Origin: a virus
Length of the DNA: 62,619 nt
Virus record (IMG/VR): IMGVR_UViG_3300042565_002416
Location: 1-62,619 of that record
Direction: 5' to 3' (one strand)
The notes beneath the pieces are model-generated. The model was not told where the DNA came from, did no database searches, and was given only the letters and a program-made list of their open reading frames with translations. Shown piece by piece: positions 1 to 62,619 of this stretch. The stretch's first letter is position 1; every line of letters starts with the position of its first letter. The translations under genes and the position numbers were made by a program.

Positions 1-3000
1 TTATTACAACACCAAATGGTATTTTATGGAGGGATTTGGATAACATTATAACCGGTAGTACAATAATCAATAATAATTATAGTCAATTCACAGCATTTAC
101 TCAGTCATTTAATGCTTATTCAGCCTACACATTAAATAATATTAATAATAACTATAGTCAATTCACAGCATTTACAGATAGCGTAAGTTCATTTACAGCT
201 AATACACTACCATTAAGTTATTTTAAACAGAGTGGAAACACATTCGGAACGACAGCTATATTAGGTACAAATGATGATCAGGGTTTAAGTTTAATAACTT
301 CAGGAACTTCAAGGTTATTTGTAACAAATATAGGTAATGTAGGTATAGGGACGACTAATCCAAATTATACATTACACGTTTTAGGTGCAGCAGGCGGTAC
401 AGTGGCGTTTGAAGGAGATTCTTCACAAACAACATTACTTTTAAAACAAGGTGCTAATCTTAATTATATTGTTGGTATTACTAATAATATTTCTTTTAGA
501 CCTAATGGAACTGAAGCATTATATCTTAGAGGATCAAATAGTAATGTAGGTATAAGTACGTCATCACCATCAGCTCGTTTACATGTTAGAGGTGCAGGGG
601 CTACTTCATCTACAACAGGTTTTAGAGTTGAAGATAGTAATTCTTTATCTTCTTTAGTGGTTAGAGACGATAGAAGAATAGGTGTAGGTATTGATAATCC
701 AAACGCTCAATTCCATATTAGCGGACTAACAACAACGGATAACTTATTATTGGTTAATACTAGTGGTGGTACAACTGGATTAGTAGTTAATAATATTGGT
801 AGAGTGGGTATTGGTACTACTTCCCCTGTGGAAAATTTTGACGTGAGAGGTAGAATGATAGTTGCCGGTTCAACCCCTGTAAACCCTGTAAATCCAGCAT
901 TCGGAGGTATTTTAGAAGTATATAATAACGGTTCAAATGCTCAGTTAACCATACATGAAGATGCTGGTAGTGCTCAAGCTAGATTAGCATTCCGTTCAGG
1001 TGGTAATGACACCACATTTAGAATGACAGATGGTAATGGTATAGGATTGTCAATTGACGTGGAATCAATGAATGACGCATTAACAATTCGTACTGATGGA
1101 CTTATAGGTATAGGAACAACAACACCAACACAAAGATTAGATATTAATGGTGATGTTAGAATTAGAGGCGATATATTTGATAGCTCAAATAGTACAGGTT
1201 TTACAAATCAAGTTCTTATTACAACACCAAATGGTATTTTATGGAGGGATTTGGATAACATTATAACCGGTAGTACAATAATCAATAATAATTATAGTCA
1301 ATTCACAGCATTTACTCAGTCATTTAATGCTTATTCAGCCTATACATTAAATAATATTAATGAAAATTATAGCCAATTCACAGGATTTACTCAATCATTT
1401 GGTGTATATAGTGCTAATACTCTTAATTTAATTGACACAAAATATGATAAATCTGGTGGAACTATTAGTGGTAATGTTACAATAATTGGTAACTTAACTG
1501 TTAATGGAACTGCAACAACGGTTAACACCGTTAATTTATTAGTATATGATCCAATTATAGGATTAGCTTTAAGTCAATCTGGAAGTACTAATCCGACATT
1601 AGATTCTGGTTTTATAATTGATAGAGGTTTAAGTGGAAATACTGGATTTGTTTGGATTGAAAATAATAAGCAGTTTGAATTGGGTTATACTAATAACAGT
1701 TATAACGATACAAATGTAACAATAAATCGGTACGGTGATTTAAAGGTAGGTGGTTTAAAGACAAATTATTTAACGGATAGTAGTAATTTAACTGGAACTA
1801 CAAATCAGGTATTAATATCATACCCTGAAGGGGTAAAATGGAATAATATTGATTACATAGTTACTGCTGTAACAAGTAATAAGGTAATTGAGTTAGGTTC
1901 AGGTGTATTATCGGCGGTAAGAATATGTGCTAATAACGTATCATCTGGTAATTATTCGGGTGTATTAAGTGGAACAGGAAATACTTCAACAGGTTGTTTT
2001 TCAGCGATATTAGGTGGTAGACAAAACATAGCTTCAGGAGTTAATTCAAGTGTTTCTGGTGGTTTTTTCAATACAGCTTCAGGTAATTATTCAACAATAG
2101 TTGGTGGTAGGGAAAATAAATCAACATCATCTTGTTCGTTTATAGGTGGAGGTAGATTAAACTTATCGTCAGCACAATTTTCAACAGTATCAGGTGGGTA
2201 TAAAAACACATCATCAGGTCAATATTCATTTATTGGTGGTGGTAAACAAAATACAGCATCCGGATCTATATCATCAATAAGTAGTGGATTTAAGAATACT
2301 ACATCAGGTATTTATTCAACTATAAGTAATGGTTATTTAAATGTTGCAATATCTAATTATACTTTTATTGGTGGTGGTTTAGGTAATACGATTACATTAA
2401 ATGCAACATATTCATCTATTGGTGGTGGTTTAGCTAATACGGTAAGTTGTTCAAGTTCATTCATTGGTGGTGGATGTTTTAATACGGCATCAAATTCTCG
2501 TTCAGCTATTCTTGGTGGTGAAGATAATAGAGCTTCAGGTGTATTATCAGGTATAGTATCAGGATCAGGTAATACGGCATCAGGTATTTTTTCATTCATA
2601 GGTGGAGGTTGTGGTAATACATCCTCTGGAATTGAAACATTTATAGGTGGTGGTGAGTTTAATACCGCTTCTGGAACATGTTCATTCGTAGGTGGTGGTC
2701 AACTTAATATATCTTCAGGTCAGAGATCTTTTGTAGGTGGTGGTCAAGAAAATACAGCATCTTGTTATATTTCAACAGTTGCTGGTGGTAGAAGTAATAA
2801 ATCATTATCCCTTTACTCATTTATTGGTGGTGGTTATATTAACATCGCAAATGCTTGTTATACAACAATCGCAGGTGGTTTTAATAGTATAGCGAATGAT
2901 TGTTATGGGACAATAGGTGGTGGTTGTGCAAATACAGCGTCAGGTTCATACTCTTTTGTTGGTGGTGGTAGATTAAATGTGGCTTCATCAGGTTCAACCG

Positions 3001-6000
3001 TTTCTGGTGGTATTTGTAATACAGCATCTGGTCGTTATTCAACTTTAGCAGGTGGGTGTAGAAATACATCTGTGGGCGTAAATAATGTGATTGGTGGTGG
3101 ATTTTTAAACTTTACTTGTGAAAACTGTTCTGTAATTGCTGGTGGTCAATCAAATATGTCTATTGCTAGATATACTTCTGTTGGTGGTGGTTTTGGAAAT
3201 ACGTCATCTGGATATGCGGGTATAGTTGGTGGTGGTTTTTTAAATACCGTAACTGGAGTATATTCAACGATATCCGGAGGTTATGGAAATATAGCATCAG
3301 GTTGGTGGTCATCTATTGGTGGTGGTTGTAGAAATACATCCGCTTGTTTTTCATTTGTAGGTGGTGGTATGTGTAATACAACCGGTGGGAATTGTTCATT
3401 TGTGGGTGGTGGTTTTAGGAATGTAGCTTCAGGATGTTTTTCAAGTATTGTATCTGGATCCGGAAATACGGCATCGGGTATTTTTTCATTCATAGGTGGT
3501 GGTTGTGCAAATACAAACTCAGGGGTTTATTCAGTTATTAGTGGTGGTAGATGTAACACAACGACAGGCTCTTTATCAAGCATAGGTGGTGGATGTTGTC
3601 ACACTAATTCAGCTAATTATTCAACTATTGTTGGTGGATTTAGGAATGTTCATATTTCCGGTGGTGATTTAAGTATAATTGGTGGTGGTGGTACAAACAC
3701 AAACTCAGGGGCTTATTCAGTTATTGGTGGTGGTAGAAATAATACATCATTTCATAGTTACTCAGTAATTGCTGGTGGTTGGGCTAATATTGTTTCAGGT
3801 AATTTTAGTTTTGTTGGTAGTGGTTATCTTAATACAGCATTAACAGGTTCAACCGTTGCTGGTGGTATTGCTAATAGAGCGTTAGGTAGTTGTTCATTTA
3901 TTGGTGGTGGTTGTCATAATACATCTTCAGGTGATTTTTCAAACATAACTGGTGGTTTTTGTAATACTATAACAAATCAAGAATCATTTATTGGTGGTGG
4001 TAGATTAAATGTGGCTTCATCGGGGGTTTATTCAGTTATTGGTGGTGGTTGTGGAAACACATCATCTAATAATAGTAGTTTTGTTGGTGGTGGAGCTGGT
4101 AATACAGCATCGGGTTATCGTTCAGCTGTGGTTGGTGGTAATATTAATTTAAGTTTAGGTGATTATTCATTTGTAGGTGGTGGTTTTAGGAATAGTTCTC
4201 TTGGTAGTTATTCAACGGTGTCTGGTGGTTATAGAAATACATCTTGTAATGGAGCAACAGTAAGTGGTGGTTTATTTAATATAGGTCGTTGTAATTATTC
4301 ATTCTTAGGTGCTGGTTCATTTAATACCACATTAGGAAATCAATCATTCATTGGTGCTGGTTGTAATAATACCGTATCCAATGGTTGTTCAGGTATCGTA
4401 TCTGGATCTGGAAATACGGCATCAGGTATTTTTTCATTCATAGGTGGTGGTTGTGCTAATACATCGTCTAGTAATTATACATCGATATCATCAGGTAATT
4501 TAAATACTATTACATCATCAGGGTCGGTTTCATTTATTGGTGCTGGATGTAGGAATATAATCACATCACCTAACTCAGTAATTGTTGGTGGTAGATTGAA
4601 TTTGGTTTCAGGATGTACATCATCTATTGGTGGTGGATGGGGTAACACTATAATTAACGCTTTCTCAAATATAGGTGGAGGTTGGTTTAACACATCATCT
4701 GGAAATTATTCAACAATATCTGGTGGTTATATTAATAGAACAACCGGAGCCGGTTCAGCTATTAGTGGTGGTTATTTTAATACAGCTTCAGGTAATTGTT
4801 CATTTATTGGTGGGGGTGAATTAAATGTATCATCTAATAATCGTTCAGCGGTGGCTGGTGGTTGTGGTAACATAGCATCCTCACCTTGTTCATCTATAAT
4901 AGGTGGTGCTGGTAATAGAGCTTCCGATGTTTTTTCAGTTATAGGTGGTGGTACATCTAATACGGCTTCAGGGTATAGCGCATTTGTAGGTGGAGGTGGC
5001 AGAAATACAGCTTCAGGTAATGCATCAACTATTTCCGGTGGAGCTGGTAATACAGCGTCAGGAGATTGCTCATTTGTTGGTGGTGGAAATAGAAATAGGG
5101 TTTCAAATATATTATCAGGTATTATATCAGGTTCAGGAAATACTGTATCAGGAGCACATTCACTAATTGGTAGTGGTTGTGGTAACACGGCATCAGGATA
5201 TTTTTCATTTATAGGTGGTGGTTTATTTAACACTACTACCACTCTACAAAGTTTTATAGGTGGAGGTCAATTAAATGTTAACACATCATTTCAAGGGTTT
5301 ATTGGTGGAGGTCTTCAAAATACCATTTCATCTTATAGAAACGTAATTGTTGGTGGTGTTGGTAATACCAATTCCGGATATAGATCATCAATAGTAGGTG
5401 GAAGCTCTAATAACTTATCAGGCGCCCATTCTTTTATTGGATCAGGACAACAAAATACAATTAATGGAAATCATTCAACAATTGCTGGTGGGTTTAGAAA
5501 TACCACCAATGGGGATTGTTCGTTTATCGGTGGTGGTTTATTTAATACAGCTTTAACAGGTTCAACAGTATCTGGTGGTTTGTGTAATTCATCAATCGGT
5601 AATTGTTCAACAATTGGTGGTGGTTTTTTAAATACGGCTTCAGGTAGTCAATCATTTATTGGTGGTGGTAGAGGTAATAAGGCGTTATCCCCTAATTCAA
5701 CAATCGGTGGTGGATGGTTAAATACGAACTCAGGTTATTATTCAACAATCGGTGGTGGTTATTTTAATACGATATTAAATCTTCGTAATTATTCTACAAT
5801 ATCAGGTGGTTACTGTAACAGGATTGATTCTGGATGTTCATTTATTGGTGGTGGTTTTAATAATAGAGTTACTAACATAATTTCAGGTATCGTATCTGGT
5901 TCAGGAAATACAGCTTCAGGATGTTTCTCAATCGTAGGTGGGGGATGTGGGAATACCGCATCTGGTGTCGAATCCGGCGTTCTTGGTGGTGATTTTAATG

Positions 6001-8069
6001 TGGCGTCAGGTAGTTGTTCATTTATCGGTGGTGGAACTGGTAATATAACCATAGGTTGTTTATCAATTGTAGTTGGTGGTCTTAGTAACGTATCTTGTGT
6101 TGAAAGATCAGTAGTTTTAGGTGGTATAAATAATACAGCATCTTGTTTTGGTTCAACGGTTATAAATGGATTTTTAAATATAGCTTCTGGTGGTTATTCA
6201 TTTATCGGTGGTGGTTGTGCAAATACATCTTCAGGTTATAGCTCATTTGTAGGAACAGGTTGTCTTAATAAGTCAACAAATTGTTATTCAACGATTGCTG
6301 GTGGTAAACAAAATACAGCTTCTGGAGATTTTTCTACTGTTGGGGGTGGTTGTGGAAATATATCATTAACAGGGTCAACAATATCCGGTGGTTTAAATAA
6401 TTTAGCGTCAGGTAATTGTTCATTTGTAGGTGGTGGAGCTAGTAATACAGCTTCAGGTATCTTTTCAACAATTACCAGTGGTAAATTAAATACTGTATCA
6501 ACATATGGTAGTGGTATTGTTAGTGGTTTTTGTAATATTATATCATCTGGAGGTTACTCATTTATTGGTGGTGGTTACACCAATAGAGCATTAGGTTCTT
6601 CATCATTCATAGGTGGTGGTTATTTAAACACATCATCTGGAAGTTATTCTACGACATCTGGTGGATATAATAATAGATCAACAGGTTATATATCAGTTAT
6701 TGGTGGTGGTCAACTTAATATATCTTCAGGTAATACATCATCTTTATTCGGTGGTTTTTGTAACGTTGCCGGTGGTGGTTGTTCATTTGTTGGAGGTGGG
6801 TGTAATAACATATCAATAAACAATTATTCAACTATTGTAGGTGGTAGAAGTAATACAGCATCAGGTAATTGTTCATTCATAGGTGGTGGTTTAGGTAATA
6901 CAGCCTCAGGATGTTATACATCTATTGGTAGTGGTTGTGGTAATGTCGCTGGATTTACCGCAGATGTTGTTAGTGGTGGATTTTTAAATACAGCCAATGG
7001 AGCTTTTTCAAGTGTACTTGGTGGTTCTCGCAATACATCATCAGGTAAATACAGTTCAATATCAGGTGGTTTTAGTAATACATCATCTGGGTTATATTCA
7101 TTTATTGGTGGGGGTAGAAATAATAGAACACTGAGTAATTGTTCAACAATTGGTGGTGGTTGCTGTAATACAACATCAGGATTATCTTCATTTATAGGTG
7201 GTGGTATATGTAATATAGCATCTGGAGTTAATTCAGTTATAGCTGGTGGTTTATCTAATACATCATCTACCGGTTCAACTGTAGGTGGTGGTGTGAGTAA
7301 TACAGTATCAGCTTGTTATTCAGGTATATTAGGTGGTTTTAATAATAGGGTTACAACAAATAACACATTTGTATTAGGATCTAACTTAACAGGTAATACT
7401 CTTAATACAACATTTGTTGAAGCATTAAATATTAATTCAAGGTTTAACACACCGGCATTATTTGTTCAAACAACAGGTTCAACAGCGGCAGTTGTTACAT
7501 TACCAAATGGAAATACTGGTTTTGGAACAGCAAATCCACAATTTAGAGTTGATGTATCAGGAACAACTAATGTAATGAGAATTATTGGTTCTGGTTCAGG
7601 ATCAACACAACCAATTTTCACAATTCAAGGTTCTCAAGGGGAGTTATTCTCTGTTACGGACAATTTAACGGGGTCTTTATTTAGTGTAAATGATATATCA
7701 GGATTACCGATACTTGAAGTATTTTCAAATAATCAAATATTAATGGGTGATTATCAAGCACCGGCATTATTTACAACTAAAAAAGTAAGTGTAAATACTG
7801 GTTCAACGGCTATTTATAATTTCTCACCAACAAGTTTTGATGGAGCATTTGTGGAATATACATTAAGAAATTCGTTTAATGCTAGATCAGGACAGATGAT
7901 GGCCGTATGGAGTGGTTCAACAATAAGATATACTGAAACAACATCGGTTGATATTGGTGACACATCAAGTGCTTATATGTATTTTATGATGTCAGGAACA
8001 ACTCCAATATTAATGACATCAGCAACAACAACTGGTTGGAACATAAAATCAATTATAAGATCAATATAG
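1..8069 (+). CDS. Giant repeat-built tail fibre/adhesin, 5' end outside the window
   Basis: The frame is open from the first bases. The TTG at 36 is not a start: the internal copy of this segment (1216 onward) reads through the same codon as Leu. The visible 2688 residues contain several GIGTTxP-type fibre modules (nt 330-1140), a linker module with GNLTVNGTATT (about nt 1490), about 120 tandem 15-residue GGxxNTASGxxSxIG repeats (nt 1941-7350), a cap with NNTFVLGSN, and a C-terminal region with FSVNDISGLP. The repeats resemble trimeric beta-solenoid heads of the YadA/Hia type, so a long trimeric fibre is inferred. There is no S74 chaperone at the C-terminus. It ends with TAG, 4 nt before the LamG gene at 8074. 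The fibre role is well supported; the receptor is unknown. Confidence 0.85.
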   Translation, partial: ITTPNGILWRDLDNIITGSTIINNNYSQFTAFTQSFNAYSAYTLNNINNNYSQFTAFTDSVSSFTANTLPLSYFKQSGNTFGTTAILGTNDDQGLSLITSGTSRLFVTNIGNVGIGTTNPNYTLHVLGAAGGTVAFEGDSSQTTLLLKQGANLNYIVGITNNISFRPNGTEALYLRGSNSNVGISTSSPSARLHVRGAGATSSTTGFRVEDSNSLSSLVVRDDRRIGVGIDNPNAQFHISGLTTTDNLLLVNTSGGTTGLVVNNIGRVGIGTTSPVENFDVRGRMIVAGSTPVNPVNPAFGGILEVYNNGSNAQLTIHEDAGSAQARLAFRSGGNDTTFRMTDGNGIGLSIDVESMNDALTIRTDGLIGIGTTTPTQRLDINGDVRIRGDIFDSSNSTGFTNQVLITTPNGILWRDLDNIITGSTIINNNYSQFTAFTQSFNAYSAYTLNNINENYSQFTGFTQSFGVYSANTLNLIDTKYDKSGGTISGNVTIIGNLTVNGTATTVNTVNLLVYDPIIGLALSQSGSTNPTLDSGFIIDRGLSGNTGFVWIENNKQFELGYTNNSYNDTNVTINRYGDLKVGGLKTNYLTDSSNLTGTTNQVLISYPEGVKWNNIDYIVTAVTSNKVIELGSGVLSAVRICANNVSSGNYSGVLSGTGNTSTGCFSAILGGRQNIASGVNSSVSGGFFNTASGNYSTIVGGRENKSTSSCSFIGGGRLNLSSAQFSTVSGGYKNTSSGQYSFIGGGKQNTASGSISSISSGFKNTTSGIYSTISNGYLNVAISNYTFIGGGLGNTITLNATYSSIGGGLANTVSCSSSFIGGGCFNTASNSRSAILGGEDNRASGVLSGIVSGSGNTASGIFSFIGGGCGNTSSGIETFIGGGEFNTASGTCSFVGGGQLNISSGQRSFVGGGQENTASCYISTVAGGRSNKSLSLYSFIGGGYINIANACYTTIAGGFNSIANDCYGTIGGGCANTASGSYSFVGGGRLNVASSGSTVSGGICNTASGRYSTLAGGCRNTSVGVNNVIGGGFLNFTCENCSVIAGGQSNMSIARYTSVGGGFGNTSSGYAGIVGGGFLNTVTGVYSTISGGYGNIASGWWSSIGGGCRNTSACFSFVGGGMCNTTGGNCSFVGGGFRNVASGCFSSIVSGSGNTASGIFSFIGGGCANTNSGVYSVISGGRCNTTTGSLSSIGGGCCHTNSANYSTIVGGFRNVHISGGDLSIIGGGGTNTNSGAYSVIGGGRNNTSFHSYSVIAGGWANIVSGNFSFVGSGYLNTALTGSTVAGGIANRALGSCSFIGGGCHNTSSGDFSNITGGFCNTITNQESFIGGGRLNVASSGVYSVIGGGCGNTSSNNSSFVGGGAGNTASGYRSAVVGGNINLSLGDYSFVGGGFRNSSLGSYSTVSGGYRNTSCNGATVSGGLFNIGRCNYSFLGAGSFNTTLGNQSFIGAGCNNTVSNGCSGIVSGSGNTASGIFSFIGGGCANTSSSNYTSISSGNLNTITSSGSVSFIGAGCRNIITSPNSVIVGGRLNLVSGCTSSIGGGWGNTIINAFSNIGGGWFNTSSGNYSTISGGYINRTTGAGSAISGGYFNTASGNCSFIGGGELNVSSNNRSAVAGGCGNIASSPCSSIIGGAGNRASDVFSVIGGGTSNTASGYSAFVGGGGRNTASGNASTISGGAGNTASGDCSFVGGGNRNRVSNILSGIISGSGNTVSGAHSLIGSGCGNTASGYFSFIGGGLFNTTTTLQSFIGGGQLNVNTSFQGFIGGGLQNTISSYRNVIVGGVGNTNSGYRSSIVGGSSNNLSGAHSFIGSGQQNTINGNHSTIAGGFRNTTNGDCSFIGGGLFNTALTGSTVSGGLCNSSIGNCSTIGGGFLNTASGSQSFIGGGRGNKALSPNSTIGGGWLNTNSGYYSTIGGGYFNTILNLRNYSTISGGYCNRIDSGCSFIGGGFNNRVTNIISGIVSGSGNTASGCFSIVGGGCGNTASGVESGVLGGDFNVASGSCSFIGGGTGNITIGCLSIVVGGLSNVSCVERSVVLGGINNTASCFGSTVINGFLNIASGGYSFIGGGCANTSSGYSSFVGTGCLNKSTNCYSTIAGGKQNTASGDFSTVGGGCGNISLTGSTISGGLNNLASGNCSFVGGGASNTASGIFSTITSGKLNTVSTYGSGIVSGFCNIISSGGYSFIGGGYTNRALGSSSFIGGGYLNTSSGSYSTTSGGYNNRSTGYISVIGGGQLNISSGNTSSLFGGFCNVAGGGCSFVGGGCNNISINNYSTIVGGRSNTASGNCSFIGGGLGNTASGCYTSIGSGCGNVAGFTADVVSGGFLNTANGAFSSVLGGSRNTSSGKYSSISGGFSNTSSGLYSFIGGGRNNRTLSNCSTIGGGCCNTTSGLSSFIGGGICNIASGVNSVIAGGLSNTSSTGSTVGGGVSNTVSACYSGILGGFNNRVTTNNTFVLGSNLTGNTLNTTFVEALNINSRFNTPALFVQTTGSTAAVVTLPNGNTGFGTANPQFRVDVSGTTNVMRIIGSGSGSTQPIFTIQGSQGELFSVTDNLTGSLFSVNDISGLPILEVFSNNQILMGDYQAPALFTTKKVSVNTGSTAIYNFSPTSFDGAFVEYTLRNSFNARSGQMMAVWSGSTIRYTETTSVDIGDTSSAYMYFMMSGTTPILMTSATTTGWNIKSIIRSI
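1216..1361 (+). repeat. Near-exact direct repeat of the window's first 146 nt
   Basis: Bases 1216-1342 match bases 1-127 exactly at an offset of 1215 nt (405 codons). Identity continues after one mismatch (128 versus 1343) to about 146/1361. The repeat stays in frame inside the fibre gene and encodes the ITTPNGILW linker module. It marks a duplicated fibre cassette and is also a place where short-read assembly could collapse or join wrongly. Confidence 0.95.
1941..7350 (+). repeat. About 120 coding tandem repeats of roughly 45 bp
   Basis: Each unit encodes G-G-x-x-N-T-A-S-G-x-x-S-x-I-x. Occasional 14-residue units carry TGSTVSGG and a few units are longer. Cysteine recurs at unit position 3 (GGC) and at 10 or 11 (SGCFS, GNCSF). 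A variant phrase SGSGNTASG recurs near 2551, 3444, 4391, 5118 and 5886. Units differ from one another, so this is an old and diverged array, not a perfect satellite. Confidence 0.95.
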
Positions 8070-8073
8070 AAAA

Positions 8074-8763
8074 ATGAGTTTTCATTATAGCCCAAAAATA
8101 GTAACAGATGGATTAGTATTATATCTAGACGCTGCTAACACTAAAAGTTATGTGAGTGGAAGTACCTCATGGAATGATATTTCTAGAGGAGGAAATAATG
8201 GTACATTAGTAAATGGTCCAACATTTAACTCAGCAAATGGTGGTAATATAGTATTTGATGGGGTGAATGACTATTATGAGACTCTAATAACACCTGATTT
8301 TAATACCATACAAACAAATAATTCATTAACAATATCCGTGTTTTTTAGGAATAATTTTAATGGTGAATTTAGAGATATTGTAGGTTTAAATAAAGTATCA
8401 GGGTTGGAACCTTTTTGTATTAGACAGGGTGCTACTAACGATGTTTTATTTTATGATACCTTTGTTGGTGGAACAAGGTATAGTCCAACAATTAAAGTTT
8501 TTCAACCTAATAATACATGGGTACATGCGTGTGCTACTTTCGGTAATAATCAAATAAACACATATTATAATGGAGTGTTAGTTTCTACAACAAATACTGC
8601 AGGCAATATAAGAAGTTTTGATAGTAATCAATTTCGTATAGGTAATTTAGGTTATAATTATTTTAAAGGTGATATATCTAATATTAATTTATATAATAGA
8701 GCACTTTCAGCTACTGAAGTACGTCAAAACTATAACGCAACTAAAACCCGATTCGGATTATAA
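8074..8763 (+). CDS. LamG/concanavalin-like lectin domain protein
   Basis: A 229-residue single-domain protein. It begins with the DGLVLYLDAANTKSY signature and ends with YNRALSATEVRQNYNATK, both typical of LamG-type (concanavalin-like) jelly-roll domains in phage and Bacteroidota surface proteins. Such domains bind carbohydrate or protein ligands. Close paralogues are at 8767, 9735 (broken) and 22057; partial relatives are at 18281 and 20667. It starts 4 nt after the giant fibre stop, so it is probably co-transcribed and translated separately. A role as a receptor-binding tip or accessory adhesin is inferred. No signal peptide is seen, as expected for a virion protein. Confidence 0.8.
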   Translation: MSFHYSPKIVTDGLVLYLDAANTKSYVSGSTSWNDISRGGNNGTLVNGPTFNSANGGNIVFDGVNDYYETLITPDFNTIQTNNSLTISVFFRNNFNGEFRDIVGLNKVSGLEPFCIRQGATNDVLFYDTFVGGTRYSPTIKVFQPNNTWVHACATFGNNQINTYYNGVLVSTTNTAGNIRSFDSNQFRIGNLGYNYFKGDISNINLYNRALSATEVRQNYNATKTRFGL

Positions 8764-8766
8764 ATT

Positions 8767-9489
8767 ATGGCAGGAAGAATAGCATATTATGGTAATATAG
8801 TAAGAGATGGTTTAGTTCTTAACTTAGATGCAGCTAAACGAGATTCATATCCTGGTAGTGGTACTGTATGGAGAGATATTGTTGGTGGAGTTATAACTGG
8901 ATCATTAATAAATGGACCTACATTTGATCCTAATAATTTTGGAAGTATTGTGTTTGATGGTGTAGATGATTATGTTGATTCTATAGGTACGGTATCATCT
9001 TTTTCTTTCATACAAAATACAGGAATATTTACTATAAATGCTTGGGTTAGACTTAATGACTTATCAGTAGCTAGATATTTTTTAGGTAATAACGATGGGA
9101 CCACGGGAGCTAAAGGATTTTGGCTAGGATATACTGGAACCTCAGGGAGATTATGGTTATCTATCACATATGGTGTTGGAGGACAATATACCCTTAACTA
9201 TATTAGAAGTAATTTTTTTACTGTTAATGATTGGATATGTGTTACGTGCGTAGGAAATGGAATCGATTGTCAATTTTATAAAAATGGCGTTAGTTTCGAC
9301 TCTCCTTCTAATTTTGACACATTTTCAACAGGAAATAGTATAAGAAATTTAAGCGTAGGAAGAATTAACAATTTTAATAGTAGCTATTGGCAAGGTAACG
9401 TAGCACAAACACAAATATACAACCGAGCACTTTCAGCACAAGAAGTATTACAAAACTATAACGCAACAAAAGGAAGATATGGACTATAA
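8767..9489 (+). CDS. LamG/concanavalin-like lectin domain protein
   Basis: A 240-residue paralogue of the gene at 8074, with the same start signature (DGLVLNLDAAKRDSY), the IVFDGVDDYV strand and the C-terminal YNRALSAQEVLQNYNATK. The middle (residues 70-200) differs strongly from its neighbours, while the framework at both ends is conserved. This fits a ligand-binding face under diversification. It starts 3 nt after the previous stop and overlaps the next start by 11 nt. Binding specificity cannot be read from the sequence. Confidence 0.8.
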   Translation: MAGRIAYYGNIVRDGLVLNLDAAKRDSYPGSGTVWRDIVGGVITGSLINGPTFDPNNFGSIVFDGVDDYVDSIGTVSSFSFIQNTGIFTINAWVRLNDLSVARYFLGNNDGTTGAKGFWLGYTGTSGRLWLSITYGVGGQYTLNYIRSNFFTVNDWICVTCVGNGIDCQFYKNGVSFDSPSNFDTFSTGNSIRNLSVGRINNFNSSYWQGNVAQTQIYNRALSAQEVLQNYNATKGRYGL

Positions 9490-9733
9490 TAACAGACATT
9501 TTATGATATTTAGTGTAACAGAGTTACCCAATATCGATTTCACTCAAGTTAATGAAACATCAATAGACACAGTACGTAAAAGTGTTAACGGAGAAAAAAC
9601 ATTTGTTAAGTGGGATGGTGATAATATGCCATCATCAGTAGAAACATTAACAACTAAAGAAGGTCCTTATACATATGAGGAAATATTAATAATATTATCT
9701 ACTGAAGAATGGACTAATCCAATAATAAAATAA
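9479..9733 (+). CDS. Small conserved phage protein, function unknown
   Basis: An 84-residue acidic protein whose start overlaps the upstream lectin stop by 11 nt, suggesting translational coupling. The middle reads KTFVKWDGDNMPSSVETL, followed by YTYEEILIILSTEEW, a compact alpha/beta pattern. I recall similar small proteins beside structural genes in marine T4-like phages, but cannot confirm this here. There is no membrane segment or signal peptide. The position between lectin genes suggests a small virion or assembly factor. Confidence 0.6.
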   Translation: MDYNNRHFMIFSVTELPNIDFTQVNETSIDTVRKSVNGEKTFVKWDGDNMPSSVETLTTKEGPYTYEEILIILSTEEWTNPIIK

Positions 9734-9734
9734 T

Positions 9735-10454
9735 ATGAGTACTTTAAGTGGTGGTCCAAATATTGTTTTTGATGGTTTAGTATTATATCTAGACGCCGCA
9801 AACTCTAAGAGTTATATACCTGGTTCTACTATTTGGAATGATATTTCTAGAATAGGTAATAACGGTACATTAACTAATGGACCGACATTTAATTCCGCTG
9901 ATGGTGGTTCTATTGTGTTTGATGGTGTGGATGATTTTATTACTTTAGGTAATATTTCGGCGTTAGGGTTTACTAATGGTGTTTTTACTGCAGAAGCTTG
10001 GGTTTATGTACCTTCTACTTGGACCGCGGGTTCACAATACCCAAATCTTATAAGTAAAGGTGCTAGCGCTGGATGGGACAATGCTGGTTGATCTTTATTT
10101 GTTTTTAGAGATTGGCCAAGTGCGGGATTATATAATTGGGGTTGTGGTATAAGAAATGGGGGGACTCCATTAATAACTCAAGTAAGTATAAACATGACAC
10201 CAAATATTTTTACACATATATGTGCAACGGCTGATGGTTCCAACGTAAGATTATATCAAAATGGTGGTTTACCGTTAACATATAATCAAACTGTAAATCC
10301 TGAATTTAATTCTCAAAATATTTTAATTGGTAAAGATTGGACTAATAATTATTTTCCAGGGAATGTTGCATTAACTAGATTATATAATAGAGCTCTCTCA
10401 TCATCAGAAGTACGTCAAAACTTTAACTCAACAAAATCAAGTTTTGGTATTTAA
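9735..10454 (+). pseudogene. LamG-like lectin gene split by one in-frame TGA
   Basis: The frame stays intact from ATG 9735 to TAA 10454 except for one TGA at 10089-10091. The total length (240 codons) equals that of the paralogue at 8767. The first part carries DGLVLYLDAANSKSY and IVFDGVDDFI; the second carries YNRALSSSEVRQNFNSTK. The stop sits in the context GWDNAG-stop-SLFVF, where LamG relatives often have Trp or another large residue, so a single G-to-A change from TGG is likely. Options are a recent nonsense mutation, a sequencing error, or readthrough. TGA is used as a normal stop at 55936, so whole-genome recoding is unlikely. Confidence 0.8.
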
Positions 10455-10486
10455 AAAATAATTAAACAATTTTAATAGATTTAATA

Positions 10487-10494
10487 TATTTATA
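10487..10494 (+). promoter_or_regulatory. Candidate late promoter motif TATTTATA
   Basis: TATTTATA lies 33 nt before the start at 10528, in the longest gap of this part of the fibre region. The same octamer or a one-base variant precedes at least a dozen other structural genes here. Confidence 0.5.
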
Positions 10495-10527
10495 GATAAT
10501 AAAAACCTGGACAGTGAAAGGTAACAA

Positions 10528-13497
10528 ATGAACGAATTTAAAGTAAAAAATGGTTTAATAGTTGATGGAGATTCAACTTTAAGGGGTGGTATATATGATA
10601 TTTCAGGATCAACAGGGATATCAGGACAATTCCTTAGTTCAACACCTAATGGTGTTTTATGGGTTAGTGGAAATAGCGCTACACCCTCTAGTTATGATTA
10701 CATTGATTTTAATACAGGATATACCGCAACAGCTAAAACAGGTAGAGTTTATTTTGATACTACTGAAGATAGTTTAACTTTTTTTCCAACAACACCCAAT
10801 ATGGATGTTGCACTTAATATAGGTCAAGAAAGTTTAATTAGGGTTTTTAATAATTCAGGCTCACAAATTAATAATGGATCCGTTGTTCATATATCGGGAT
10901 CCTCATTAGGTCTTCCAACAATTGTTTTATCAAATGCTGCGTTTGATGATAGAGCTGAAGTTGCAGGTGTTGCAACTCATAATATTCCAAATAATACTAT
11001 TGGTTATATAACCAATTTTGGTATTGTAAGAGATGTTAATACATCAGGTTTTAACGTTGGCGATGAATTATATTTATCTGACACCATTAACGGTGGTTTC
11101 ACAAATAATGTAATTGATATTAATTTTAGTTCCAGAGTTTGTTCAGTTGGTTGGGTTGTAACGTCTGGTGTAACTAATGGTAAAATATTAGTGTCAATTA
11201 CAAATGAAAATAAGGTTCAAAGTTTAACAAATAAACAAGTAAATATTTTATTAGGTAATACCGTATCAACAGGTGTTTTTGAATTCACCGGATTAACTAA
11301 AACATCAAATACAACATTCCAAATTGCACCTGTTAGAGGTTGGTTTGTTGATAACACAACAAACCCTGTAATACCATATGTATTACAAGTTAATTATAGT
11401 GGTAGTACAACAGGTCAAACAACACCTTATTTAACCACTAATGATGCAACATACGTATTATTAACGTCAGCTTCAACTATAACATTACAACCAACATTTC
11501 CAACACCACAAGAAAGAAGATTAAATATATTTTTAGGTAAAGTTATTCATCCAAGTAGAACCTCAATATTAAATATAAATAATACTGTTGATTTTGATGT
11601 ATCACCAATGTCAGCTTTACGTGATTTGTGGACACCAATTAAATTAATAAATGATGGTATTATAGTATCTCCGAATGGTGCTAATTTAAATATCAATACA
11701 TCGGCAGGAGGATTGTGGGGTAATGGTATTGGTTGGACTACAAATCAATTAAACCCCAATCAGGTATCAATAGCAGCCAAATCACCCGCTTCTTTCTTTT
11801 ATAGGACGCAAACAGGTGGTACTTCTTCTTCCGTAACATTGATTGATCCGACAAAATATGATGTTGGTGGTGCTATAACTAGTATAGGTAACGCTAATAG
11901 TGACGAATCCACCAATCAGAGGGTTTATTTATACCCAACAGGTGTTATAAATATATTATACGGACAAACCAAATACACGAATTTAAGTGCTGCAGTTGCT
12001 GGAATACAAACCGAAACTTTCGTTACATATCCTAATGCTCAAACCACTGGTGTTTTAATTGGTATTATTTCAGTAAGGAATGATATTGTTGCGGATGGTC
12101 AGCCATTGACTAATAGTAATTATGCGGTATTTACTTCAGTATCTAAGTTTGGTGAATTATTGGGTGGAACTGGTGGTTTATCAACAACTACATTACAACA
12201 AGCATACGATAACTCAGTTCAACCTGAGATTACAACCAATTCAATATTGGGTGCGGTTACATTTAAAAGAGGTAGTGCATCTGATAGTGATAATGTATTA
12301 GAAATAGAAAATGGTAGTGGTATAACAAATATTAGTTTAAATGCTTCGGGTAGAACAACAACTAAATCATTAACAATTTCTAATTTAGATAGTAATATTA
12401 TTGATAATAGATTTTTAGTTGTAAATAATAGTGGTGATACGTCATATAGGAGTGATATTGTATTACAATCAGAATTTAATTCATACACATCAAATACACA
12501 AACTGAAATTAATTTAAGTAATGTTTATAATACTGTATTATCACCAACTTTAAGTATGCCAACAAGTGTTGGTGGTATAAGTTTAGGGACTACAGTATCT
12601 CAATTATCAGGTTTAACATTTACGAGTTTATTTGATGATTTATTATTTCCAACTGTTTTACCGACATACACAATACCTACAATTACAACAGGTGGTATAT
12701 CAAATTCAACGGTTGAAGTAGGTTCTACAATAACTCCAGCGATAACATTAAGTTCAATTAAAAATGATGGGGGTAATTTCACCCAATTAAGAATATTAAG
12801 AAATTCAAGCCCTATTTTTACAAATACAGGGTTAACGGTTTCTTGGTTATCACCTGTTCCAGATCAATTTGGTTTTGCAAATCCAAATACACCAAATTCA
12901 GGGTTTACAATTAATCCAAGTCCGTATAATGAAAGTTATGTAATACCTGATGTAGGTGGTGGAACTACTTCAACTACATCTTATAGGGGTGATGGTGATT
13001 ATAATCAAGGTTTAGTTAAGAAAAATAATAAAAATGTTAATGATATAAGAGGGTTTTTATTAAGATCAACGTCAGCACCTCAATCAGGTGGAACTGTTAG
13101 TAATGGGACACAAATTGATAGTTCTACGATAACATATACGGGTATATATCCTTATTTTTATGGTATATCGGCAACATTACCAACTCCAACCACCATATCA
13201 CATGCGATATCAGGTGGTACGGCGACTAAGGTATTATCAAGTGCGGCTGGAACTTTATCAATTCCTTATAATACGACTGGTAATTATATTTGGGTGGCTT
13301 ATTTTAATAATTATACAACAAAAACTAAGTGGTATGTAAATGCTTTAGATAATGGTAATTTAGATGGTAGTTTTTTAACTTCAGCTGTAACGCAAAACGT
13401 AGACAGTCCAAATGGTTTTTGGAGTAATATAACATATAAATTACATTGGAGTGTAAATGCTACATCACAATCAACTTTAGAATATAGAAATAGTTAA
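10528..13497 (+). CDS. Large virion structural protein, probable tail fibre
   Basis: A 989-residue protein. The N-terminus contains the same linker logic as the other fibres (GQFLSSTPNGVLW, about residues 33-45). A central domain (about residues 90-230) includes INNGSVVHISG and FNVGDELYLSD, a module I associate with phage tail structural proteins. The C-terminus is rich in Gly, Ser, Thr and aromatic residues, with YTGIYPYFYGISA and GNYIWVAYFNN. It has no GGxxNTASG array and no S74 chaperone. It stands at the head of the 10528-22746 run of fibre and lectin genes, behind a candidate late promoter. The exact position in the tail is unknown. Confidence 0.7.
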   Translation: MNEFKVKNGLIVDGDSTLRGGIYDISGSTGISGQFLSSTPNGVLWVSGNSATPSSYDYIDFNTGYTATAKTGRVYFDTTEDSLTFFPTTPNMDVALNIGQESLIRVFNNSGSQINNGSVVHISGSSLGLPTIVLSNAAFDDRAEVAGVATHNIPNNTIGYITNFGIVRDVNTSGFNVGDELYLSDTINGGFTNNVIDINFSSRVCSVGWVVTSGVTNGKILVSITNENKVQSLTNKQVNILLGNTVSTGVFEFTGLTKTSNTTFQIAPVRGWFVDNTTNPVIPYVLQVNYSGSTTGQTTPYLTTNDATYVLLTSASTITLQPTFPTPQERRLNIFLGKVIHPSRTSILNINNTVDFDVSPMSALRDLWTPIKLINDGIIVSPNGANLNINTSAGGLWGNGIGWTTNQLNPNQVSIAAKSPASFFYRTQTGGTSSSVTLIDPTKYDVGGAITSIGNANSDESTNQRVYLYPTGVINILYGQTKYTNLSAAVAGIQTETFVTYPNAQTTGVLIGIISVRNDIVADGQPLTNSNYAVFTSVSKFGELLGGTGGLSTTTLQQAYDNSVQPEITTNSILGAVTFKRGSASDSDNVLEIENGSGITNISLNASGRTTTKSLTISNLDSNIIDNRFLVVNNSGDTSYRSDIVLQSEFNSYTSNTQTEINLSNVYNTVLSPTLSMPTSVGGISLGTTVSQLSGLTFTSLFDDLLFPTVLPTYTIPTITTGGISNSTVEVGSTITPAITLSSIKNDGGNFTQLRILRNSSPIFTNTGLTVSWLSPVPDQFGFANPNTPNSGFTINPSPYNESYVIPDVGGGTTSTTSYRGDGDYNQGLVKKNNKNVNDIRGFLLRSTSAPQSGGTVSNGTQIDSSTITYTGIYPYFYGISATLPTPTTISHAISGGTATKVLSSAAGTLSIPYNTTGNYIWVAYFNNYTTKTKWYVNALDNGNLDGSFLTSAVTQNVDSPNGFWSNITYKLHWSVNATSQSTLEYRNS

Positions 13498-13502
13498 ATA
13501 GT

Positions 13503-16500
13503 ATGGCAATTAATCTTAGTGATAATATAAGAATAAACTCACCTAAAATTTTAGATGATAGATACGGTCCTTGGAATAGTGTTTCAGAGGCTAATACAAA
13601 TATTTTGTTTTTTCAAAGACAAATAGGTTTAACTGTTGGTATATTTAGTGGATCAACATTAACCGAATATTGGTTTTCATCAGGTGTTACAGATACGGAT
13701 TTAGTCGTAAAAACAACTAATGTATCAGGTAAATTAAATATAAGTGATTTTATTATATATACCTCAACAACTCAAAACATAATTGATAATAACTATAGTC
13801 AATTTACAGGTTTTACTCAGTCATTTGATAGTTATTCAGCCAATACTCTTAATTTAATTAATACGAAATACGATAAATCAGGTGGGACAATATCAGGTAA
13901 TGTTACAATAATCGGTAACTTAACTGTTAATGGAACAGCAACGACTATTAACACTGTTAACTTATTAGTATATGATCCTATAATTGGTTTAGCGTTATCA
14001 CAATCAGGTACAACAAATCCAACATTAGATTCTGGTATTATAACAGATAGGGGTTTAAGCGGTAATACTGCCTTTGTATGGATTGAAAATAATAAACAAT
14101 ATGAATTAGGTTACACAAATAATAGTTATAATGATACAAATGTAACAATAAGTCAATATGGTAATTTAAGGTTAAATAATATTAGGAGTAATTACATAAC
14201 GGATAGTACTAATAGTACAGGTATAACAAATCAAGTATTATCAACGACTTCTAATGGTATTATATGGAATAGTATAGATGGTATAATAACAGGTGTAACT
14301 AGTAATAAGGTAATTGAATTAGGAACGGGTATATTATCAACTGTGAGAATATGTTCAAATAATATTGCTTCGGGTAACTATTCGGGTGTATTAAGTGGAA
14401 CAGGAAATACAGCATCTGCTTGTTTTTCAACAATTGCCGGTGGAGGACAAAACATAGCGTCAGGTAATTTTTCTGGTGTATTAGGTGGTGTTGGTAATAC
14501 AGCGTCATCTTTTTACTCATCTGTTACTAGTGGTGTTGCTAATGTGGGATCAGGTAATAGTTCATTTATAGGTAGTGGTAGATTTAATACATCATCTGGA
14601 AATCAGTCAGCAATTGCTGGTGGTTTTAATAATACAACGTCTGGTCATTGTTCAGGTATAGTTTCTGGTTCAGGAAATACCGCATCAGGTGGTTTTTCAA
14701 TTGTAGCTGGCGGATGTGGAAATACATCTTCCGGAATTGAAACATTTGTCGGTGGTGGTGAGTTTAACGCAACAAGTGCTGATTGTTCATTTATAGGTGG
14801 TGGCGCTAGAAACACAACAAACACCTTTTGTTTTTCAACAATTGCAGGTGGGGAAAGAAACACAGCATCCGGAAGACATTCATTTATAGGTGGTGGGTTT
14901 ATTAATTTATCAGGAAATGGTAATAGAACAGTTGTTGGTGGTGGTCAACAAAACACAGCTTCTTCTAATTACACATCAGTTCTTGGAGGGTATTTTAATA
15001 CGGCATCATTCTCATATTCAACTGTTGTTGGTGGTTGGAATAATAAAACTTCAGCCCCTTGTGCTTTTATTGGTGGGGGTAAAGATAATTTAGTTGGTGG
15101 TGGGGTATCTTTTATTGGTGGTGGTTTAGCTAATACCACTTCATCTTGTTATACAGGTATTGTTTCAGGTTCAGGTAATACTATATCAGGATGTTTTTCA
15201 GTTATAGCCGGTGGATGTGGTAACATAATTCAATCATCAAGTAGAGCTTCATTCATAGGTGGTGGATGTGAAAATATAACAAATTGTAGATTAGCTACCG
15301 TTGTAAGTGGTTGTCGTAATACAGCATTAGGACAAGTTTCATTTATTGGTGGTGGTTTATTAAATACAACCACAGCTTCAGGATATTCGTCATTTATTGG
15401 TGGTGGTTTAGCTAATGTTGTTAATAATATTTACACAACAATATCTGGCGGTAGATGTAATACGTTGACAGGTAATCACGGTACGGTTTCTGGTGGTTAT
15501 AAGAATACTGGAACTGAATGTTGTTCAACAATTGCTGGTGGAGCGTTTAATTTATCTTGTGGACCTCATTCATTTATTGGTGGTGGTTATGGTAATATTT
15601 CTGTAACAGGTTCAACTGTAGGTGGTGGGTGTGAAAATAGGGCTTGTAATACTTATTCAACCGTAGCAGGTGGTATAAGTAATACAGCATCAGGTATTTG
15701 TTCATCGGTTGTAGGTGGTTCAACTAATAGAGCTACTAATAATTTTTCTTTTGTAGGTGGTGGTTGTGGAAACTCAGCAACTGATTGTTGGTCAACAGTT
15801 GTTGGTGGTGAAGTAAATGCCGCTATTTGTAGATGGGCATTCGTTGGTGGTGGTTATATTAACTTGGCTAGTGGATTATTTTCGGTAGTAACAGGTGGTA
15901 GAACAAATACGGCATCAGGTTACGCAACATTCGTCACTGGTGGTGTTTCTAATACAGCGGAAAACTCACTTACAAGTGTTGGTGGTGGTAGAAATAATAC
16001 AGCATCAGGAACATATTCATTTATAGGGACAGGTATTAGAAATATAACAAATTCATCAGGACAATATTCAGGTATAATATCTGGTTCAGGTAATAGTATA
16101 ACCAATTGTTTTTCATTTATTGGTAGTGGTTGCGGTAATACAGCATCTGGACTTGAATCCGTTGTTGTCGGTGGTGAATTAAATACGGCCTCAGGAGCTT
16201 GTTCATTTATTGGTGGTGGTAGACAAAATACAGCTTCAGGTGGTGGATCTTTTGTTGGTGGTGGTGTAAACAATACGGTGTCGACACCATCTAATTCAAT
16301 CATTGGTGGTGGTAGAGAAAATACATCTTTAGGTGAAATTGGGTTTATTGGTGGTGGTAGATGTAATACCACATTAAATACAGCTTCAACAATATCTGGA
16401 GGTTATAGAAATACATCATCTGGATATATGTCAACTATATCAGGGGGTAGACTTAATGTAGCGTCAGGTAATTGTTCATTCATAGGTGGTGGTCAATCAA

Positions 16501-18278
16501 ACTTAGCTTTAACTGGATCAACAGTTGGTGGTGGTGTGAACAACACTGCTTCAGGTAATTGTTCATTTGTAGGTGGTGGATGTGCAAATACATCGTTAGG
16601 TAATAACTCATTTGTTGGTGGTGGTTCAACTAATACAGCGTCAGGTAATTGTTCATTTGTTGGTGGTGGTAATAATAACAGAGCTTCAGGTGGTTGTTCA
16701 TTTATTGGTGGTGGATGTTGTAATACCGCATCAGGTATTTATTCAGTAGCATCAGGTGGTTATTTTAACGTATCATCAGGTCCATTCTCATTTGTTGGTA
16801 GTGGTAATCAAAATACATCGTCAGGTAATAACTCATTTGTTGGTGGTGGATTGGTTAATGTATCAAGTGGTAGTCATTCAGCTATTGTTGGAGGTATTTT
16901 AAACACCGCATCAGGTATTTATGCATTTATCGGTGCTGGTAGGGGTAATACAGCATCAGGTAATTGTTCAACTGTGTCTGGTGGTTATAGAAATATAGCT
17001 TCAGGATGTTTTTCAGGTATAATATCTGGTTCAGGTAATACATCTTCTGGTAGTTTTTCATTTATAGGTGGTGGTTTGTGTAATACAGCGTCCGGTATTG
17101 AAACGGTTGTTGTTGGAGGTGAATTAAATAGAGTGTCAGGTATTAACTCATTTATCGGTGGTGGTAATACTAACTTTATTTCAGGTACAACATCATCTAT
17201 TATCGGTGGAACAGGTAATACAATCGGCTCACAATTATCATTTATAGCTGGTGGAAATAGAAATACAACTTTATGTAATAATACATTTATATTAGGTTCA
17301 AATATAACAGCAAACGCTGTTGATACTACATTCACTCAAAACTTTAATTCTTGTGGACAATCAACCTTACAAGGAACATCAGCTACAGCTGGTTGTGTAT
17401 TATTGGTTAGAAACTCAACACCATTAAGTTTATTCACAGTACAAAATAATGGTCAACAATTTATTAATAGTAATTTTACAGCAACAGCAAATAATACGTC
17501 AGGTGTTTTAAATACTCAAACAATAACACAAAGAGCAACTCAAGGTGATACTGTTACAGGTACATATATTAATCCAACACTTATAACAAATCAGAATAAT
17601 CAAACAAATAAAGGTTTATCAGTTTATCCGTTATTCACAGGTTCAACAAATAGTTGGACAGGAACAACCAATATTATCGCTGATTTTGGAGCTATTAATG
17701 TGGGAACTCAGTTATCTGTAACGGATACTACCACAGGTGTTATTTATGGCGTTAATGATGTATCAGGTTTACCAATAATTGACGCAACATCAAATTGGGA
17801 TGTAAATATTTATGATTTCCCTAATGTTGTATTAAGTAAAACAGGAAAAACATTAACCTTTGGTGTGGCTTATAATTCAGCTTCAACAAACACATTCCAA
17901 TCTGATATTATATTAAATGAAAGAATTGGTTTAAGTCATAGAATGACACAGGTGAGTGGATCGACAACAGGTAATGGAAGTGCGGTGTTATTTAATTTAC
18001 CTGTTAATACAGGACAAACTGTTTATATGGAGGCTAAGGTATCTGGTAGGGCTAATAACGCAAATATGGATAGTATAATGGGTGATTATAAGTATTCAGC
18101 TAAGAGAAGTTTAACAGGTAGTTTAACTCCGGTTGGATCATTCTTTTCATTTGTTAATAAGGATAATCTATTAACTAATTTCGCTATTGACATATCGGGT
18201 AATAATCTTAGATTGGTTGTAACAGGTAATACGGATACGTATATCTGGGGATCAACAATAACAACTCAAGTATTTTAA
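13503..18278 (+). CDS. Repeat-built tail fibre/adhesin
   Basis: A 1591-residue protein. The N-terminus (residues 1-85) has DNIRINSPKILDDRYG, probably an attachment domain. The linker module GNLTVNGTATTINTVN then follows; it is nearly identical in protein to that of the 1-8069 fibre but diverged at third codon positions. About 60-65 GGxxNTASG repeats follow (nt 14365-17290), then the cap NNTFILGSNITA and a C-terminal domain of about 310 residues with GVNDVSGLP. No S74 chaperone is seen. It starts 5 nt after the preceding stop. A trimeric solenoid fibre is inferred. Confidence 0.85.
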   Translation: MAINLSDNIRINSPKILDDRYGPWNSVSEANTNILFFQRQIGLTVGIFSGSTLTEYWFSSGVTDTDLVVKTTNVSGKLNISDFIIYTSTTQNIIDNNYSQFTGFTQSFDSYSANTLNLINTKYDKSGGTISGNVTIIGNLTVNGTATTINTVNLLVYDPIIGLALSQSGTTNPTLDSGIITDRGLSGNTAFVWIENNKQYELGYTNNSYNDTNVTISQYGNLRLNNIRSNYITDSTNSTGITNQVLSTTSNGIIWNSIDGIITGVTSNKVIELGTGILSTVRICSNNIASGNYSGVLSGTGNTASACFSTIAGGGQNIASGNFSGVLGGVGNTASSFYSSVTSGVANVGSGNSSFIGSGRFNTSSGNQSAIAGGFNNTTSGHCSGIVSGSGNTASGGFSIVAGGCGNTSSGIETFVGGGEFNATSADCSFIGGGARNTTNTFCFSTIAGGERNTASGRHSFIGGGFINLSGNGNRTVVGGGQQNTASSNYTSVLGGYFNTASFSYSTVVGGWNNKTSAPCAFIGGGKDNLVGGGVSFIGGGLANTTSSCYTGIVSGSGNTISGCFSVIAGGCGNIIQSSSRASFIGGGCENITNCRLATVVSGCRNTALGQVSFIGGGLLNTTTASGYSSFIGGGLANVVNNIYTTISGGRCNTLTGNHGTVSGGYKNTGTECCSTIAGGAFNLSCGPHSFIGGGYGNISVTGSTVGGGCENRACNTYSTVAGGISNTASGICSSVVGGSTNRATNNFSFVGGGCGNSATDCWSTVVGGEVNAAICRWAFVGGGYINLASGLFSVVTGGRTNTASGYATFVTGGVSNTAENSLTSVGGGRNNTASGTYSFIGTGIRNITNSSGQYSGIISGSGNSITNCFSFIGSGCGNTASGLESVVVGGELNTASGACSFIGGGRQNTASGGGSFVGGGVNNTVSTPSNSIIGGGRENTSLGEIGFIGGGRCNTTLNTASTISGGYRNTSSGYMSTISGGRLNVASGNCSFIGGGQSNLALTGSTVGGGVNNTASGNCSFVGGGCANTSLGNNSFVGGGSTNTASGNCSFVGGGNNNRASGGCSFIGGGCCNTASGIYSVASGGYFNVSSGPFSFVGSGNQNTSSGNNSFVGGGLVNVSSGSHSAIVGGILNTASGIYAFIGAGRGNTASGNCSTVSGGYRNIASGCFSGIISGSGNTSSGSFSFIGGGLCNTASGIETVVVGGELNRVSGINSFIGGGNTNFISGTTSSIIGGTGNTIGSQLSFIAGGNRNTTLCNNTFILGSNITANAVDTTFTQNFNSCGQSTLQGTSATAGCVLLVRNSTPLSLFTVQNNGQQFINSNFTATANNTSGVLNTQTITQRATQGDTVTGTYINPTLITNQNNQTNKGLSVYPLFTGSTNSWTGTTNIIADFGAINVGTQLSVTDTTTGVIYGVNDVSGLPIIDATSNWDVNIYDFPNVVLSKTGKTLTFGVAYNSASTNTFQSDIILNERIGLSHRMTQVSGSTTGNGSAVLFNLPVNTGQTVYMEAKVSGRANNANMDSIMGDYKYSAKRSLTGSLTPVGSFFSFVNKDNLLTNFAIDISGNNLRLVVTGNTDTYIWGSTITTQVF
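14365..17290 (+). repeat. About 60-65 coding tandem repeats of roughly 45 bp
   Basis: These are the same 15-residue units as in the fibre at 1-8069, opening with the shared phrase YSGVLSGTGNTAS and closing with NNTFILGSN. The SGSGN variant phrase recurs near 14660, 15160, 16075 and 17020. The last units (ASGIETVVVGGELNRVSGIN) are shared with the end of the array in the fibre at 29023. Confidence 0.93.
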
Positions 18279-18280
18279 AT

Positions 18281-20665
18281 ATGGCGATTTTTAAAAACTC
18301 ATTACCGATAGTTAGAGATGGACTAATTTTAAATATAGATCCGTTGAATACTAAATCGGTTAATACACCAATAGTTAACTTATCACCAGATCCGAGAAAT
18401 TGGACAACTGTAAGATCATTTATTACATTATTTACAGGTGGGACAATAACACCGCCGATTGAGGGTGCTCCAATATATGAAGTAAGAACATCACCATCTT
18501 TCGCTAATACTTTACATAGATTAAATAATACATCTGTATTTGGTACAACCGGTAATAGGTTTTATAGATATTCAATGTATATAATGGGGAGTAGTGGTAA
18601 CACCCCAACAGCTTCGGTTGGGTTAGATATAAATGATAGAAATACCAATAGTTTTGTGATTGGAACCGCAACAACTTGGAATTATATTACAACTCAAGAT
18701 ACTCTACCACCATCTAATAATAGTACAGTATATGATTTTTTTGATTATGAATTTTATAGAACGGGAAGTCTACCATCAACCGGAGATACGTTTTATATTT
18801 CAGGTATTGTCATAGCTAGGAGTTTAGGTTTTGATAATAACACATATGTTCCATTATTACGAGATCCTGGTTATATACCTTATAATGGCATTATTAATAC
18901 AGGCATAACGGATATGGTTGGTTTTAATAATACAAGATTTATAAGTGGTAGACAAGGTATTAGCCGTGAATTTGGTTTATCTTTATATACGTCAGGTTCT
19001 TCAATATCAACACAACAATTTTCGTTGGATAGAGAAACTGATTTACCCCAATGGTCGTTAAGTTATTTTTTTAAACCCTTATTAAGAGATGTTGCATATC
19101 AACCCCTTTCTGGTGATATTAATTACGCATCGGGAACAACAACTATTTTAAACCATAATTTTGGATTTTTTACCGGAATAAATAAACCGGTTATTGACCC
19201 CACCGATGGTAGTATTTTTATAGGGACAAGAAATGAAGAATATCAAAATATAAGTAGGTTTGGTGTGGTTAAAATAGATAGTGGTGGAACAATTAATTCA
19301 ACATTTAATGCTAATTTCACACCAGCAGGTTCTTTAGATTTCACAACTCAAATTAGTGGTGATAATATATATGTTGCGGGAACTAATGTATTCCTAGCAA
19401 AATTTGATAAGATAAGCGGATCAGGAATACAAACTTTAGGAACTACAGGTGGTTTTAACACTAGTTTGAATATGAGAACTCAATTTATGGATAGTATTAA
19501 TGATCAATTATATGTTTCGGGTGATTTTACAACAGTTAGTGGTTTAACAAGACAAAGATTAACGAGGATTAATTTAAATACATTCACACCTGATTTAAGT
19601 TTAGATACATCTAATGGATTTAATGGTTTACCAAGAGTTGTATTACCACATCAAGGTAAAATATTATGTTTAGGTGATTTTACAACATACTCAGGGGTAT
19701 CAAGAAACTTTATAACTAGAATTAATACTGATGGTTCTTTAGATGAAACTTTTCAGGTTGGATCTGGATTTGATAATACATTAATTTTTGCAAATCATCC
19801 TGTTGATATGGCGATAGATACTTTGGATAGAGTTGTTATTGTTGGTAGATTTACAACATACTCTGGAATACCTAGACAACATATTGTTAGATTAAACCCT
19901 GATGGGACATTAGATAATACATTTAATATCGGTGTTGGATTTAATGAGAGACCATACACCGTAGCAATTCAATCCGATAATAAAATATTGGTTGGTGGAT
20001 TATTTACTGCATATTCTGGAGTAAGTAGAAATAGGTTAGTTAGATTAAATGTAGATGGTACTATTGATAATACTTTTAATATTGGTAGTGGTGTTGGTTC
20101 ATTTAATACTACACTATACCCATCACCATCTGTCGATCAAATCCTCATACAATCAGACGGTAAAATATTACTTTTTAACGGAACTAGAAATCAAGTTCAA
20201 ACATATAGTGCTTCTACTATACCCTGGATAACCACCATAAGATTAAATTCGGATGGTAGTATTGATAATACGTTTAATTCGGGACTTGGGTTTACTAAAG
20301 CAACATATAGAAATCAATTATCATTTAGATATTTAACAACAGCAAATACATTGACAACATTCTCAGATTTAAGTGCAAACCCTGGGAATGGTGGTAGATT
20401 AGCACTTTCATTTTTCACTAATTACCATAATAATGTTATTAATAGGGTATTTACTAAAGATGTTAACAATGTTTTAAGACAATACGATAATGGTTTATTA
20501 GTTAAGTCTTATACCTTTAATCCGGCAGATAATTTAAACTTACGAATGAGAACATTTAATATTCCAGGTAATTTAAACTCACTTCAAGTGTATAGTAAGG
20601 AATTATCTCAACAAGAAATATCTCAAAACTTTAATGTAATGAAATCACGTTTTAATTTATTATAA
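18281..20665 (+). CDS. LamG-like adhesin with an embedded seven-blade beta-propeller
   Basis: A 794-residue protein. It opens with a LamG-type start (IVRDGLILNIDPLNTKS) and closes with the LamG-type tail SLQVYSKELSQQEISQNF. Between them (nt about 19205-20290) are seven delta-60 (DUF5122) units such as ILVGGLFTAYSGVSRNRLVR, each ending in a DGTIDNTFNIG-like turn. Seven units match a seven-bladed propeller. The region before the propeller (residues 40-290) is not assigned. The gene starts 3 nt after the previous stop and lies 2 nt before the next start. A receptor-binding or virion surface role is inferred from the lectin neighbours. Confidence 0.75.
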   Translation: MAIFKNSLPIVRDGLILNIDPLNTKSVNTPIVNLSPDPRNWTTVRSFITLFTGGTITPPIEGAPIYEVRTSPSFANTLHRLNNTSVFGTTGNRFYRYSMYIMGSSGNTPTASVGLDINDRNTNSFVIGTATTWNYITTQDTLPPSNNSTVYDFFDYEFYRTGSLPSTGDTFYISGIVIARSLGFDNNTYVPLLRDPGYIPYNGIINTGITDMVGFNNTRFISGRQGISREFGLSLYTSGSSISTQQFSLDRETDLPQWSLSYFFKPLLRDVAYQPLSGDINYASGTTTILNHNFGFFTGINKPVIDPTDGSIFIGTRNEEYQNISRFGVVKIDSGGTINSTFNANFTPAGSLDFTTQISGDNIYVAGTNVFLAKFDKISGSGIQTLGTTGGFNTSLNMRTQFMDSINDQLYVSGDFTTVSGLTRQRLTRINLNTFTPDLSLDTSNGFNGLPRVVLPHQGKILCLGDFTTYSGVSRNFITRINTDGSLDETFQVGSGFDNTLIFANHPVDMAIDTLDRVVIVGRFTTYSGIPRQHIVRLNPDGTLDNTFNIGVGFNERPYTVAIQSDNKILVGGLFTAYSGVSRNRLVRLNVDGTIDNTFNIGSGVGSFNTTLYPSPSVDQILIQSDGKILLFNGTRNQVQTYSASTIPWITTIRLNSDGSIDNTFNSGLGFTKATYRNQLSFRYLTTANTLTTFSDLSANPGNGGRLALSFFTNYHNNVINRVFTKDVNNVLRQYDNGLLVKSYTFNPADNLNLRMRTFNIPGNLNSLQVYSKELSQQEISQNFNVMKSRFNLL

Positions 20666-20666
20666 T

Positions 20667-22052
20667 ATGGGGGTAAATACAAGAATAAAACAAGATAACA
20701 CATATTTAAATTATTTAACTAGGGTTATTAATGATGGTGGTTCATATGAGCCAGTACCATTATATCAATATAAAGAACAATATGATAAATTACAATTATT
20801 TAATCCAGTATTATTTCTATTCCCATCAGCACAAAAAAATAATAATTTATACACTGTAACACCTAATAATTTAACAGGATTTACAATGTCAAGAACTAGT
20901 ACAGGGAATTATTTTAATAGAAATGGTAATCTACTAACTGCCCAAAATAATGAACCAAGATTATCTTATTTAGGATCAACAAGATTATTTCAGGGAGTTT
21001 TAATAGAACCATCCTCAACTAATAGGGTTTTAAATAATGTATCATATTCAGCGTCGTGGGATATATCCAACGTTCATCAAATAACGGATGATTTATTTTT
21101 ATTTAATTCAGGTAAGAATTTAAAAGTCCTTACGAATGATTCCATTAGTTCTAATGCAACATCTATGTGTATTAGACAAGGGATAACAATATTTTCAGGT
21201 GTAAATAGTTTATCATTTTATGTAAAACAAACAACATCACACGGCTCTATTAGTGTATGGGGATTTGAATCGGTTGTTGGTAGTTATAGTGTTAATTTTG
21301 ATGTTAACACTTTAACAGTGTCTAGAGTCCAAACAAGTGCGAGATATACAAATAGAATAGGTGGTGTAGTTCCTTTAGGTAATAATATTTTTTATTGTTA
21401 TGAGATTTTCACATCAAGTGTTAGCGGATCCACATCATTAGGTTTTAGTCCCACAACCTCAGGTTCTCAAACTATGGTTGCGGGTCAAGAAATATCAATA
21501 AGTTGTATTCAATTGGAGGGTCAATACCCAACGTCTTTTATACCAACAACAGGAACAAATGTAACAAGATCGGTGGATTCTTTAAGTTCACCTATACTAA
21601 ATTATAATACGAATCAGTGGTCAGTTTTTTTTGACATTGAATATTTATATGATTTTACAAAACCCGAAACTGCTGATGTTTCAGCCAATCCACTTATATG
21701 GTATTTTAGAAGATTAAATAACTCAGCCGTTAATTTTTGGAATCAAAACGCCCAACAAAATTTAGGTTCTTTTACCTTTTCACCTGCAAATAGTGTAAAA
21801 AGATTTAGGTGTATTATTTCTTTTAATGGTTCTACAATCAATACATTCATAAATGGGGTTAAAATCGGTGATCAAGTAACACCTACCAATCCAACACCAT
21901 TCCAAAACTTTTTAAATACTAATACTTATAGATTAGTAACAACTAAAGGTAATTTAATGGGAATGTTTGACGGCCCACATACGATTAGAAATATGGTTAT
22001 ATACGATTATCAATTAAATGATGAGCAATCAATAAACTTAACAAGATTTTAA
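20667..22052 (+). CDS. Phage tail protein with carbohydrate-binding-like domains
   Basis: A 461-residue protein. Residues about 75-120 follow a pattern seen in phage minor tail proteins: TGNYFNRNGNL, then NEPRLSYLG, then GVLIEPSSTNRVL. Residues 265-300 (SCIQLEGQYPTSFIPTTG) resemble the end of a carbohydrate-binding-like module. A concanavalin-like C-terminal half ends with IRNMVIYDYQLNDEQ. It is a plausible adhesin in the lectin run. It starts 2 nt after the stop of the propeller protein. The ligand is unknown. Confidence 0.65.
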   Translation: MGVNTRIKQDNTYLNYLTRVINDGGSYEPVPLYQYKEQYDKLQLFNPVLFLFPSAQKNNNLYTVTPNNLTGFTMSRTSTGNYFNRNGNLLTAQNNEPRLSYLGSTRLFQGVLIEPSSTNRVLNNVSYSASWDISNVHQITDDLFLFNSGKNLKVLTNDSISSNATSMCIRQGITIFSGVNSLSFYVKQTTSHGSISVWGFESVVGSYSVNFDVNTLTVSRVQTSARYTNRIGGVVPLGNNIFYCYEIFTSSVSGSTSLGFSPTTSGSQTMVAGQEISISCIQLEGQYPTSFIPTTGTNVTRSVDSLSSPILNYNTNQWSVFFDIEYLYDFTKPETADVSANPLIWYFRRLNNSAVNFWNQNAQQNLGSFTFSPANSVKRFRCIISFNGSTINTFINGVKIGDQVTPTNPTPFQNFLNTNTYRLVTTKGNLMGMFDGPHTIRNMVIYDYQLNDEQSINLTRF

Positions 22053-22056
22053 TTAT

Positions 22057-22746
22057 ATGATATACGGAACACCGACAACAGTTACAAATGGATTAGTATT
22101 ATATTTAGATGCAGCTAATTCTATTTCATATGTATCAGGTAGTACAATATGGAGAGATATTAGTGGTAATAATAATAATGGTACGTTAACTAATGGACCA
22201 ACATTTAATAGTAATAATGTGGGGAGTATTGTGTTTGATGGGGTGAATGATCGTATAGATCTTCCAAATGCAACATCTTTATGGACTTCAAATTTCACTA
22301 TTAATTTTTATATAAAAAGCAACCTACTTGGAAACCAATTTATATTCTCTAATGGAAGCTATGGGTCAGCTGCCACTAATATTTGGTTTAATGGCGGAGC
22401 GTTAAATCAGTTTAGTGTACATCTTCGTAGAACTGATGGGACTGGAGCTGTAGGGTATATTTTTACTCTACCAGCATTATATAATATTTTAGGTTACTAC
22501 TCAATAGTTTATAACGTAGGAGATAATACATTAAAACTACACCAAAATTCAAGTTTAGTGGAAAGTAAAAATACATCATTAGTAGACCCATCGTGGATGC
22601 CAAATGGTTGGAGGATAGGAAATTCTGATGGATGGACTAGTGTTAATGGTAACATATATAATTTCTCAATATACAACCGAGCACTCTCACAACAAGAAAT
22701 AACACAAAACTATAACGCAACAAAATCTCGTTTTAATCTATCATAA
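22057..22746 (+). CDS. LamG/concanavalin-like lectin domain protein
   Basis: A 229-residue paralogue of the gene at 8074: DGLVLYLDAANSISY near the start, IVFDGVNDRI in the middle and YNRALSQQEITQNYNATK at the end. The middle again diverges from its relatives. It is the last gene of the 10528-22746 lectin and fibre run and starts 5 nt after the previous stop. Having four intact or broken copies plus two partial relatives in one phage suggests a reservoir of alternative binding domains. Confidence 0.8.
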   Translation: MIYGTPTTVTNGLVLYLDAANSISYVSGSTIWRDISGNNNNGTLTNGPTFNSNNVGSIVFDGVNDRIDLPNATSLWTSNFTINFYIKSNLLGNQFIFSNGSYGSAATNIWFNGGALNQFSVHLRRTDGTGAVGYIFTLPALYNILGYYSIVYNVGDNTLKLHQNSSLVESKNTSLVDPSWMPNGWRIGNSDGWTSVNGNIYNFSIYNRALSQQEITQNYNATKSRFNLS

Positions 22747-22761
22747 TTTTAAAACAAGCCA

Positions 22762-22769
22762 TATTTATA
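22762..22769 (+). promoter_or_regulatory. Candidate late promoter motif TATTTATA
   Basis: TATTTATA lies 16 nt upstream of the start at 22786, in the short gap after the lectin run. It would drive the small protein and endolysin pair. Confidence 0.5.
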
Positions 22770-22785
22770 TAAAAAATAATAACAT

Positions 22786-23139
22786 ATGGCAGTACAAGTA
22801 ACAGGATTATTTCAAAATCCAGCAACAGGTTTGATTTACCAATCACCTTTATTAACATTAGTACCTCATTTAGAATATGCGGGTATTATTAATATGGATG
22901 TTCACATTGAAGGTAATGGAACAGTCCCTTATTCAAATGTAGATAGAACTACATTAACTTACAATACGGAAATTACTGATCCGTATAATCAATTAATTGA
23001 TGCGTTGGAAACAATGGTTATTAACAACCTTAAAGACGCTAACGAAATTAATCAAGGATCAACATTTGAAAAGACAGTTTCATTCCTAACAGAAATAAAT
23101 GAGGGAGAAAATCCATTTTCAAATGAGGAAGATAACTAG
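22786..23139 (+). CDS. Hypothetical protein paired with the endolysin
   Basis: A 117-residue acidic protein (MAVQVTGLFQNPATG...) with an extended, beta-rich appearance in the first half and a helical, Glu-rich end. No membrane segment, signal peptide or known motif is seen. It overlaps the endolysin start by 17 nt, so the two are probably translationally coupled. I do not recognise the family. A structural or lysis-related role is possible from position only. Confidence 0.6.
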   Translation: MAVQVTGLFQNPATGLIYQSPLLTLVPHLEYAGIINMDVHIEGNGTVPYSNVDRTTLTYNTEITDPYNQLIDALETMVINNLKDANEINQGSTFEKTVSFLTEINEGENPFSNEEDN

Positions 23140-23785
23140 AATTGTATTTCATTGTACAGGTGGTGCTCAATCCCAAACATTACAATCAATCCAAAATCAT
23201 TGGAGGAATGTGATGGGATGGAACTCGCCAGGTTATCACCATCTTATTATGCCTGATGGTACAATTCATAACTTACAACCAATTGAAAGACCATCAAATG
23301 GTGCCGCTGGTTTTAACGCCAATAGCATTCATATTTCATATGTTGGTGGTGTAGATTCCAATGGAAGAATATCTGATAACAGAACACCTCAACAAAGGGA
23401 AGAAATGAAAAAATTGGCTATAAGATATTATCAATTATATCCAAATGCTGATTTTATTGGTCATAGGGATTTATCGCCTGATAAGAATAGAGATGGTGTA
23501 ATAAGTCAAAATGAGTGGGTTAAAGCATGTCCATCATTCTCAGTTAAACAATGGTTAATTGATGAAAATATAATGGTAAATGTAAAACAACCAATTGTTA
23601 AGAAATCAATTAATACGAATGGTGGTAGTTTAAATATACGTTCAACCCCATTAATAGGTAATAATATAATTGGAACAATTCCTAATGGAATATCTGTAAT
23701 AGTGTTGGGTGTATCAGGTACATTTACTCAAGTTCAGGTAAATGATAAATTAATTGGATATGTGTCTAGTCAATTTATAAATTAG
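23123..23785 (+). CDS. N-acetylmuramoyl-L-alanine amidase endolysin (Amidase_2 plus SH3-like)
   Basis: A T7-lysozyme-type zinc amidase that cuts the amide bond between muramic acid and the stem peptide. Zinc ligands are the His in IVFHCTGG, the His in FIGHRDL and the Cys in KACPSF; the Tyr in SPGYHHLIM and the Lys two before the Cys match catalytic positions. Between the second His and the Cys lies a perfect EF-hand loop pattern, DKNRDGVISQNE. A C-terminal SH3b-like domain (SLNIRSTPLIG to YVSSQFIN) probably binds the wall. I chose ATG 23123 (220 residues) because MRKITRIVFH begins the domain; an alternative in-frame ATG is at 23099. No signal peptide or holin is seen. Confidence 0.88.
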   Translation: MRKITRIVFHCTGGAQSQTLQSIQNHWRNVMGWNSPGYHHLIMPDGTIHNLQPIERPSNGAAGFNANSIHISYVGGVDSNGRISDNRTPQQREEMKKLAIRYYQLYPNADFIGHRDLSPDKNRDGVISQNEWVKACPSFSVKQWLIDENIMVNVKQPIVKKSINTNGGSLNIRSTPLIGNNIIGTIPNGISVIVLGVSGTFTQVQVNDKLIGYVSSQFIN

Positions 23786-23809
23786 GGTTTTAAACTTTCA
23801 ATTTTAAGG

Positions 23810-23817
23810 TATTTATG
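23810..23817 (+). promoter_or_regulatory. Candidate late promoter motif TATTTATG
   Basis: A one-base variant of TATTTATA, 43 nt before the start at 23861, in the gap after the endolysin. Support is weaker than for the sites directly beside start codons. Confidence 0.4.
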
Positions 23818-23860
23818 ATTAACAACCTCATTAGCTAATTTAATGGGATTTTAAACTTAT

Positions 23861-26800
23861 ATGAGAATAGAAAATGGTAATTTAAACGTAAACGGAACAA
23901 CTAAAATTAATCAGTTGTTTGACTATGTTAATTCATCGGGAATAACAGGTCAAGTATTAACATCTGTTCCAAGTGGTGTTCAATGGAGTAATGTGGACGC
24001 TGTAATAACTGGTAGTACAACAGGTAAACTAAATATATCTGATTTTAATTCATTTACAGCATCAACTTTACCGAGCACATATTTTAGACAAAGTGGGAAT
24101 ACATTTGGTGTAACAGCTATATTAGGTACTAATGATAGTCAGGCTTTAAGTTTAATAACTTCAGGAACTTCTAGATTACTTATAACAAACACAGGAAGTG
24201 TTTCAGTACCAGGTACAATTAATGGATTATTAATTAGTAGAGGAAATGGTAATGTAGATACTAATATATCAATTGGAGCTACAACTAATTTTAGTAGTTC
24301 AGCAACTGGTACACATAATTTTGCTGCTGGAAATTTAGCTTTATCTAAACTCACATCCGGAAACCATAACACAGCATTAGGTTTAAATGCTTTAAGTAAT
24401 AATACAACCGGAAACCATAACACAGCAATTGGACAAGCTACTTTATTTACTAACACATCCGGAAACCATAACACAGCATTAGGTTTAAATGCTTTACGAC
24501 TTAATACAACCGGAGCTTATAACACAGCGATTGGAAATGGATCTTTAGAAAATAACGACACCGGAGTTCATAACACATCAATTGGAAGTCAAGCTTTACG
24601 ATATAACACAACCGGAGGTAATAATACTGCAATTGGAAATCAAGCTTTACGATCTAATACAACAGGTAACAATAATACTGCAATTGGTCTTGCTTCTTTA
24701 TTTACTAACGACACCGGAAACCATAACACAGCAATTGGATATTATTCATTACGATATAACACAACCGGAGGTAATAACACAGCAATCGGTTTTAGATCTT
24801 TAAAAAATAACACAGCCGGAAATTATAACACAGCAATTGGATATAGATCTTTAGAAAATAACGACACCGGAACCCATAACACCGCAATTGGAAAATATGC
24901 TTTACAAAGTAATACTACAGGCTATAATAATACAGCAATAGGAAATGCTGCTTTACGTTCTAACACAGCCGGAAATTATAACACAGCATTTGGTTTTCAA
25001 GCTTTATTTACTAACGACACCGGAAACCATAACACAGCAATTGGAAAATATGCTTTACGACTTAATACAACCGGAGCTTATAACACCGCAATTGGAAAAT
25101 ATGCTTTACAAAGTAATACTACAGGCTATAATAATACAGCAATAGGAAATGCTGCTTTACAAAGTAATACTATAGGTACACATAATACCGCAATAGGTCT
25201 TAATACTTTACGATATAACACAACCGGAGGTAATAACATAGCAATTGGATATAGATCTTTAGAAAATAACGACACCGGAGTTCTTAACACAGCAATAGGA
25301 CAAAATGCTTTACGATATAACACAACCGGTGTAAGTAACGCAGCAATTGGAAATCAAGCTTTACGATCTAATACAACAGGTAACGATAATACAGCAATTG
25401 GAAATGAATCTTTACAAGCTAATACAACCGGAAACCATAACACAGCAATTGGACAAGCTACTTTATTTACTAACACATCCGGAAACCATAACACAGCATT
25501 AGGTTTAAATGCTTTACGACTTAATACAACAGGTTCTAATAACATAGCAATTGGAAATGAATCTTTATATTCTAATACAACAGGTACTAGTAATACCGCA
25601 ATAGGTCTTAATACTTTACGAGCTAATACAACCGGAGGATATAACACAGCAATAGGTAGAGAAGCTTTAAGATATAACACAACCGGATCATCTAACACAG
25701 CAATTGGATACAATGCAGGAAGATTTATAGCGGATGGCTCAACAGCAAATGCAATAACTGATAACTCAATATTCATAGGAAGAAATACTAGAGTATTAGC
25801 AAATAATCAAACAAACCAAATTGTAATTGGTGATAGTGCTATAGGATTAGGAAGTAACACAGTAGTATTAGGAGATACTAATATAACTACAACAGCACTA
25901 AGAGGTAATGTAGGTATAGGAACATCAACCCCTTCACAAAGATTAGACGTTAATGGTGATGTTAGAATTAGAGGTGATATATTTGATAGTACAAATACTA
26001 GTGGTACAACAGGACAAGTTCTTACTAGTACTCCAAGTGGTATTCAATGGAGTAATGTAGATGCTGTAATAACTGGTAGTACAACAGATAAACTAAATAT
26101 ATCTGATTTTAATTCATTTACAGCTAATACTTTACCGAGCACATATTTTAGACAAAGTGGAAATACTTTTGGTGTAACAGCTTTATTAGGAACTAATGAT
26201 AATCAAGACTTAGCTTTTGAGACGAATGGAACTGTTAGAATGTCTGTTTTAAGTGGTGGTAATGTAGGTATAGGTACTAATAATCCATCCACTAAATTGA
26301 ATGTTAAAGGGGATTCTGGTGACATAATAAGATTTGAGGATACAGGGGGTGTTGCAGGGGTACTTGGAGCAACAGGTAGTGGTATAAATAGGATGTATCT
26401 AGGATACGGTGCTGAACATTTAAGTATCTTTTCTAGTGGTAATATAGGTATAGGAACAACATCTCCAACTTCAAGACTTCAAGTTAAAGGGGGTGGTTCC
26501 ACATCATCCACAACAGGATTAAGGGTTGAAGATAGTAACGGAATATCATCTTTGGTTATTAGAGATGATAGAAGAATAGGTATGGGTGTTGATAACCCTA
26601 GCACTCAATTACATATTAGTGGAACTTCATTAAGTAACCCATTATTGATAAACACAAGTGGTGGTACAACTGGTTTAGTAGTTAATAATAGTGGTAATGT
26701 AGGTATAGGAACAACATCGCCATCACACTTATTGGATGTACATGGGAATGCTAGGGTAATGGGTAATGGTTTAAATACTTATTTTAGAATACAATCAGAC

Positions 26801-28999
26801 GCATCAAACAGAGAATCCAGAATATTATTTATTAATCACGCTCAAAGATTTAATGTTGGAATACCTGCCAATACTAATAATTTTTCAATACAAAGTTCTA
26901 ATGGTGGAACACCAACATCAATAGGTGTGGATTTTAACACAGGTAATGTGGGTGTTGGTATATCAGATCCAAGTGCCCAATTACATATTAGTGGATTATC
27001 ATCATCATCGTTATTACAGGTTGGATCACCATCTAATTCAAATCTACTGGTTATTAGTGGTTCTAATAATATTGGTATTGCAATGCCACCATCTAATATT
27101 TCAACTTTAAGTATTAGGGCTTTGTCTTCGGCTGGTGGTAATTTCTCTCAAAGATGGTTTGAGCCTGATGGGGTGACTGAAGTTGCTAGAGTGAGAAACT
27201 CATCCTCTGTAGGTTTTGAAGTTTCTAGATTAGGTAATATTGGTACCTCTAACTTGCTTTTAGTAGGTAATCCAGGTATTATAATAAATCACGGTAATGG
27301 TAATAATGGTAGTATTACTTTAGGTGATACAACATCAACTGATTTTACCGTACCATTAGGAAGTGGTAATATAACTAATGTAGCCATATCAAGACCATTC
27401 AATCTTATTTCGGGTTCAAGTAATAATAATTTAACAGGTTTATTAATAAATAATATTGTTAATTCAACCGGGTCTACTAATACAACATATAAAGCACTAC
27501 ATATAAGACCAACAGTACACCCTTCGGTATCTTTATATAATTCAATCGAAACCGAATCGGGTAATGTAATATTTAATGGTGGTAACGTTGGACTTGGTGT
27601 GACAACACCATTAGCGGAATTACATATTAGTGGAACATCGGCATTTAATCCATTATTAATTAATACTAGTGGTGGAACAACTGGTTTAGTGGTTAATAAT
27701 ACAGGTAATGTAGGTGTTGGTACTAATACTCCAGTACAAAATCTTGAAGTAATAGGAACAAGTTACTTTAGTGGAAGAATGGGGATAGGAGCATCTTATC
27801 CTAGTAACTCAGTTGGTCTTGCAGTCACAAGTCAAATTACAGGAAGTGTTATTGCTTATGGAATAGCCCAAAGAGGATACGTGCAGAATGATGTTACATT
27901 ATATGCTGGCGGTATTCAAAGTCAACTTAATAAAACAGGTGCAGGAACTTTACCTGCATATTATAATTTCTTAGTAAATGGTGGTGGGTCTATTGCTGGT
28001 TCAGTTACTAGTCAGATGGGTTATACTGTGTTATCTAACTTTACTGAGGCCACAAACAACTATGGATTTTACGGAGATTTAGCTTCCGCAACAGGAGTTT
28101 GGAACCTTTATATGAATGGTACTGCTGATAATTATTTAGCTGGAAGATTAGGTATAGGAACAACATCTCCAACAGCTCGTTTACAAGTTAAAGGTGCTGG
28201 TGCTACATCATCCACAACAGGATTAAGGGTTGAAGATAGTAACGGAATATCATCTTTGGTTATTAGAGATGATAGAACAATAGGTGTTGGTATTGATAAC
28301 CCAAGTGCTCAGTTCCATATTTCCGGTAATACATCATCAAGTAATCCATTATTAGTTAATACTAGTGGCGGTACTGTTGCGTTATCTGTTAATAATTTAG
28401 GTAATGTTGGTATAGGTACTAGTACTCCTAGTGCTAGATTTCAAGTTAGAGGTTTAGGTGATAGCTCAATTTGGATAACTAGTGAGGATTTTAATGCAGG
28501 TACAAATACAGGTACAGTAGTTAGATTAGGAACTACAAACTCAACAGGTAATAGCGCTGGAACGATTGATGTACTAAACTCAGGTATTTCTGGATTAAGC
28601 GGAAACTTAACATTAGCTAGGTTCGGTGGTAATGTAGGTATAGGAACATCAACACCAGCATTTACATTAGACGTTAATGGAACAGCAAGAGCTACAACAT
28701 TATTAGAAACATCATCCGAAAGATATAAAATAAATATTATACCATTACCAAGTCAATTAGATACCATTAATAAATTAAACCCTGTTACATTTAATTGGAA
28801 AGATGAAACAAAAGGAAATGGGATACAATATGGTTTAATCGCTGAAGAAGTACTAAACATAATACCTGATGCGGTTGAAACCAATGATGATGGAACAGCT
28901 GAAGCTATTTCATATACAAAATTAGTTCCAATTTTAATAAAAGCCGTTCAAGAACTTCAAATGGAGGTAAATGAACTAAAAGAAAAATTAAATAAATAA
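23861..28999 (+). CDS. Tail fibre with 17-residue repeats and C-terminal S74 chaperone
   Basis: A 1712-residue protein. The N-terminal linker (GQVLTSVPSGVQWSNVDAV) is shared with the other fibres. Then come 28 tandem repeats of GNHNTAIGxxALxxNTT (nt 24304-25734), many GIGTxxP modules (nt 25910-28680), and a C-terminal intramolecular chaperone of the peptidase S74 family. The chaperone has the expected Ser...Lys pair five apart in SSERYK (Ser codon at 28712) plus GLIAEEV. S74 domains guide trimer folding and then cut themselves off, here releasing about 95 residues. An internal exact duplication links 26501-26574 with 28205-28278. High confidence for a tail fibre; the receptor is unknown. Confidence 0.9.
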   Translation: MRIENGNLNVNGTTKINQLFDYVNSSGITGQVLTSVPSGVQWSNVDAVITGSTTGKLNISDFNSFTASTLPSTYFRQSGNTFGVTAILGTNDSQALSLITSGTSRLLITNTGSVSVPGTINGLLISRGNGNVDTNISIGATTNFSSSATGTHNFAAGNLALSKLTSGNHNTALGLNALSNNTTGNHNTAIGQATLFTNTSGNHNTALGLNALRLNTTGAYNTAIGNGSLENNDTGVHNTSIGSQALRYNTTGGNNTAIGNQALRSNTTGNNNTAIGLASLFTNDTGNHNTAIGYYSLRYNTTGGNNTAIGFRSLKNNTAGNYNTAIGYRSLENNDTGTHNTAIGKYALQSNTTGYNNTAIGNAALRSNTAGNYNTAFGFQALFTNDTGNHNTAIGKYALRLNTTGAYNTAIGKYALQSNTTGYNNTAIGNAALQSNTIGTHNTAIGLNTLRYNTTGGNNIAIGYRSLENNDTGVLNTAIGQNALRYNTTGVSNAAIGNQALRSNTTGNDNTAIGNESLQANTTGNHNTAIGQATLFTNTSGNHNTALGLNALRLNTTGSNNIAIGNESLYSNTTGTSNTAIGLNTLRANTTGGYNTAIGREALRYNTTGSSNTAIGYNAGRFIADGSTANAITDNSIFIGRNTRVLANNQTNQIVIGDSAIGLGSNTVVLGDTNITTTALRGNVGIGTSTPSQRLDVNGDVRIRGDIFDSTNTSGTTGQVLTSTPSGIQWSNVDAVITGSTTDKLNISDFNSFTANTLPSTYFRQSGNTFGVTALLGTNDNQDLAFETNGTVRMSVLSGGNVGIGTNNPSTKLNVKGDSGDIIRFEDTGGVAGVLGATGSGINRMYLGYGAEHLSIFSSGNIGIGTTSPTSRLQVKGGGSTSSTTGLRVEDSNGISSLVIRDDRRIGMGVDNPSTQLHISGTSLSNPLLINTSGGTTGLVVNNSGNVGIGTTSPSHLLDVHGNARVMGNGLNTYFRIQSDASNRESRILFINHAQRFNVGIPANTNNFSIQSSNGGTPTSIGVDFNTGNVGVGISDPSAQLHISGLSSSSLLQVGSPSNSNLLVISGSNNIGIAMPPSNISTLSIRALSSAGGNFSQRWFEPDGVTEVARVRNSSSVGFEVSRLGNIGTSNLLLVGNPGIIINHGNGNNGSITLGDTTSTDFTVPLGSGNITNVAISRPFNLISGSSNNNLTGLLINNIVNSTGSTNTTYKALHIRPTVHPSVSLYNSIETESGNVIFNGGNVGLGVTTPLAELHISGTSAFNPLLINTSGGTTGLVVNNTGNVGVGTNTPVQNLEVIGTSYFSGRMGIGASYPSNSVGLAVTSQITGSVIAYGIAQRGYVQNDVTLYAGGIQSQLNKTGAGTLPAYYNFLVNGGGSIAGSVTSQMGYTVLSNFTEATNNYGFYGDLASATGVWNLYMNGTADNYLAGRLGIGTTSPTARLQVKGAGATSSTTGLRVEDSNGISSLVIRDDRTIGVGIDNPSAQFHISGNTSSSNPLLVNTSGGTVALSVNNLGNVGIGTSTPSARFQVRGLGDSSIWITSEDFNAGTNTGTVVRLGTTNSTGNSAGTIDVLNSGISGLSGNLTLARFGGNVGIGTSTPAFTLDVNGTARATTLLETSSERYKINIIPLPSQLDTINKLNPVTFNWKDETKGNGIQYGLIAEEVLNIIPDAVETNDDGTAEAISYTKLVPILIKAVQELQMEVNELKEKLNK
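24304..25734 (+). repeat. 28 coding tandem repeats of 51 bp
   Basis: Unit G-N-H-N-T-A-I-G-x-x-A-L-x-x-N-T-T, 17 residues with no internal indels from GTHNFAAG to GSSNTAIGYNAG. Some units are nearly identical in DNA, for example the block around 24405-24505 and the one around 25425-25525. The array contains no cysteine, unlike the 45-bp arrays. Confidence 0.95.
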
Positions 29000-29007
29000 A
29001 AGATTTG

Positions 29008-29015
29008 TATTTATA
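29008..29015 (+). promoter_or_regulatory. Candidate late promoter motif TATTTATA
   Basis: TATTTATA ends 7 nt before the ATG at 29023, with only GTTATAT between. If the motif is a -10 type element, the transcript would begin at or just before the start codon. Confidence 0.55.
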
Positions 29016-29022
29016 GTTATAT

Positions 29023-32000
29023 ATGGCACAATTAAGATCGACTTTAATAACAGGCTCAACCCATGAAAATCTATTAAATATTAATTCACCTATTCTATCT
29101 AACATATTAACAGTTAGTGGATCAGGTGTTGTTAATATTAACGGTTTTTTCAAAACAAATTATATTTATGATATAACTAATACGACAGGTTCTACAGGTC
29201 AAGTATTATCAACAACAAATGCTGGGGTACAATGGGTGACAGCATCTTCTCCAGGTGGTGGAGGTGGTGAAGGTATATTCACATCAGGAACTACACTTGG
29301 TTCATCATTAAGAAAAGATAGTGGTAACATAGTTAGTGGACAATATTCAAGTGTTTTAGGTGGTAGAACTAATACAGTGTCAAGTCCCTGTTCATCCATC
29401 GTTGGTGGTTTTAGTAATTTAATATCTGGTGGAACATCATTTATAGGTGGTGGTTGTGGAAATACCGCCAATGGGGATTGTTCGTTTATCGGTGGTGGTT
29501 TATTTAATACAGCATTAGGTTATCGTTCAGCTTTGGTTGGTGGTTTTAATAATACATCATTAGGATTTCACTCATTTGTTGGTGGTGGTAGTTCCAATAC
29601 CGCTTCTAGTTATGCATCATTTATTGGTGGTGGTTATTTTAATACATCGTCTGGTTTATATTCATTTATTGGTGGTGGTTTTACTAATACAGTGTCAAGT
29701 CCCTGTTCATCCATCGTTGGTGGTTTTAGTAATTTAGTAACAGGTTCAACATCATTTATAGGTGGTGGTTCTTGTAATACAGCTTCAGGTAATATTTCAA
29801 CCGTATCGGGAGGATATCGTAATACAGGGTCAGGTAATGGTTCATTTGTTGGTAGTGGTTTTTTTAATACATCTTCAGGGTTATCTTCATTTATTGGTGG
29901 TGGTGATTTTAATTTGGTTTCAGGTAATTACTCAACAATTGGTGGTGGACTTTGTAATAGGACAACATTTAATTACTCAACAATTGGTGGTGGTAGAGAT
30001 AATATTTTAGATGGTTATGATAGTTTAATAAATGGTGGTGTTGGTAATTATATATTAAATAAGAAATCGTCTATTGGCGGTGGTTTAATGAATATTATTG
30101 CCTCAGCAACAACATTTTCAGCGTATTGGGATAATACATATTTAAATATCAATACCGATGTGTCAGCCCAATTTACTTCAGGTGATGATATAAGAGTGTT
30201 TAATTTTATAGATGACACACATTTTGTAACAACAGTTTCAAATTCATATTTTAATATAGGTAATGGTTGTACAGAACTAACATTAAATACCCCAATTGGT
30301 ACTAATAGTAATGCGATATTATTTAATAAATCAACTTCAAGTGTTAGTGGCTGTTATAATGTAATAGGAGGTGGACAAAATAATATATCATACGCTGATT
30401 TTTCAACAATTGGTGGTGGATGTAATAATTTAGCTTCAGGGTTTAATTCAGTAATTGCCGGTGGTGGAAATAATAGGACGACATTTAATTACACAACTAT
30501 CGGTGGTGGTTTTAGAAATACGGTATCCGGTAACTATTCAACAATAGTTGGTGGTAGAAATAATTCGGCATCAGGTAATTGTTCATTTGTAGGTGGTGGT
30601 GCTCAAAATACGGCTTCATCAGGATCAACCGTATCTGGTGGTATTTGTAATAGAGCAACAAACACTAGTTCATTTATCGGTGGAGGTGAACTTAATTTAG
30701 CGACTGGAAATACATCAATTATTGTTGGTGGTTTAAGTAATACAACCTCAGGTAATTGTTCAATTATAGTAGGTGGTGTTGGTAACTTATCACTTGGTGA
30801 TCGTTCATTTATTGGTGGTGGTGCTCAAAATACGGCTTTTAATAGTTCATTTATTGGTGGTGGAAACGGTAACACAGCTTCAGGTAATCATTCAATTGTT
30901 TCCGGTGGTAATACCAATACAGCTTCAGGTGAGTGTTCAACCGTATCGGGAGGATATCGTAGTATAACATTTGGTAGTTTTTCATTCGTAGGTGGTGGAT
31001 TTTGTAATACAGCATCCGGAATTGAATCGGTTGTGGTTGGAGGTGATATAAATAGAGTGTCAGGTATTAACTCATTTATTGGTGGTGGTATTAATAATTT
31101 AGTAACTGGAGGAACATCAGTAATTGTAGGCGGTTCAGGTAATACGATTTCCAACACATTCTCTGTTATAGTTGGTGGTTGTAATAATTTAGCTTCAGGA
31201 ACTTGTTCATTTGTTGGTGGTGGATTTAATAATAGAGCTACTAATAATCTTTCTTTTGTAGGTGGTGGGTGTTGTAATACCGCTTCAGCATCTTTATCTA
31301 TTGTTGTTGGTGGTAGAAGAAATACCGCTTCTGGTTATGCATCATTTATTGGTAGTGGTGGTTTTAATGTAACGTCAGGTAATCAATCATCAGTAGGTGG
31401 GGGTTGTTCTAATACATTAATCGGTGGTTGTTCAACCATAGGTGGTGGACTTTGTAATATAGTATCTGGAGCCTCATCATCTATTTTTGGTGGTGAAAAT
31501 AATAGGGCAAATGGGAATTTTTCATCTATTAATGGTGGTAGATTTAATTTGGTTACATCAGGATCAACAGTTTCTGGTGGTATTCGTAATACGGCTTCAG
31601 GAATTTGTTCAACCGTATCGGGAGGATATTGTAATATAACGTCTGGTAGTTTTTCATTCGTAGGTGGTGGATTTTGTAATACAACGTCTGGCATTGAATC
31701 GGTTGTGGTTGGAGGTGATTTAAATAGAGTGTCAGGTATTAACTCATTTATTGGTGGTGGTATTAATAATTTAGTAACTGGATCTACATCATCTATTGTA
31801 GGTGGTTCAGGTAATACGATTGGTTCTAAATTTTCATTTATTGGGGGTGGTGAAAGAAATACTACTTTATTTGATAATACTTTTATATTGGGTTCAAATA
31901 TTTCAGCTACAACTAGTAATACAATTTTCACTGAATCAGTAAACGTATTGGCCGCAAAATGTCTACCTGGTAATCAAGAAACAGCTATATTAGTAAGGGG

Positions 32001-32505
32001 GTGTGGAACTATTGGCGGTTCGGATTATTTAGATTTTATGAGAGGTGAAAATACCGCAGTTGGTGCCACTAATAATAAAAAAACATTTAGAATAAACAAT
32101 ACCGGTGCCGTTGAAATTATAGATAACACATATACTAACGTAATATTAAATCTTACAGATGCTGGTGTTTTAAGTACACCTGGTGGTGGAACTTCTGATA
32201 TTAGAACCAAAACAAATATAGAATATATTGACGATGATTATACACCATTTATAAATAAATTAAAACCAGTGAGATTTGAGTTTAATGGTAATATTGGTGT
32301 TAAAAGGCATGGTTTTATCGCACAAGATGTTTTACAAATAAAACCTGATTTAGTTTTAGGTGATGGTGATAATGAAAAAGGAACATACGGTTTAGATTAT
32401 GACGGTATATTATCTTTAACGGTTAAAGCGTTACAAGAGGCTAATAGTAAAATAAAAAGTTTAGAAGAAGAAATTATTAATATAAAATCTTTATTAAATA
32501 AATAA
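29023..32505 (+). CDS. Repeat-built tail fibre with C-terminal S74 chaperone
   Basis: A 1160-residue protein. The N-terminal linker contains GQVLSTTNAGVQW. GGxxNTASG repeats run from nt 29335 to 31880, interrupted at about 30096-30340 by a non-repeat domain of about 80 residues. The cap is NNTFILGSNIS with a D before the first N. The C-terminus is an S74 intramolecular chaperone with the Ser-Lys pair in SDIRTK (Ser codon at 32194), then GFIAQDV and a terminal coiled coil (KALQEANSKIKSLEEEI). Self-cleavage would release about 103 residues. It is followed 20 nt later by a sulfotransferase. Confidence 0.9.
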   Translation: MAQLRSTLITGSTHENLLNINSPILSNILTVSGSGVVNINGFFKTNYIYDITNTTGSTGQVLSTTNAGVQWVTASSPGGGGGEGIFTSGTTLGSSLRKDSGNIVSGQYSSVLGGRTNTVSSPCSSIVGGFSNLISGGTSFIGGGCGNTANGDCSFIGGGLFNTALGYRSALVGGFNNTSLGFHSFVGGGSSNTASSYASFIGGGYFNTSSGLYSFIGGGFTNTVSSPCSSIVGGFSNLVTGSTSFIGGGSCNTASGNISTVSGGYRNTGSGNGSFVGSGFFNTSSGLSSFIGGGDFNLVSGNYSTIGGGLCNRTTFNYSTIGGGRDNILDGYDSLINGGVGNYILNKKSSIGGGLMNIIASATTFSAYWDNTYLNINTDVSAQFTSGDDIRVFNFIDDTHFVTTVSNSYFNIGNGCTELTLNTPIGTNSNAILFNKSTSSVSGCYNVIGGGQNNISYADFSTIGGGCNNLASGFNSVIAGGGNNRTTFNYTTIGGGFRNTVSGNYSTIVGGRNNSASGNCSFVGGGAQNTASSGSTVSGGICNRATNTSSFIGGGELNLATGNTSIIVGGLSNTTSGNCSIIVGGVGNLSLGDRSFIGGGAQNTAFNSSFIGGGNGNTASGNHSIVSGGNTNTASGECSTVSGGYRSITFGSFSFVGGGFCNTASGIESVVVGGDINRVSGINSFIGGGINNLVTGGTSVIVGGSGNTISNTFSVIVGGCNNLASGTCSFVGGGFNNRATNNLSFVGGGCCNTASASLSIVVGGRRNTASGYASFIGSGGFNVTSGNQSSVGGGCSNTLIGGCSTIGGGLCNIVSGASSSIFGGENNRANGNFSSINGGRFNLVTSGSTVSGGIRNTASGICSTVSGGYCNITSGSFSFVGGGFCNTTSGIESVVVGGDLNRVSGINSFIGGGINNLVTGSTSSIVGGSGNTIGSKFSFIGGGERNTTLFDNTFILGSNISATTSNTIFTESVNVLAAKCLPGNQETAILVRGCGTIGGSDYLDFMRGENTAVGATNNKKTFRINNTGAVEIIDNTYTNVILNLTDAGVLSTPGGGTSDIRTKTNIEYIDDDYTPFINKLKPVRFEFNGNIGVKRHGFIAQDVLQIKPDLVLGDGDNEKGTYGLDYDGILSLTVKALQEANSKIKSLEEEIINIKSLLNK
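29335..31880 (+). repeat. About 50 coding tandem repeats of roughly 45 bp, interrupted once
   Basis: The same 15-residue units as in the other fibres, split by a non-repeat insert at about 30096-30340. A long internal duplication relates about 30936-31150 to 31608-31822 at an offset of 672 nt, and a shorter one relates 29368-29450 to 29690-29770. Cysteine is again frequent at unit positions 3 and 10/11. Confidence 0.92.
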
Positions 32506-32531
32506 TTATTCTTATTATTAACCATATGACA
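32485..32531 (+). repeat. Direct repeat, left copy: fibre 3' end plus leader
   Basis: This copy encodes the last six fibre residues (KSLLNK), the stop, the spacer AATTATTCTTATTATTAACC and the ATGACAAAA start of the sulfotransferase. It matches 33644-33689 apart from two substitutions and one indel. The two copies flank the sulfotransferase and the 86-residue gene. Confidence 0.85.
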
Positions 32532-33344
32532 AAACAAATATTTTTTAACGCATCAATGCCAAGAGCAGGTTCTACATTAATTCAAAATATACTAATGCAG
32601 AATCCAGAAATTTATTCAACACCAACATCAGGAGTAATAGAATTTCTTTTGAACGCTAGAACAATTTACACCACAGGAGATGCTTTCAAAGCACAAGATC
32701 CGGAAGTAATGAAACAAGGTTTTAAAGGATTTTGTAAGGCAGGAATTCACGGATTTTTTAATAACATAACAGATCGACCTTATATTATGGAAAAAAGTAG
32801 AGGTTGGTTAGGTCATTACGATTTTATTAAATTTTTTAACGATGATGTTAAAATGATTTGTATGGTTCGTGATTTAAGAGCTATCTTCGCTTCTATGGAA
32901 AAAAATATGAGAAAAAATCCAGATAAGGATTCAATGATTATTAATAATGTAGAATTAAAAAATATGACTACTAAATCAAGAATAGATCATTTTTCAGTTG
33001 CTCCTCCTATAGGTCCTTCGGTAGAATGGTTAAATGAAGTCATACATCAAGGGTTAGATCAAAAAATATTGTTTATTCGTTTTGAAGATTTAACAACAAA
33101 TCCTGAAATAGAACTTAAAAAAATTTATAATTATTTAGAAATACCGCACTATTTACATAACTTTAATAATATTGAGCAATTAACTCAAGAAAATGATGTT
33201 ATTCATGGTATGTTTGGTAATCATAACATTCAACCAACATTAAAACCATTAGTTGATGATTTTGTAGAAGTATTAGGAGAAGAAGAATGTGAAAGATTAA
33301 AAAATCATTATTACTGGTACTTTAAAAAATTCAATTACGTATAA
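32526..33344 (+). CDS. PAPS-dependent sulfotransferase
   Basis: A 272-residue protein of the sulfotransferase superfamily, which moves sulfate from PAPS to a hydroxyl or amine of a sugar, lipid or protein. The 5'-phosphosulfate loop is PRAGSTL (residues 12-18), and the 3'-phosphate-binding segment is MVRDLRAIFASM (about 113-124), with Arg 115 and Ser 123 in the expected places. Length is usual for the family. A paralogue is at 50362. It has the same leader and first codons as the APS kinase at 33684, suggesting shared control or duplication of the junction. The substrate cannot be read from sequence; fibre or host-surface glycan is an inference from position. Confidence 0.85.
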   Translation: MTKQIFFNASMPRAGSTLIQNILMQNPEIYSTPTSGVIEFLLNARTIYTTGDAFKAQDPEVMKQGFKGFCKAGIHGFFNNITDRPYIMEKSRGWLGHYDFIKFFNDDVKMICMVRDLRAIFASMEKNMRKNPDKDSMIINNVELKNMTTKSRIDHFSVAPPIGPSVEWLNEVIHQGLDQKILFIRFEDLTTNPEIELKKIYNYLEIPHYLHNFNNIEQLTQENDVIHGMFGNHNIQPTLKPLVDDFVEVLGEEECERLKNHYYWYFKKFNYV

Positions 33345-33365
33345 TTTAAAATAACAAAAAACAAA

Positions 33366-33626
33366 ATGGAAACACCAAAATTTCAATTAGAAAAAAAAAC
33401 CGAAGAACAAGTTAAGAACTCAATCAACGCAACATTTGATTCAGTAAACTTAATTAATTCAATTACATCTGAACCATTTGACGTAAAAAAAGAAAAAACC
33501 GTTAAATCTAATATAGAGCATTTATCTTTAATGTTATCAAAAGATTGGTTCGCAGCAGGATTAACAAAAGAACAAAAATCACAAATAGAAGCTTGTATTG
33601 TTGCCGGTAATGATTATAAAGCATAA
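33366..33626 (+). CDS. Small conserved phage protein, function unknown
   Basis: An 86-residue, mostly helical, charged protein with no membrane segment. The C-terminal half (LSKDWFAAGLTKEQKSQIEAC) is the most distinctive part. It lies between the sulfotransferase and the APS kinase inside the direct-repeat-flanked interval, so it would be lost together with the sulfotransferase. No function assigned. Confidence 0.6.
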   Translation: METPKFQLEKKTEEQVKNSINATFDSVNLINSITSEPFDVKKEKTVKSNIEHLSLMLSKDWFAAGLTKEQKSQIEACIVAGNDYKA

Positions 33627-33643
33627 TAATATTTAAATAAATC

Positions 33644-33689
33644 AAATCTTTATTTAATAAATAATTATTCTTACTATTACCATATGACA
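33644..33689 (+). repeat. Direct repeat, right copy: fibre-tail remnant plus leader
   Basis: Reads as KSLFNK plus stop followed by nearly the same spacer and the ATGACAAAA start of the APS kinase. No fibre gene precedes it, so the six codons look like a remnant of a copied fibre/leader junction. It pairs with 32485-32531. Confidence 0.85.
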
Positions 33690-34139
33690 AAAATTATATG
33701 GTTAATCGGACAAGCAGGACACGGTAAAACTGTTTTGGCTAAATTATTAGAAAAACACATTGATATTACAGTAAGTAATAATGTATTTCATATTGATGGT
33801 GATGATCTTAGAAATCTTACAATAAATAAAGATTATTCAAAAGCTGGAAGAGAGCAAAATATTAGAAATGCTCAAGTAATTGCCAAATACTTACAAAATA
33901 AAGGTTATCACGTTGTGGTATCTCTTATGACACCTTATAGAGATATTAGAGAAGAGTTTAAGAAAAATACGGAAAATGTTTTTGAAGTATATGTTCATAC
34001 AACAGAAATAAGAGGTAGAGAACAATTCCACGTTGAAGATTTTCAGAAACCTGTATCAAATTATTTAGATATGAATACAACAAATATTACACCAGAAGAA
34101 TGTGTAAAGGAGATTATAGAATATGTCGGATTGGTATAA
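33684..34139 (+). CDS. cysC: Adenylylsulfate (APS) kinase
   Basis: A 151-residue protein that would phosphorylate APS with ATP to give PAPS, the donor for sulfotransferases. Walker A is GQAGHGKT (residues 9-16); the substrate segment is DGDDLR (38-43), followed by KDYSKAGREQNIR (49-61), the CysC family pattern. It is shorter than the usual cellular enzyme of about 200 residues, with a trimmed C-terminus (VEDFQKP in place of the usual FTGIDDPYE-like segment). It overlaps the next gene by 17 nt. Together with the sulfotransferases at 32526 and 50362 it makes a sulfation pathway plausible. Confidence 0.85.
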   Translation: MTKIIWLIGQAGHGKTVLAKLLEKHIDITVSNNVFHIDGDDLRNLTINKDYSKAGREQNIRNAQVIAKYLQNKGYHVVVSLMTPYRDIREEFKKNTENVFEVYVHTTEIRGREQFHVEDFQKPVSNYLDMNTTNITPEECVKEIIEYVGLV

Positions 34140-34527
34140 AAAAGTACACGTTCAGTCATCATTAGAACGTAAAGAAGGACAACACGCAATGTTTATTGGT
34201 AGATGGCAACCATTACATAAAGGACATCAAGAATTATTTCAACAAGCAATGAATGAGGGTAAGAATATTCTAATCTGTATTAGAGATATTAAACCCGATG
34301 AAAAAAATCCATATTCAGCTGAAGAAGTAAAAACAAATATCTTAAACTATTATTCAAATGAAGTATCAGAAGGTAAAGTAAAAGTAATGGTAATACCTGA
34401 TATTTGTTCAGTTGAGTTTGGTAGGGGTGTTGGATATGATATTATTGAACATTTACCACCATTGGATATTGCAAATATTTCAGCAACAAAAATAAGAGAA
34501 CAATTAAGAACTGAGGGTAAATTGTAA
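34123..34527 (+). CDS. HxGH-type nucleotidyltransferase, possibly ATP sulfurylase-like
   Basis: A 134-residue protein of the cytidylyltransferase-like superfamily. The HxGH motif is in GRWQPLHKGHQ (His 32, Gly 34, His 35) and the second nucleotide-binding motif is ISATKIR (119-125). Members transfer AMP or CMP to phosphates, or AMP to sulfate in ATP sulfurylase. The class is clear; the substrate is not. Because it overlaps the APS kinase by 17 nt and the DUF2061 gene by 1 nt, making APS from sulfate and ATP is an attractive guess. A sugar-nucleotide or cofactor adenylyltransferase role is the main alternative. It is much smaller than classical ATP sulfurylase. Confidence 0.75.
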   Translation: MSDWYKKVHVQSSLERKEGQHAMFIGRWQPLHKGHQELFQQAMNEGKNILICIRDIKPDEKNPYSAEEVKTNILNYYSNEVSEGKVKVMVIPDICSVEFGRGVGYDIIEHLPPLDIANISATKIREQLRTEGKL

Positions 34528-34952
34528 TGAAAACTTATAAAATTAGATTTAATACCACATCAATAACAGAAAATAATAGATGGAGGTTGGTTGATGAAAA
34601 TGGTATGGAAACATTGGTTTCAGATATTTTTGTTGATGGTGAAGTTTATACAACAAAAGACCATATGGATGGTTTAGGGTATAAATGGCACATTACTTGT
34701 AAAGGTAATTGTGTTATTAAAGATAATATTGCCCATATTACAACACCACCGAAGGAATCTGCTTTCAAAAGACACTTATTAAAAACTATTTCATATAGAT
34801 TTTTAGGAACTTTAACAACAGTAGTGGTGGCTTATACTTTAGGAGTACCAATAGCTATGGCTTCTATGTTAGGTGTTGGTGAGTTGGTATTAAAACCAAT
34901 ATTATATTTTTTACACGAAAGAGTTTGGTATAAATATATAAAAATAAAATAA
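34527..34952 (+). CDS. DUF2061-type membrane protein
   Basis: A 141-residue protein. A soluble N-terminal part of about 70 residues (RWRLVDENGMETLV, then YKWHITCKGNC) precedes a C-terminal membrane region with two probable hydrophobic segments (about 90-125) in the DUF2061 pattern: KTISYRFLGTLTTVVVAY, then GVGELVLKPILYFLHERVW. DUF2061 has no proven function; I recall it in neighbourhoods with sulfate-activation genes. The TAATG overlap with the nucleotidyltransferase suggests coupled translation and a shared pathway, perhaps sulfate supply or membrane anchoring. It ends the sulfur-activation operon. Confidence 0.75.
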   Translation: MKTYKIRFNTTSITENNRWRLVDENGMETLVSDIFVDGEVYTTKDHMDGLGYKWHITCKGNCVIKDNIAHITTPPKESAFKRHLLKTISYRFLGTLTTVVVAYTLGVPIAMASMLGVGELVLKPILYFLHERVWYKYIKIK

Positions 34953-35027
34953 TTATAAATCATTTGTGTGATTTAAAAAGGTAATTAATATCGTATTGTC
35001 TTTAAATAAACATTTCATAAAGTTAAG

Positions 35028-35035
35028 TATTTATG
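35028..35035 (+). promoter_or_regulatory. Candidate late promoter motif TATTTATG
   Basis: The motif ends 4 nt before the ATG at 35040. The 34953-35027 gap before it holds only AT-rich sequence and a weak AAATCA/TGATTT inverted repeat at about 34956. Confidence 0.5.
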
Positions 35036-35039
35036 ATAA

Positions 35040-35723
35040 ATGAATGAGGCAATACAGAAAGATAGATTATTATCAAAAAATTTATATTTAAATAGGTTTA
35101 TAAAAAAATCTAATAAACCTAAAACCGAACCGAAGCTTAACGGTGAAAAGTTAGTTAATCTTAGAAATCTTATAAAAAATATAGACTATACCGATATTCT
35201 TTTTCAAGAAGGTGAGTTATATGGTAATGATCAATTCTATAATGTAGAAATAGATAGTTATGAAATAAATACATTATTGACTTACGCTAAAAATTATTCA
35301 TATATAAATAAAATTGCTGGTGAAAAAGTAAATCCCAACAAATTTGATATTAATATTAGTGTGGGTAAAAAAGATTTTAATAGGGTTCACTTCCATAAAT
35401 CATTACCCATATTACTGAGAGGTATTGGGTTTGGGTATAAAATATACAAAGCTTTAGCTTTTAAGTTAGGGTTTTTATCTTCGGATAATACAGCTTCATT
35501 CGCAGCTCAATCGGTATGGTATCATTTAATACAAGACCCCGATTTCAATTATATATTACATAAGAATTTTGTTTTCATAATAAAACGTAATTTACCTTTA
35601 GATGAAAAAATGAATGTTGTATTATCTTATATTAAGGAATACGATTGGTTATTTGAGGATGAGAGTGAGTTTGATATTGATGATGAATTAATTCAAGAGT
35701 TAGAAGAATATGGCAATTCCTAA
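35040..35723 (+). CDS. Virion or neck protein candidate, family not recognised
   Basis: A 227-residue protein with a basic N-terminal half (LYLNRFIKKSNKPKTEPK), a central region with KLGFLSSDNTASFAAQSVW, and a strongly acidic end (DESEFDIDDELIQELEEYG). No enzyme motif or signal peptide. It is the first gene of the 35040-41318 run leading to the sheath and overlaps the next gene by 14 nt. In T4 the neck gene 14 precedes gene 15, and this protein has a similar size and position, but no sequence match can be claimed. Confidence 0.6.
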   Translation: MNEAIQKDRLLSKNLYLNRFIKKSNKPKTEPKLNGEKLVNLRNLIKNIDYTDILFQEGELYGNDQFYNVEIDSYEINTLLTYAKNYSYINKIAGEKVNPNKFDINISVGKKDFNRVHFHKSLPILLRGIGFGYKIYKALAFKLGFLSSDNTASFAAQSVWYHLIQDPDFNYILHKNFVFIIKRNLPLDEKMNVVLSYIKEYDWLFEDESEFDIDDELIQELEEYGNS

Positions 35724-36450
35724 AAAAAATGTAAATGTTATTAGTCAAAAAGAATTAAACTCTGAAAGGGTTCATTTGGTTAATCGTATTAGGGAAAATG
35801 AAAGTTTTCTACCTAAAGGAATATTGCATGAAGATTTGGATAGGGGATTTGTTGATTTCGTTAATAATGATTTAAAATTAAATATTGACGGTAATGGAGT
35901 TCCTGTTTTATTTATTTCGTTACAGAATTGGAATGAGTTTACTAAGACTTGGCAATTTGCTGATAAATATAAGAATATTCAAATGCCGTTTATAACAATT
36001 GTAAGGAGCACAAATATTAATTTAAATGAACAGATGAAATATAATATTCCTTACCTTTTCAAGAAAGATTTATTAAAAGTTCCAGTATGGAATGGTAATA
36101 GAAATGGATATGATATATATGAAATACCACAACCTGTTAGGGTGAATATAAGTTATGATGTAACAATATTTTCTTCAAGAATGAAGGAACTGAATAGATA
36201 TAATAAGATTATGTTAACTAAGTTTTCATCCAATCAGGCTTATACAACAATAAATGGGCATTATATTCCGATAAAATTAGATGGTGTGTCTAGTGATAAT
36301 CAAGTGGATATTATGAGTAAGAAGTTTTATAAGCAAAATTACAAATTAGTTGAAGAGGGATTATTGTTAGATGAAAATAATTTTGTAATAAAACCTGCGG
36401 TTGATAGAACGATATTAGGTTTCAATGTAAATGGGTCTTTGAAGGATTAA
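35710..36450 (+). CDS. Tail completion/sheath-stabiliser candidate (gp15-like by inference)
   Basis: A 246-residue protein, MAIPKKNVNV at the start. It shares high identity with the first about 235 residues of the next gene, including LPKGILHEDLDRGFVDF, WNEFTKTWQFADKYKN and VPVWNGNRNGYDIYEIPQP. The late-strand pattern (a threonine-rich address, then an ISYDVTIFSSRMKELN segment, then a final FVIKPAVDR segment) loosely resembles T4 gp15, the tail terminator. Position before the sheath fits. This assignment is inference from layout and fold pattern, not a confirmed match. It overlaps the upstream gene by 14 nt. Confidence 0.5.
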   Translation: MAIPKKNVNVISQKELNSERVHLVNRIRENESFLPKGILHEDLDRGFVDFVNNDLKLNIDGNGVPVLFISLQNWNEFTKTWQFADKYKNIQMPFITIVRSTNINLNEQMKYNIPYLFKKDLLKVPVWNGNRNGYDIYEIPQPVRVNISYDVTIFSSRMKELNRYNKIMLTKFSSNQAYTTINGHYIPIKLDGVSSDNQVDIMSKKFYKQNYKLVEEGLLLDENNFVIKPAVDRTILGFNVNGSLKD

Positions 36451-36478
36451 CTTGGACTAAATTAAACTAAAAACTATA

Positions 36479-36486
36479 TATTTATT
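36479..36486 (+). promoter_or_regulatory. Candidate late promoter motif TATTTATT
   Basis: The motif ends 4 nt before the ATG at 36491. The TTG at 36485 overlaps the motif and is rejected as a start, because the paralogue upstream begins with the same MAIPKKN at its ATG. Confidence 0.5.
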
Positions 36487-36490
36487 GTTA

Positions 36491-37852
36491 ATGGCTATAC
36501 CTAAAAAAAATATAGAAGTTAAATTAAAAAAACAACTTAGCTCTGAAAGAGTTTCACTAATTGAAAGGATAAGACAAAACGAAAGTTTTCTACCTAAAGG
36601 AGTTCTTCACGAAGATTTAGATAGGGGGTTTGTTGATTTCACAAATAAAAAACTAACCTTAAATGTTGATGGGAAAGAAGTACCTGTTTTATTTTTATCC
36701 ATTCAGAATTGGAATGAGTTTACTAAGACTTGGCAATTTGCTGATAAATATAAGAATGTTCAAATGCCATTTATAACCATTGTTAGAAATACAGATGTTG
36801 TATTGTCTGATAATATGAAATATAATATCCCTTATTTGTATAAAAAACCCATTTTAAAAGTTCCAGTATGGAATGGTAATAGAAATGGGTATGATATATA
36901 TGAAATACCACAACCTATTCACGTTGATGTAAAATATGACGTTAGATTATTTTCAACCAGATTAAGGGAATTAAATGAGTTTAATAAAATTGTATTAACC
37001 GAATTTTCATCAAATCAAGCCTATACCGATGTAAATGGACATTATATTCCAATAACATTAGAAAGTGTGGATGATGAACACGAAATAAGTGATATAAATA
37101 AGAAAAGATTTTACGTTCAGAAATATAATTTTAATTTACACGGATTTCTTTTAGACGAAGAAGAGTTTGTTATAAAACCAGCAGTTAGTAGAGTATTAAC
37201 AAATTATAAATTTCTAGGACAAAGAAAAACAAAAAAAACACAAAATGTAAGTGTAAACAGATTTAATGATGGACACTTAGAAATATTCATTGATTTTTTC
37301 GTGGATTCTCCCCTGAATGTATCGTTTGTGGTTGATGGCGAATATACGATAAATGGTATAGTTTCAGACAATACAAATTTTTATGAAATAAAAAAGAATA
37401 ACGTAGCAGTAAGCCCAACATTTAATTTAGTTCAAGGTGATATTGTGGAAATTATAGTTTCACAAACTAATTCAAATATAAATAGTTCTGTTACTTTATT
37501 GGGTACATATAATGCTAATTTAGGAGCTGAAAACTTTATAAGTGATGTAGATACATCATTAGTTGGTTATTTCTTTGAAAAGAAAACAATATATGAGTTA
37601 TTATATGAACCAGGTACGACAGAATTAAGTTTTACTAATATATATCCAGGCGTATTAAAAGAAGTAACAAATGTTAAGAGTGATATAACATCATATAGCG
37701 TTTATAAAAATAACAATTTAGTAACTTTACCGGTATCGGTAGATGCTAATGATACAATAAAAGTAACAATAATAAGATCAGATTTATTACAACCTAGTAA
37801 TTTAAACATTATTCAAATATTTAATAATAGTATAATAACGATAAATGGATAA
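36491..37852 (+). CDS. Paralogue of the tail-completion candidate with extra C-terminal domains
   Basis: A 453-residue protein. Residues 1-235 are a tandem copy of the gene at 35710 (same HEDLDRGFVDF, WNEFTKTWQFADKYKN and GNRNGYDIYEIPQP segments). The remaining about 218 residues (from VSVNRFNDGHLEIF) are two beta-rich segments with similar YSVYKNN/YEIKKNN turns, absent from the shorter copy. The start at 36491 is chosen by alignment with the paralogue. It overlaps the next gene by one base (TAATG). Subfunctionalised copies, one carrying an extension, are inferred. Confidence 0.6.
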   Translation: MAIPKKNIEVKLKKQLSSERVSLIERIRQNESFLPKGVLHEDLDRGFVDFTNKKLTLNVDGKEVPVLFLSIQNWNEFTKTWQFADKYKNVQMPFITIVRNTDVVLSDNMKYNIPYLYKKPILKVPVWNGNRNGYDIYEIPQPIHVDVKYDVRLFSTRLRELNEFNKIVLTEFSSNQAYTDVNGHYIPITLESVDDEHEISDINKKRFYVQKYNFNLHGFLLDEEEFVIKPAVSRVLTNYKFLGQRKTKKTQNVSVNRFNDGHLEIFIDFFVDSPLNVSFVVDGEYTINGIVSDNTNFYEIKKNNVAVSPTFNLVQGDIVEIIVSQTNSNINSSVTLLGTYNANLGAENFISDVDTSLVGYFFEKKTIYELLYEPGTTELSFTNIYPGVLKEVTNVKSDITSYSVYKNNNLVTLPVSVDANDTIKVTIIRSDLLQPSNLNIIQIFNNSIITING

Positions 37853-38319
37853 TGAATAATACGTTTAAACAAAATATTAGTGTTTTACCAAGTAAATTTG
37901 TAATAATTAGTGGTGTTACATTTCCAGATGGTAATGAAATACCTTTAGGTGTCCCATTATCAGGTAATTTTAATGGATATGTTACAGGTTGGACATCCGA
38001 TGTATTTGTTACAGACGCAATTGATCAACTTAATAAGAAATTATTAACATTAACCTCAGCAACCGCAACAAAGTCTGTATTATTATTTAATTCAACCACA
38101 GATTGGGGATTACCTATCAATGGTTATTATTCAATATCTTATTTATCGTCATCACATAAAAAAGGATTATACCCTTTATATATTTTAGAAGAACTAACTA
38201 ATAATAGCTATGATGCTGTTATACCTGACAATATAAATATTAATTTATCAGGTGATGTAATATTTAGAGTAATTGAAATTCCTGATGGTAGATTTTCAGG
38301 AAGAATTATAGTTACTTAA
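37852..38319 (+). CDS. Small structural protein candidate
   Basis: A 155-residue protein, MNNTFKQNISVLPSKF at the start, with beta-rich composition and many Ser, Thr and Asn residues (LTLTSATATKSVLLFN, then GYYSISYLSSSHKKG). No recognisable domain. It is translationally coupled to the preceding paralogue by TAATG and lies directly before the sheath promoter, so a tail or decoration component is likely. Family unknown. Confidence 0.6.
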   Translation: MNNTFKQNISVLPSKFVIISGVTFPDGNEIPLGVPLSGNFNGYVTGWTSDVFVTDAIDQLNKKLLTLTSATATKSVLLFNSTTDWGLPINGYYSISYLSSSHKKGLYPLYILEELTNNSYDAVIPDNININLSGDVIFRVIEIPDGRFSGRIIVT

Positions 38320-38341
38320 TCACATTTCTAAAATATATAAC

Positions 38342-38349
38342 TATTTATT
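38342..38349 (+). promoter_or_regulatory. Candidate late promoter motif before the sheath gene
   Basis: TATTTATT at 38342-38349 continues into TATAAATA, making a palindromic TATTTATTATAAATA. It lies 35 nt before the ATG at 38385. The second half reads as the classical T4 late core, so either strand sense could be the active one. Confidence 0.5.
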
Positions 38350-38384
38350 ATAAATAAAATATCAAAAATATAAAAAAATAAATT

Positions 38385-41318
38385 ATGGCAGAACAAATAA
38401 ACGTATCACCTGGTGTATATACTAGTGAAGTTGAATTAACATTTGCAGCTCAGAGCTTAGGTGTCAGTTCATTAGGTATAGTAGGTGAGGCACAAAGAGG
38501 ACCGGCGTTTGAACCAATTCTTGTAAAAAATTACGATGAATTCACTACTTACTTTGGTGGTGCAAATCCTGAAAAATTCTCAGGTACACAAATCTTAAAA
38601 TATGAAGGTAATTACATTGCTAGAGAATATCTTTCTCAAGCAAGTCAAATGTATATGACTAGAGTATTGGGTTTAAGTGGTTATGATGCAGGAACTGCAT
38701 GGTCTATTAGTACAATTGCACAACCTGATATTTCAACAATATCATTAGCAAGTCCAGCAAATATTTACGCACCATTCTTATTAACAACTGGTGGTACATT
38801 AACATTTACATACCCATCATTTTTATCACCATATCAAAATGTGATATCTGCAACAACTAATCAATTCTTTAGTTCAGTTGTTAGTTTATATACTTCAAGA
38901 ATAGGAGCTTTATCTGCATCAACAATATCATATAGATATGGTGATTTAACATCAACAGCAATAAATACAATTACAGGTATTACAACAACCTCAATGACTG
39001 ATGTTTTAGGAAGTAATACTAATGATACTACTTGGCTTAATGATTTATTTTTATCAACAGGAGTAAATACATTTTCTGGTATTACTTATGGTGTATTTGT
39101 AACAGGTTTAACATTAAATCCGGGTGGTGTGTATAGTGGTACAACTAATTTCATTAACTGTAACGCATCAGTTGCTGGTTATAGTGGTTGGGATAATTTA
39201 GTAGTTGCTACATTAAGAAGTGACGCTAATTGGAGTAATAATACTTTAAACTTTGTAACATCAAATCCATTTATGGTACCAATTGATGATATAACTGAAA
39301 ACGCTAAAGGTGGTTTTAGAATTACAGGAACAAGTTCAACAGGAGCTTACTCATATACAGTTAGTATGGATGATACTAAGAGAGAATACTTACCACTTGT
39401 ATTAGGTAAACAACCAAAAGAAAAACAAAGTACTTTGTTTGTTGAAGAAATCTATCCTGAGTTATTAGACTATGGTTATTTGAAAGGTTATATTAGAGGT
39501 TTGAAAACAACTTTAACAACTAACTCTTCAACATCAGGTGTAAATATGACTAACTATAAGGAACAATGGTCTACACCAGCAACACCTTATTTTGTATCAG
39601 AATTAAGAGGTAATAACGTATTCAAATTATTTAGAGTTATTACAATTTCTGATGGTAATGCGGCAAATGCGTTAGTAAAAATATCAATCCAAAATATTAA
39701 TTTAGATAGAAAAGAGTTTGATTTAATCGTTAGAGATTTTAATGATACAGATGCTAATCCAGTTATTTTAGAAAAATATGTAAGATGTTCAATGGATGAA
39801 AGTCAATTAACTTACGTTGGTAAAAAAGTTGGTACTATTGATGGTAAATACGATTTGAAATCTAAATACATTATGATTGAATTTGCAATAGACGCTCCAT
39901 CAAATGCGGTTCCAGCAGGTTTTATGGGTTATACTATTAGAAGTTATGGTTCAGGGGTAGCTAGTCCTAAAATTCAATACAAAACTAAATACTTTACAGC
40001 AGGTGAACAAATTACTAATCCACCAGCAGGTATTTCACCAATAATTTCAAGTGGTGATAATATTAGAAAATCTTTTTTAGGTATTTCAGATAGTAATTTC
40101 TGGGGTTATGATGGTGATTTCTTCCAATACAAAGGAAATGTTGCTTCAACAGTTAATAGTAATGGTTTCCATATGGATTCAGGAGCTACAAACGCATCTA
40201 TCGGTGGTGTTTCAGGAATTACCACATTTGATGTAGGTGTTGCACCATTCCAAAGTGAAGTTGGTACAGCAGGAACACCATATTCTAGTTTATTAAGTAG
40301 AAAGTTCACAGTAGCACCTTATGGTGGTTATGATGGATGGGATATTTATAGACCATATAGAACTAATGGTGATAGTTATAGAATTGGACAAACCACTTAT
40401 ACTAACGAAGGATTTAGTGCTCTTGGTAATTCTGACTACTACGCTTACAAAGCAGGTATTGATAAATACTCAAACCCTGAAGATGCCGATATTAACGTAT
40501 TAGTAACTCCTGGTATTGATGTTGAAAGTAACTCATCTCTTGTAGAATATACAATTGATATGGTAGAAAATGATAGAGCTGATAGTATTTACATACCGAC
40601 TATTCCAGATATTAATATGTTTGCGACAGATTCTGCTGACACTAATAATTGGAAATCACCACAAGAAGTTGTTGATTTAATAGATGAGGTTGGTATCGAT
40701 TCTAACTATACCGCAGTTTACTACCCATTCGTTCTTTATAACGATACTGAAAATAATTCTAAAGTATGGATGCCACCAACAGCGGAAGTTGTAAGAAACT
40801 TAGCTTTAACTGACAACATATCTTATGAGTGGTTTGCTATAGCGGGTACTGAAAGAGGTTTAGTGGTATCAAAACCAAGAAGAAAACTTTCTCAAACTGA
40901 TAGAGATACATTATATCCTGGTAGAGTTAATCCAATCGCAACTTTTAGAGGTGTTGGACCGGTTATTTGGGGTAATAGAAACTTACAAATCAGAGACTCT
41001 GTTCTTGATAGATTAAATATCAGAAGATTGTTACTACAAACAAGAAAACTTATCGCAGCAGTTGGTTTAAGATTATTATTCCAACCAAACGATCAACAAG
41101 TTAGAAATGACTTTTTGAACTTAGTAAATCCAATCTTAGATGGTATCAGAAGAGAAAGAGGTTTAACAGATTTCAGAGTTAAGTTAAGTAACGCACCTGA
41201 AGATATTGATAATAATCAATTAAATGGTCAAATCTTCTTAAAGCCTACATCAACTCTTGAAGAGATTAATTTACAATTTGTTATCACTCCTCAAGGAGCT
41301 TCATTTGATAACATTTAA
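38385..41318 (+). CDS. gp18: Contractile tail sheath protein (T4 gp18-like)
   Basis: A 977-residue protein that polymerises around the tail tube and contracts at infection. Family signatures are the N-terminal SPGVYTSEVELTF and GIVGEAQRGPAFEP, and a C-terminal block (about residues 840-977) with RRKLSQTDRD, GVGPVIWGNRNLQ and SVLDRLNIRRLLLQTRKLI. T4 gp18 has 659 residues, so this protein carries about 300 extra residues, mostly in the middle (about 100-330 and 500-650), probably surface domains. Codon choice here has more AAC, TTC and ATC than nearby genes, fitting high expression. A strong terminator follows. The tube gene is not beside it. Confidence 0.92.
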   Translation: MAEQINVSPGVYTSEVELTFAAQSLGVSSLGIVGEAQRGPAFEPILVKNYDEFTTYFGGANPEKFSGTQILKYEGNYIAREYLSQASQMYMTRVLGLSGYDAGTAWSISTIAQPDISTISLASPANIYAPFLLTTGGTLTFTYPSFLSPYQNVISATTNQFFSSVVSLYTSRIGALSASTISYRYGDLTSTAINTITGITTTSMTDVLGSNTNDTTWLNDLFLSTGVNTFSGITYGVFVTGLTLNPGGVYSGTTNFINCNASVAGYSGWDNLVVATLRSDANWSNNTLNFVTSNPFMVPIDDITENAKGGFRITGTSSTGAYSYTVSMDDTKREYLPLVLGKQPKEKQSTLFVEEIYPELLDYGYLKGYIRGLKTTLTTNSSTSGVNMTNYKEQWSTPATPYFVSELRGNNVFKLFRVITISDGNAANALVKISIQNINLDRKEFDLIVRDFNDTDANPVILEKYVRCSMDESQLTYVGKKVGTIDGKYDLKSKYIMIEFAIDAPSNAVPAGFMGYTIRSYGSGVASPKIQYKTKYFTAGEQITNPPAGISPIISSGDNIRKSFLGISDSNFWGYDGDFFQYKGNVASTVNSNGFHMDSGATNASIGGVSGITTFDVGVAPFQSEVGTAGTPYSSLLSRKFTVAPYGGYDGWDIYRPYRTNGDSYRIGQTTYTNEGFSALGNSDYYAYKAGIDKYSNPEDADINVLVTPGIDVESNSSLVEYTIDMVENDRADSIYIPTIPDINMFATDSADTNNWKSPQEVVDLIDEVGIDSNYTAVYYPFVLYNDTENNSKVWMPPTAEVVRNLALTDNISYEWFAIAGTERGLVVSKPRRKLSQTDRDTLYPGRVNPIATFRGVGPVIWGNRNLQIRDSVLDRLNIRRLLLQTRKLIAAVGLRLLFQPNDQQVRNDFLNLVNPILDGIRRERGLTDFRVKLSNAPEDIDNNQLNGQIFLKPTSTLEEINLQFVITPQGASFDNI

Positions 41319-41336
41319 CAAATAAAAAATACGATT

Positions 41337-41370
41337 AAAAGGGTGAGTAGAAATATTCACCCTTTTTTTG
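41337..41370 (+). terminator. Rho-independent terminator after the sheath gene
   Basis: AAAAGGGTGA pairs with TCACCCTTTT around a short loop, followed by a T run. Stem GGGTGA 41341-41346 with TCACCC 41357-41362. It separates the sheath unit from the accessory island. Confidence 0.85.
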
Positions 41371-41412
41371 TTTTATCTAATCAGTTAATTATCAAAAGAT
41401 TAAAAATAAAAC

Positions 41413-41443
41413 TTGTTAATAATAGTAATAAATGGTATATTTG
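41413..41443 (+). promoter_or_regulatory. Bacteroidota-type promoter TTG-N20-TATATTTG
   Basis: TTG at 41413-41415, a 20-nt spacer and TATATTTG at 41436-41443 match the Bacteroidota housekeeping consensus (TTTG, 19-21 nt, TAnnTTTG). It lies upstream of the HAD-like gene and suggests host RNA polymerase use. Confidence 0.7.
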
Positions 41444-41464
41444 TTTAAAATTGGTAAATTGTAA

Positions 41465-41472
41465 TATTTATA
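41465..41472 (+). promoter_or_regulatory. Candidate late promoter motif TATTTATA
   Basis: Lies downstream of the host-type promoter and ends 4 nt before the ATG at 41477. The gene may therefore have both host-type and late control. Confidence 0.5.
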
Positions 41473-41476
41473 TAAT

Positions 41477-42634
41477 ATGAAAAAATTAGTATTAGAAGAT
41501 AAAAAACTAAGGGTTTATAAGTTTGATTGGGATGATAATATATTAAATCTACCAACAAAGATAAAGATGTATAAAAATAATAAACCATTTTATGTTTCAA
41601 CCAGTGAATTTGCTGAATTAAGAAATAATCCTGAGTATGTGGTAAAAGATGACGCTTTTGAAGATTTTAAGGATTATGGTAAAAGAGGTGATGATGCGTT
41701 TATTGAGGATACTAAAAAAGCGATTGAAACTAATAAGAAAGCACCTTCATTTAAGAAGTTTAAGGAGGCTTTAAAGCACGTAAACTACTTTGCTATTATA
41801 ACGGCTAGAGGACACGCACCAGAAACGATAAAAAGGGGTGTAAGAACATTTATTAATTTAGCGTTAAGTCCTGATGAAAAAATCACATTTAAGAAAAACC
41901 TAAAAAAATTATATGGTGATTTACAATTTAATGACTTGGTTGATAAATATTTAAGTGAGCAGAAATATTATCCGGTTTCATCACCTCAATTTCAAAAACA
42001 ATTTGGTTCAATGAGTGGGGCTGAAAAACCTGAAGTCGCTAAACAAATAGCTTCAAGGGATTTTATTAACTATATTGAGAATGTAGCTAAAAATCTTGAA
42101 GCTAAAGATATAAGGATTATGAATCCGAAATCTAAGGGTGATTTGGAGATAAGTGTTGGTTTTTCAGATGATGATAAGAAGAATGTAAAGGCAATGGAAG
42201 AGTTTATGAGATCTTTAAAGAGAGAAAAGCCTGGTATGACATTCGTTATTTATGATACTTCAAATCCTGATAATGTAAAAAAAACAGTTATTGAAGGTTT
42301 AATTGAAGAAGGCTCAGAATTAAGCAATTATAAGACTATTCCTGATATCCATAAAAAAATTAAATCTGTGGTTGAGAATGTGGGTCTAATATATGATGAT
42401 TATGAAGAAGTTTTTGTTAGATACTCAAAATATGAAGGTGATTATGATGGATATTATGAGATAAAAATATCTTTAGATAGTCCAAGATATGCTGGTGATA
42501 TTACACCTGAACAATATTTAATGGTTAAAGAAAAACTTAGTAGTTTAATTGGTGTTGATTTTGTAAATATTGATACAAATAAAAGAATTATAACAATTTC
42601 AATGGTTGACGAATATCCTGATATGTATATTTAA
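41477..42634 (+). CDS. HAD-like hydrolase with extra C-terminal domain
   Basis: A 385-residue protein. Motif I of the haloacid dehalogenase superfamily is FDWDDNIL (residues 16-23, nucleophile Asp 17 and acid Asp 19), and motif II is IITARGH (Thr 109). HAD enzymes usually remove phosphate from nucleotides, sugars or nucleic acid ends. Between motifs I and II lies an unusually long insert (about 85 residues, charged), and residues 230-385 form an extra acidic alpha/beta region (VGFSDDDKKN, then FVNIDTNKRIITISM). The substrate is unknown. It is followed 3 nt later by the amidoligase-like gene, so the two may act together. Confidence 0.65.
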   Translation: MKKLVLEDKKLRVYKFDWDDNILNLPTKIKMYKNNKPFYVSTSEFAELRNNPEYVVKDDAFEDFKDYGKRGDDAFIEDTKKAIETNKKAPSFKKFKEALKHVNYFAIITARGHAPETIKRGVRTFINLALSPDEKITFKKNLKKLYGDLQFNDLVDKYLSEQKYYPVSSPQFQKQFGSMSGAEKPEVAKQIASRDFINYIENVAKNLEAKDIRIMNPKSKGDLEISVGFSDDDKKNVKAMEEFMRSLKREKPGMTFVIYDTSNPDNVKKTVIEGLIEEGSELSNYKTIPDIHKKIKSVVENVGLIYDDYEEVFVRYSKYEGDYDGYYEIKISLDSPRYAGDITPEQYLMVKEKLSSLIGVDFVNIDTNKRIITISMVDEYPDMYI

Positions 42635-42637
42635 TTT

Positions 42638-43702
42638 ATGATTTTAACAGAATATAATAAAAAAGATGTTGATGTTCTTAAAGAATTAGACGATCAATTC
42701 ACGGTAGCCCTTGAGTTTGAATTGGAAACTGATGACCAATATAATCCTGAAGATGAGGATGAAGAAGATATTATTGAACAAATAAGGGGGACTATTCATA
42801 ATCAATTAAGGGGTGATAAGAGAGCAAATCCCGCTTTTATTGATAACATAGTCAATCAAATAGAATTAGACGATGAGGATTTTACATACGATGAGTTATT
42901 AAATCCATCTCTTTATAGTAATAGAAACGAAAAAAGGATTATTAATGTAATAAGATCAATTTCAATGCAATATTCAGTTGAGAGTTTATCATACCTTTCA
43001 ATGAAACTAAGGGAATATTTACCTAATTTTTATGAAAAATGGTCAGATAAAATGAAGTTTGAAATAGATTCTTCATTAGATAGAGGTATTGAGTTTTCAC
43101 CGATAACTTATTTAAATTCAGTTACCGAAGCAATAGATATGATAAATGACTTTTATAATGATTTTGATAAACAATCATATTGGAAGTTTACACAAAAAAC
43201 AGGTTTACATATAAATATTGGATTTAAAGAAAGGAAAGATTGGAACATTCTTAAAGGTGTGTTATTTCTAAGTGATGATTCATCAACGACAAAATATAAA
43301 GTTCCTTATGTTTTTAAGGGTATAGAAAAAAGGGTTGAATCCAAATATGCTGGTTCATTTAAAAGATTGGTATTTGATAAAGTTAGTGAATATTCGGATA
43401 CATTTGCCGTAAACAAAAAAAATCTAAAGGATGTTGAGGATTACTTCAACGAATATTTACTCAAATTATTAGATACTGAAGGATATGAAAGTCCAACATA
43501 TTTTAAATTATATGGTTTAAATATAACAAGATTAAAGAAATATAATTATATTGAGTTTAGGTATCCTGGAGGTCCAATTAATATGGAAGTTCTAATAGAT
43601 AAATTATTCTATTTTTGTTATTTATGTGCCTTAATGACTGAACCTGACTACAAAAAAGAGCAGTATTACAAGCGTTTATATAATTTTTTAAAATTATTTT
43701 AA
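42638..43702 (+). CDS. Amidoligase-like (COOH-NH2 ligase fold) protein
   Basis: A 354-residue protein. The three landmark strands of the amidoligase/glutamine-synthetase-like fold can be picked out: ALEFELE (24-30), the histidine strand TGLHINIGF (188-196) and the C-terminal YIEFRYPGGP (304-313). The family forms amide bonds between carboxyls and amines, on peptides or as peptide tags. Residues 31-90 are a very acidic insert. Phage copies may modify host or virion proteins, but no substrate is evident. Assignment rests on motif spacing, and an alignment is needed to be sure. Confidence 0.55.
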   Translation: MILTEYNKKDVDVLKELDDQFTVALEFELETDDQYNPEDEDEEDIIEQIRGTIHNQLRGDKRANPAFIDNIVNQIELDDEDFTYDELLNPSLYSNRNEKRIINVIRSISMQYSVESLSYLSMKLREYLPNFYEKWSDKMKFEIDSSLDRGIEFSPITYLNSVTEAIDMINDFYNDFDKQSYWKFTQKTGLHINIGFKERKDWNILKGVLFLSDDSSTTKYKVPYVFKGIEKRVESKYAGSFKRLVFDKVSEYSDTFAVNKKNLKDVEDYFNEYLLKLLDTEGYESPTYFKLYGLNITRLKKYNYIEFRYPGGPINMEVLIDKLFYFCYLCALMTEPDYKKEQYYKRLYNFLKLF

Positions 43703-43709
43703 ATTTTTT

Positions 43710-43739
43710 TTTGTGAATTAAATTTTTCTTGTATATTTG
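43710..43739 (+). promoter_or_regulatory. Bacteroidota-type promoter TTTG-N18-TATATTTG
   Basis: TTTG at 43710-43713 and TATATTTG at 43732-43739, with an 18-nt spacer, slightly short of the usual 19-21. It lies 23 nt before the ATG at 43763. Confidence 0.6.
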
Positions 43740-43762
43740 TCCCACAATAAACAATAAATATT

Positions 43763-43981
43763 ATGACAACTCAAGAAATTAAATCGGAAGGATTGAAATG
43801 GTTATCAGGAAATGGATGTGAAATGTATGTGGTATCCAAATTAGGGGTGTACCAGTGGTGGATGATTAGTGAAAAAACAGGTAAACATATGATTACCAAT
43901 AAAGGTAAATATGGACGAGTATTTGCTGATGAAAGAGTTTTAGCACATTGGGATGGGTTTAAAAAAATGCAAATCAAATAA
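43763..43981 (+). CDS. Small protein of unknown function
   Basis: A 72-residue protein, MTTQEIKSEGLKWLSGNG at the start, with aromatic-rich VYQWWMISEKTGKH and a basic end. No membrane segment. It is read from a host-type promoter and lies 10 nt before the DUF2786 gene, so it is probably an early accessory gene. I do not recognise the family. Confidence 0.6.
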   Translation: MTTQEIKSEGLKWLSGNGCEMYVVSKLGVYQWWMISEKTGKHMITNKGKYGRVFADERVLAHWDGFKKMQIK

Positions 43982-43991
43982 ATAAAACAAT

Positions 43992-44717
43992 ATGACTAAC
44001 GAGAAAAGAGAAAGTATTATTAAGAAAATCAACCTCTTAAAGCAAAAAACCACAGCTAATGGTTGTTCAGAATCAGAAGCAATGACAGCAGCTGAAATGA
44101 TTTCAAGACTTCTTCAAGAATACGATTTATCAATGACAGAAGTTGAGGCTAAATCACAAGAGTTTATTACCGAAGAAATCGGTATTAACAGTAAGATTAA
44201 AAAACCTATTCACGATGTAGTTAGTTCAATAGCTCATTTTACAGACACTAAAGTTTATTTTAGAAAACGTATATTTGACTACGTATATAACTTCTTTGGA
44301 ACTAAAAAGGATGTTGAGTTCGCTAGTTATTTATTTGATTTGTTATCACACGCCATGGATAATGAATACGCTAAATATCAAAAAACACCTGAATATAAAA
44401 TGATTGGCGGTAAAACAGCTCGTGGTTCTTTTTATAAGGGAATGATTATCAGATTAAGTCAAAGACTTCGTGAAATGAAAAATAACATTGCTAACGAAGC
44501 GAAATCTTCAGGGTTGGTTTTATATAATAAAATGGCGATTACTGACCAAATGTTCAGAGAACGTAACCCTTACTTGAGATTAAAAACAACAACGTCAAAA
44601 ATGACAATTTCCGACACAAAGGCTTTTAATTCAGGTAAAGATGCGGCTGATCGTGTAAATATCACATCAGGTTTAAACGGTAGAAAGGCATCAAGTAATA
44701 TGAGATTGACATCTTAG
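43992..44717 (+). CDS. DUF2786-domain protein
   Basis: A 241-residue protein. Residues 1-48 fit the DUF2786 pattern (IIKKINLLKQKTTANG, then EAMTAAEMISRLLQEYDLS), a short helical domain frequent in phage and prophage proteins. The middle (VSSIAHFTDTKVYFRK, then FFGTKKDVEFASYLFDLL) matches the region that commonly follows it, and the C-terminus is basic. The molecular role of this family is not established; a nucleic-acid-related function is often guessed. It converges on the KTSC gene with a 4-nt overlap of the 3' ends. Confidence 0.75.
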   Translation: MTNEKRESIIKKINLLKQKTTANGCSESEAMTAAEMISRLLQEYDLSMTEVEAKSQEFITEEIGINSKIKKPIHDVVSSIAHFTDTKVYFRKRIFDYVYNFFGTKKDVEFASYLFDLLSHAMDNEYAKYQKTPEYKMIGGKTARGSFYKGMIIRLSQRLREMKNNIANEAKSSGLVLYNKMAITDQMFRERNPYLRLKTTTSKMTISDTKAFNSGKDAADRVNITSGLNGRKASSNMRLTS

Positions 44718-45022
44718 TCATTAAATCCCATTTTACTTTTCAGTCTTTTTATGTCTTCAATAATAATTTTAGGATCTTCGGATCCTATTTTTTCAAATTC
44801 AAATTTGGGTTTGATTTCAGAAGCAAAAAACTTTCCAACACTTTGAGCTTCCTGTAATCTTAAAAATGTTAGCATATCCACATTTGTATATTTATAGATA
44901 TTACCATTATTAAATGTGATATATAGGTCATTATCTAAGAAATCGTATACTGATTTATAGATATTACTGGATTCGTAAATACTCTTAATGGTATTATTTT
45001 GTTTGGTTGTTTCTAAAAGCAT
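44714..45022 (-). CDS. KTSC-domain small protein
   Basis: A 102-residue protein on the minus strand. Residues about 15-70 match the KTSC fold pattern: an opening SSNIYKSVYDF strand, LYITFNNGNIYKYTNV, and the helix LRLQEAQSVGKFFASEI. KTSC domains occur as short stand-alone proteins in phages and at the end of some RNA-related enzymes; an RNA or protein contact role is only a guess. It is one of three minus-strand genes in the window and ends convergently against the DUF2786 gene, 4 nt into its 3' end. No clear promoter was found in the 45023-45099 gap. Confidence 0.7.
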   Translation of the reverse strand: MLLETTKQNNTIKSIYESSNIYKSVYDFLDNDLYITFNNGNIYKYTNVDMLTFLRLQEAQSVGKFFASEIKPKFEFEKIGSEDPKIIIEDIKRLKSKMGFND

Positions 45023-45099
45023 AAAAAATATTTGACTTCAGTATTTTAATTTATTATAGTTATATTAGAATATTAAAGTTAAATAATTAAAAATAAATG

Positions 45100-45130
45100 T
45101 TGTTTAATAAAAAAATTTCAATTATCTTTG
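45100..45130 (+). promoter_or_regulatory. Bacteroidota-type promoter for the tmRNA, TTG-N20-TATCTTTG
   Basis: TTG 45100-45102, a 20-nt spacer, TATCTTTG 45123-45130. The mature tmRNA 5' end begins 11 nt later at 45142, leaving only a short precursor leader. Confidence 0.7.
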
Positions 45131-45141
45131 AATAAAAATAT

Positions 45142-45514
45142 GGGTACTACAAGGTTTTGACCTGTGATGGTTGTGTTATTCAAACAAGCAAGACCTGCAT
45201 TAAGTCTTTAAAAACTGAAGCAAAAAATCAACTGGCAACAGTTACAATCCTGAGGACATTATGAGCCTCCCAACTTCACTAATGAAGAGCTTTAAAACTC
45301 AAGAAGCTGAACTTGAGTTTGCTTAGTGAACTTGGCTCGAAGCCAAACACAGTAAAACCATTTAGGTAGTTTTATGTTTAAAAAACTACAACATTTTTAC
45401 TTATTTGATGTTGATTAAATAAGTTTATTGGAAGATAAAATAACTTCCTAAGCTTGTAAATAATTTGGGTAATTACAAATTATGGGAACGGAGGTTCGAT
45501 TCCTCCAGTATCCA
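45142..45514 (+). ncRNA. ssrA: tmRNA (trans-translation RNA) with a long predicted tag
   Basis: The ends form the tRNA-like domain: GGGTACT (45142-45148) pairs with AGTATCC (45507-45513), including the G3-U70 wobble that marks alanine charging, then discriminator A at 45514. The T-arm is GGAGG-TTCGATT-CCTCC (45490-45506) and the D-region AAGGTTTTGACC resembles known tmRNAs; CTAAGCTTGTAAAT before the T-arm matches the family's 3' signature. The CCA end is not encoded. By comparison with Bacillus tmRNA (AACTGGC), the resume codon is GGC at 45234, opening 30 codons, GNSYNPEDIMSLP to TQEAELEFA, ended by TAG TGA. Helices GAGCC/GGCTC, TTCACTAA/TTAGTGAA and AAACTCAAG/CTTGAGTTT enclose the tag end. 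tmRNA rescues stalled ribosomes and tags the product. Confidence 0.9.
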
Positions 45515-45515
45515 C

Positions 45516-45564
45516 AAAAAAATAATACCTGATGGAGGTTATCAAAGTCGGGTATTATTTTTTT
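45516..45564 (+). terminator. Rho-independent terminator after the tmRNA
   Basis: AAAAAATAATACC (45517-45529) pairs with GGTATTATTTTTT (45551-45563) around a 21-nt loop and ends in a T run. Confidence 0.75.
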
Positions 45565-45625
45565 AAATTATGGAAATAAAAGTTATATTTTGTGAGTTAT
45601 TAAAAATAAATAAATTAAAGTTAAA

Positions 45626-46195
45626 ATGAATTTATACGAAATAAGAAACGAATATTTAGAATTATTATCGTTTTTAGAAGAAAATGAAGGTGAGTTAACC
45701 CCAGAGTTGGAAGAGTTAATGTTAATTAATAAAGAAACATTTAAAGAAAAATCTTTAAATTATATTAAAATCATTAATAAATTAAAATCGGATTTATCAT
45801 ACGCAGAAGAAGAAATTAGTAGAATTCAATCTTATATCAATAAGAAAAACACATCAATAAATAGATTGGAAACAACCTTATTAGATGCTTTAAAATTATA
45901 TGGTGATAAAGACCCTAAAAAGAACATTTATCGTTTTGAAGTAGGTACTTTTAGATTATCAACCAGACAATCGGAATCAGTTAATATTGATATTGATCGT
46001 ATTAGTAATGATTATAAAGAATATACGATTAAAAATTTAACGTATAAAGAAAAAGAATCTATATTAGAGTTATTAAAAAAGGAATTAAAATTAGATGTTA
46101 CAGTCCCTAAAAAAGGTTTGAAGGAGTTAATATCTGACGGTAATGAAATTGAAGGTGCTTCAATTAAAACTAATTATTCCTTAATAATCAAATAA
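45626..46195 (+). CDS. Siphovirus Gp157-like protein
   Basis: A 189-residue protein in the Gp157 pattern: N-terminal MNLYEIRNEYLELLSFLEE, a long central coiled coil (about 45-90, EEISRIQSYINKKNTSINR), and a C-terminal beta part with IDIDRISNDYKEYTI, KKGLKELISDGNEIEGASI. Gp157 was first linked to phage resistance in Streptococcus thermophilus when over-supplied, and family members are thought to act in phage DNA metabolism or as nuclease inhibitors. Length is normal. It lies between the tmRNA terminator and a convergent minus-strand gene. The promoter is unclear; TATATTTTG at about 45589 is one base off the host consensus. Confidence 0.7.
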   Translation: MNLYEIRNEYLELLSFLEENEGELTPELEELMLINKETFKEKSLNYIKIINKLKSDLSYAEEEISRIQSYINKKNTSINRLETTLLDALKLYGDKDPKKNIYRFEVGTFRLSTRQSESVNIDIDRISNDYKEYTIKNLTYKEKESILELLKKELKLDVTVPKKGLKELISDGNEIEGASIKTNYSLIIK

Positions 46196-46198
46196 CAG

Positions 46199-46813
46199 TT
46201 AAAGATATCCTGAAACTAAATAAGATAGTTTTTCAATTTCTTCTATTTGTTCATCATTTAATTTTTTTCTTGTTTTAATAAAGGAAACTCTTACAAACCC
46301 AAATATTGATCCTTCAATATTTTCAATTACAAAACCATAATCATTTTTTATTCCTTTATTGTAAAGGTAATTTTTCCAAGTTGATGGGTTTTGAGTTTCG
46401 CTTGTATCCAATGAATATCTTTTATTATCAAAGAATATTGTAAAGTAATCTGAAAATGGTGTTAACAACACATCTTTAAAATCCATATTTTCAATTGATA
46501 TTCCTGATGAAACTACTTCATAAATTATACTACCTTTGCTAAACTCTACCTTTTGTTTTTTTTTATTGAAAAAAACACCACCATTGTGAAGAACTGTTAT
46601 TGATACTCTATCAGCATTTGTTATTTCAAGTATTTGTTGTAATTTACCTACAATCTGTTTTGATTTGGTAATATTGCGTTTAATTTTTTCAATTTTTGTA
46701 TTATTTTTATGGTTATCCATAAGTATTTTTACGATATAACCAATAACTCCGCTAATGACACCTAAAAGTGACACTATTATTGGGGTAGGTATGTAAAATC
46801 CAAAAATTATCAT
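46199..46813 (-). CDS. Membrane-anchored GAF-like protein
   Basis: A 204-residue protein with one N-terminal hydrophobic segment (about 8-30, PTPIIVSLLGVISGVIGYIV), a basic linker and coiled region (35-65), then a GAF-like sensor fold: ADRVSITVLHNGG, a long middle, IKNDYGFVIENIEG, IFGFVRVSF and a closing helix ending KLSYLVSGYL. GAF-like domains bind small ligands or mediate dimers. The predicted topology puts the sensor part inside the host cell. The gene faces away from the structural gene at 46880, with its own minus-strand late-type motif. Fold assignment is by pattern only. Confidence 0.55.
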   Translation of the reverse strand: MIIFGFYIPTPIIVSLLGVISGVIGYIVKILMDNHKNNTKIEKIKRNITKSKQIVGKLQQILEITNADRVSITVLHNGGVFFNKKKQKVEFSKGSIIYEVVSSGISIENMDFKDVLLTPFSDYFTIFFDNKRYSLDTSETQNPSTWKNYLYNKGIKNDYGFVIENIEGSIFGFVRVSFIKTRKKLNDEQIEEIEKLSYLVSGYL

Positions 46814-46833
46814 TTCATTAAAAATCTCTAACT

Positions 46834-46841
46834 TATAAATA
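46834..46841 (-). promoter_or_regulatory. Minus-strand late promoter motif TATTTATA
   Basis: On the plus strand this reads TATAAATA; on the gene strand it is TATTTATA, 20 nt before the minus-strand start at 46813. Its orientation follows the gene, which supports a directional promoter role. Confidence 0.5.
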
Positions 46842-46861
46842 TGTATAATTGAAAAGGAAGC

Positions 46862-46869
46862 TATTTATA
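46862..46869 (+). promoter_or_regulatory. Candidate late promoter motif TATTTATA
   Basis: Ends 10 nt before the ATG at 46880; an A-rich stretch fills the gap. It forms a divergent pair with the minus-strand motif at 46834. Confidence 0.55.
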
Positions 46870-46879
46870 GTAAAAAAAA

Positions 46880-48289
46880 ATGGGAAAATATAGAACTTAT
46901 TTTAGTAAAAATAATACATTAGTTAGAAATTCGTACGTAAATACCGCAAGAAATCCAATTGCTGAATTATACTATGGGTTTGATCAAAATCAAACAAGAA
47001 CATATTCAAGATATATTTTTGATATAGATTTAACCAATATCTATAATTTATATACAGGTAAAACATTTACAACATTAAATAATACAACCCATAAATTAAA
47101 GATGAAGAATTGCTCATCATTTGATGAACTATTTGGTGAAACTGTTGGTTCGTATAAAACAAGGGGTAATTCATTTGATTTAATATTATTCAGGATTTCA
47201 GGTGAAACTTGGGATCAGGGTATAGGTTATGATTATGCCGATTATAAAACAGAAAGTTTAATAAGAGAACCTTTTGTATATACTGAAACTCCATCTAATT
47301 GGTTTTATAATAAAACTAATTCTACTTGGAATAATCCTGGTGTGTATTCAACACCTGAAATTATAGCAACACAACATTTTGATTTAGGTAATGAAGATTT
47401 AAATATTGATATTTCCAATGAAATAAATAATAGATTACAGAATAATATATTTAGTGGTGTAAGTTACGGTATTGCCTTTACAACATCACTGGAAAATATA
47501 CCATATTCAGCAACCACATTTGATGCTTCATTACAATATGTAGGTTTCTTTTCTAAATATACTCAAACATTTTATCAACCTTATTTAGAAACAGTATATG
47601 ATAATTTAATTCAAGACGATAGAAACTTCTTCTATAAAGGTAAGTTAAATAATTTATTTTTATACGTAAATAAGGGAGGTATTCCAGTTAATTTAGATAA
47701 TTTACCTACTTGTACTATAAAGGATATGAATGGAACATTATATTCATCATTTACCGCAACACAAAAAACAATTGGTGTGTATTATGTAAGTTTTGTAATA
47801 CCAGATTCATATCCGTACGATTCTGTATTATTCAATGACGTATGGAGTAATTTATACATTAATGGTATTCAAAAACCAAATGCAACTTTGGATTTTGAAG
47901 TTAAATGTGATGAATATTATTCAATAGGAAGTAATGAGTTTTTACCGAAAGAATATGGTTTATCATTTAGTGGGTTGAAAAGAGATGAGGTTGTAAGTAC
48001 AGGTGAGAAAAGAAAAGTGGTTGTTAGTGTAAGAGAACCTTATGTATATGAAGTTCCAGTATTAACAGATTTTGTTCAATATAGAATATATGTTAAAGAA
48101 GGTCCGTTAAATGAAATTATAATTCAAGATTGGTCTGATTTAAATAGAACAACGAATATGAATTATTTTATGTTAGACACTTCTTGGTTATTACCTAATA
48201 AGTATTATTTAGATATTAGAGTAAGTTCAAATCAAGAAATAAGAGAATATAAAGAAATAATACAATTTTTTGTTAGACAAGAACTATAA
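46880..48289 (+). CDS. Large virion structural protein of unknown position
   Basis: A 469-residue protein, MGKYRTYFSKNNTLVRNS at the start. Residues 20-250 are beta-rich with YIFDIDLTNIYN and a segment FFSKYTQTFYQPYLETVYDN that resembles the end of DNRLRE-like carbohydrate-related domains, though this is only a resemblance. Residues 260-469 contain VREPYVYEVPVL and an acidic-aromatic C-terminus. No repeats or S74 domain. It starts the second fibre region, with a fibre gene 22 nt after it, so a fibre-base connector or a structural adhesin is plausible. Confidence 0.6.
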   Translation: MGKYRTYFSKNNTLVRNSYVNTARNPIAELYYGFDQNQTRTYSRYIFDIDLTNIYNLYTGKTFTTLNNTTHKLKMKNCSSFDELFGETVGSYKTRGNSFDLILFRISGETWDQGIGYDYADYKTESLIREPFVYTETPSNWFYNKTNSTWNNPGVYSTPEIIATQHFDLGNEDLNIDISNEINNRLQNNIFSGVSYGIAFTTSLENIPYSATTFDASLQYVGFFSKYTQTFYQPYLETVYDNLIQDDRNFFYKGKLNNLFLYVNKGGIPVNLDNLPTCTIKDMNGTLYSSFTATQKTIGVYYVSFVIPDSYPYDSVLFNDVWSNLYINGIQKPNATLDFEVKCDEYYSIGSNEFLPKEYGLSFSGLKRDEVVSTGEKRKVVVSVREPYVYEVPVLTDFVQYRIYVKEGPLNEIIIQDWSDLNRTTNMNYFMLDTSWLLPNKYYLDIRVSSNQEIREYKEIIQFFVRQEL

Positions 48290-48311
48290 ATAAAATTAAA
48301 ACAAAGAAGAT

Positions 48312-49439
48312 ATGTCAAGTTTAGAAAATAATTACATAGCTAAAACATTTAAATCATTATTAAAGATAATTAATAATGACGCTTTTACCGGTAATACACA
48401 ACAAACAATAAGTGATGGTTTAGGTAATTCATTACCAGTGTCATTTGGTTCTAATTGTGTTCAGTTTACAAAAAAAGTCGTAAATACCGATATATCAATT
48501 ACCGGTAATTTATTCGATGTTAATGGTTTTTCAGGTAATACAAATCAATTTATATCAAAAGGGGTGAATGGATTACTATGGAATAATATTGATTATATTA
48601 TAACCGCTGTAACAAATAATAAGGTTATTGAATTGGGTTCTGGGGTATTATCAACAGTTAGAGTAAATGCTAATAATAATGCATCGGGTAATTATTCCGG
48701 AGTTTTAAGTGGGACAGGTAATACAGCATCAGGCTGTTTTTCAATTATAGGTGGAGGTAAGTGTAATACTTCTAGTGGTTGTAATTCATTTATAGGTGGT
48801 GGTTGTGGTAACATATCATCTGATAATAGTAGTTTTGTTGGTGGTGGAGCTGGTAATACAGCATCAGGTTATCGTTCAGCTGTGGTTGGTGGTAATTTAA
48901 ATAGAGGTTTAGGTGAATATTCATTTGTAGGTGGTGGTTTTAGGAATAGTTCTCTTGGTAGTTATTCAAGTGTTTCTGGTGGTTATAAAAATACGTCTTC
49001 AGGTAGTTATTCATCAACAGTAAGTGGTGGATATTGTAATCAATCGTCAGGTAATTTTTCAACTACATCTGGAGGTATTTGTAATACATCATTAGGTAAT
49101 TTCTCAACCGTTTCAGGTGGTAGAAATAATACAACATCCGGAAATTACTCATTTATAGCTGGTGGTAATCAAAATACCGTTTTAGGCTTTCGTTCGGCGG
49201 TGGGTGGTGGTTGTAATAATACATCATCAGGGTATAATTCAAACATAGTTGGTGGTATTAATAATAAAGCAATCGCCAATAATACGTTTATATTGGGTAG
49301 TAATATAACAGGTAATACCGCCAATATGACATATGTACAATGTTTAAATATAACATCATTACCAACAACAGATCCAGGAATATTGGGTGTTGTTTGGAGA
49401 AATGGTATTAATTTAATGATTTCAACAGGTACAACTTAA
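48312..49439 (+). CDS. Short repeat-built fibre (375 residues)
   Basis: A compact member of the repeat-fibre family. The N-terminus (1-75) has an attachment-like region, the linker GVNGLLWNNIDYII (about 78-91) and the array-opening phrase YSGVLSGTGNTASGCFS. About 14 GGxxNTASG units follow (nt 48690-49270), then the cap NNTFILGSNITG and a short end GVVWRNGINLMIST. There is no long C-terminal domain or S74 chaperone. Its central block is almost identical in DNA to part of the 1-8069 fibre. It precedes the GT9/sulfotransferase pair. It could be a short fibre or a donor of sequence for recombination. Confidence 0.8.
   Translation: MSSLENNYIAKTFKSLLKIINNDAFTGNTQQTISDGLGNSLPVSFGSNCVQFTKKVVNTDISITGNLFDVNGFSGNTNQFISKGVNGLLWNNIDYIITAVTNNKVIELGSGVLSTVRVNANNNASGNYSGVLSGTGNTASGCFSIIGGGKCNTSSGCNSFIGGGCGNISSDNSSFVGGGAGNTASGYRSAVVGGNLNRGLGEYSFVGGGFRNSSLGSYSSVSGGYKNTSSGSYSSTVSGGYCNQSSGNFSTTSGGICNTSLGNFSTVSGGRNNTTSGNYSFIAGGNQNTVLGFRSAVGGGCNNTSSGYNSNIVGGINNKAIANNTFILGSNITGNTANMTYVQCLNITSLPTTDPGILGVVWRNGINLMISTGTT
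48690..49270 (+). repeat. About 14 coding tandem repeats of roughly 45 bp
   Basis: 15-residue GGxxNTASG units. The stretch 48824-48992 is nearly identical to 4071-4230 in the giant fibre: the same residues SSFVGGGAGNTASGYRSAVV and SFVGGGFRNSSLGSYS, with few base changes. Confidence 0.9.
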
Positions 49440-49477
49440 AATATTTACTAAATACGTATGTTTCATATATTATCTAT

Positions 49478-50362
49478 ATGAAAAAATACGCTTTATTTCA
49501 CATAGAGGGTGGTTTAGGAAAACACGTAGCCGCCACCGCAGTCGCAAAATGTATAAAAAATAATCATTCCGACAGAGAACTTCTTGTAGTATGTGCTTAC
49601 CCTGAAATATTCTTAAATCTAAACTTTATTAGTAAAGTTTTTAGAATAGGTAACACCCCTTACTTTTATCAAGACTATATTAAAGATCAAGACACTTTAA
49701 TATTTAAACACGAACCTTATTTTACCACAGATCATATTAGTAAAAAGATTCCTCTTATTGAGAATTGGTGTGGTTTATATAACTTAGATTATTTAGGTGA
49801 GCAACCTGAATTAGTTTTCAACGTAAGACAATTACAACACGGACACAAAAAATGGGTTAGACAAAAACCAATTATGGTTATACAAACAAACGGAGGACCA
49901 TTACAACAAGATTCATCTTATTCTTGGACAAGGGATATTCCTTACCCTGTAGCTGAATCATTAGTAAATTATTATTCTAAAGATTATCATATTATTCAAG
50001 TATGTAGACATGAAGAAAATAAAATAGCAGGATGTGAACACGTATTAGAACCAATGTCAAATATGGAATTATTTTCATTAATGTTAGTAAGTCAAAAAAG
50101 AATTTTAATTGATAGTTGTTTACAACACGCAGCAGCAGCTTTAAATAAAAAATCAACAGTATTATGGATTGGAACATCACCGAAATTATTTGGGCACGAT
50201 ATTCACGATAATTTTACAGCGGTTATTGATGATGGTATTAAATTACCAGATAGTTATTTATTTGATTTTAGTTTCGATGGTGTATTCCACGAATGTCCTT
50301 TAATGGATTTTAATATATTTGATATGGAATCAATAATTTACTCAATAAATAATCAACAATAA
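49478..50362 (+). CDS. GT9-like (heptosyltransferase-fold) glycosyltransferase
   Basis: A 294-residue protein with the GT-B layout of glycosyltransferase family 9, which transfers heptose or similar sugars. The N-terminal loop GGLGKHVAATAVAKCI (11-26) is the acceptor-side glycine loop, and the C-terminal signature CLQHAAAALNKKSTVLWIG (about 213-231) matches the donor-site helix and strand of the family. No membrane segment is seen. Typical members build LPS core; this phage copy could glycosylate host surface or a virion protein. It overlaps the second sulfotransferase by one base (TAATG), implying coupled synthesis, and follows a fibre gene. Confidence 0.75.
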   Translation: MKKYALFHIEGGLGKHVAATAVAKCIKNNHSDRELLVVCAYPEIFLNLNFISKVFRIGNTPYFYQDYIKDQDTLIFKHEPYFTTDHISKKIPLIENWCGLYNLDYLGEQPELVFNVRQLQHGHKKWVRQKPIMVIQTNGGPLQQDSSYSWTRDIPYPVAESLVNYYSKDYHIIQVCRHEENKIAGCEHVLEPMSNMELFSLMLVSQKRILIDSCLQHAAAALNKKSTVLWIGTSPKLFGHDIHDNFTAVIDDGIKLPDSYLFDFSFDGVFHECPLMDFNIFDMESIIYSINNQQ

Positions 50363-51177
50363 TGGAAAAAATATTCTTTCAAAGTTCATTACCTAGAAGT
50401 GGTTCAACCCTTCTTCAAAATATAATAGGACAAAATCCTGATTTTTACGTAACACCAACATCAGGTGTATTAGAATTAGTATATGCAGCAAGAGCCAATT
50501 ACACCAACTCACCAGAATTTAAAGCACAAGATGCTGAATTAATGAAAAAAGGTTTTACTGCGTTTTGTAAGGGTGGTGTTGAATCGTACTTTAGCTCAAT
50601 AACAGACAAAAAATATGTGATGGATAAATCAAGAGGTTGGGGTATTCATTATGGATTTTTGGAAACTTTTTATCCTGAACCAAAAGTTGTTTGTATGATA
50701 AGAGATCCAAGATCGATATATGCGTCAATGGAAAAAAACTTTAGGAAAAATCAACATTTAGATTCCGGTATTGTGGATCACGCTAAAATGCAAGGAACAA
50801 CAACTGAAAAAAGGATAGATATTTGGACACAAGGACAACCGGTTGGTTTGGCGATGGAAAGATTATATCAGGTAATAAAAGAAGGTATTAATAAAAAAAT
50901 GTTGTTTGTTAAATTTGAAGATTTGTGTAGATATCCTGAACAGGAAATGAAAAAGATTTACACATTTTTAGATGTACCATTTTATCAACACGATTTTGAT
51001 AATATTGAGCAAATAACACAAGAAGATGATTCAGTTTATGGGATATATGGTGATCACGTAATTAAATCTAAATTAACTCCAGTTAAGAACGATTATAAAG
51101 AAGTTTTAGGTGTAAACGCATCAAATTGGGTTAGACAAAACTTTGGTTGGTTTTACGATGAATTTAAATATATCTAA
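50362..51177 (+). CDS. PAPS-dependent sulfotransferase (second copy)
   Basis: A 271-residue paralogue of the gene at 32526. 5'-phosphosulfate loop PRSGSTL (11-17), 3'-phosphate site CMIRDPRSIYASM (111-123), and the shared YVMDKSRGW segment (85-93). The middle differs from the first copy (GQPVGLAMERLYQV versus IGPSVEWLNEV), so the acceptor may differ. Coupled to the GT9-like gene by TAATG, so a sugar added by one could be sulfated by the other; this is inference. PAPS could come from the APS kinase at 33684, which is 16 kb away in the same genome. Confidence 0.85.
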   Translation: MEKIFFQSSLPRSGSTLLQNIIGQNPDFYVTPTSGVLELVYAARANYTNSPEFKAQDAELMKKGFTAFCKGGVESYFSSITDKKYVMDKSRGWGIHYGFLETFYPEPKVVCMIRDPRSIYASMEKNFRKNQHLDSGIVDHAKMQGTTTEKRIDIWTQGQPVGLAMERLYQVIKEGINKKMLFVKFEDLCRYPEQEMKKIYTFLDVPFYQHDFDNIEQITQEDDSVYGIYGDHVIKSKLTPVKNDYKEVLGVNASNWVRQNFGWFYDEFKYI

Positions 51178-51219
51178 TAAATAATCTACTAAATGTGGGT
51201 TTTTTTATTTTAAATAAAG

Positions 51220-51227
51220 TATTTATA
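51220..51227 (+). promoter_or_regulatory. Candidate late promoter motif TATTTATA
   Basis: Ends 4 nt before the ATG at 51232. The upstream T run at 51200 has no convincing stem and is not called a terminator. Confidence 0.55.
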
Positions 51228-51231
51228 TTAT

Positions 51232-51555
51232 ATGTTTAAAATATTAATACCTTCTACAATTGCAAATACATTAAATCAACGATTTAATAAAGTATATGTC
51301 GGTGGTATTGGTATACAAAATATAACATTAAATGGTGTTGATTATGAATTCTACCCTAGAGTTTCGGCGGATATTGATATATTTTCAATAGACAACCCTA
51401 ACCCAAATATTATATTAGGAGGTTATATTATAGATGAATTCCCACAATATTTAGGTAATCCACCATTTAATAATAATAGCGAACCATTACCAGTCGAATC
51501 AATATATTGGATTGATGATGCTTTTTGGGATGATAATAATTTTTGGAACGAATAA
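51232..51555 (+). CDS. Small virion protein, paralogue of 54135
   Basis: A 107-residue protein. The central part, TLNGVDYEFYPRVSADIDIF, then ILGGYIIDEFPQYLGNP, aligns with the protein at 54135 (NVTFNGVSL, then LLSGYLTTYDFPVYLGNP). The C-terminus is rich in Trp, Asp and Asn (YWIDDAFWDDNNFWNE). The two paralogues flank the beta-helix gene, so they may bind it or its attachment point. No known family. It lies 4 nt before the next start. Confidence 0.65.
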   Translation: MFKILIPSTIANTLNQRFNKVYVGGIGIQNITLNGVDYEFYPRVSADIDIFSIDNPNPNIILGGYIIDEFPQYLGNPPFNNNSEPLPVESIYWIDDAFWDDNNFWNE

Positions 51556-51559
51556 ATAA

Positions 51560-54100
51560 ATGGGTATAAGGGTTTTAGAGACAGGTAATAATTACATTAC
51601 AATACAAGAAGCTATTGATGGAACATTGGGTGGGGTTGGCTTAACCCAAGACTTAACAATCCAAATAGACGGTGGGACGTATTATGAAAATTTAACGTTT
51701 AATGGGTTGACGCATAAAACTAGTGGTAATACTTTAACATTAATTAACTCATCAGCACAAACAGTGATTTTAGACGGATCCGGTGTGTCTAATAATAATA
51801 TCTATATACTAAACGTAAGTAATTTAGTTTTTGATGGTATAAATGCAGAAAATTGTAATCCTGAAGATACAAGTGGTGCGAATGTTAGGATTTTGGGAAC
51901 CACAGGTACTTGGGGTTTGACTGATAATATTACTTTTAAAAATTCAACTATTAGGACAGGATATGCTGCGGTTAGATGTACTGACTATGTAAGAAATGTT
52001 ACGTTTCAAAATATAACAACATCTAATTGTAGGTATGGAACATATCGTTTTGGAAAACAGCAGGTTGATTTACAAAACGTTAATTTTATTAATTGTAATA
52101 TTACGACAGATGGATTACAAAATTCAGGTGCGAATCAATTCCAATTAAAAGGTATTGATGGTTTAAATATTATACGATGTAGGGTTGATGGTTCTGAAAA
52201 AACAATATTATCGCCTTGGTATTGTGATAATGTTTTAATTGATGGTTGTACTTTTGATAGATCAGGTATTTTAAGTACTACCGGTAGACATATTTTGTTT
52301 GAGGATAGTTGTGATAATTGGGTGATTCAAAATTGTTTATTTACTAATTGTAGTCGCAATTCCCCAATACATGGGACAAATATAACCAATTTAACGTTAA
52401 GAAATAATACGTTTATTGATGATTCGGCAAGTAAAACTGAATACTTTTTTTTAAGTAATATTAATGGGTTTAAAACATATAATAATATATTTTTAGTTAA
52501 TGGTGCTGGTACAATTGGATTTATCAGAATATCTAATTCAACCGGTAATACGATAGGGAATAAATTCATTACTCAAAATAACATTTACCAATTTAAAAAT
52601 GGTAGTCAAAGAAACATATATAACGGTACGTCGGGTGGTGTTACATTACCATCAGGTAGTGTTTCAAACGCTCAAAGTTCCGGATTAGAAATAAGTTCAT
52701 TACAAGGTATATCAACAGGTAATTATTTAGGGTTTACAGATACAACTAATAATGATTATACGTTACAAGAAAGTTCGCCAGCTAGAAATTACGCTTTATT
52801 AAGTCAAATACCTACTAAAGATATTAGAAATTATACTAGGGATATACAATCATCAGATGTTGGTGCATATGATATGAATGGTATTGCACCTATACTACCG
52901 GAATCAATTTTAACGGTATCGGTAAATGGGGTTGTTAAAACAAGTTCGTTTGGAGTACCTGAAAACACTCAAGTTACTTTTGGGAATAACAGTACTAATG
53001 CAATTACCACTGTTTTTGAAATATTAAATTCATCTAATACAGTTATAGGTTCATCATCATCATTTCCATACGTCTATACTTTCACTACAATAGGTAGATA
53101 TAGGTTAAGAATGATATCCACAAATAACGATGGTTCCGACACATTAGATTTAATTAATTATGTAACTGTTGATGTATTACCTACACCAATATTTACAATT
53201 TTAAATCAACCCAGATTAATTAATGGTGAAAACGCTACGTTTACAATAACAGATTCTTCGTTAAGTGGAACAACGTCAGGTGGTGAAATTACTAGTAAAG
53301 TTTGGGATGTTGTTGACGAATCCAATAATAGTTATTACCAATCAACAAACACCCCATTTGTTATTAGCGGATCAACATTATTACAAGGAAGTTACGGTGT
53401 TAAATTAACGGTTAGTAATATTATCGGTTCTGCATCATCCACATTAAATAACTCAATATATGTAAATAGAACCCCAACAATTATTAACAACATACCTAAT
53501 CAAGTTGGGACGAGAAATAATATATTTAATTACACAATACCTAATAATATATTTAGTGATAGTGGTGATACTTTAACATACTCATTAGTATCCAACCCAT
53601 CGTGGTTATCGTTAAATAATATGGTATTAAGTGGAACGCCAATAACGGCAGGATCAACAAGTGCGACTATAAGAGCTACAGATAGTAGAAATCTTTATAA
53701 CCAAACATCATTTGGTATTAATATTGGTAGTGGTGAGCCACCAGTCGTAGTTAATCAACCAGCAAATAAAGGTATTCCTGTCGGAATGCAATTTTATTTT
53801 AAAATACAAGAATCCATATTTTATTCACCCGCACCATTTACAATTAGTATAATACAAAAACCAAACTGGGTGGATTATATTTCATCAGAATTATTATTAG
53901 TTGGAGAACCAACAATAAATGATGTGGGTATTAATTATATTACAATAAGGGCTGACGATGGATTTACCCAAGCGGACTGTACGTTTACTGTAGATGTATT
54001 TAATTTTAATCAAATTAGTTCTATTAATAATGGGGATTCTAATCAAGGTATTAGAGGTAAATTAAATAACTTAATTACTTTTATAAATAAACTAAGATAA
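51560..54100 (+). CDS. Right-handed beta-helix protein with Ig-like domains (tailspike-like)
   Basis: An 846-residue protein. Residues 1-320 show pectate-lyase-type beta-helix coils (NITFKNSTIRTG, NVTFQNITTSNCRYG, NLTLRNNTFIDDS), then a GAYDMNG end seen in choice-of-anchor beta-helix proteins. Residues 450-560 form a PKD-like domain (TVDVLPTPIFTI), and 625-810 contain two putative Ig or cadherin-like (He_PIG type) domains with PSWLSLNNMVLSGTP and PNWVDYISSELLLVGEP. Tailspikes with this fold often cut or bind polysaccharide, but no catalytic site is identifiable. It is flanked by two small paralogues. Confidence 0.75.
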   Translation: MGIRVLETGNNYITIQEAIDGTLGGVGLTQDLTIQIDGGTYYENLTFNGLTHKTSGNTLTLINSSAQTVILDGSGVSNNNIYILNVSNLVFDGINAENCNPEDTSGANVRILGTTGTWGLTDNITFKNSTIRTGYAAVRCTDYVRNVTFQNITTSNCRYGTYRFGKQQVDLQNVNFINCNITTDGLQNSGANQFQLKGIDGLNIIRCRVDGSEKTILSPWYCDNVLIDGCTFDRSGILSTTGRHILFEDSCDNWVIQNCLFTNCSRNSPIHGTNITNLTLRNNTFIDDSASKTEYFFLSNINGFKTYNNIFLVNGAGTIGFIRISNSTGNTIGNKFITQNNIYQFKNGSQRNIYNGTSGGVTLPSGSVSNAQSSGLEISSLQGISTGNYLGFTDTTNNDYTLQESSPARNYALLSQIPTKDIRNYTRDIQSSDVGAYDMNGIAPILPESILTVSVNGVVKTSSFGVPENTQVTFGNNSTNAITTVFEILNSSNTVIGSSSSFPYVYTFTTIGRYRLRMISTNNDGSDTLDLINYVTVDVLPTPIFTILNQPRLINGENATFTITDSSLSGTTSGGEITSKVWDVVDESNNSYYQSTNTPFVISGSTLLQGSYGVKLTVSNIIGSASSTLNNSIYVNRTPTIINNIPNQVGTRNNIFNYTIPNNIFSDSGDTLTYSLVSNPSWLSLNNMVLSGTPITAGSTSATIRATDSRNLYNQTSFGINIGSGEPPVVVNQPANKGIPVGMQFYFKIQESIFYSPAPFTISIIQKPNWVDYISSELLLVGEPTINDVGINYITIRADDGFTQADCTFTVDVFNFNQISSINNGDSNQGIRGKLNNLITFINKLR

Positions 54101-54123
54101 TTGGCAGTTTTTAAAAAACTATA

Positions 54124-54131
54124 TATTTATA
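54124..54131 (+). promoter_or_regulatory. Candidate late promoter motif TATTTATA
   Basis: Ends 3 nt before the ATG at 54135 (CAT between). One of the tightest motif-to-start distances in the window. Confidence 0.55.
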
Positions 54132-54134
54132 CAT

Positions 54135-54467
54135 ATGGGACAACTATATTTAGTATCATCATTAAGTGCTGATACATCTAATTACACATACACCAGTATT
54201 ATTGTTAATGGGGCTGGTCCATATAATGTAACATTTAATGGGGTTTCATTAACTTTAGCCGGACCTCAAACTATTAGTATGAATGTTATGAGTGTTGAAT
54301 CAGGTAATAGTAATGTATTATTATCAGGTTATTTAACAACTTATGATTTCCCTGTTTATTTAGGCAATCCAGGTACTACCGATTATTTAGGTAGACCAAT
54401 AATAAATTCAGCAGGTGGAGGTGTTTGGGCTCAAAGCGGAAATACTCAATATGCTTACTATAAATAA
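54135..54467 (+). CDS. Small virion protein, paralogue of 51232
   Basis: A 110-residue protein sharing the NGVSL/NGVDY strand, the LLSGYLTT/ILGGYIID strand and the YLGNPG turn with the gene at 51232, but with a different tail (GGGVWAQSGNTQYAYYK). It lies 34 nt after the beta-helix protein and has its own promoter candidate. Probably a small attachment, decoration or fibre-assembly protein; the function is not known. Confidence 0.65.
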   Translation: MGQLYLVSSLSADTSNYTYTSIIVNGAGPYNVTFNGVSLTLAGPQTISMNVMSVESGNSNVLLSGYLTTYDFPVYLGNPGTTDYLGRPIINSAGGGVWAQSGNTQYAYYK

Positions 54468-54486
54468 AATTTAAAATAAATAATAT

Positions 54487-55560
54487 ATGGACTCAATAAG
54501 AGCAGTAGGAAGTGAATTACTTCAAGGAAAAGAAAAACATAATAGATTAATTGAATTAATGGGTATTAAGAATACCGTTAACGAATCTAAAAAATCGGTG
54601 AATAGTGAAGATTACATTATTCACGCAGCGGATGGAAAATCATATGGTATTTTCAGAGAAAATAAAAACTTCTTTGTGAAATATGCTAATAAACATACCG
54701 AAGATGCTAATGATTTTGAATACATCGGTGGATTAGTTAGAAAAACTAAAGAATTACACGAATCTTATTCAGATGCATTTAAAAGATTAAATGTAATGAT
54801 TGGTGATATTAATCAGAAATATGGTGTTAAAAACCCTAAATCTTTATTTGAAGCAGATAAACAATATATGTTACAACCTGAAGCACCAACTTTTGAGGCT
54901 CCAGCTTCAGCACCTACAACAGATGCAGGAGTTCCGACACCAGCACCTGATGCTTCTATTGATACCCCACCAGTTGATGCAAGTCCTGCCGTTGGAGATA
55001 ATACAGATGAAAACGATCCGGTTAAAATGATACAAAGTTTAACAGGTAAGTTAGGACAATCTTTAAGAGATAATATGCAAAATGAAGAAGTCGTAAATAA
55101 TCAAATGATTAAATATGTATTAAATTCAGTATTATCAGCAATTGATTTAAACAAATTAACCCCTGAAGATAAAGAAGAATTAAATAATAAAATATTAGGT
55201 AAAGAAGAACAACCAGCATCCCCTGAAGGCGCTCCAACTGAAATCCAATCACCTGAAAGTGCTCCAGCAACACCAATGACAGGTAGTGAAGATCCATTCG
55301 CAGGTTTAGATCAAGCAACAGCTCAAGCAGGAACTCAAACAGAAAGTTTAATTAATTTAGCTGTTACTTATGAACAAGAGTTAGCTTTAAATAATTTATT
55401 ATCTCTTTGTGAAAACAAAAATATTAAATTAGAAAAATACAAAATTCAAAAGGATAATATTATTTTTGAATCAACAAAAGGAAAAAGATTTATTGTAAAA
55501 CCTAATGGTATTTCATTATTAATGACTGAAAATAAAGAATATAAAAAATTATTAATCTAA
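54487..55560 (+). CDS. Head assembly or prohead core protein candidate
   Basis: A 357-residue protein, MDSIRAVGSELLQGKEKHNR at the start, with a helical N-terminal third (RKTKELHESYSDAFKRLNVM) and two Pro/Ala-rich linkers (about 130-175 and 240-275) around an acidic helical core. The final 60 residues form a separate alpha/beta end. It contains [LI]xE sites (for example LIE at about 22-24) of the type cut by T4 prohead protease. It is the first gene of the head cluster. An internal scaffold or head protein is the best guess, without a family match. Confidence 0.55.
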   Translation: MDSIRAVGSELLQGKEKHNRLIELMGIKNTVNESKKSVNSEDYIIHAADGKSYGIFRENKNFFVKYANKHTEDANDFEYIGGLVRKTKELHESYSDAFKRLNVMIGDINQKYGVKNPKSLFEADKQYMLQPEAPTFEAPASAPTTDAGVPTPAPDASIDTPPVDASPAVGDNTDENDPVKMIQSLTGKLGQSLRDNMQNEEVVNNQMIKYVLNSVLSAIDLNKLTPEDKEELNNKILGKEEQPASPEGAPTEIQSPESAPATPMTGSEDPFAGLDQATAQAGTQTESLINLAVTYEQELALNNLLSLCENKNIKLEKYKIQKDNIIFESTKGKRFIVKPNGISLLMTENKEYKKLLI

Positions 55561-55566
55561 AGAAAA

Positions 55567-55938
55567 ATGTATCTTTGTTATATTAATAAATTAGGACCTA
55601 ATTTTAGGAATGAATTAATATACGAATTTATTTTTACAAACGATATCGATAAGGTAAGTGGGGATGATTGGGATAGATTACCAGCGAGTGGTTATCCGAG
55701 TCTTCCCCATTCCGATTTTATGACAAACGTGTTGTTATTAAAAACAGGTAGTTTAGATTTAGAGTTAGTTAAAGATAATGATTTTTTCACCTATAATGAT
55801 TGTAAAGAAGGTGTAGTTGCTATAGGTTGGGAAGAATCGTATATTATAGATAGACTAATATTCAAGTTTGGTGATGATTTAGAGGGTGTTAAAAATAAGT
55901 TATATAAGAAAGATTATTATTTAGAGGAAATAAATTGA
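55567..55938 (+). CDS. Conserved hypothetical protein
   Basis: A 123-residue protein starting MYLCYINKLGPNFRNEL with DDWDRLPASGYPSLPHSDF in the middle and a VVAIGWEESYIIDRLIFKFG strand later. Compact alpha/beta look, no membrane segment. I do not recognise the family firmly. It begins 6 nt after the previous stop and ends with TGA, which is direct evidence that TGA is a stop in this phage. Its 3' end overlaps the promoter of the next gene. Confidence 0.6.
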   Translation: MYLCYINKLGPNFRNELIYEFIFTNDIDKVSGDDWDRLPASGYPSLPHSDFMTNVLLLKTGSLDLELVKDNDFFTYNDCKEGVVAIGWEESYIIDRLIFKFGDDLEGVKNKLYKKDYYLEEIN

Positions 55939-55965
55939 TAGAATAAAATAAAAAATATATATTTG
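55935..55965 (+). promoter_or_regulatory. Bacteroidota-type promoter TTG-N20-TATATTTG
   Basis: TTG 55935-55937, a 20-nt spacer, TATATTTG 55958-55965. It ends only 4 nt before the ATG at 55970, so a transcript starting at the usual distance would be leaderless. Confidence 0.65.
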
Positions 55966-55969
55966 TAGT

Positions 55970-56479
55970 ATGAGTATAATTAAAAAATCAGAGTTAATGG
56001 AGTTTGTTTTAGAGAAGAAACAAATGATATTAGGTAGGAATATGGAATCAGCGGCTGAGCCAGTTGTAGCTCCACCTAAGACTAAACCTAAAACACCATC
56101 AACCCCTAAAAGTCCAAAGCCTGCGGTAAATCCAAAACCAAAAGCTCGTGTGAAATCTGCGGCTGAACCGGCTGTAGCTCCACCTAAGACTAAACCTAAA
56201 ACACCATCAACCCCTAAATACCCAAAACCTGCTGTAAATCCAAAACCAAAAGCTGTTATTGAATCTAACCCTGGTGAGGAGAAAATGTCAAAAAAAGTGA
56301 AAATTAATAAAAAATATCCGAAAAAATTTGTTAAAGAGCACATTAATTCGTATTTTAGCGTCAGCATTATAAATGAGACAATTAACGAAGACTATTCTGT
56401 TGAATTGCAATTAGTTGGTAGTAAATCGGAATTAGTTAAATGTTTAAGAAACCTTAAAGAAGGTAATGTAATAAACTAA
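55970..56479 (+). CDS. Head-cluster protein with Pro/Lys-rich tandem repeat
   Basis: A 169-residue protein. A short N-terminal helix (MSIIKKSELMEFVLEKKQMI) precedes two copies of a 36-residue repeat, SAAEPxVAPPKTKPKTPST then PKxPKPAVNPKPKA. A C-terminal domain (KKYPKKFVKEHINSYF to CLRNLKEGNVIN) follows. The repeat is very basic and extended, suited to contact with DNA or acidic scaffold. LME and VLE near the N-terminus match the T4 prohead protease site pattern. It may be an internal head protein; the family is not recognised. Start ATG 55970 is set by the promoter spacing. Confidence 0.6.
   Translation: MSIIKKSELMEFVLEKKQMILGRNMESAAEPVVAPPKTKPKTPSTPKSPKPAVNPKPKARVKSAAEPAVAPPKTKPKTPSTPKYPKPAVNPKPKAVIESNPGEEKMSKKVKINKKYPKKFVKEHINSYFSVSIINETINEDYSVELQLVGSKSELVKCLRNLKEGNVIN
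56048..56263 (+). repeat. Two 108-bp coding tandem repeats
   Basis: Copy 1 at 56048-56155 and copy 2 at 56156-56263 encode the 36-residue Pro/Lys-rich unit, in frame and with most bases identical. Confidence 0.9.
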
Positions 56480-56497
56480 GTTCATTTATTATGTCAA

Positions 56498-57793
56498 ATG
56501 AGTAACAAAATATTTAAGAAAAAAGAAGTTTTACAATTAATAAAAGAAGATATGATTCCATACGGAGAAAATCCAAACAGAATTGAACGTTCAATTGAAC
56601 GTAGAATAACAAGTAGACAAAATCCATTAGGTGCTAATCCAGCATATCCTGCGGGAACACCTGAAAGTAATTTTGAGGAAATTATTGCGTCAGAACAGTT
56701 TAAAAATTCTATTGAAAAAATTAAAACATATGCGGGTAGAAAAAATATTCGTGTTGTTGATAATAGAGGTGTAATTCAACCAATGGCTTTAGTTCAATTA
56801 CAAATGGCTTTGGTTAATGATATGATTAGTAAAGAAAGAAATCATAAACCACAATTGGAAAAATTGACAATTAAACTATTAAAACAAGATTTTAATATTC
56901 CTGGTGAATTACAAACTAAGGTTGAGGATGGTAAAACAATTTATTACGATGGAACATTACAATATGATGTATCTTTAACACTTCCTGTTGATTTAAGTAG
57001 CGCTCAAACTGAGATGGAAATGCAAATACAACAAGAACCTGAAGAAGTGGTTGAAAATGTTGAAGAATTGGATTTAGAAGTGGCTAAAAGAAGATTCTTA
57101 AACGCTATGATGGCAGGTGCAGCATTTAAGGGACAATACATGTTTCATATGGCTGAAGATGAAATCAATGCAATTGATGAAGGTTTGATAACCAATTATG
57201 GTTTATTAATGGCAATAACAGAATGGGCGTATTTTATGATTCCACCTGAAATGGCGGCATCTGCAGCATCATCAGATGAACAAGCCGGTGGTTCTGAAAG
57301 AGTTGATTTTACAACTGAACCACCAACTCTAATTTGTAGGGCGAGATCATTTCCAATATTATGTCACGAAATTGTGAAATCTTATGTGGAATATATGTCA
57401 GCTTGGGGATTACCACAATCAGATGAAGAAGGAGCTGAAGCTAAGGCAAAATACATTCTTAATAAGGCGGATTTCTTAGAAGCTGAAAATTGGGATTTAA
57501 TGTTAGGACCTGGTTTTTGGGGTAGATTTTTGGATGCTATAGATGAGAGTGAATTAGATATTAAATCACAATTATATATTAAAATCGCTCAAATGCCACC
57601 TAAAGATTTTAATATCTTTATGAAAGAAGTATTAAAAAAATCTCAAAGAGGTAAACAGATGATGGTTGATTTAGCGAATGAAATTAAAGAAGCTATATCT
57701 AAAGAAGAATATGAAACAGCGATGAGTTCATATCAAGAACCTGAAAAAGATATAGATATTGATGATATCGACATATCAGATTTATTTAAATAA
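56498..57793 (+). CDS. Head-cluster structural protein of unknown family
   Basis: A 431-residue protein. The N-terminus KKKEVLQLIKEDMIPYGENP contains IKE, a possible prohead protease site. The middle includes VEDGKTIYYDGTLQYDVSLT, the helical YGLLMAITEWAYFMIPPEM, and AARSFPILCHEIVKSYVE-like segments (reading CRARSFPILCHEIVKSYVEY). The acidic end is DIDIDDIDISDLFK. It sits directly before the prohead protease region and ends at a strong terminator. It is probably a head or portal-associated protein. I do not recognise the family, and no catalytic motif is visible. Confidence 0.6.
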   Translation: MSNKIFKKKEVLQLIKEDMIPYGENPNRIERSIERRITSRQNPLGANPAYPAGTPESNFEEIIASEQFKNSIEKIKTYAGRKNIRVVDNRGVIQPMALVQLQMALVNDMISKERNHKPQLEKLTIKLLKQDFNIPGELQTKVEDGKTIYYDGTLQYDVSLTLPVDLSSAQTEMEMQIQQEPEEVVENVEELDLEVAKRRFLNAMMAGAAFKGQYMFHMAEDEINAIDEGLITNYGLLMAITEWAYFMIPPEMAASAASSDEQAGGSERVDFTTEPPTLICRARSFPILCHEIVKSYVEYMSAWGLPQSDEEGAEAKAKYILNKADFLEAENWDLMLGPGFWGRFLDAIDESELDIKSQLYIKIAQMPPKDFNIFMKEVLKKSQRGKQMMVDLANEIKEAISKEEYETAMSSYQEPEKDIDIDDIDISDLFK

Positions 57794-57794
57794 T

Positions 57795-57820
57795 AAAAAA
57801 CCCCATTTAAGGGGTTTTTT
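57795..57820 (+). terminator. Rho-independent terminator
   Basis: AAAAAACCCC (57795-57804) pairs with GGGGTTTTTT (57811-57820) around ATTTAA. The stem is nearly symmetric, so it could also end the convergent minus-strand gene at 57842. Confidence 0.85.
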
Positions 57821-57841
57821 TGTTTTATGGGGTATTGGTAT

Positions 57842-58270
57842 TTATTTTTTAGAGTGACACTCAATAATATCATTTTCGGTAAATACTTTAAGTAAATCGA
57901 CAAATTTATTTCTGACAAAGAATAATATTTCATCTCTGAATGGATCTTGTGGTTCGTGATAAAAAAGAACTGTATCAACAGACATAAAAGATTTTTTATT
58001 TTTTTCCATACCTGAGCTTCTGAGGTCTAAATCGACTATCCATTTTCTTTCATTAAAGAAGGAGTTTTTGAGTATATAATTTAGTGATTGTTTATAATCT
58101 TTTGTTAGTCTTTTAATTAGATTTTCGTAATTATTATAATCTTCAAGAGGTTTAACCCAAGTTGATATTTGTAAATAAATTGATGTAGGGTTTTTAACAT
58201 TAACAGTCCCATAACTTACTTTAAATCTTTCATCTAATGTTAAATTTAACTTTTTCCCTGTTTTAACCAT
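57842..58270 (-). CDS. Hypothetical protein on the minus strand
   Basis: A 142-residue protein, MVKTGKKLNLTLDERFKV at the start, with WVKPLEDYNNYENLIKRL, a RKWIVDLDLRSSGMEK strand and the closing EILFFVRNKFVDLLKVF helix. No known motif or membrane segment. It converges on the head gene at 56498 and shares its bidirectional terminator. A lone minus-strand gene inside a plus-strand head cluster is typical of an independently regulated accessory gene; a host-type promoter lies upstream. Confidence 0.6.
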   Translation of the reverse strand: MVKTGKKLNLTLDERFKVSYGTVNVKNPTSIYLQISTWVKPLEDYNNYENLIKRLTKDYKQSLNYILKNSFFNERKWIVDLDLRSSGMEKNKKSFMSVDTVLFYHEPQDPFRDEILFFVRNKFVDLLKVFTENDIIECHSKK

Positions 58271-58305
58271 ATTGTTTTTTTGTGTTTTATTTAATTATTA
58301 ATATA

Positions 58306-58313
58306 CAAAACTA
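58306..58313 (-). promoter_or_regulatory. Possible Bacteroidota -7 element TAGTTTTG, minus strand
   Basis: TAGTTTTG on the minus strand, 35 nt before the start at 58270, with a TTTG about 22 nt further upstream. The spacer is slightly long for the 19-21 nt consensus, so support is moderate. Confidence 0.4.
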
Positions 58314-58354
58314 TAAGTATTTTCGGATGAAATAACAAATTTTATTTTCTCTTA

Positions 58355-58362
58355 TATTTATA
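58355..58362 (+). promoter_or_regulatory. Candidate late promoter motif TATTTATA
   Basis: Ends 3 nt before the ATG at 58366 (TAT between), directly ahead of the prohead protease gene. Confidence 0.55.
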
Positions 58363-58365
58363 TAT

Positions 58366-59067
58366 ATGACAAAATATATTGATTACTCTAAATTGAGAGT
58401 TCTTAAAGAGAGTGAAGAAGGTTTTGGTATTATCATTGACAATACTGGATATATCGATCCGAAAATTGAACGCAATTCTAGATTGGTAGAATCTTATTCA
58501 ATTGAACAAGAAAAGGATATTATATTATATGCAATTCTTCAAAAATACGATACTGAAAATAAAAACGGTAGAATATACCCTGAGAAAGTATTAAAGGCTA
58601 ATGTAGAAAAATATCAAAAAGTTATTGATCAACATAGGGCTATATCGGAATTAAATCATCCAGAAACATCAATTATTGATTTAGAAAGAGTTTCACACGA
58701 AATAATAGAAACTTGGTGGGAAGGTAAAGAATTATGGGGTAAAATTAAAATATTAACTTCACCTGGGTTTAAGAAATATGGTTATGTTGGTAATTATGCA
58801 CCTGACATCGCAGCAAATCTTTTATTACACGGAATTACAATTGGTATTTCATCAAGAGGTATTGGTTCATTGAAAAAAGAAGGTAATAAAAATATCGTTC
58901 AAACGGATTTTGAATTAATTTGTTTTGATTTAGTTTCACAACCATCAACACCTGGAGCGTATTTATTTACCGATCAATCACTTAGTAAAGTTTATACGGA
59001 AAACATTAATAAACACAATGTAATTTCTGAAGATGTAATAAAATCAATTGATAATTTCTTAATCTAA
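58366..59067 (+). CDS. gp21: Prohead maturation protease (T4 gp21-like)
   Basis: A 233-residue serine protease that cuts scaffold and capsid proteins during head maturation. Family landmarks: NGRIYP (67-72), SELNHPE with catalytic His 98, VSHEIIETWWEG (109-120), GISSRGIGS with the catalytic Ser (162 or 163), and DFELICFDLVSQPSTPGAYLF (181-201) with the third acidic residue. Length is close to T4 gp21. It lies in the T4-like order protease, small proteins, scaffold, capsid. It overlaps the next small gene by one base. It probably recognises [LI]xE sites, as in T4. Confidence 0.9.
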   Translation: MTKYIDYSKLRVLKESEEGFGIIIDNTGYIDPKIERNSRLVESYSIEQEKDIILYAILQKYDTENKNGRIYPEKVLKANVEKYQKVIDQHRAISELNHPETSIIDLERVSHEIIETWWEGKELWGKIKILTSPGFKKYGYVGNYAPDIAANLLLHGITIGISSRGIGSLKKEGNKNIVQTDFELICFDLVSQPSTPGAYLFTDQSLSKVYTENINKHNVISEDVIKSIDNFLI

Positions 59068-59222
59068 TGGTAAAATCAACGAAAGGTGGTTCTAAATCAT
59101 CGTCAGGGTCTAAAATTAAATTAAACCCTAAAAAAAATAATAATGGTATTCACGCAAAATCAAAAACTTCGAGAAATAAAAACTCAAAAAATTATAAAAA
59201 ACCAAATGTCGGACAAGGTTAA
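59067..59222 (+). CDS. Small basic head-cluster protein (51 residues)
   Basis: A very basic protein, MVKSTKGGSKSSSGSKIKLN then KSKTSRNKNSKNYKKPN and GQG at the end. It starts inside the protease stop (TAATG), so it is translationally coupled to it. Small Lys-rich proteins in this position are common in T4-like and marine myophages and are thought to belong to the prohead core. The start is set by the coupling; no other ATG in frame is nearby. Confidence 0.65.
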   Translation: MVKSTKGGSKSSSGSKIKLNPKKNNNGIHAKSKTSRNKNSKNYKKPNVGQG

Positions 59223-59226
59223 TATT

Positions 59227-59499
59227 ATGAAAAAGATTAAATTAACAGAATCGGATTTAACAAAAATAATCCAAAGAATTATTAAAGAAGATGATTCAGA
59301 AATGTACGCAAATTATATGTTCTTCTCTAACTTAGAACAAATCAAACGTCAGTGCGAAATGTTATTGGAATTAGATAAAAATATGATTGATAATATTATT
59401 CAAGATGGTCACGATTGGGCTGACGATCATATATCAGAAGCTAAAAACAATATGGATCAGGTATTTGATTTTTTTATGGGTAAAGTAAATAAAAATTAA
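59227..59499 (+). CDS. Small head-cluster protein with candidate capsid-targeting N-terminus
   Basis: A 90-residue acidic protein. I chose ATG 59227 (4 nt after the previous stop) because the resulting N-terminus, MKKIKLTESDLTKIIQRIIKE, matches the other small head proteins. The motif ends in IKE, a possible prohead protease site, so the body from DDSEMYANYM onward would be the mature form. An in-frame ATG lies upstream at 59143, inside the previous gene in another frame, and is unlikely. Function unknown. Confidence 0.65.
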   Translation: MKKIKLTESDLTKIIQRIIKEDDSEMYANYMFFSNLEQIKRQCEMLLELDKNMIDNIIQDGHDWADDHISEAKNNMDQVFDFFMGKVNKN

Positions 59500-59512
59500 A
59501 AAGGTATACATT

Positions 59513-59857
59513 ATGAAAATCATTATAACTGAAAAACAACTTAAAAAAATTAAATCTGGTGAATTTGAAGATTTCGCTTCTAAAAGATTTGGTGGGGCTG
59601 AAAAAATAGCTAATAACGCTAAAGAAAAGGGTGGTATTTCTATGTTGACATATCACCATTTTATTGTTAAACTACCTTACTATAAAAAAGCTTCAGATGG
59701 TAAGTTTGATTTAGAAAAATCTAAAACTGAATTAAAAGAACATTTAGATAAATTATGTGGTTTAAGTGAAGATGTAAATATTGGACAAGTGGAGTTTCAA
59801 AGATTAGTTGGTATAATAGAAGTATTAGGTGAATTAATTATTAAATATAAAAAATAA
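59513..59857 (+). CDS. Small head-cluster protein
   Basis: A 114-residue protein, MKIIITEKQLKKIKSGEF at the start, followed by ASKRFGGAEKIAN and a helical body ending GELIIKYKK. The first ten residues share the MKxIxxTExxL pattern with the genes at 59227 and 59857. No enzymatic motif. It starts 13 nt after the previous stop and shares its last base with the next start (TAATG). A prohead core component is inferred from the place and the leader. Confidence 0.65.
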   Translation: MKIIITEKQLKKIKSGEFEDFASKRFGGAEKIANNAKEKGGISMLTYHHFIVKLPYYKKASDGKFDLEKSKTELKEHLDKLCGLSEDVNIGQVEFQRLVGIIEVLGELIIKYKK

Positions 59858-60036
59858 TGAAAACCATATTACTGACAGAAAGTGAATTGATTTATTTAAT
59901 CGAAAAATGGACAAAGAATTATAAAAAGTCTATTAATTGTTCAAACCCAAAAGGATTCTCTCAGAAAGCACATTGTGCCGGAAGAAAGAAAAGACAAGAA
60001 CATCAACCAACAAAATCTAAATCACCATTTAAATAA
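59857..60036 (+). CDS. Small basic protein with Cys-pair motif (59 residues)
   Basis: A basic protein: leader MKTILLTESELIYLIEKW, then NCSNPKGFSQKAHCAGRKKR and the tail KSKSPFK. The pair of cysteines around PKGFSQKAHC is a motif I recall from small proteins of T4-like phages, with unknown role. LIE in the leader fits the [LI]xE protease pattern. Coupled to the preceding gene by TAATG and followed by a terminator. Confidence 0.65.
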   Translation: MKTILLTESELIYLIEKWTKNYKKSINCSNPKGFSQKAHCAGRKKRQEHQPTKSKSPFK

Positions 60037-60042
60037 AATAAT

Positions 60043-60075
60043 TAAAACCCCGATATTTCCAATCTGGGTTTTTTT
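60043..60075 (+). terminator. Rho-independent terminator
   Basis: AAACCC (60045-60050) pairs with GGGTTT (60066-60071), with an inner GAT/ATC pair, then a T run. It ends the small head-protein operon. Confidence 0.7.
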
Positions 60076-60106
60076 ATTTATAATTAAACTACAAATATTA
60101 AATATT

Positions 60107-60340
60107 ATGGAAGAAAAAGATTTTTATTACTTTAAGTGTGTTACCACTATGTCAATACCAGATGAAAACTCAGGTAAAATTAAAAAGAAAAATGAGGAGT
60201 TTATCGTAAAGGCTGTAAGCCCTACCGATGTAGAATCTCAGATGGTTCAATTTATGGATGGAACAGTTTATGACTGGAGCATTCAAAGTGTAACTAAAAC
60301 TAAGGTTGAATCTATCATACAAGATGGAAAAGCAATCTAA
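60107..60340 (+). CDS. Small protein resembling Bacteroidota DUF4494
   Basis: A 77-residue protein. ATG 60107 is chosen because a terminator lies just upstream, ruling out the longer frame from 59975. The pattern FYYFKCVTTMSIPDENSG, KKKNEEFIVKAVSPTDVES, then YDWSIQSVTKTKVESII resembles DUF4494, a small family found almost only in Bacteroidota, which fits the host guess. The match is by eye and not certain. Function unknown. Two terminators follow. Confidence 0.55.
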   Translation: MEEKDFYYFKCVTTMSIPDENSGKIKKKNEEFIVKAVSPTDVESQMVQFMDGTVYDWSIQSVTKTKVESIIQDGKAI

Positions 60341-60343
60341 AAA

Positions 60344-60370
60344 TTAAAAACCCTGTAAATCAGGGTTTTT
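60344..60370 (+). terminator. Rho-independent terminator, first of a tandem pair
   Basis: AAAAACCCTG (60346-60355) pairs with CAGGGTTTTT (60361-60370) around TAAAT. Confidence 0.85.
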
Positions 60371-60393
60371 TTATGTTCTTTTATTTTTATACT

Positions 60394-60418
60394 AACCCTT
60401 GCAAGTCAAGGGTTTTTT
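60394..60418 (+). terminator. Rho-independent terminator, second of a tandem pair
   Basis: AACCCTTG (60394-60401) pairs with CAAGGGTT (60407-60414) around CAAGT, then a T run. Two terminators in a row isolate the scaffold and capsid genes from upstream transcription. Confidence 0.8.
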
Positions 60419-60434
60419 TATGCCCAATAAAAAA

Positions 60435-60479
60435 TATTTATAGTTAAATGATTATTTATTCAAAAACCCTCTATTTATA
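60435..60479 (+). promoter_or_regulatory. Triple late promoter motif before the scaffold gene
   Basis: TATTTATA at 60435-60442, TATTTATT at 60453-60460 and TATTTATA at 60472-60479, within 45 nt. The last ends 30 nt before the ATG at 60510. Multiple copies before scaffold and capsid genes fit a strong late promoter region. Confidence 0.55.
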
Positions 60480-60509
60480 ATGTAACGAATAAAATCATTT
60501 TATAATAAC

Positions 60510-61793
60510 ATGAAAAAAACAAATTCAATTATTGAAGAAGCTCTAATAGAAGCAAGTCAATTAGAGGAAGCAGTTAAAGAAGTAGGTAAAGAAGTTCTAG
60601 CGTCAGCTATGAAGCAAGAAATCGAAGAGATTATTAAAAGTTCTTTAACTGAAGAAGAAGAGGTTGAATCACCTGAAATAGATTCTATGGGTATGGAAAC
60701 ACCTGAAATGCCTGAAATGCCTGAAATGCCTGAAATGCCAGAAATGGATGATGAAATTGAAGGTGATGAAGAAGTTATGGACATGACACAAGCATCAGAC
60801 GATGAAGTTATCAAAGTATTTAAAGCTATGGGTCCAGAAGATTCTATCGAAGTTACTAAAACAGAAGATGGGATACACTTAAAAGATGGGGATAAAGAAT
60901 ATATCTTACAAATGGAAGGTGTAAAAGAAATGACTGATGAAGAGCTTGATGAGTATTTAGATGAAGTTACATTTGAAGATTTTGATGATTTAGATATCGA
61001 ATTGGAGGATGAAGAAGAGTATGAGGAAGATGAAGACAATATGTATGAATTAGAGATGGATGAAAATTCTATGTCTAAATATATGGGTTCTGAAAATCCT
61101 GATACGATGGATGAAGATGAGGAATTCGAAGGTTGGATGAAAGAAATGATGGATGAATATTCTGAAGCTGATGAAGAAGTTATGTATGAAATTGAACTTT
61201 CAGAAGAAGAAGTTATTGATGAAGATGAGGATGAAGATGAGGATGAAGAAGACTTGGAAGAAGCTGCAAGAACATATGGTTTTGGTTCAAAAGACGGTTC
61301 TAGAGGGTTAAGAAAAGCTATAACACCTAACAGAAACTATTCTTATAAGAATGGTTTTAAGGTTGAATCTTTAAATAGAAAACTTTCAATCGTTGAGTCT
61401 GAATTAAATGATTATAAAGCTAAAAATGAAGAATACAAAAAAGCTTTATCTTCTTTAAAAGAAAAGATGAACGAAATGGCTGTTTACTACACTAATCTTT
61501 CATACACTAACAAATTGTTCACAGAACATACAACAACCAAAAAAGAAAAATTGGACATTCTTAAAAGATTTGATAACATAAAAAATATTAATGAATCTAA
61601 GAGTTTATTCGGAATTATTTCAGACGAGTTATCAAGTAAGAAAACTATTTCTAACTTAGGTGATTTATCAGAAAATGTAGAAAAGAGTTTAACTTCTAGT
61701 ACATCTAAATTAACTGAATCAGTAGTTTATGAAGATCCAAAAATCAAACAAATAAAAGAATTGATGAGTAAGTTAAGCCCATCAAAAAAATAA
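60510..61793 (+). CDS. gp22: Prohead scaffold/core protein (T4 gp22-like by position)
   Basis: A 427-residue, extremely acidic protein with long Glu/Asp runs (residues 150-265), an internal PEM microrepeat (five 9-nt units at 60702-60746), and a C-terminal coiled coil (about 280-330, SIVESELNDYKAKNEEYKKA). It ends LSPSKK. Acidic, coiled-coil proteins between gp21 and gp23 are the T4 gp22 scaffold, which shapes the prohead and is degraded by gp21; [LI]xE sites (LIE, QLEE) are plentiful. The identity rests on position and composition. It lies 33 nt before the capsid gene. Confidence 0.75.
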   Translation: MKKTNSIIEEALIEASQLEEAVKEVGKEVLASAMKQEIEEIIKSSLTEEEEVESPEIDSMGMETPEMPEMPEMPEMPEMDDEIEGDEEVMDMTQASDDEVIKVFKAMGPEDSIEVTKTEDGIHLKDGDKEYILQMEGVKEMTDEELDEYLDEVTFEDFDDLDIELEDEEEYEEDEDNMYELEMDENSMSKYMGSENPDTMDEDEEFEGWMKEMMDEYSEADEEVMYEIELSEEEVIDEDEDEDEDEEDLEEAARTYGFGSKDGSRGLRKAITPNRNYSYKNGFKVESLNRKLSIVESELNDYKAKNEEYKKALSSLKEKMNEMAVYYTNLSYTNKLFTEHTTTKKEKLDILKRFDNIKNINESKSLFGIISDELSSKKTISNLGDLSENVEKSLTSSTSKLTESVVYEDPKIKQIKELMSKLSPSKK

Positions 61794-61826
61794 AAATAAA
61801 ATAAAACAAATAAACAAATAACAACT

Positions 61827-62619
61827 ATGAGTAGTTTTTTATTAAAATCTGGTGAAGTAGGAAACATCGGATTAAAACAAATGAAACTTGTTAGAGAGCA
61901 AACCATTGAAAAATGGAACAAAATGGGCTTTCTTGACGGTTTAGAAGGTCACACTAAAGACAATGTGGCTCAATTATTCGAAAATCAAGCTTCTTTCTTA
62001 ATCAATGAAGCAACTGCTACAGATTCAGCAGGTTCTTTCGAAACAGTAGTATTCCCTATTATCAGAAGAGTATTCTCTAAATTATTAGCTAACGAAATCG
62101 TATCTGTTCAAGCTTTGAACATGCCGATTGGTAGAATTTTCTACTTCGTTCCTAAAATTTCTGAAAGAGTAAATCTTGGTGGTGGTGTGTTTGGTCATTC
62201 AAATCCTTTTGGTTATCCAAATCCAGGAACAGGTGCTCAAGATACTACAACTTTCCAATCAACTAACTTGTACGATTCATACTATGATTCAACAAGTGGT
62301 TTGGATAACAACCAATTATTTGACAGATCTAAAGGTGCTTACCAAGAATTTACATCTAACACAACTTCAGGTTTAAGACAAATTACATTAACTACATTAT
62401 CAGCTGGTACTTCGGTATTCACTACTGTAGCTTCTAACTTATCAACAGGTTGTACAAGATATGTAACTTTAGAAGTAACAGGTTTTACTTCTGGTGGTGC
62501 TGGTAAAATCATTGGACCAAATGGTAATGAAATGGATTCAGAAGAATTCTTAGCTTCTTTCCAAATCTTAAATAACGCTAACTTATTCTGTTGTACAGGT
62601 TCTACAGGTGGTGTAGGTT
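61827..62619 (+). CDS. gp23: Major capsid protein (T4 gp23-like), 3' end outside the window
   Basis: The frame is open from ATG 61827 to the end of the window (264 codons). Family landmarks: FENQASFLINE (51-61), GSFETVVFPIIRRVFSKLLA (about 68-87), EIVSVQALNMPIGRIFYF (88-105). T4 gp23 is cut after its propeptide at LTE-A (residue 65); the equivalent here is INE-A after Glu 61. The SGLDNN to LRQITL segment (about 155-190) belongs to the N-terminal region of the mature shell protein. Codons are enriched for AAC, TTC and ATC, fitting very high expression. It starts 33 nt after the scaffold stop. Confidence 0.9.
   Translation, partial: MSSFLLKSGEVGNIGLKQMKLVREQTIEKWNKMGFLDGLEGHTKDNVAQLFENQASFLINEATATDSAGSFETVVFPIIRRVFSKLLANEIVSVQALNMPIGRIFYFVPKISERVNLGGGVFGHSNPFGYPNPGTGAQDTTTFQSTNLYDSYYDSTSGLDNNQLFDRSKGAYQEFTSNTTSGLRQITLTTLSAGTSVFTTVASNLSTGCTRYVTLEVTGFTSGGAGKIIGPNGNEMDSEEFLASFQILNNANLFCCTGSTGGVG

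What the first reader, a model, noticed from the sequence alone, without database searches (positions are those of the whole stretch)
32526..34952. Phage-encoded sulfation module: sulfotransferase, APS kinase, HxGH nucleotidyltransferase and DUF2061 membrane protein beside a fibre gene
The sequence shows PAPS-site motifs in two sulfotransferases (32526 and 50362), a Walker A and DGDDLR-type APS kinase, and an overlapping HxGH/ISATKIR nucleotidyltransferase. Family knowledge: APS kinase makes PAPS, the sulfotransferase donor. Inference: the nucleotidyltransferase makes APS, so the phage could run sulfate to PAPS to a sulfated product. Location beside fibre genes suggests decoration of fibres or host glycans, for example to hide, change or block a receptor.
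Basis: partly seen in the sequence, partly recalled or inferred. Interest (0 to 1): 0.85.

Follow-up and report, generated by a model that had tools for sequence, protein, structure and literature searches.

The report
Phage sulfation cassette with unusual enzyme
This virus of microbes carries a compact gene set that very probably makes the universal sulfate donor PAPS and uses it to put sulfate on something, and its first step is probably done by an unrecognised kind of enzyme that also occurs in many bacteria and archaea lacking the textbook one.

Summary
The genes are really there. Window 32526-34952 holds a sulfotransferase, an 86-aa orphan, an APS-kinase-like P-loop kinase, a 134-aa HxGH nucleotidyltransferase (NT) and a DUF2061 protein; a second sulfotransferase lies at 50362. 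This is a recurrent cassette: NT had the kinase beside it in 80/80 fetched viral loci, and kinases found independently had NT in 41/42.

NT is not a classical ATP sulfurylase. By sequence and tree it is nearest NMN adenylyltransferase, but it lacks that enzyme's NMN-site Trp segment. Yet relatives in Omnitrophota, Acidobacteria, Patescibacteria and Haloarcula are fused, in both domain orders, to APS kinases (several above NCBI's equivalog cut-off). Sulfotransferase genes lie within 5 kb in 13/50 such genomes (0.5 expected). Among 117 APS-kinase-bearing genomes of one phylum, canonical ATP sulfurylase occurs in 95/103 without NT but only 1/14 with NT.

Best explanation: NT is a minimal, non-orthologous ATP sulfurylase and the cassette runs sulfate to APS to PAPS to a sulfated product. 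The acceptor is unknown; a position near repeat fibres and tail sheath in many relatives fits fibre or surface-glycan decoration but does not show it. No activity has been measured. It also suggests that many 'assimilatory' phage cysC genes serve sulfation.

The parts
29023..32505 (+). upstream fibre gene: LbR-type repeats and C-terminal Peptidase_S74 chaperone; possible acceptor (inference)
   Evidence: PF13884 E 5.9e-12, PF21300 E 6.3e-12
32526..33344 (+). sulfotransferase ST1 (272 aa), PAPS-site motif PRAGSTL
   Evidence: PF13469 3.6e-15, PF00685 3.1e-13; phrog_27463 2.1e-39; TPST is the best solved relative of the profile, E 1.8e-10
33366..33626 (+). 86-aa orphan ORF inside the cassette
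   Evidence: no family match over cut-off; relatives next to ST/KIN in about 16 other loci
33684..34139 (+). APS-kinase-like P-loop kinase (151 aa) with a shortened lid
   Evidence: PF01583 66.6 bits; solved APS kinase 8a8h E 1.3e-15; R43, R56, N59, P84 invariant in 34 relatives
34123..34527 (+). HxGH nucleotidyltransferase NT (134 aa), proposed minimal ATP sulfurylase
   Evidence: PF01467 over gathering; family signature GRWQPxHxGH..R..NP..PDI..GRxVGY..IS[AG]TxxR; model pLDDT 83
34527..34952 (+). DUF2061 two-helix membrane protein with an N-terminal beta domain (X)
   Evidence: PF09834 54.6 bits at residues 84-134; model pLDDT 88, strands 2-72, helices 77-104 and 109-137
50362..51177 (+). second sulfotransferase ST2 (271 aa), 48% identical to ST1
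   Evidence: PF13469 4.1e-21; same PHROG; alignment A4
38385..41318 (+). tail-sheath-like protein downstream; relatives also lie downstream of the cassette in other viruses
   Evidence: PF04984 E 1.1e-5 and PF17482 E 2.2e-5, both just under gathering

Best explanation
The cassette is a virus-encoded PAPS-making and sulfation unit. The 134-aa nucleotidyltransferase acts as a minimal ATP sulfurylase (ATP + sulfate to APS + PPi; inferred). The overlapping kinase phosphorylates APS to PAPS (inferred from family and residues), pulling the unfavourable first step forward. The one or two sulfotransferases then transfer sulfate from PAPS to a virion fibre or host surface molecule (PAPS use follows from family; the acceptor is a guess). 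NT is not descended from the known ATP sulfurylases: it is an NMNAT-like adenylyltransferase whose acceptor site was rebuilt (NMN segment lost, invariant GRxVGY and an extra invariant Arg gained). The same enzyme, fused to or beside APS kinase, makes PAPS for sulfation in diverse bacteria and archaea without Sat or CysDN. DUF2061 is a membrane partner of APS kinase with unknown role.
For: Family matches. The kinase sits next to NT in 80/80 fetched viral loci, DUF2061/X in about 68 and a sulfotransferase in about 51 within 5 kb. Starting from the kinase, 41/42 loci with room have NT. Cellular NT is fused to APS kinase in both domain orders; three of five fusions pass TIGR00455 apsK (203, 172, 150 bits; cut-off 138.7). 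Other viruses pair NT with kinases scoring far higher on PF01583 (148-227 bits), in either order or fused, and one fuses DUF2061 to APS kinase (211 and 71 bits). Of 50 NT-bearing genomes, 4 have Sat and about 9 CysD, but 37 have a Sulfotransfer_3 gene over cut-off and 48 an APS kinase. Strong PAPS-reductase-family matches (which include CysD) occur in only about 11. Sulfotransferase within 5 kb in 13/50, 0.53 expected. In one phylum, canonical ATP sulfurylase in 95/103 NT-minus and 1/14 NT-plus APS-kinase genomes, Fisher p 4e-11. No Sat or CysH in any viral locus within 5-6 kb. Haloarcula also has a separate true NMNAT (256 bits). NT lacks the NMNAT Trp segment.
Against: No enzymatic, structural or mass-spectrometric evidence. 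NT's nearest characterised family is NMNAT and PF01747 is below gathering (19.6 of 24.3 bits). The window's kinase is a diverged, short-lid member below the apsK equivalog cut-off. Genomes in the replacement table are often incomplete, many NT-plus ones are related small marine genomes, and one (G194) has both NT and Sat. Of 50 NT genomes, 13 lack a Sulfotransfer_3 gene over the cut-off. About a third of viral loci show no sulfotransferase within the fetched flank.
Confidence: 0.72

Rival explanations
1. The NT-kinase pair makes a different activated nucleotide, as the CysC-like kinase and a cytidylyltransferase do in the Campylobacter O-methyl phosphoramidate capsule pathway (from memory). 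The sulfotransferase link would then be loose.
For: CysC-like kinases can be misread as APS kinases (recalled; the paper search gave no direct text). The window's kinase is below the apsK equivalog cut-off and short-lidded. Some viral loci lack a sulfotransferase.
Against: Relatives of NT are fused to kinases over the apsK equivalog cut-off, sit near sulfotransferases in cells and replace canonical ATP sulfurylase. Kinase residues matching the known APS-site motifs (DGDxxR, GRxxNI, PY) are invariant or nearly so.
Confidence: 0.13
2. NT is an NMN adenylyltransferase and the kinase a nucleoside kinase: an NAD-salvage or counter-defence module like NadR or NadM of phages.
For: NMNAT is the nearest solved family (2qjt E 2.9e-8), and the tree puts NT beside NMNAT and NadM. 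Phages do carry NadM next to nicotinamide phosphoribosyltransferase.
Against: NT lacks the Trp-containing NMN segment and about 40 residues present in NMNAT. TIGR01527 gives 27.5 of 181.2 bits. The kinase is APS-kinase-like, and no nicotinamide phosphoribosyltransferase was recognised among the cassette genes scanned. Haloarcula has its own separate NMNAT.
Confidence: 0.05
3. The cassette boosts host assimilatory sulfate reduction, as phage cysC genes are usually interpreted.
For: Published reading of phage cysC and cysH (PMC10914622, PMC9529941).
Against: No PAPS reductase in any fetched viral locus. Sulfotransferase is the frequent neighbour. The cassette lies near fibre and sheath genes in a share of loci. 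Many NT-bearing genomes lack PAPS reductase.
Confidence: 0.07

Closest known systems
Bifunctional PAPS synthase (PAPSS) and bacterial Sat-CysC fusions
   Same: An adenylyltransferase making APS is coupled to or fused with APS kinase to make PAPS for sulfotransferases; both use an HxGH (HxxH) nucleotide-binding motif
   Different: NT is 115-135 aa, lacks the QTRNP motif and the rest of the roughly 400-aa Sat protein, and groups with NMNAT in the tree
CysDN ATP sulfurylase
   Same: Same proposed reaction
   Different: Unrelated proteins (PP-loop ATPase plus GTPase); NT has no CysD match in NCBIfam
Archaeal/NadM-type NMN adenylyltransferase
   Same: Closest sequence and fold; GRxQPxHxGH and SxTxxR motifs
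   Different: NT lacks the NMN-binding Trp segment, has GRxVGY and an extra invariant Arg, and goes with APS kinase
Phage cysC auxiliary metabolic genes (PMC10914622, PMC9529941)
   Same: Phage-borne APS kinase, common and transcribed in freshwater
   Different: Published as assimilatory sulfate reduction; here the gene is tied to NT, DUF2061 and sulfotransferase
Cyanophage sulfotransferases (S-SKS1, S-SRM01)
   Same: Relatives of ST1, 24-30% identical
   Different: No relative of this kinase was found in those phages, so they presumably use host PAPS

Membership tests
ATP sulfurylase (Sat, PF01747) | score over Pfam gathering cut-off | tested here: not met
   19.6 of 24.3 bits
ATP sulfurylase (Sat, PF01747) | QTRNP..H..H motif and long catalytic domain | tested here: not met
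   GRWQPLHKGH and 134 aa against QTRNP and 378-552 aa frames in Sat loci
ATP sulfurylase (activity) | forms APS and PPi from ATP and sulfate | not testable with these tools
   inferred from fusion, neighbourhood and replacement pattern
NMN adenylyltransferase | over equivalog cut-off TIGR01527 | tested here: not met
   27.5 of 181.2 bits
NMN adenylyltransferase | Trp-containing NMN segment before SGxEIR | tested here: not met
   present in Haloarcula NMNAT L138 (EDINRNAVWVSHV), absent from NT, which runs PDI..GRxVGY to ISAT in about 25 residues
APS kinase (PF01583) | over Pfam gathering, P-loop, DGDxxR, GRxxNI | tested here: met
   66.6 against 21.1 bits; residues invariant
APS kinase (TIGR00455 equivalog) | over NCBIfam cut-off | tested here: not met
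   window 70.9 of 138.7 bits; three fused cellular relatives pass
Sulfotransferase (PF13469/PF00685) | over Pfam gathering with 5' PAPS motif | tested here: met
   PRxGSTL invariant in 23 relatives
DUF2061 | over Pfam gathering | tested here: met
   54.6 against 23.1 bits

The most novel reading that the evidence does not exclude
NT is a third, independently evolved class of ATP sulfurylase, very small and dedicated to sulfation rather than assimilation. It is spread through uncultured phages, Marinimicrobia, Patescibacteria, Omnitrophota, Acidobacteria and some archaea, and lets genomes without Sat or CysDN make PAPS; many phage cysC genes then serve sulfation of surfaces.
Probability: 0.6. 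Interest if true: 0.87.

Novelty: new variant of a known kind. Interest (0 to 1): 0.74.

Why it matters
Only two unrelated ATP sulfurylases (Sat and CysDN) are commonly recognised. A third would fill the missing first step in many genomes that have sulfotransferases and APS kinase but no known source of APS, and gives a simple test. It would also change how a common class of phage auxiliary metabolic gene is read, from sulfur nutrition to chemical decoration of virions or host surfaces, a phage-host strategy with little direct study.

Tried and rejected
Megablast of 23 kb against phages found nothing, so the phage has no close named relative. Fold searches for NT gave PPAT and NMNAT chains tied at Z about 9, with ATP sulfurylase 2gks only weakly in Foldseek: no decision on substrate. 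A fold search with the DUF2061 protein model gave no match better than E 1.1 and only helical look-alikes in the membrane part; the N-terminal beta domain was not tested alone. I tested whether the S74 fibre is always upstream: only 1 of 58 loci with room has it, though a repeat-type fibre lies upstream of the sulfotransferase in 13/40 and a sheath downstream in 16/65, so the fibre link is partial. Sulfotransferase alone is a poor anchor for the replacement test, since 31 NT-minus genomes have one but neither ATP sulfurylase nor APS kinase; I used APS kinase instead. Literature searches found no description of the NT family, within an open-access library only. I did not resolve which host this phage infects.

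Full report
WHAT IS THERE. The window is a 62.6 kb linear virus record with no close named relative. On the + strand lie ST1 32526-33344 (sulfotransferase), an 86-aa orphan 33366-33626, KIN 33684-34139 (APS-kinase-like), NT 34123-34527 (HxGH nucleotidyltransferase) and a DUF2061 protein 34527-34952. KIN and NT overlap by 17 nt; NT and the DUF2061 gene share one base. ST2 lies at 50362-51177. Upstream is a repeat fibre with an S74 chaperone end, and downstream, after four genes, a tail-sheath-like gene.

A RECURRENT CASSETTE. A scan of IMG/VR with NT gave 455 relatives, 80 fetched. In all 80 the kinase is next to NT; DUF2061 or its N-terminal domain is in about 68 and a sulfotransferase in about 51 within the flank (some contigs are near copies). 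Starting from the kinase instead, 41 of 42 loci with room on both sides have NT within 1.5 kb. A scan with a cellular fusion found another viral lineage in which NT goes with, or is fused to, kinases scoring 148-227 bits on PF01583, in either gene order; a further scan found DUF2061 fused to APS kinase in one frame (L264; 211 and 71 bits). No Sat and no PAPS reductase was found within 5-6 kb in any viral locus.

CELLULAR RELATIVES. A profile scan of 84,980 genomes found 54 relatives in Marinimicrobia, Bacteroidota, Omnitrophota, Planctomycetota, Acidobacteria, Patescibacteria, Alphaproteobacteria, a marine group III euryarchaeote and Haloarcula. Many are single proteins joining NT and APS kinase, as kinase-NT (L103, L123, L131) or NT-kinase (L106, L124). 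Three of five tested pass NCBI's apsK equivalog cut-off. The most informative neighbourhoods: L106 has sulfotransferase-family genes upstream and a sulfatase downstream; L119 has three sulfotransferase-family genes; L123 has a sulfotransferase two genes upstream.

REPLACEMENT TEST. In 50 NT-bearing genomes, Sat is found in 4 and convincing CysD in about 9, while 37 have Sulfotransfer_3 over cut-off and 48 an APS kinase. A Sulfotransfer_3 match lies within 5 kb of the NT-linked APS kinase in 13, with about 0.5 expected. As a control, 199 genomes from the phylum of one of them were searched with five queries. Among APS-kinase-bearing genomes, 95 of 103 without NT have Sat or CysD; only 1 of 14 with NT does (Fisher p 4e-11). 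Limits: incomplete genomes, and relatedness of the small marine genomes, so the p-value overstates independence.

WHAT NT IS. Across viruses and cells the signature is GRWQPxHxGH, an invariant Arg after the second strand, NP, a PDI segment, GRxVGY, and IS(A/G)TxxR. The first and last are the nucleotide-binding motifs of the superfamily (established knowledge). The nearest solved relatives are NMN adenylyltransferases, and a tree of 45 domains puts NT in one group beside NMNAT and NadM and away from Sat and PPAT (support 90 for that side, only 53 for NT itself). But NT lacks the Trp-containing segment and about 40 residues that NMNAT has, and Haloarcula has a separate true NMNAT. NT is therefore not a member of the Sat family or of NMNAT by tested features; 'works like an ATP sulfurylase' is the inference from fusion, neighbourhood and replacement. 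The two extra arginines are candidates for sulfate binding (inference). The predicted model (pLDDT 83) does not discriminate between acceptors.

KINASE, SULFOTRANSFERASE, DUF2061. The kinase matches solved APS kinases (8a8h E 1.3e-15) and keeps the residues of the known APS-site motifs, but has a short lid and is below the equivalog cut-off. The sulfotransferase profile matches protein-tyrosine sulfotransferase best among solved chains (E 1.8e-10, partial); this does not fix the substrate. DUF2061 is two predicted helices; in the window it is preceded by a confident beta domain that other viruses encode separately. Its role is unknown; the fusion to APS kinase ties it to this pathway.

ACCEPTOR. 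In 13 of 40 loci a repeat-type fibre ends within 2 kb upstream of the sulfotransferase, and a sheath-like gene lies downstream in 16 of 65. This fits expression with tail genes and decoration of fibres, but host glycans, small molecules or lipids are not excluded.

RELATION TO THE LITERATURE. Phage cysC is published as a common, transcribed gene for assimilatory sulfate reduction (PMC10914622, PMC9529941). The present data point to sulfation for this lineage. Phage sulfotransferases are known in cyanophages. I found no description of the NT family in the held library; absence there is not proof.

VERDICT. The sulfation cassette is real and widespread. The novel part is a candidate non-orthologous ATP sulfurylase, strongly indicated by context but untested biochemically.

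Noticed in passing
window 34527-34770; stand-alone in L065 5405-5635, L034 5393-5623, L010 3178-3408: An unnamed beta domain of about 75 residues is fused to DUF2061 in the window and a separate gene next to NT in other viruses; it has no Pfam match.
   Followed up: partly
L264 4743-5570: DUF2061 fused to APS kinase in one 275-aa viral protein, without NT nearby.
   Followed up: yes
L272 4920-5867: Viral APS kinase carries a C-terminal extension with a weak match to haloacid dehalogenase hydrolases, followed by NT and preceded by DUF2061.
   Followed up: no
L082 4593-5324, L083 4590-5327, L170 4641-5387: Isolated Stenotrophomonas, Clavibacter and Xanthomonas phages carry a kinase-NT fusion (phrog_10255, 'kinase') with a weak APS-kinase match and no annotated sulfotransferase within 5 kb; cultured systems in which to test the family.
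   Followed up: partly
L106 2658-10651: Omnitrophota locus with sulfotransferase-family genes, an arginine-deiminase-family gene, the NT-APS kinase fusion, a methyltransferase, a radical SAM protein and a sulfatase: looks like a sulfated-product cluster.
   Followed up: partly
window 43992-44717: Gene with DUF7168 and DUF2786 domains near a Gp157-like gene (45626-46195).
   Followed up: no
window 33366-33626: 86-aa orphan ORF that recurs next to the sulfotransferase or kinase in about 16 other viral loci.
   Followed up: partly
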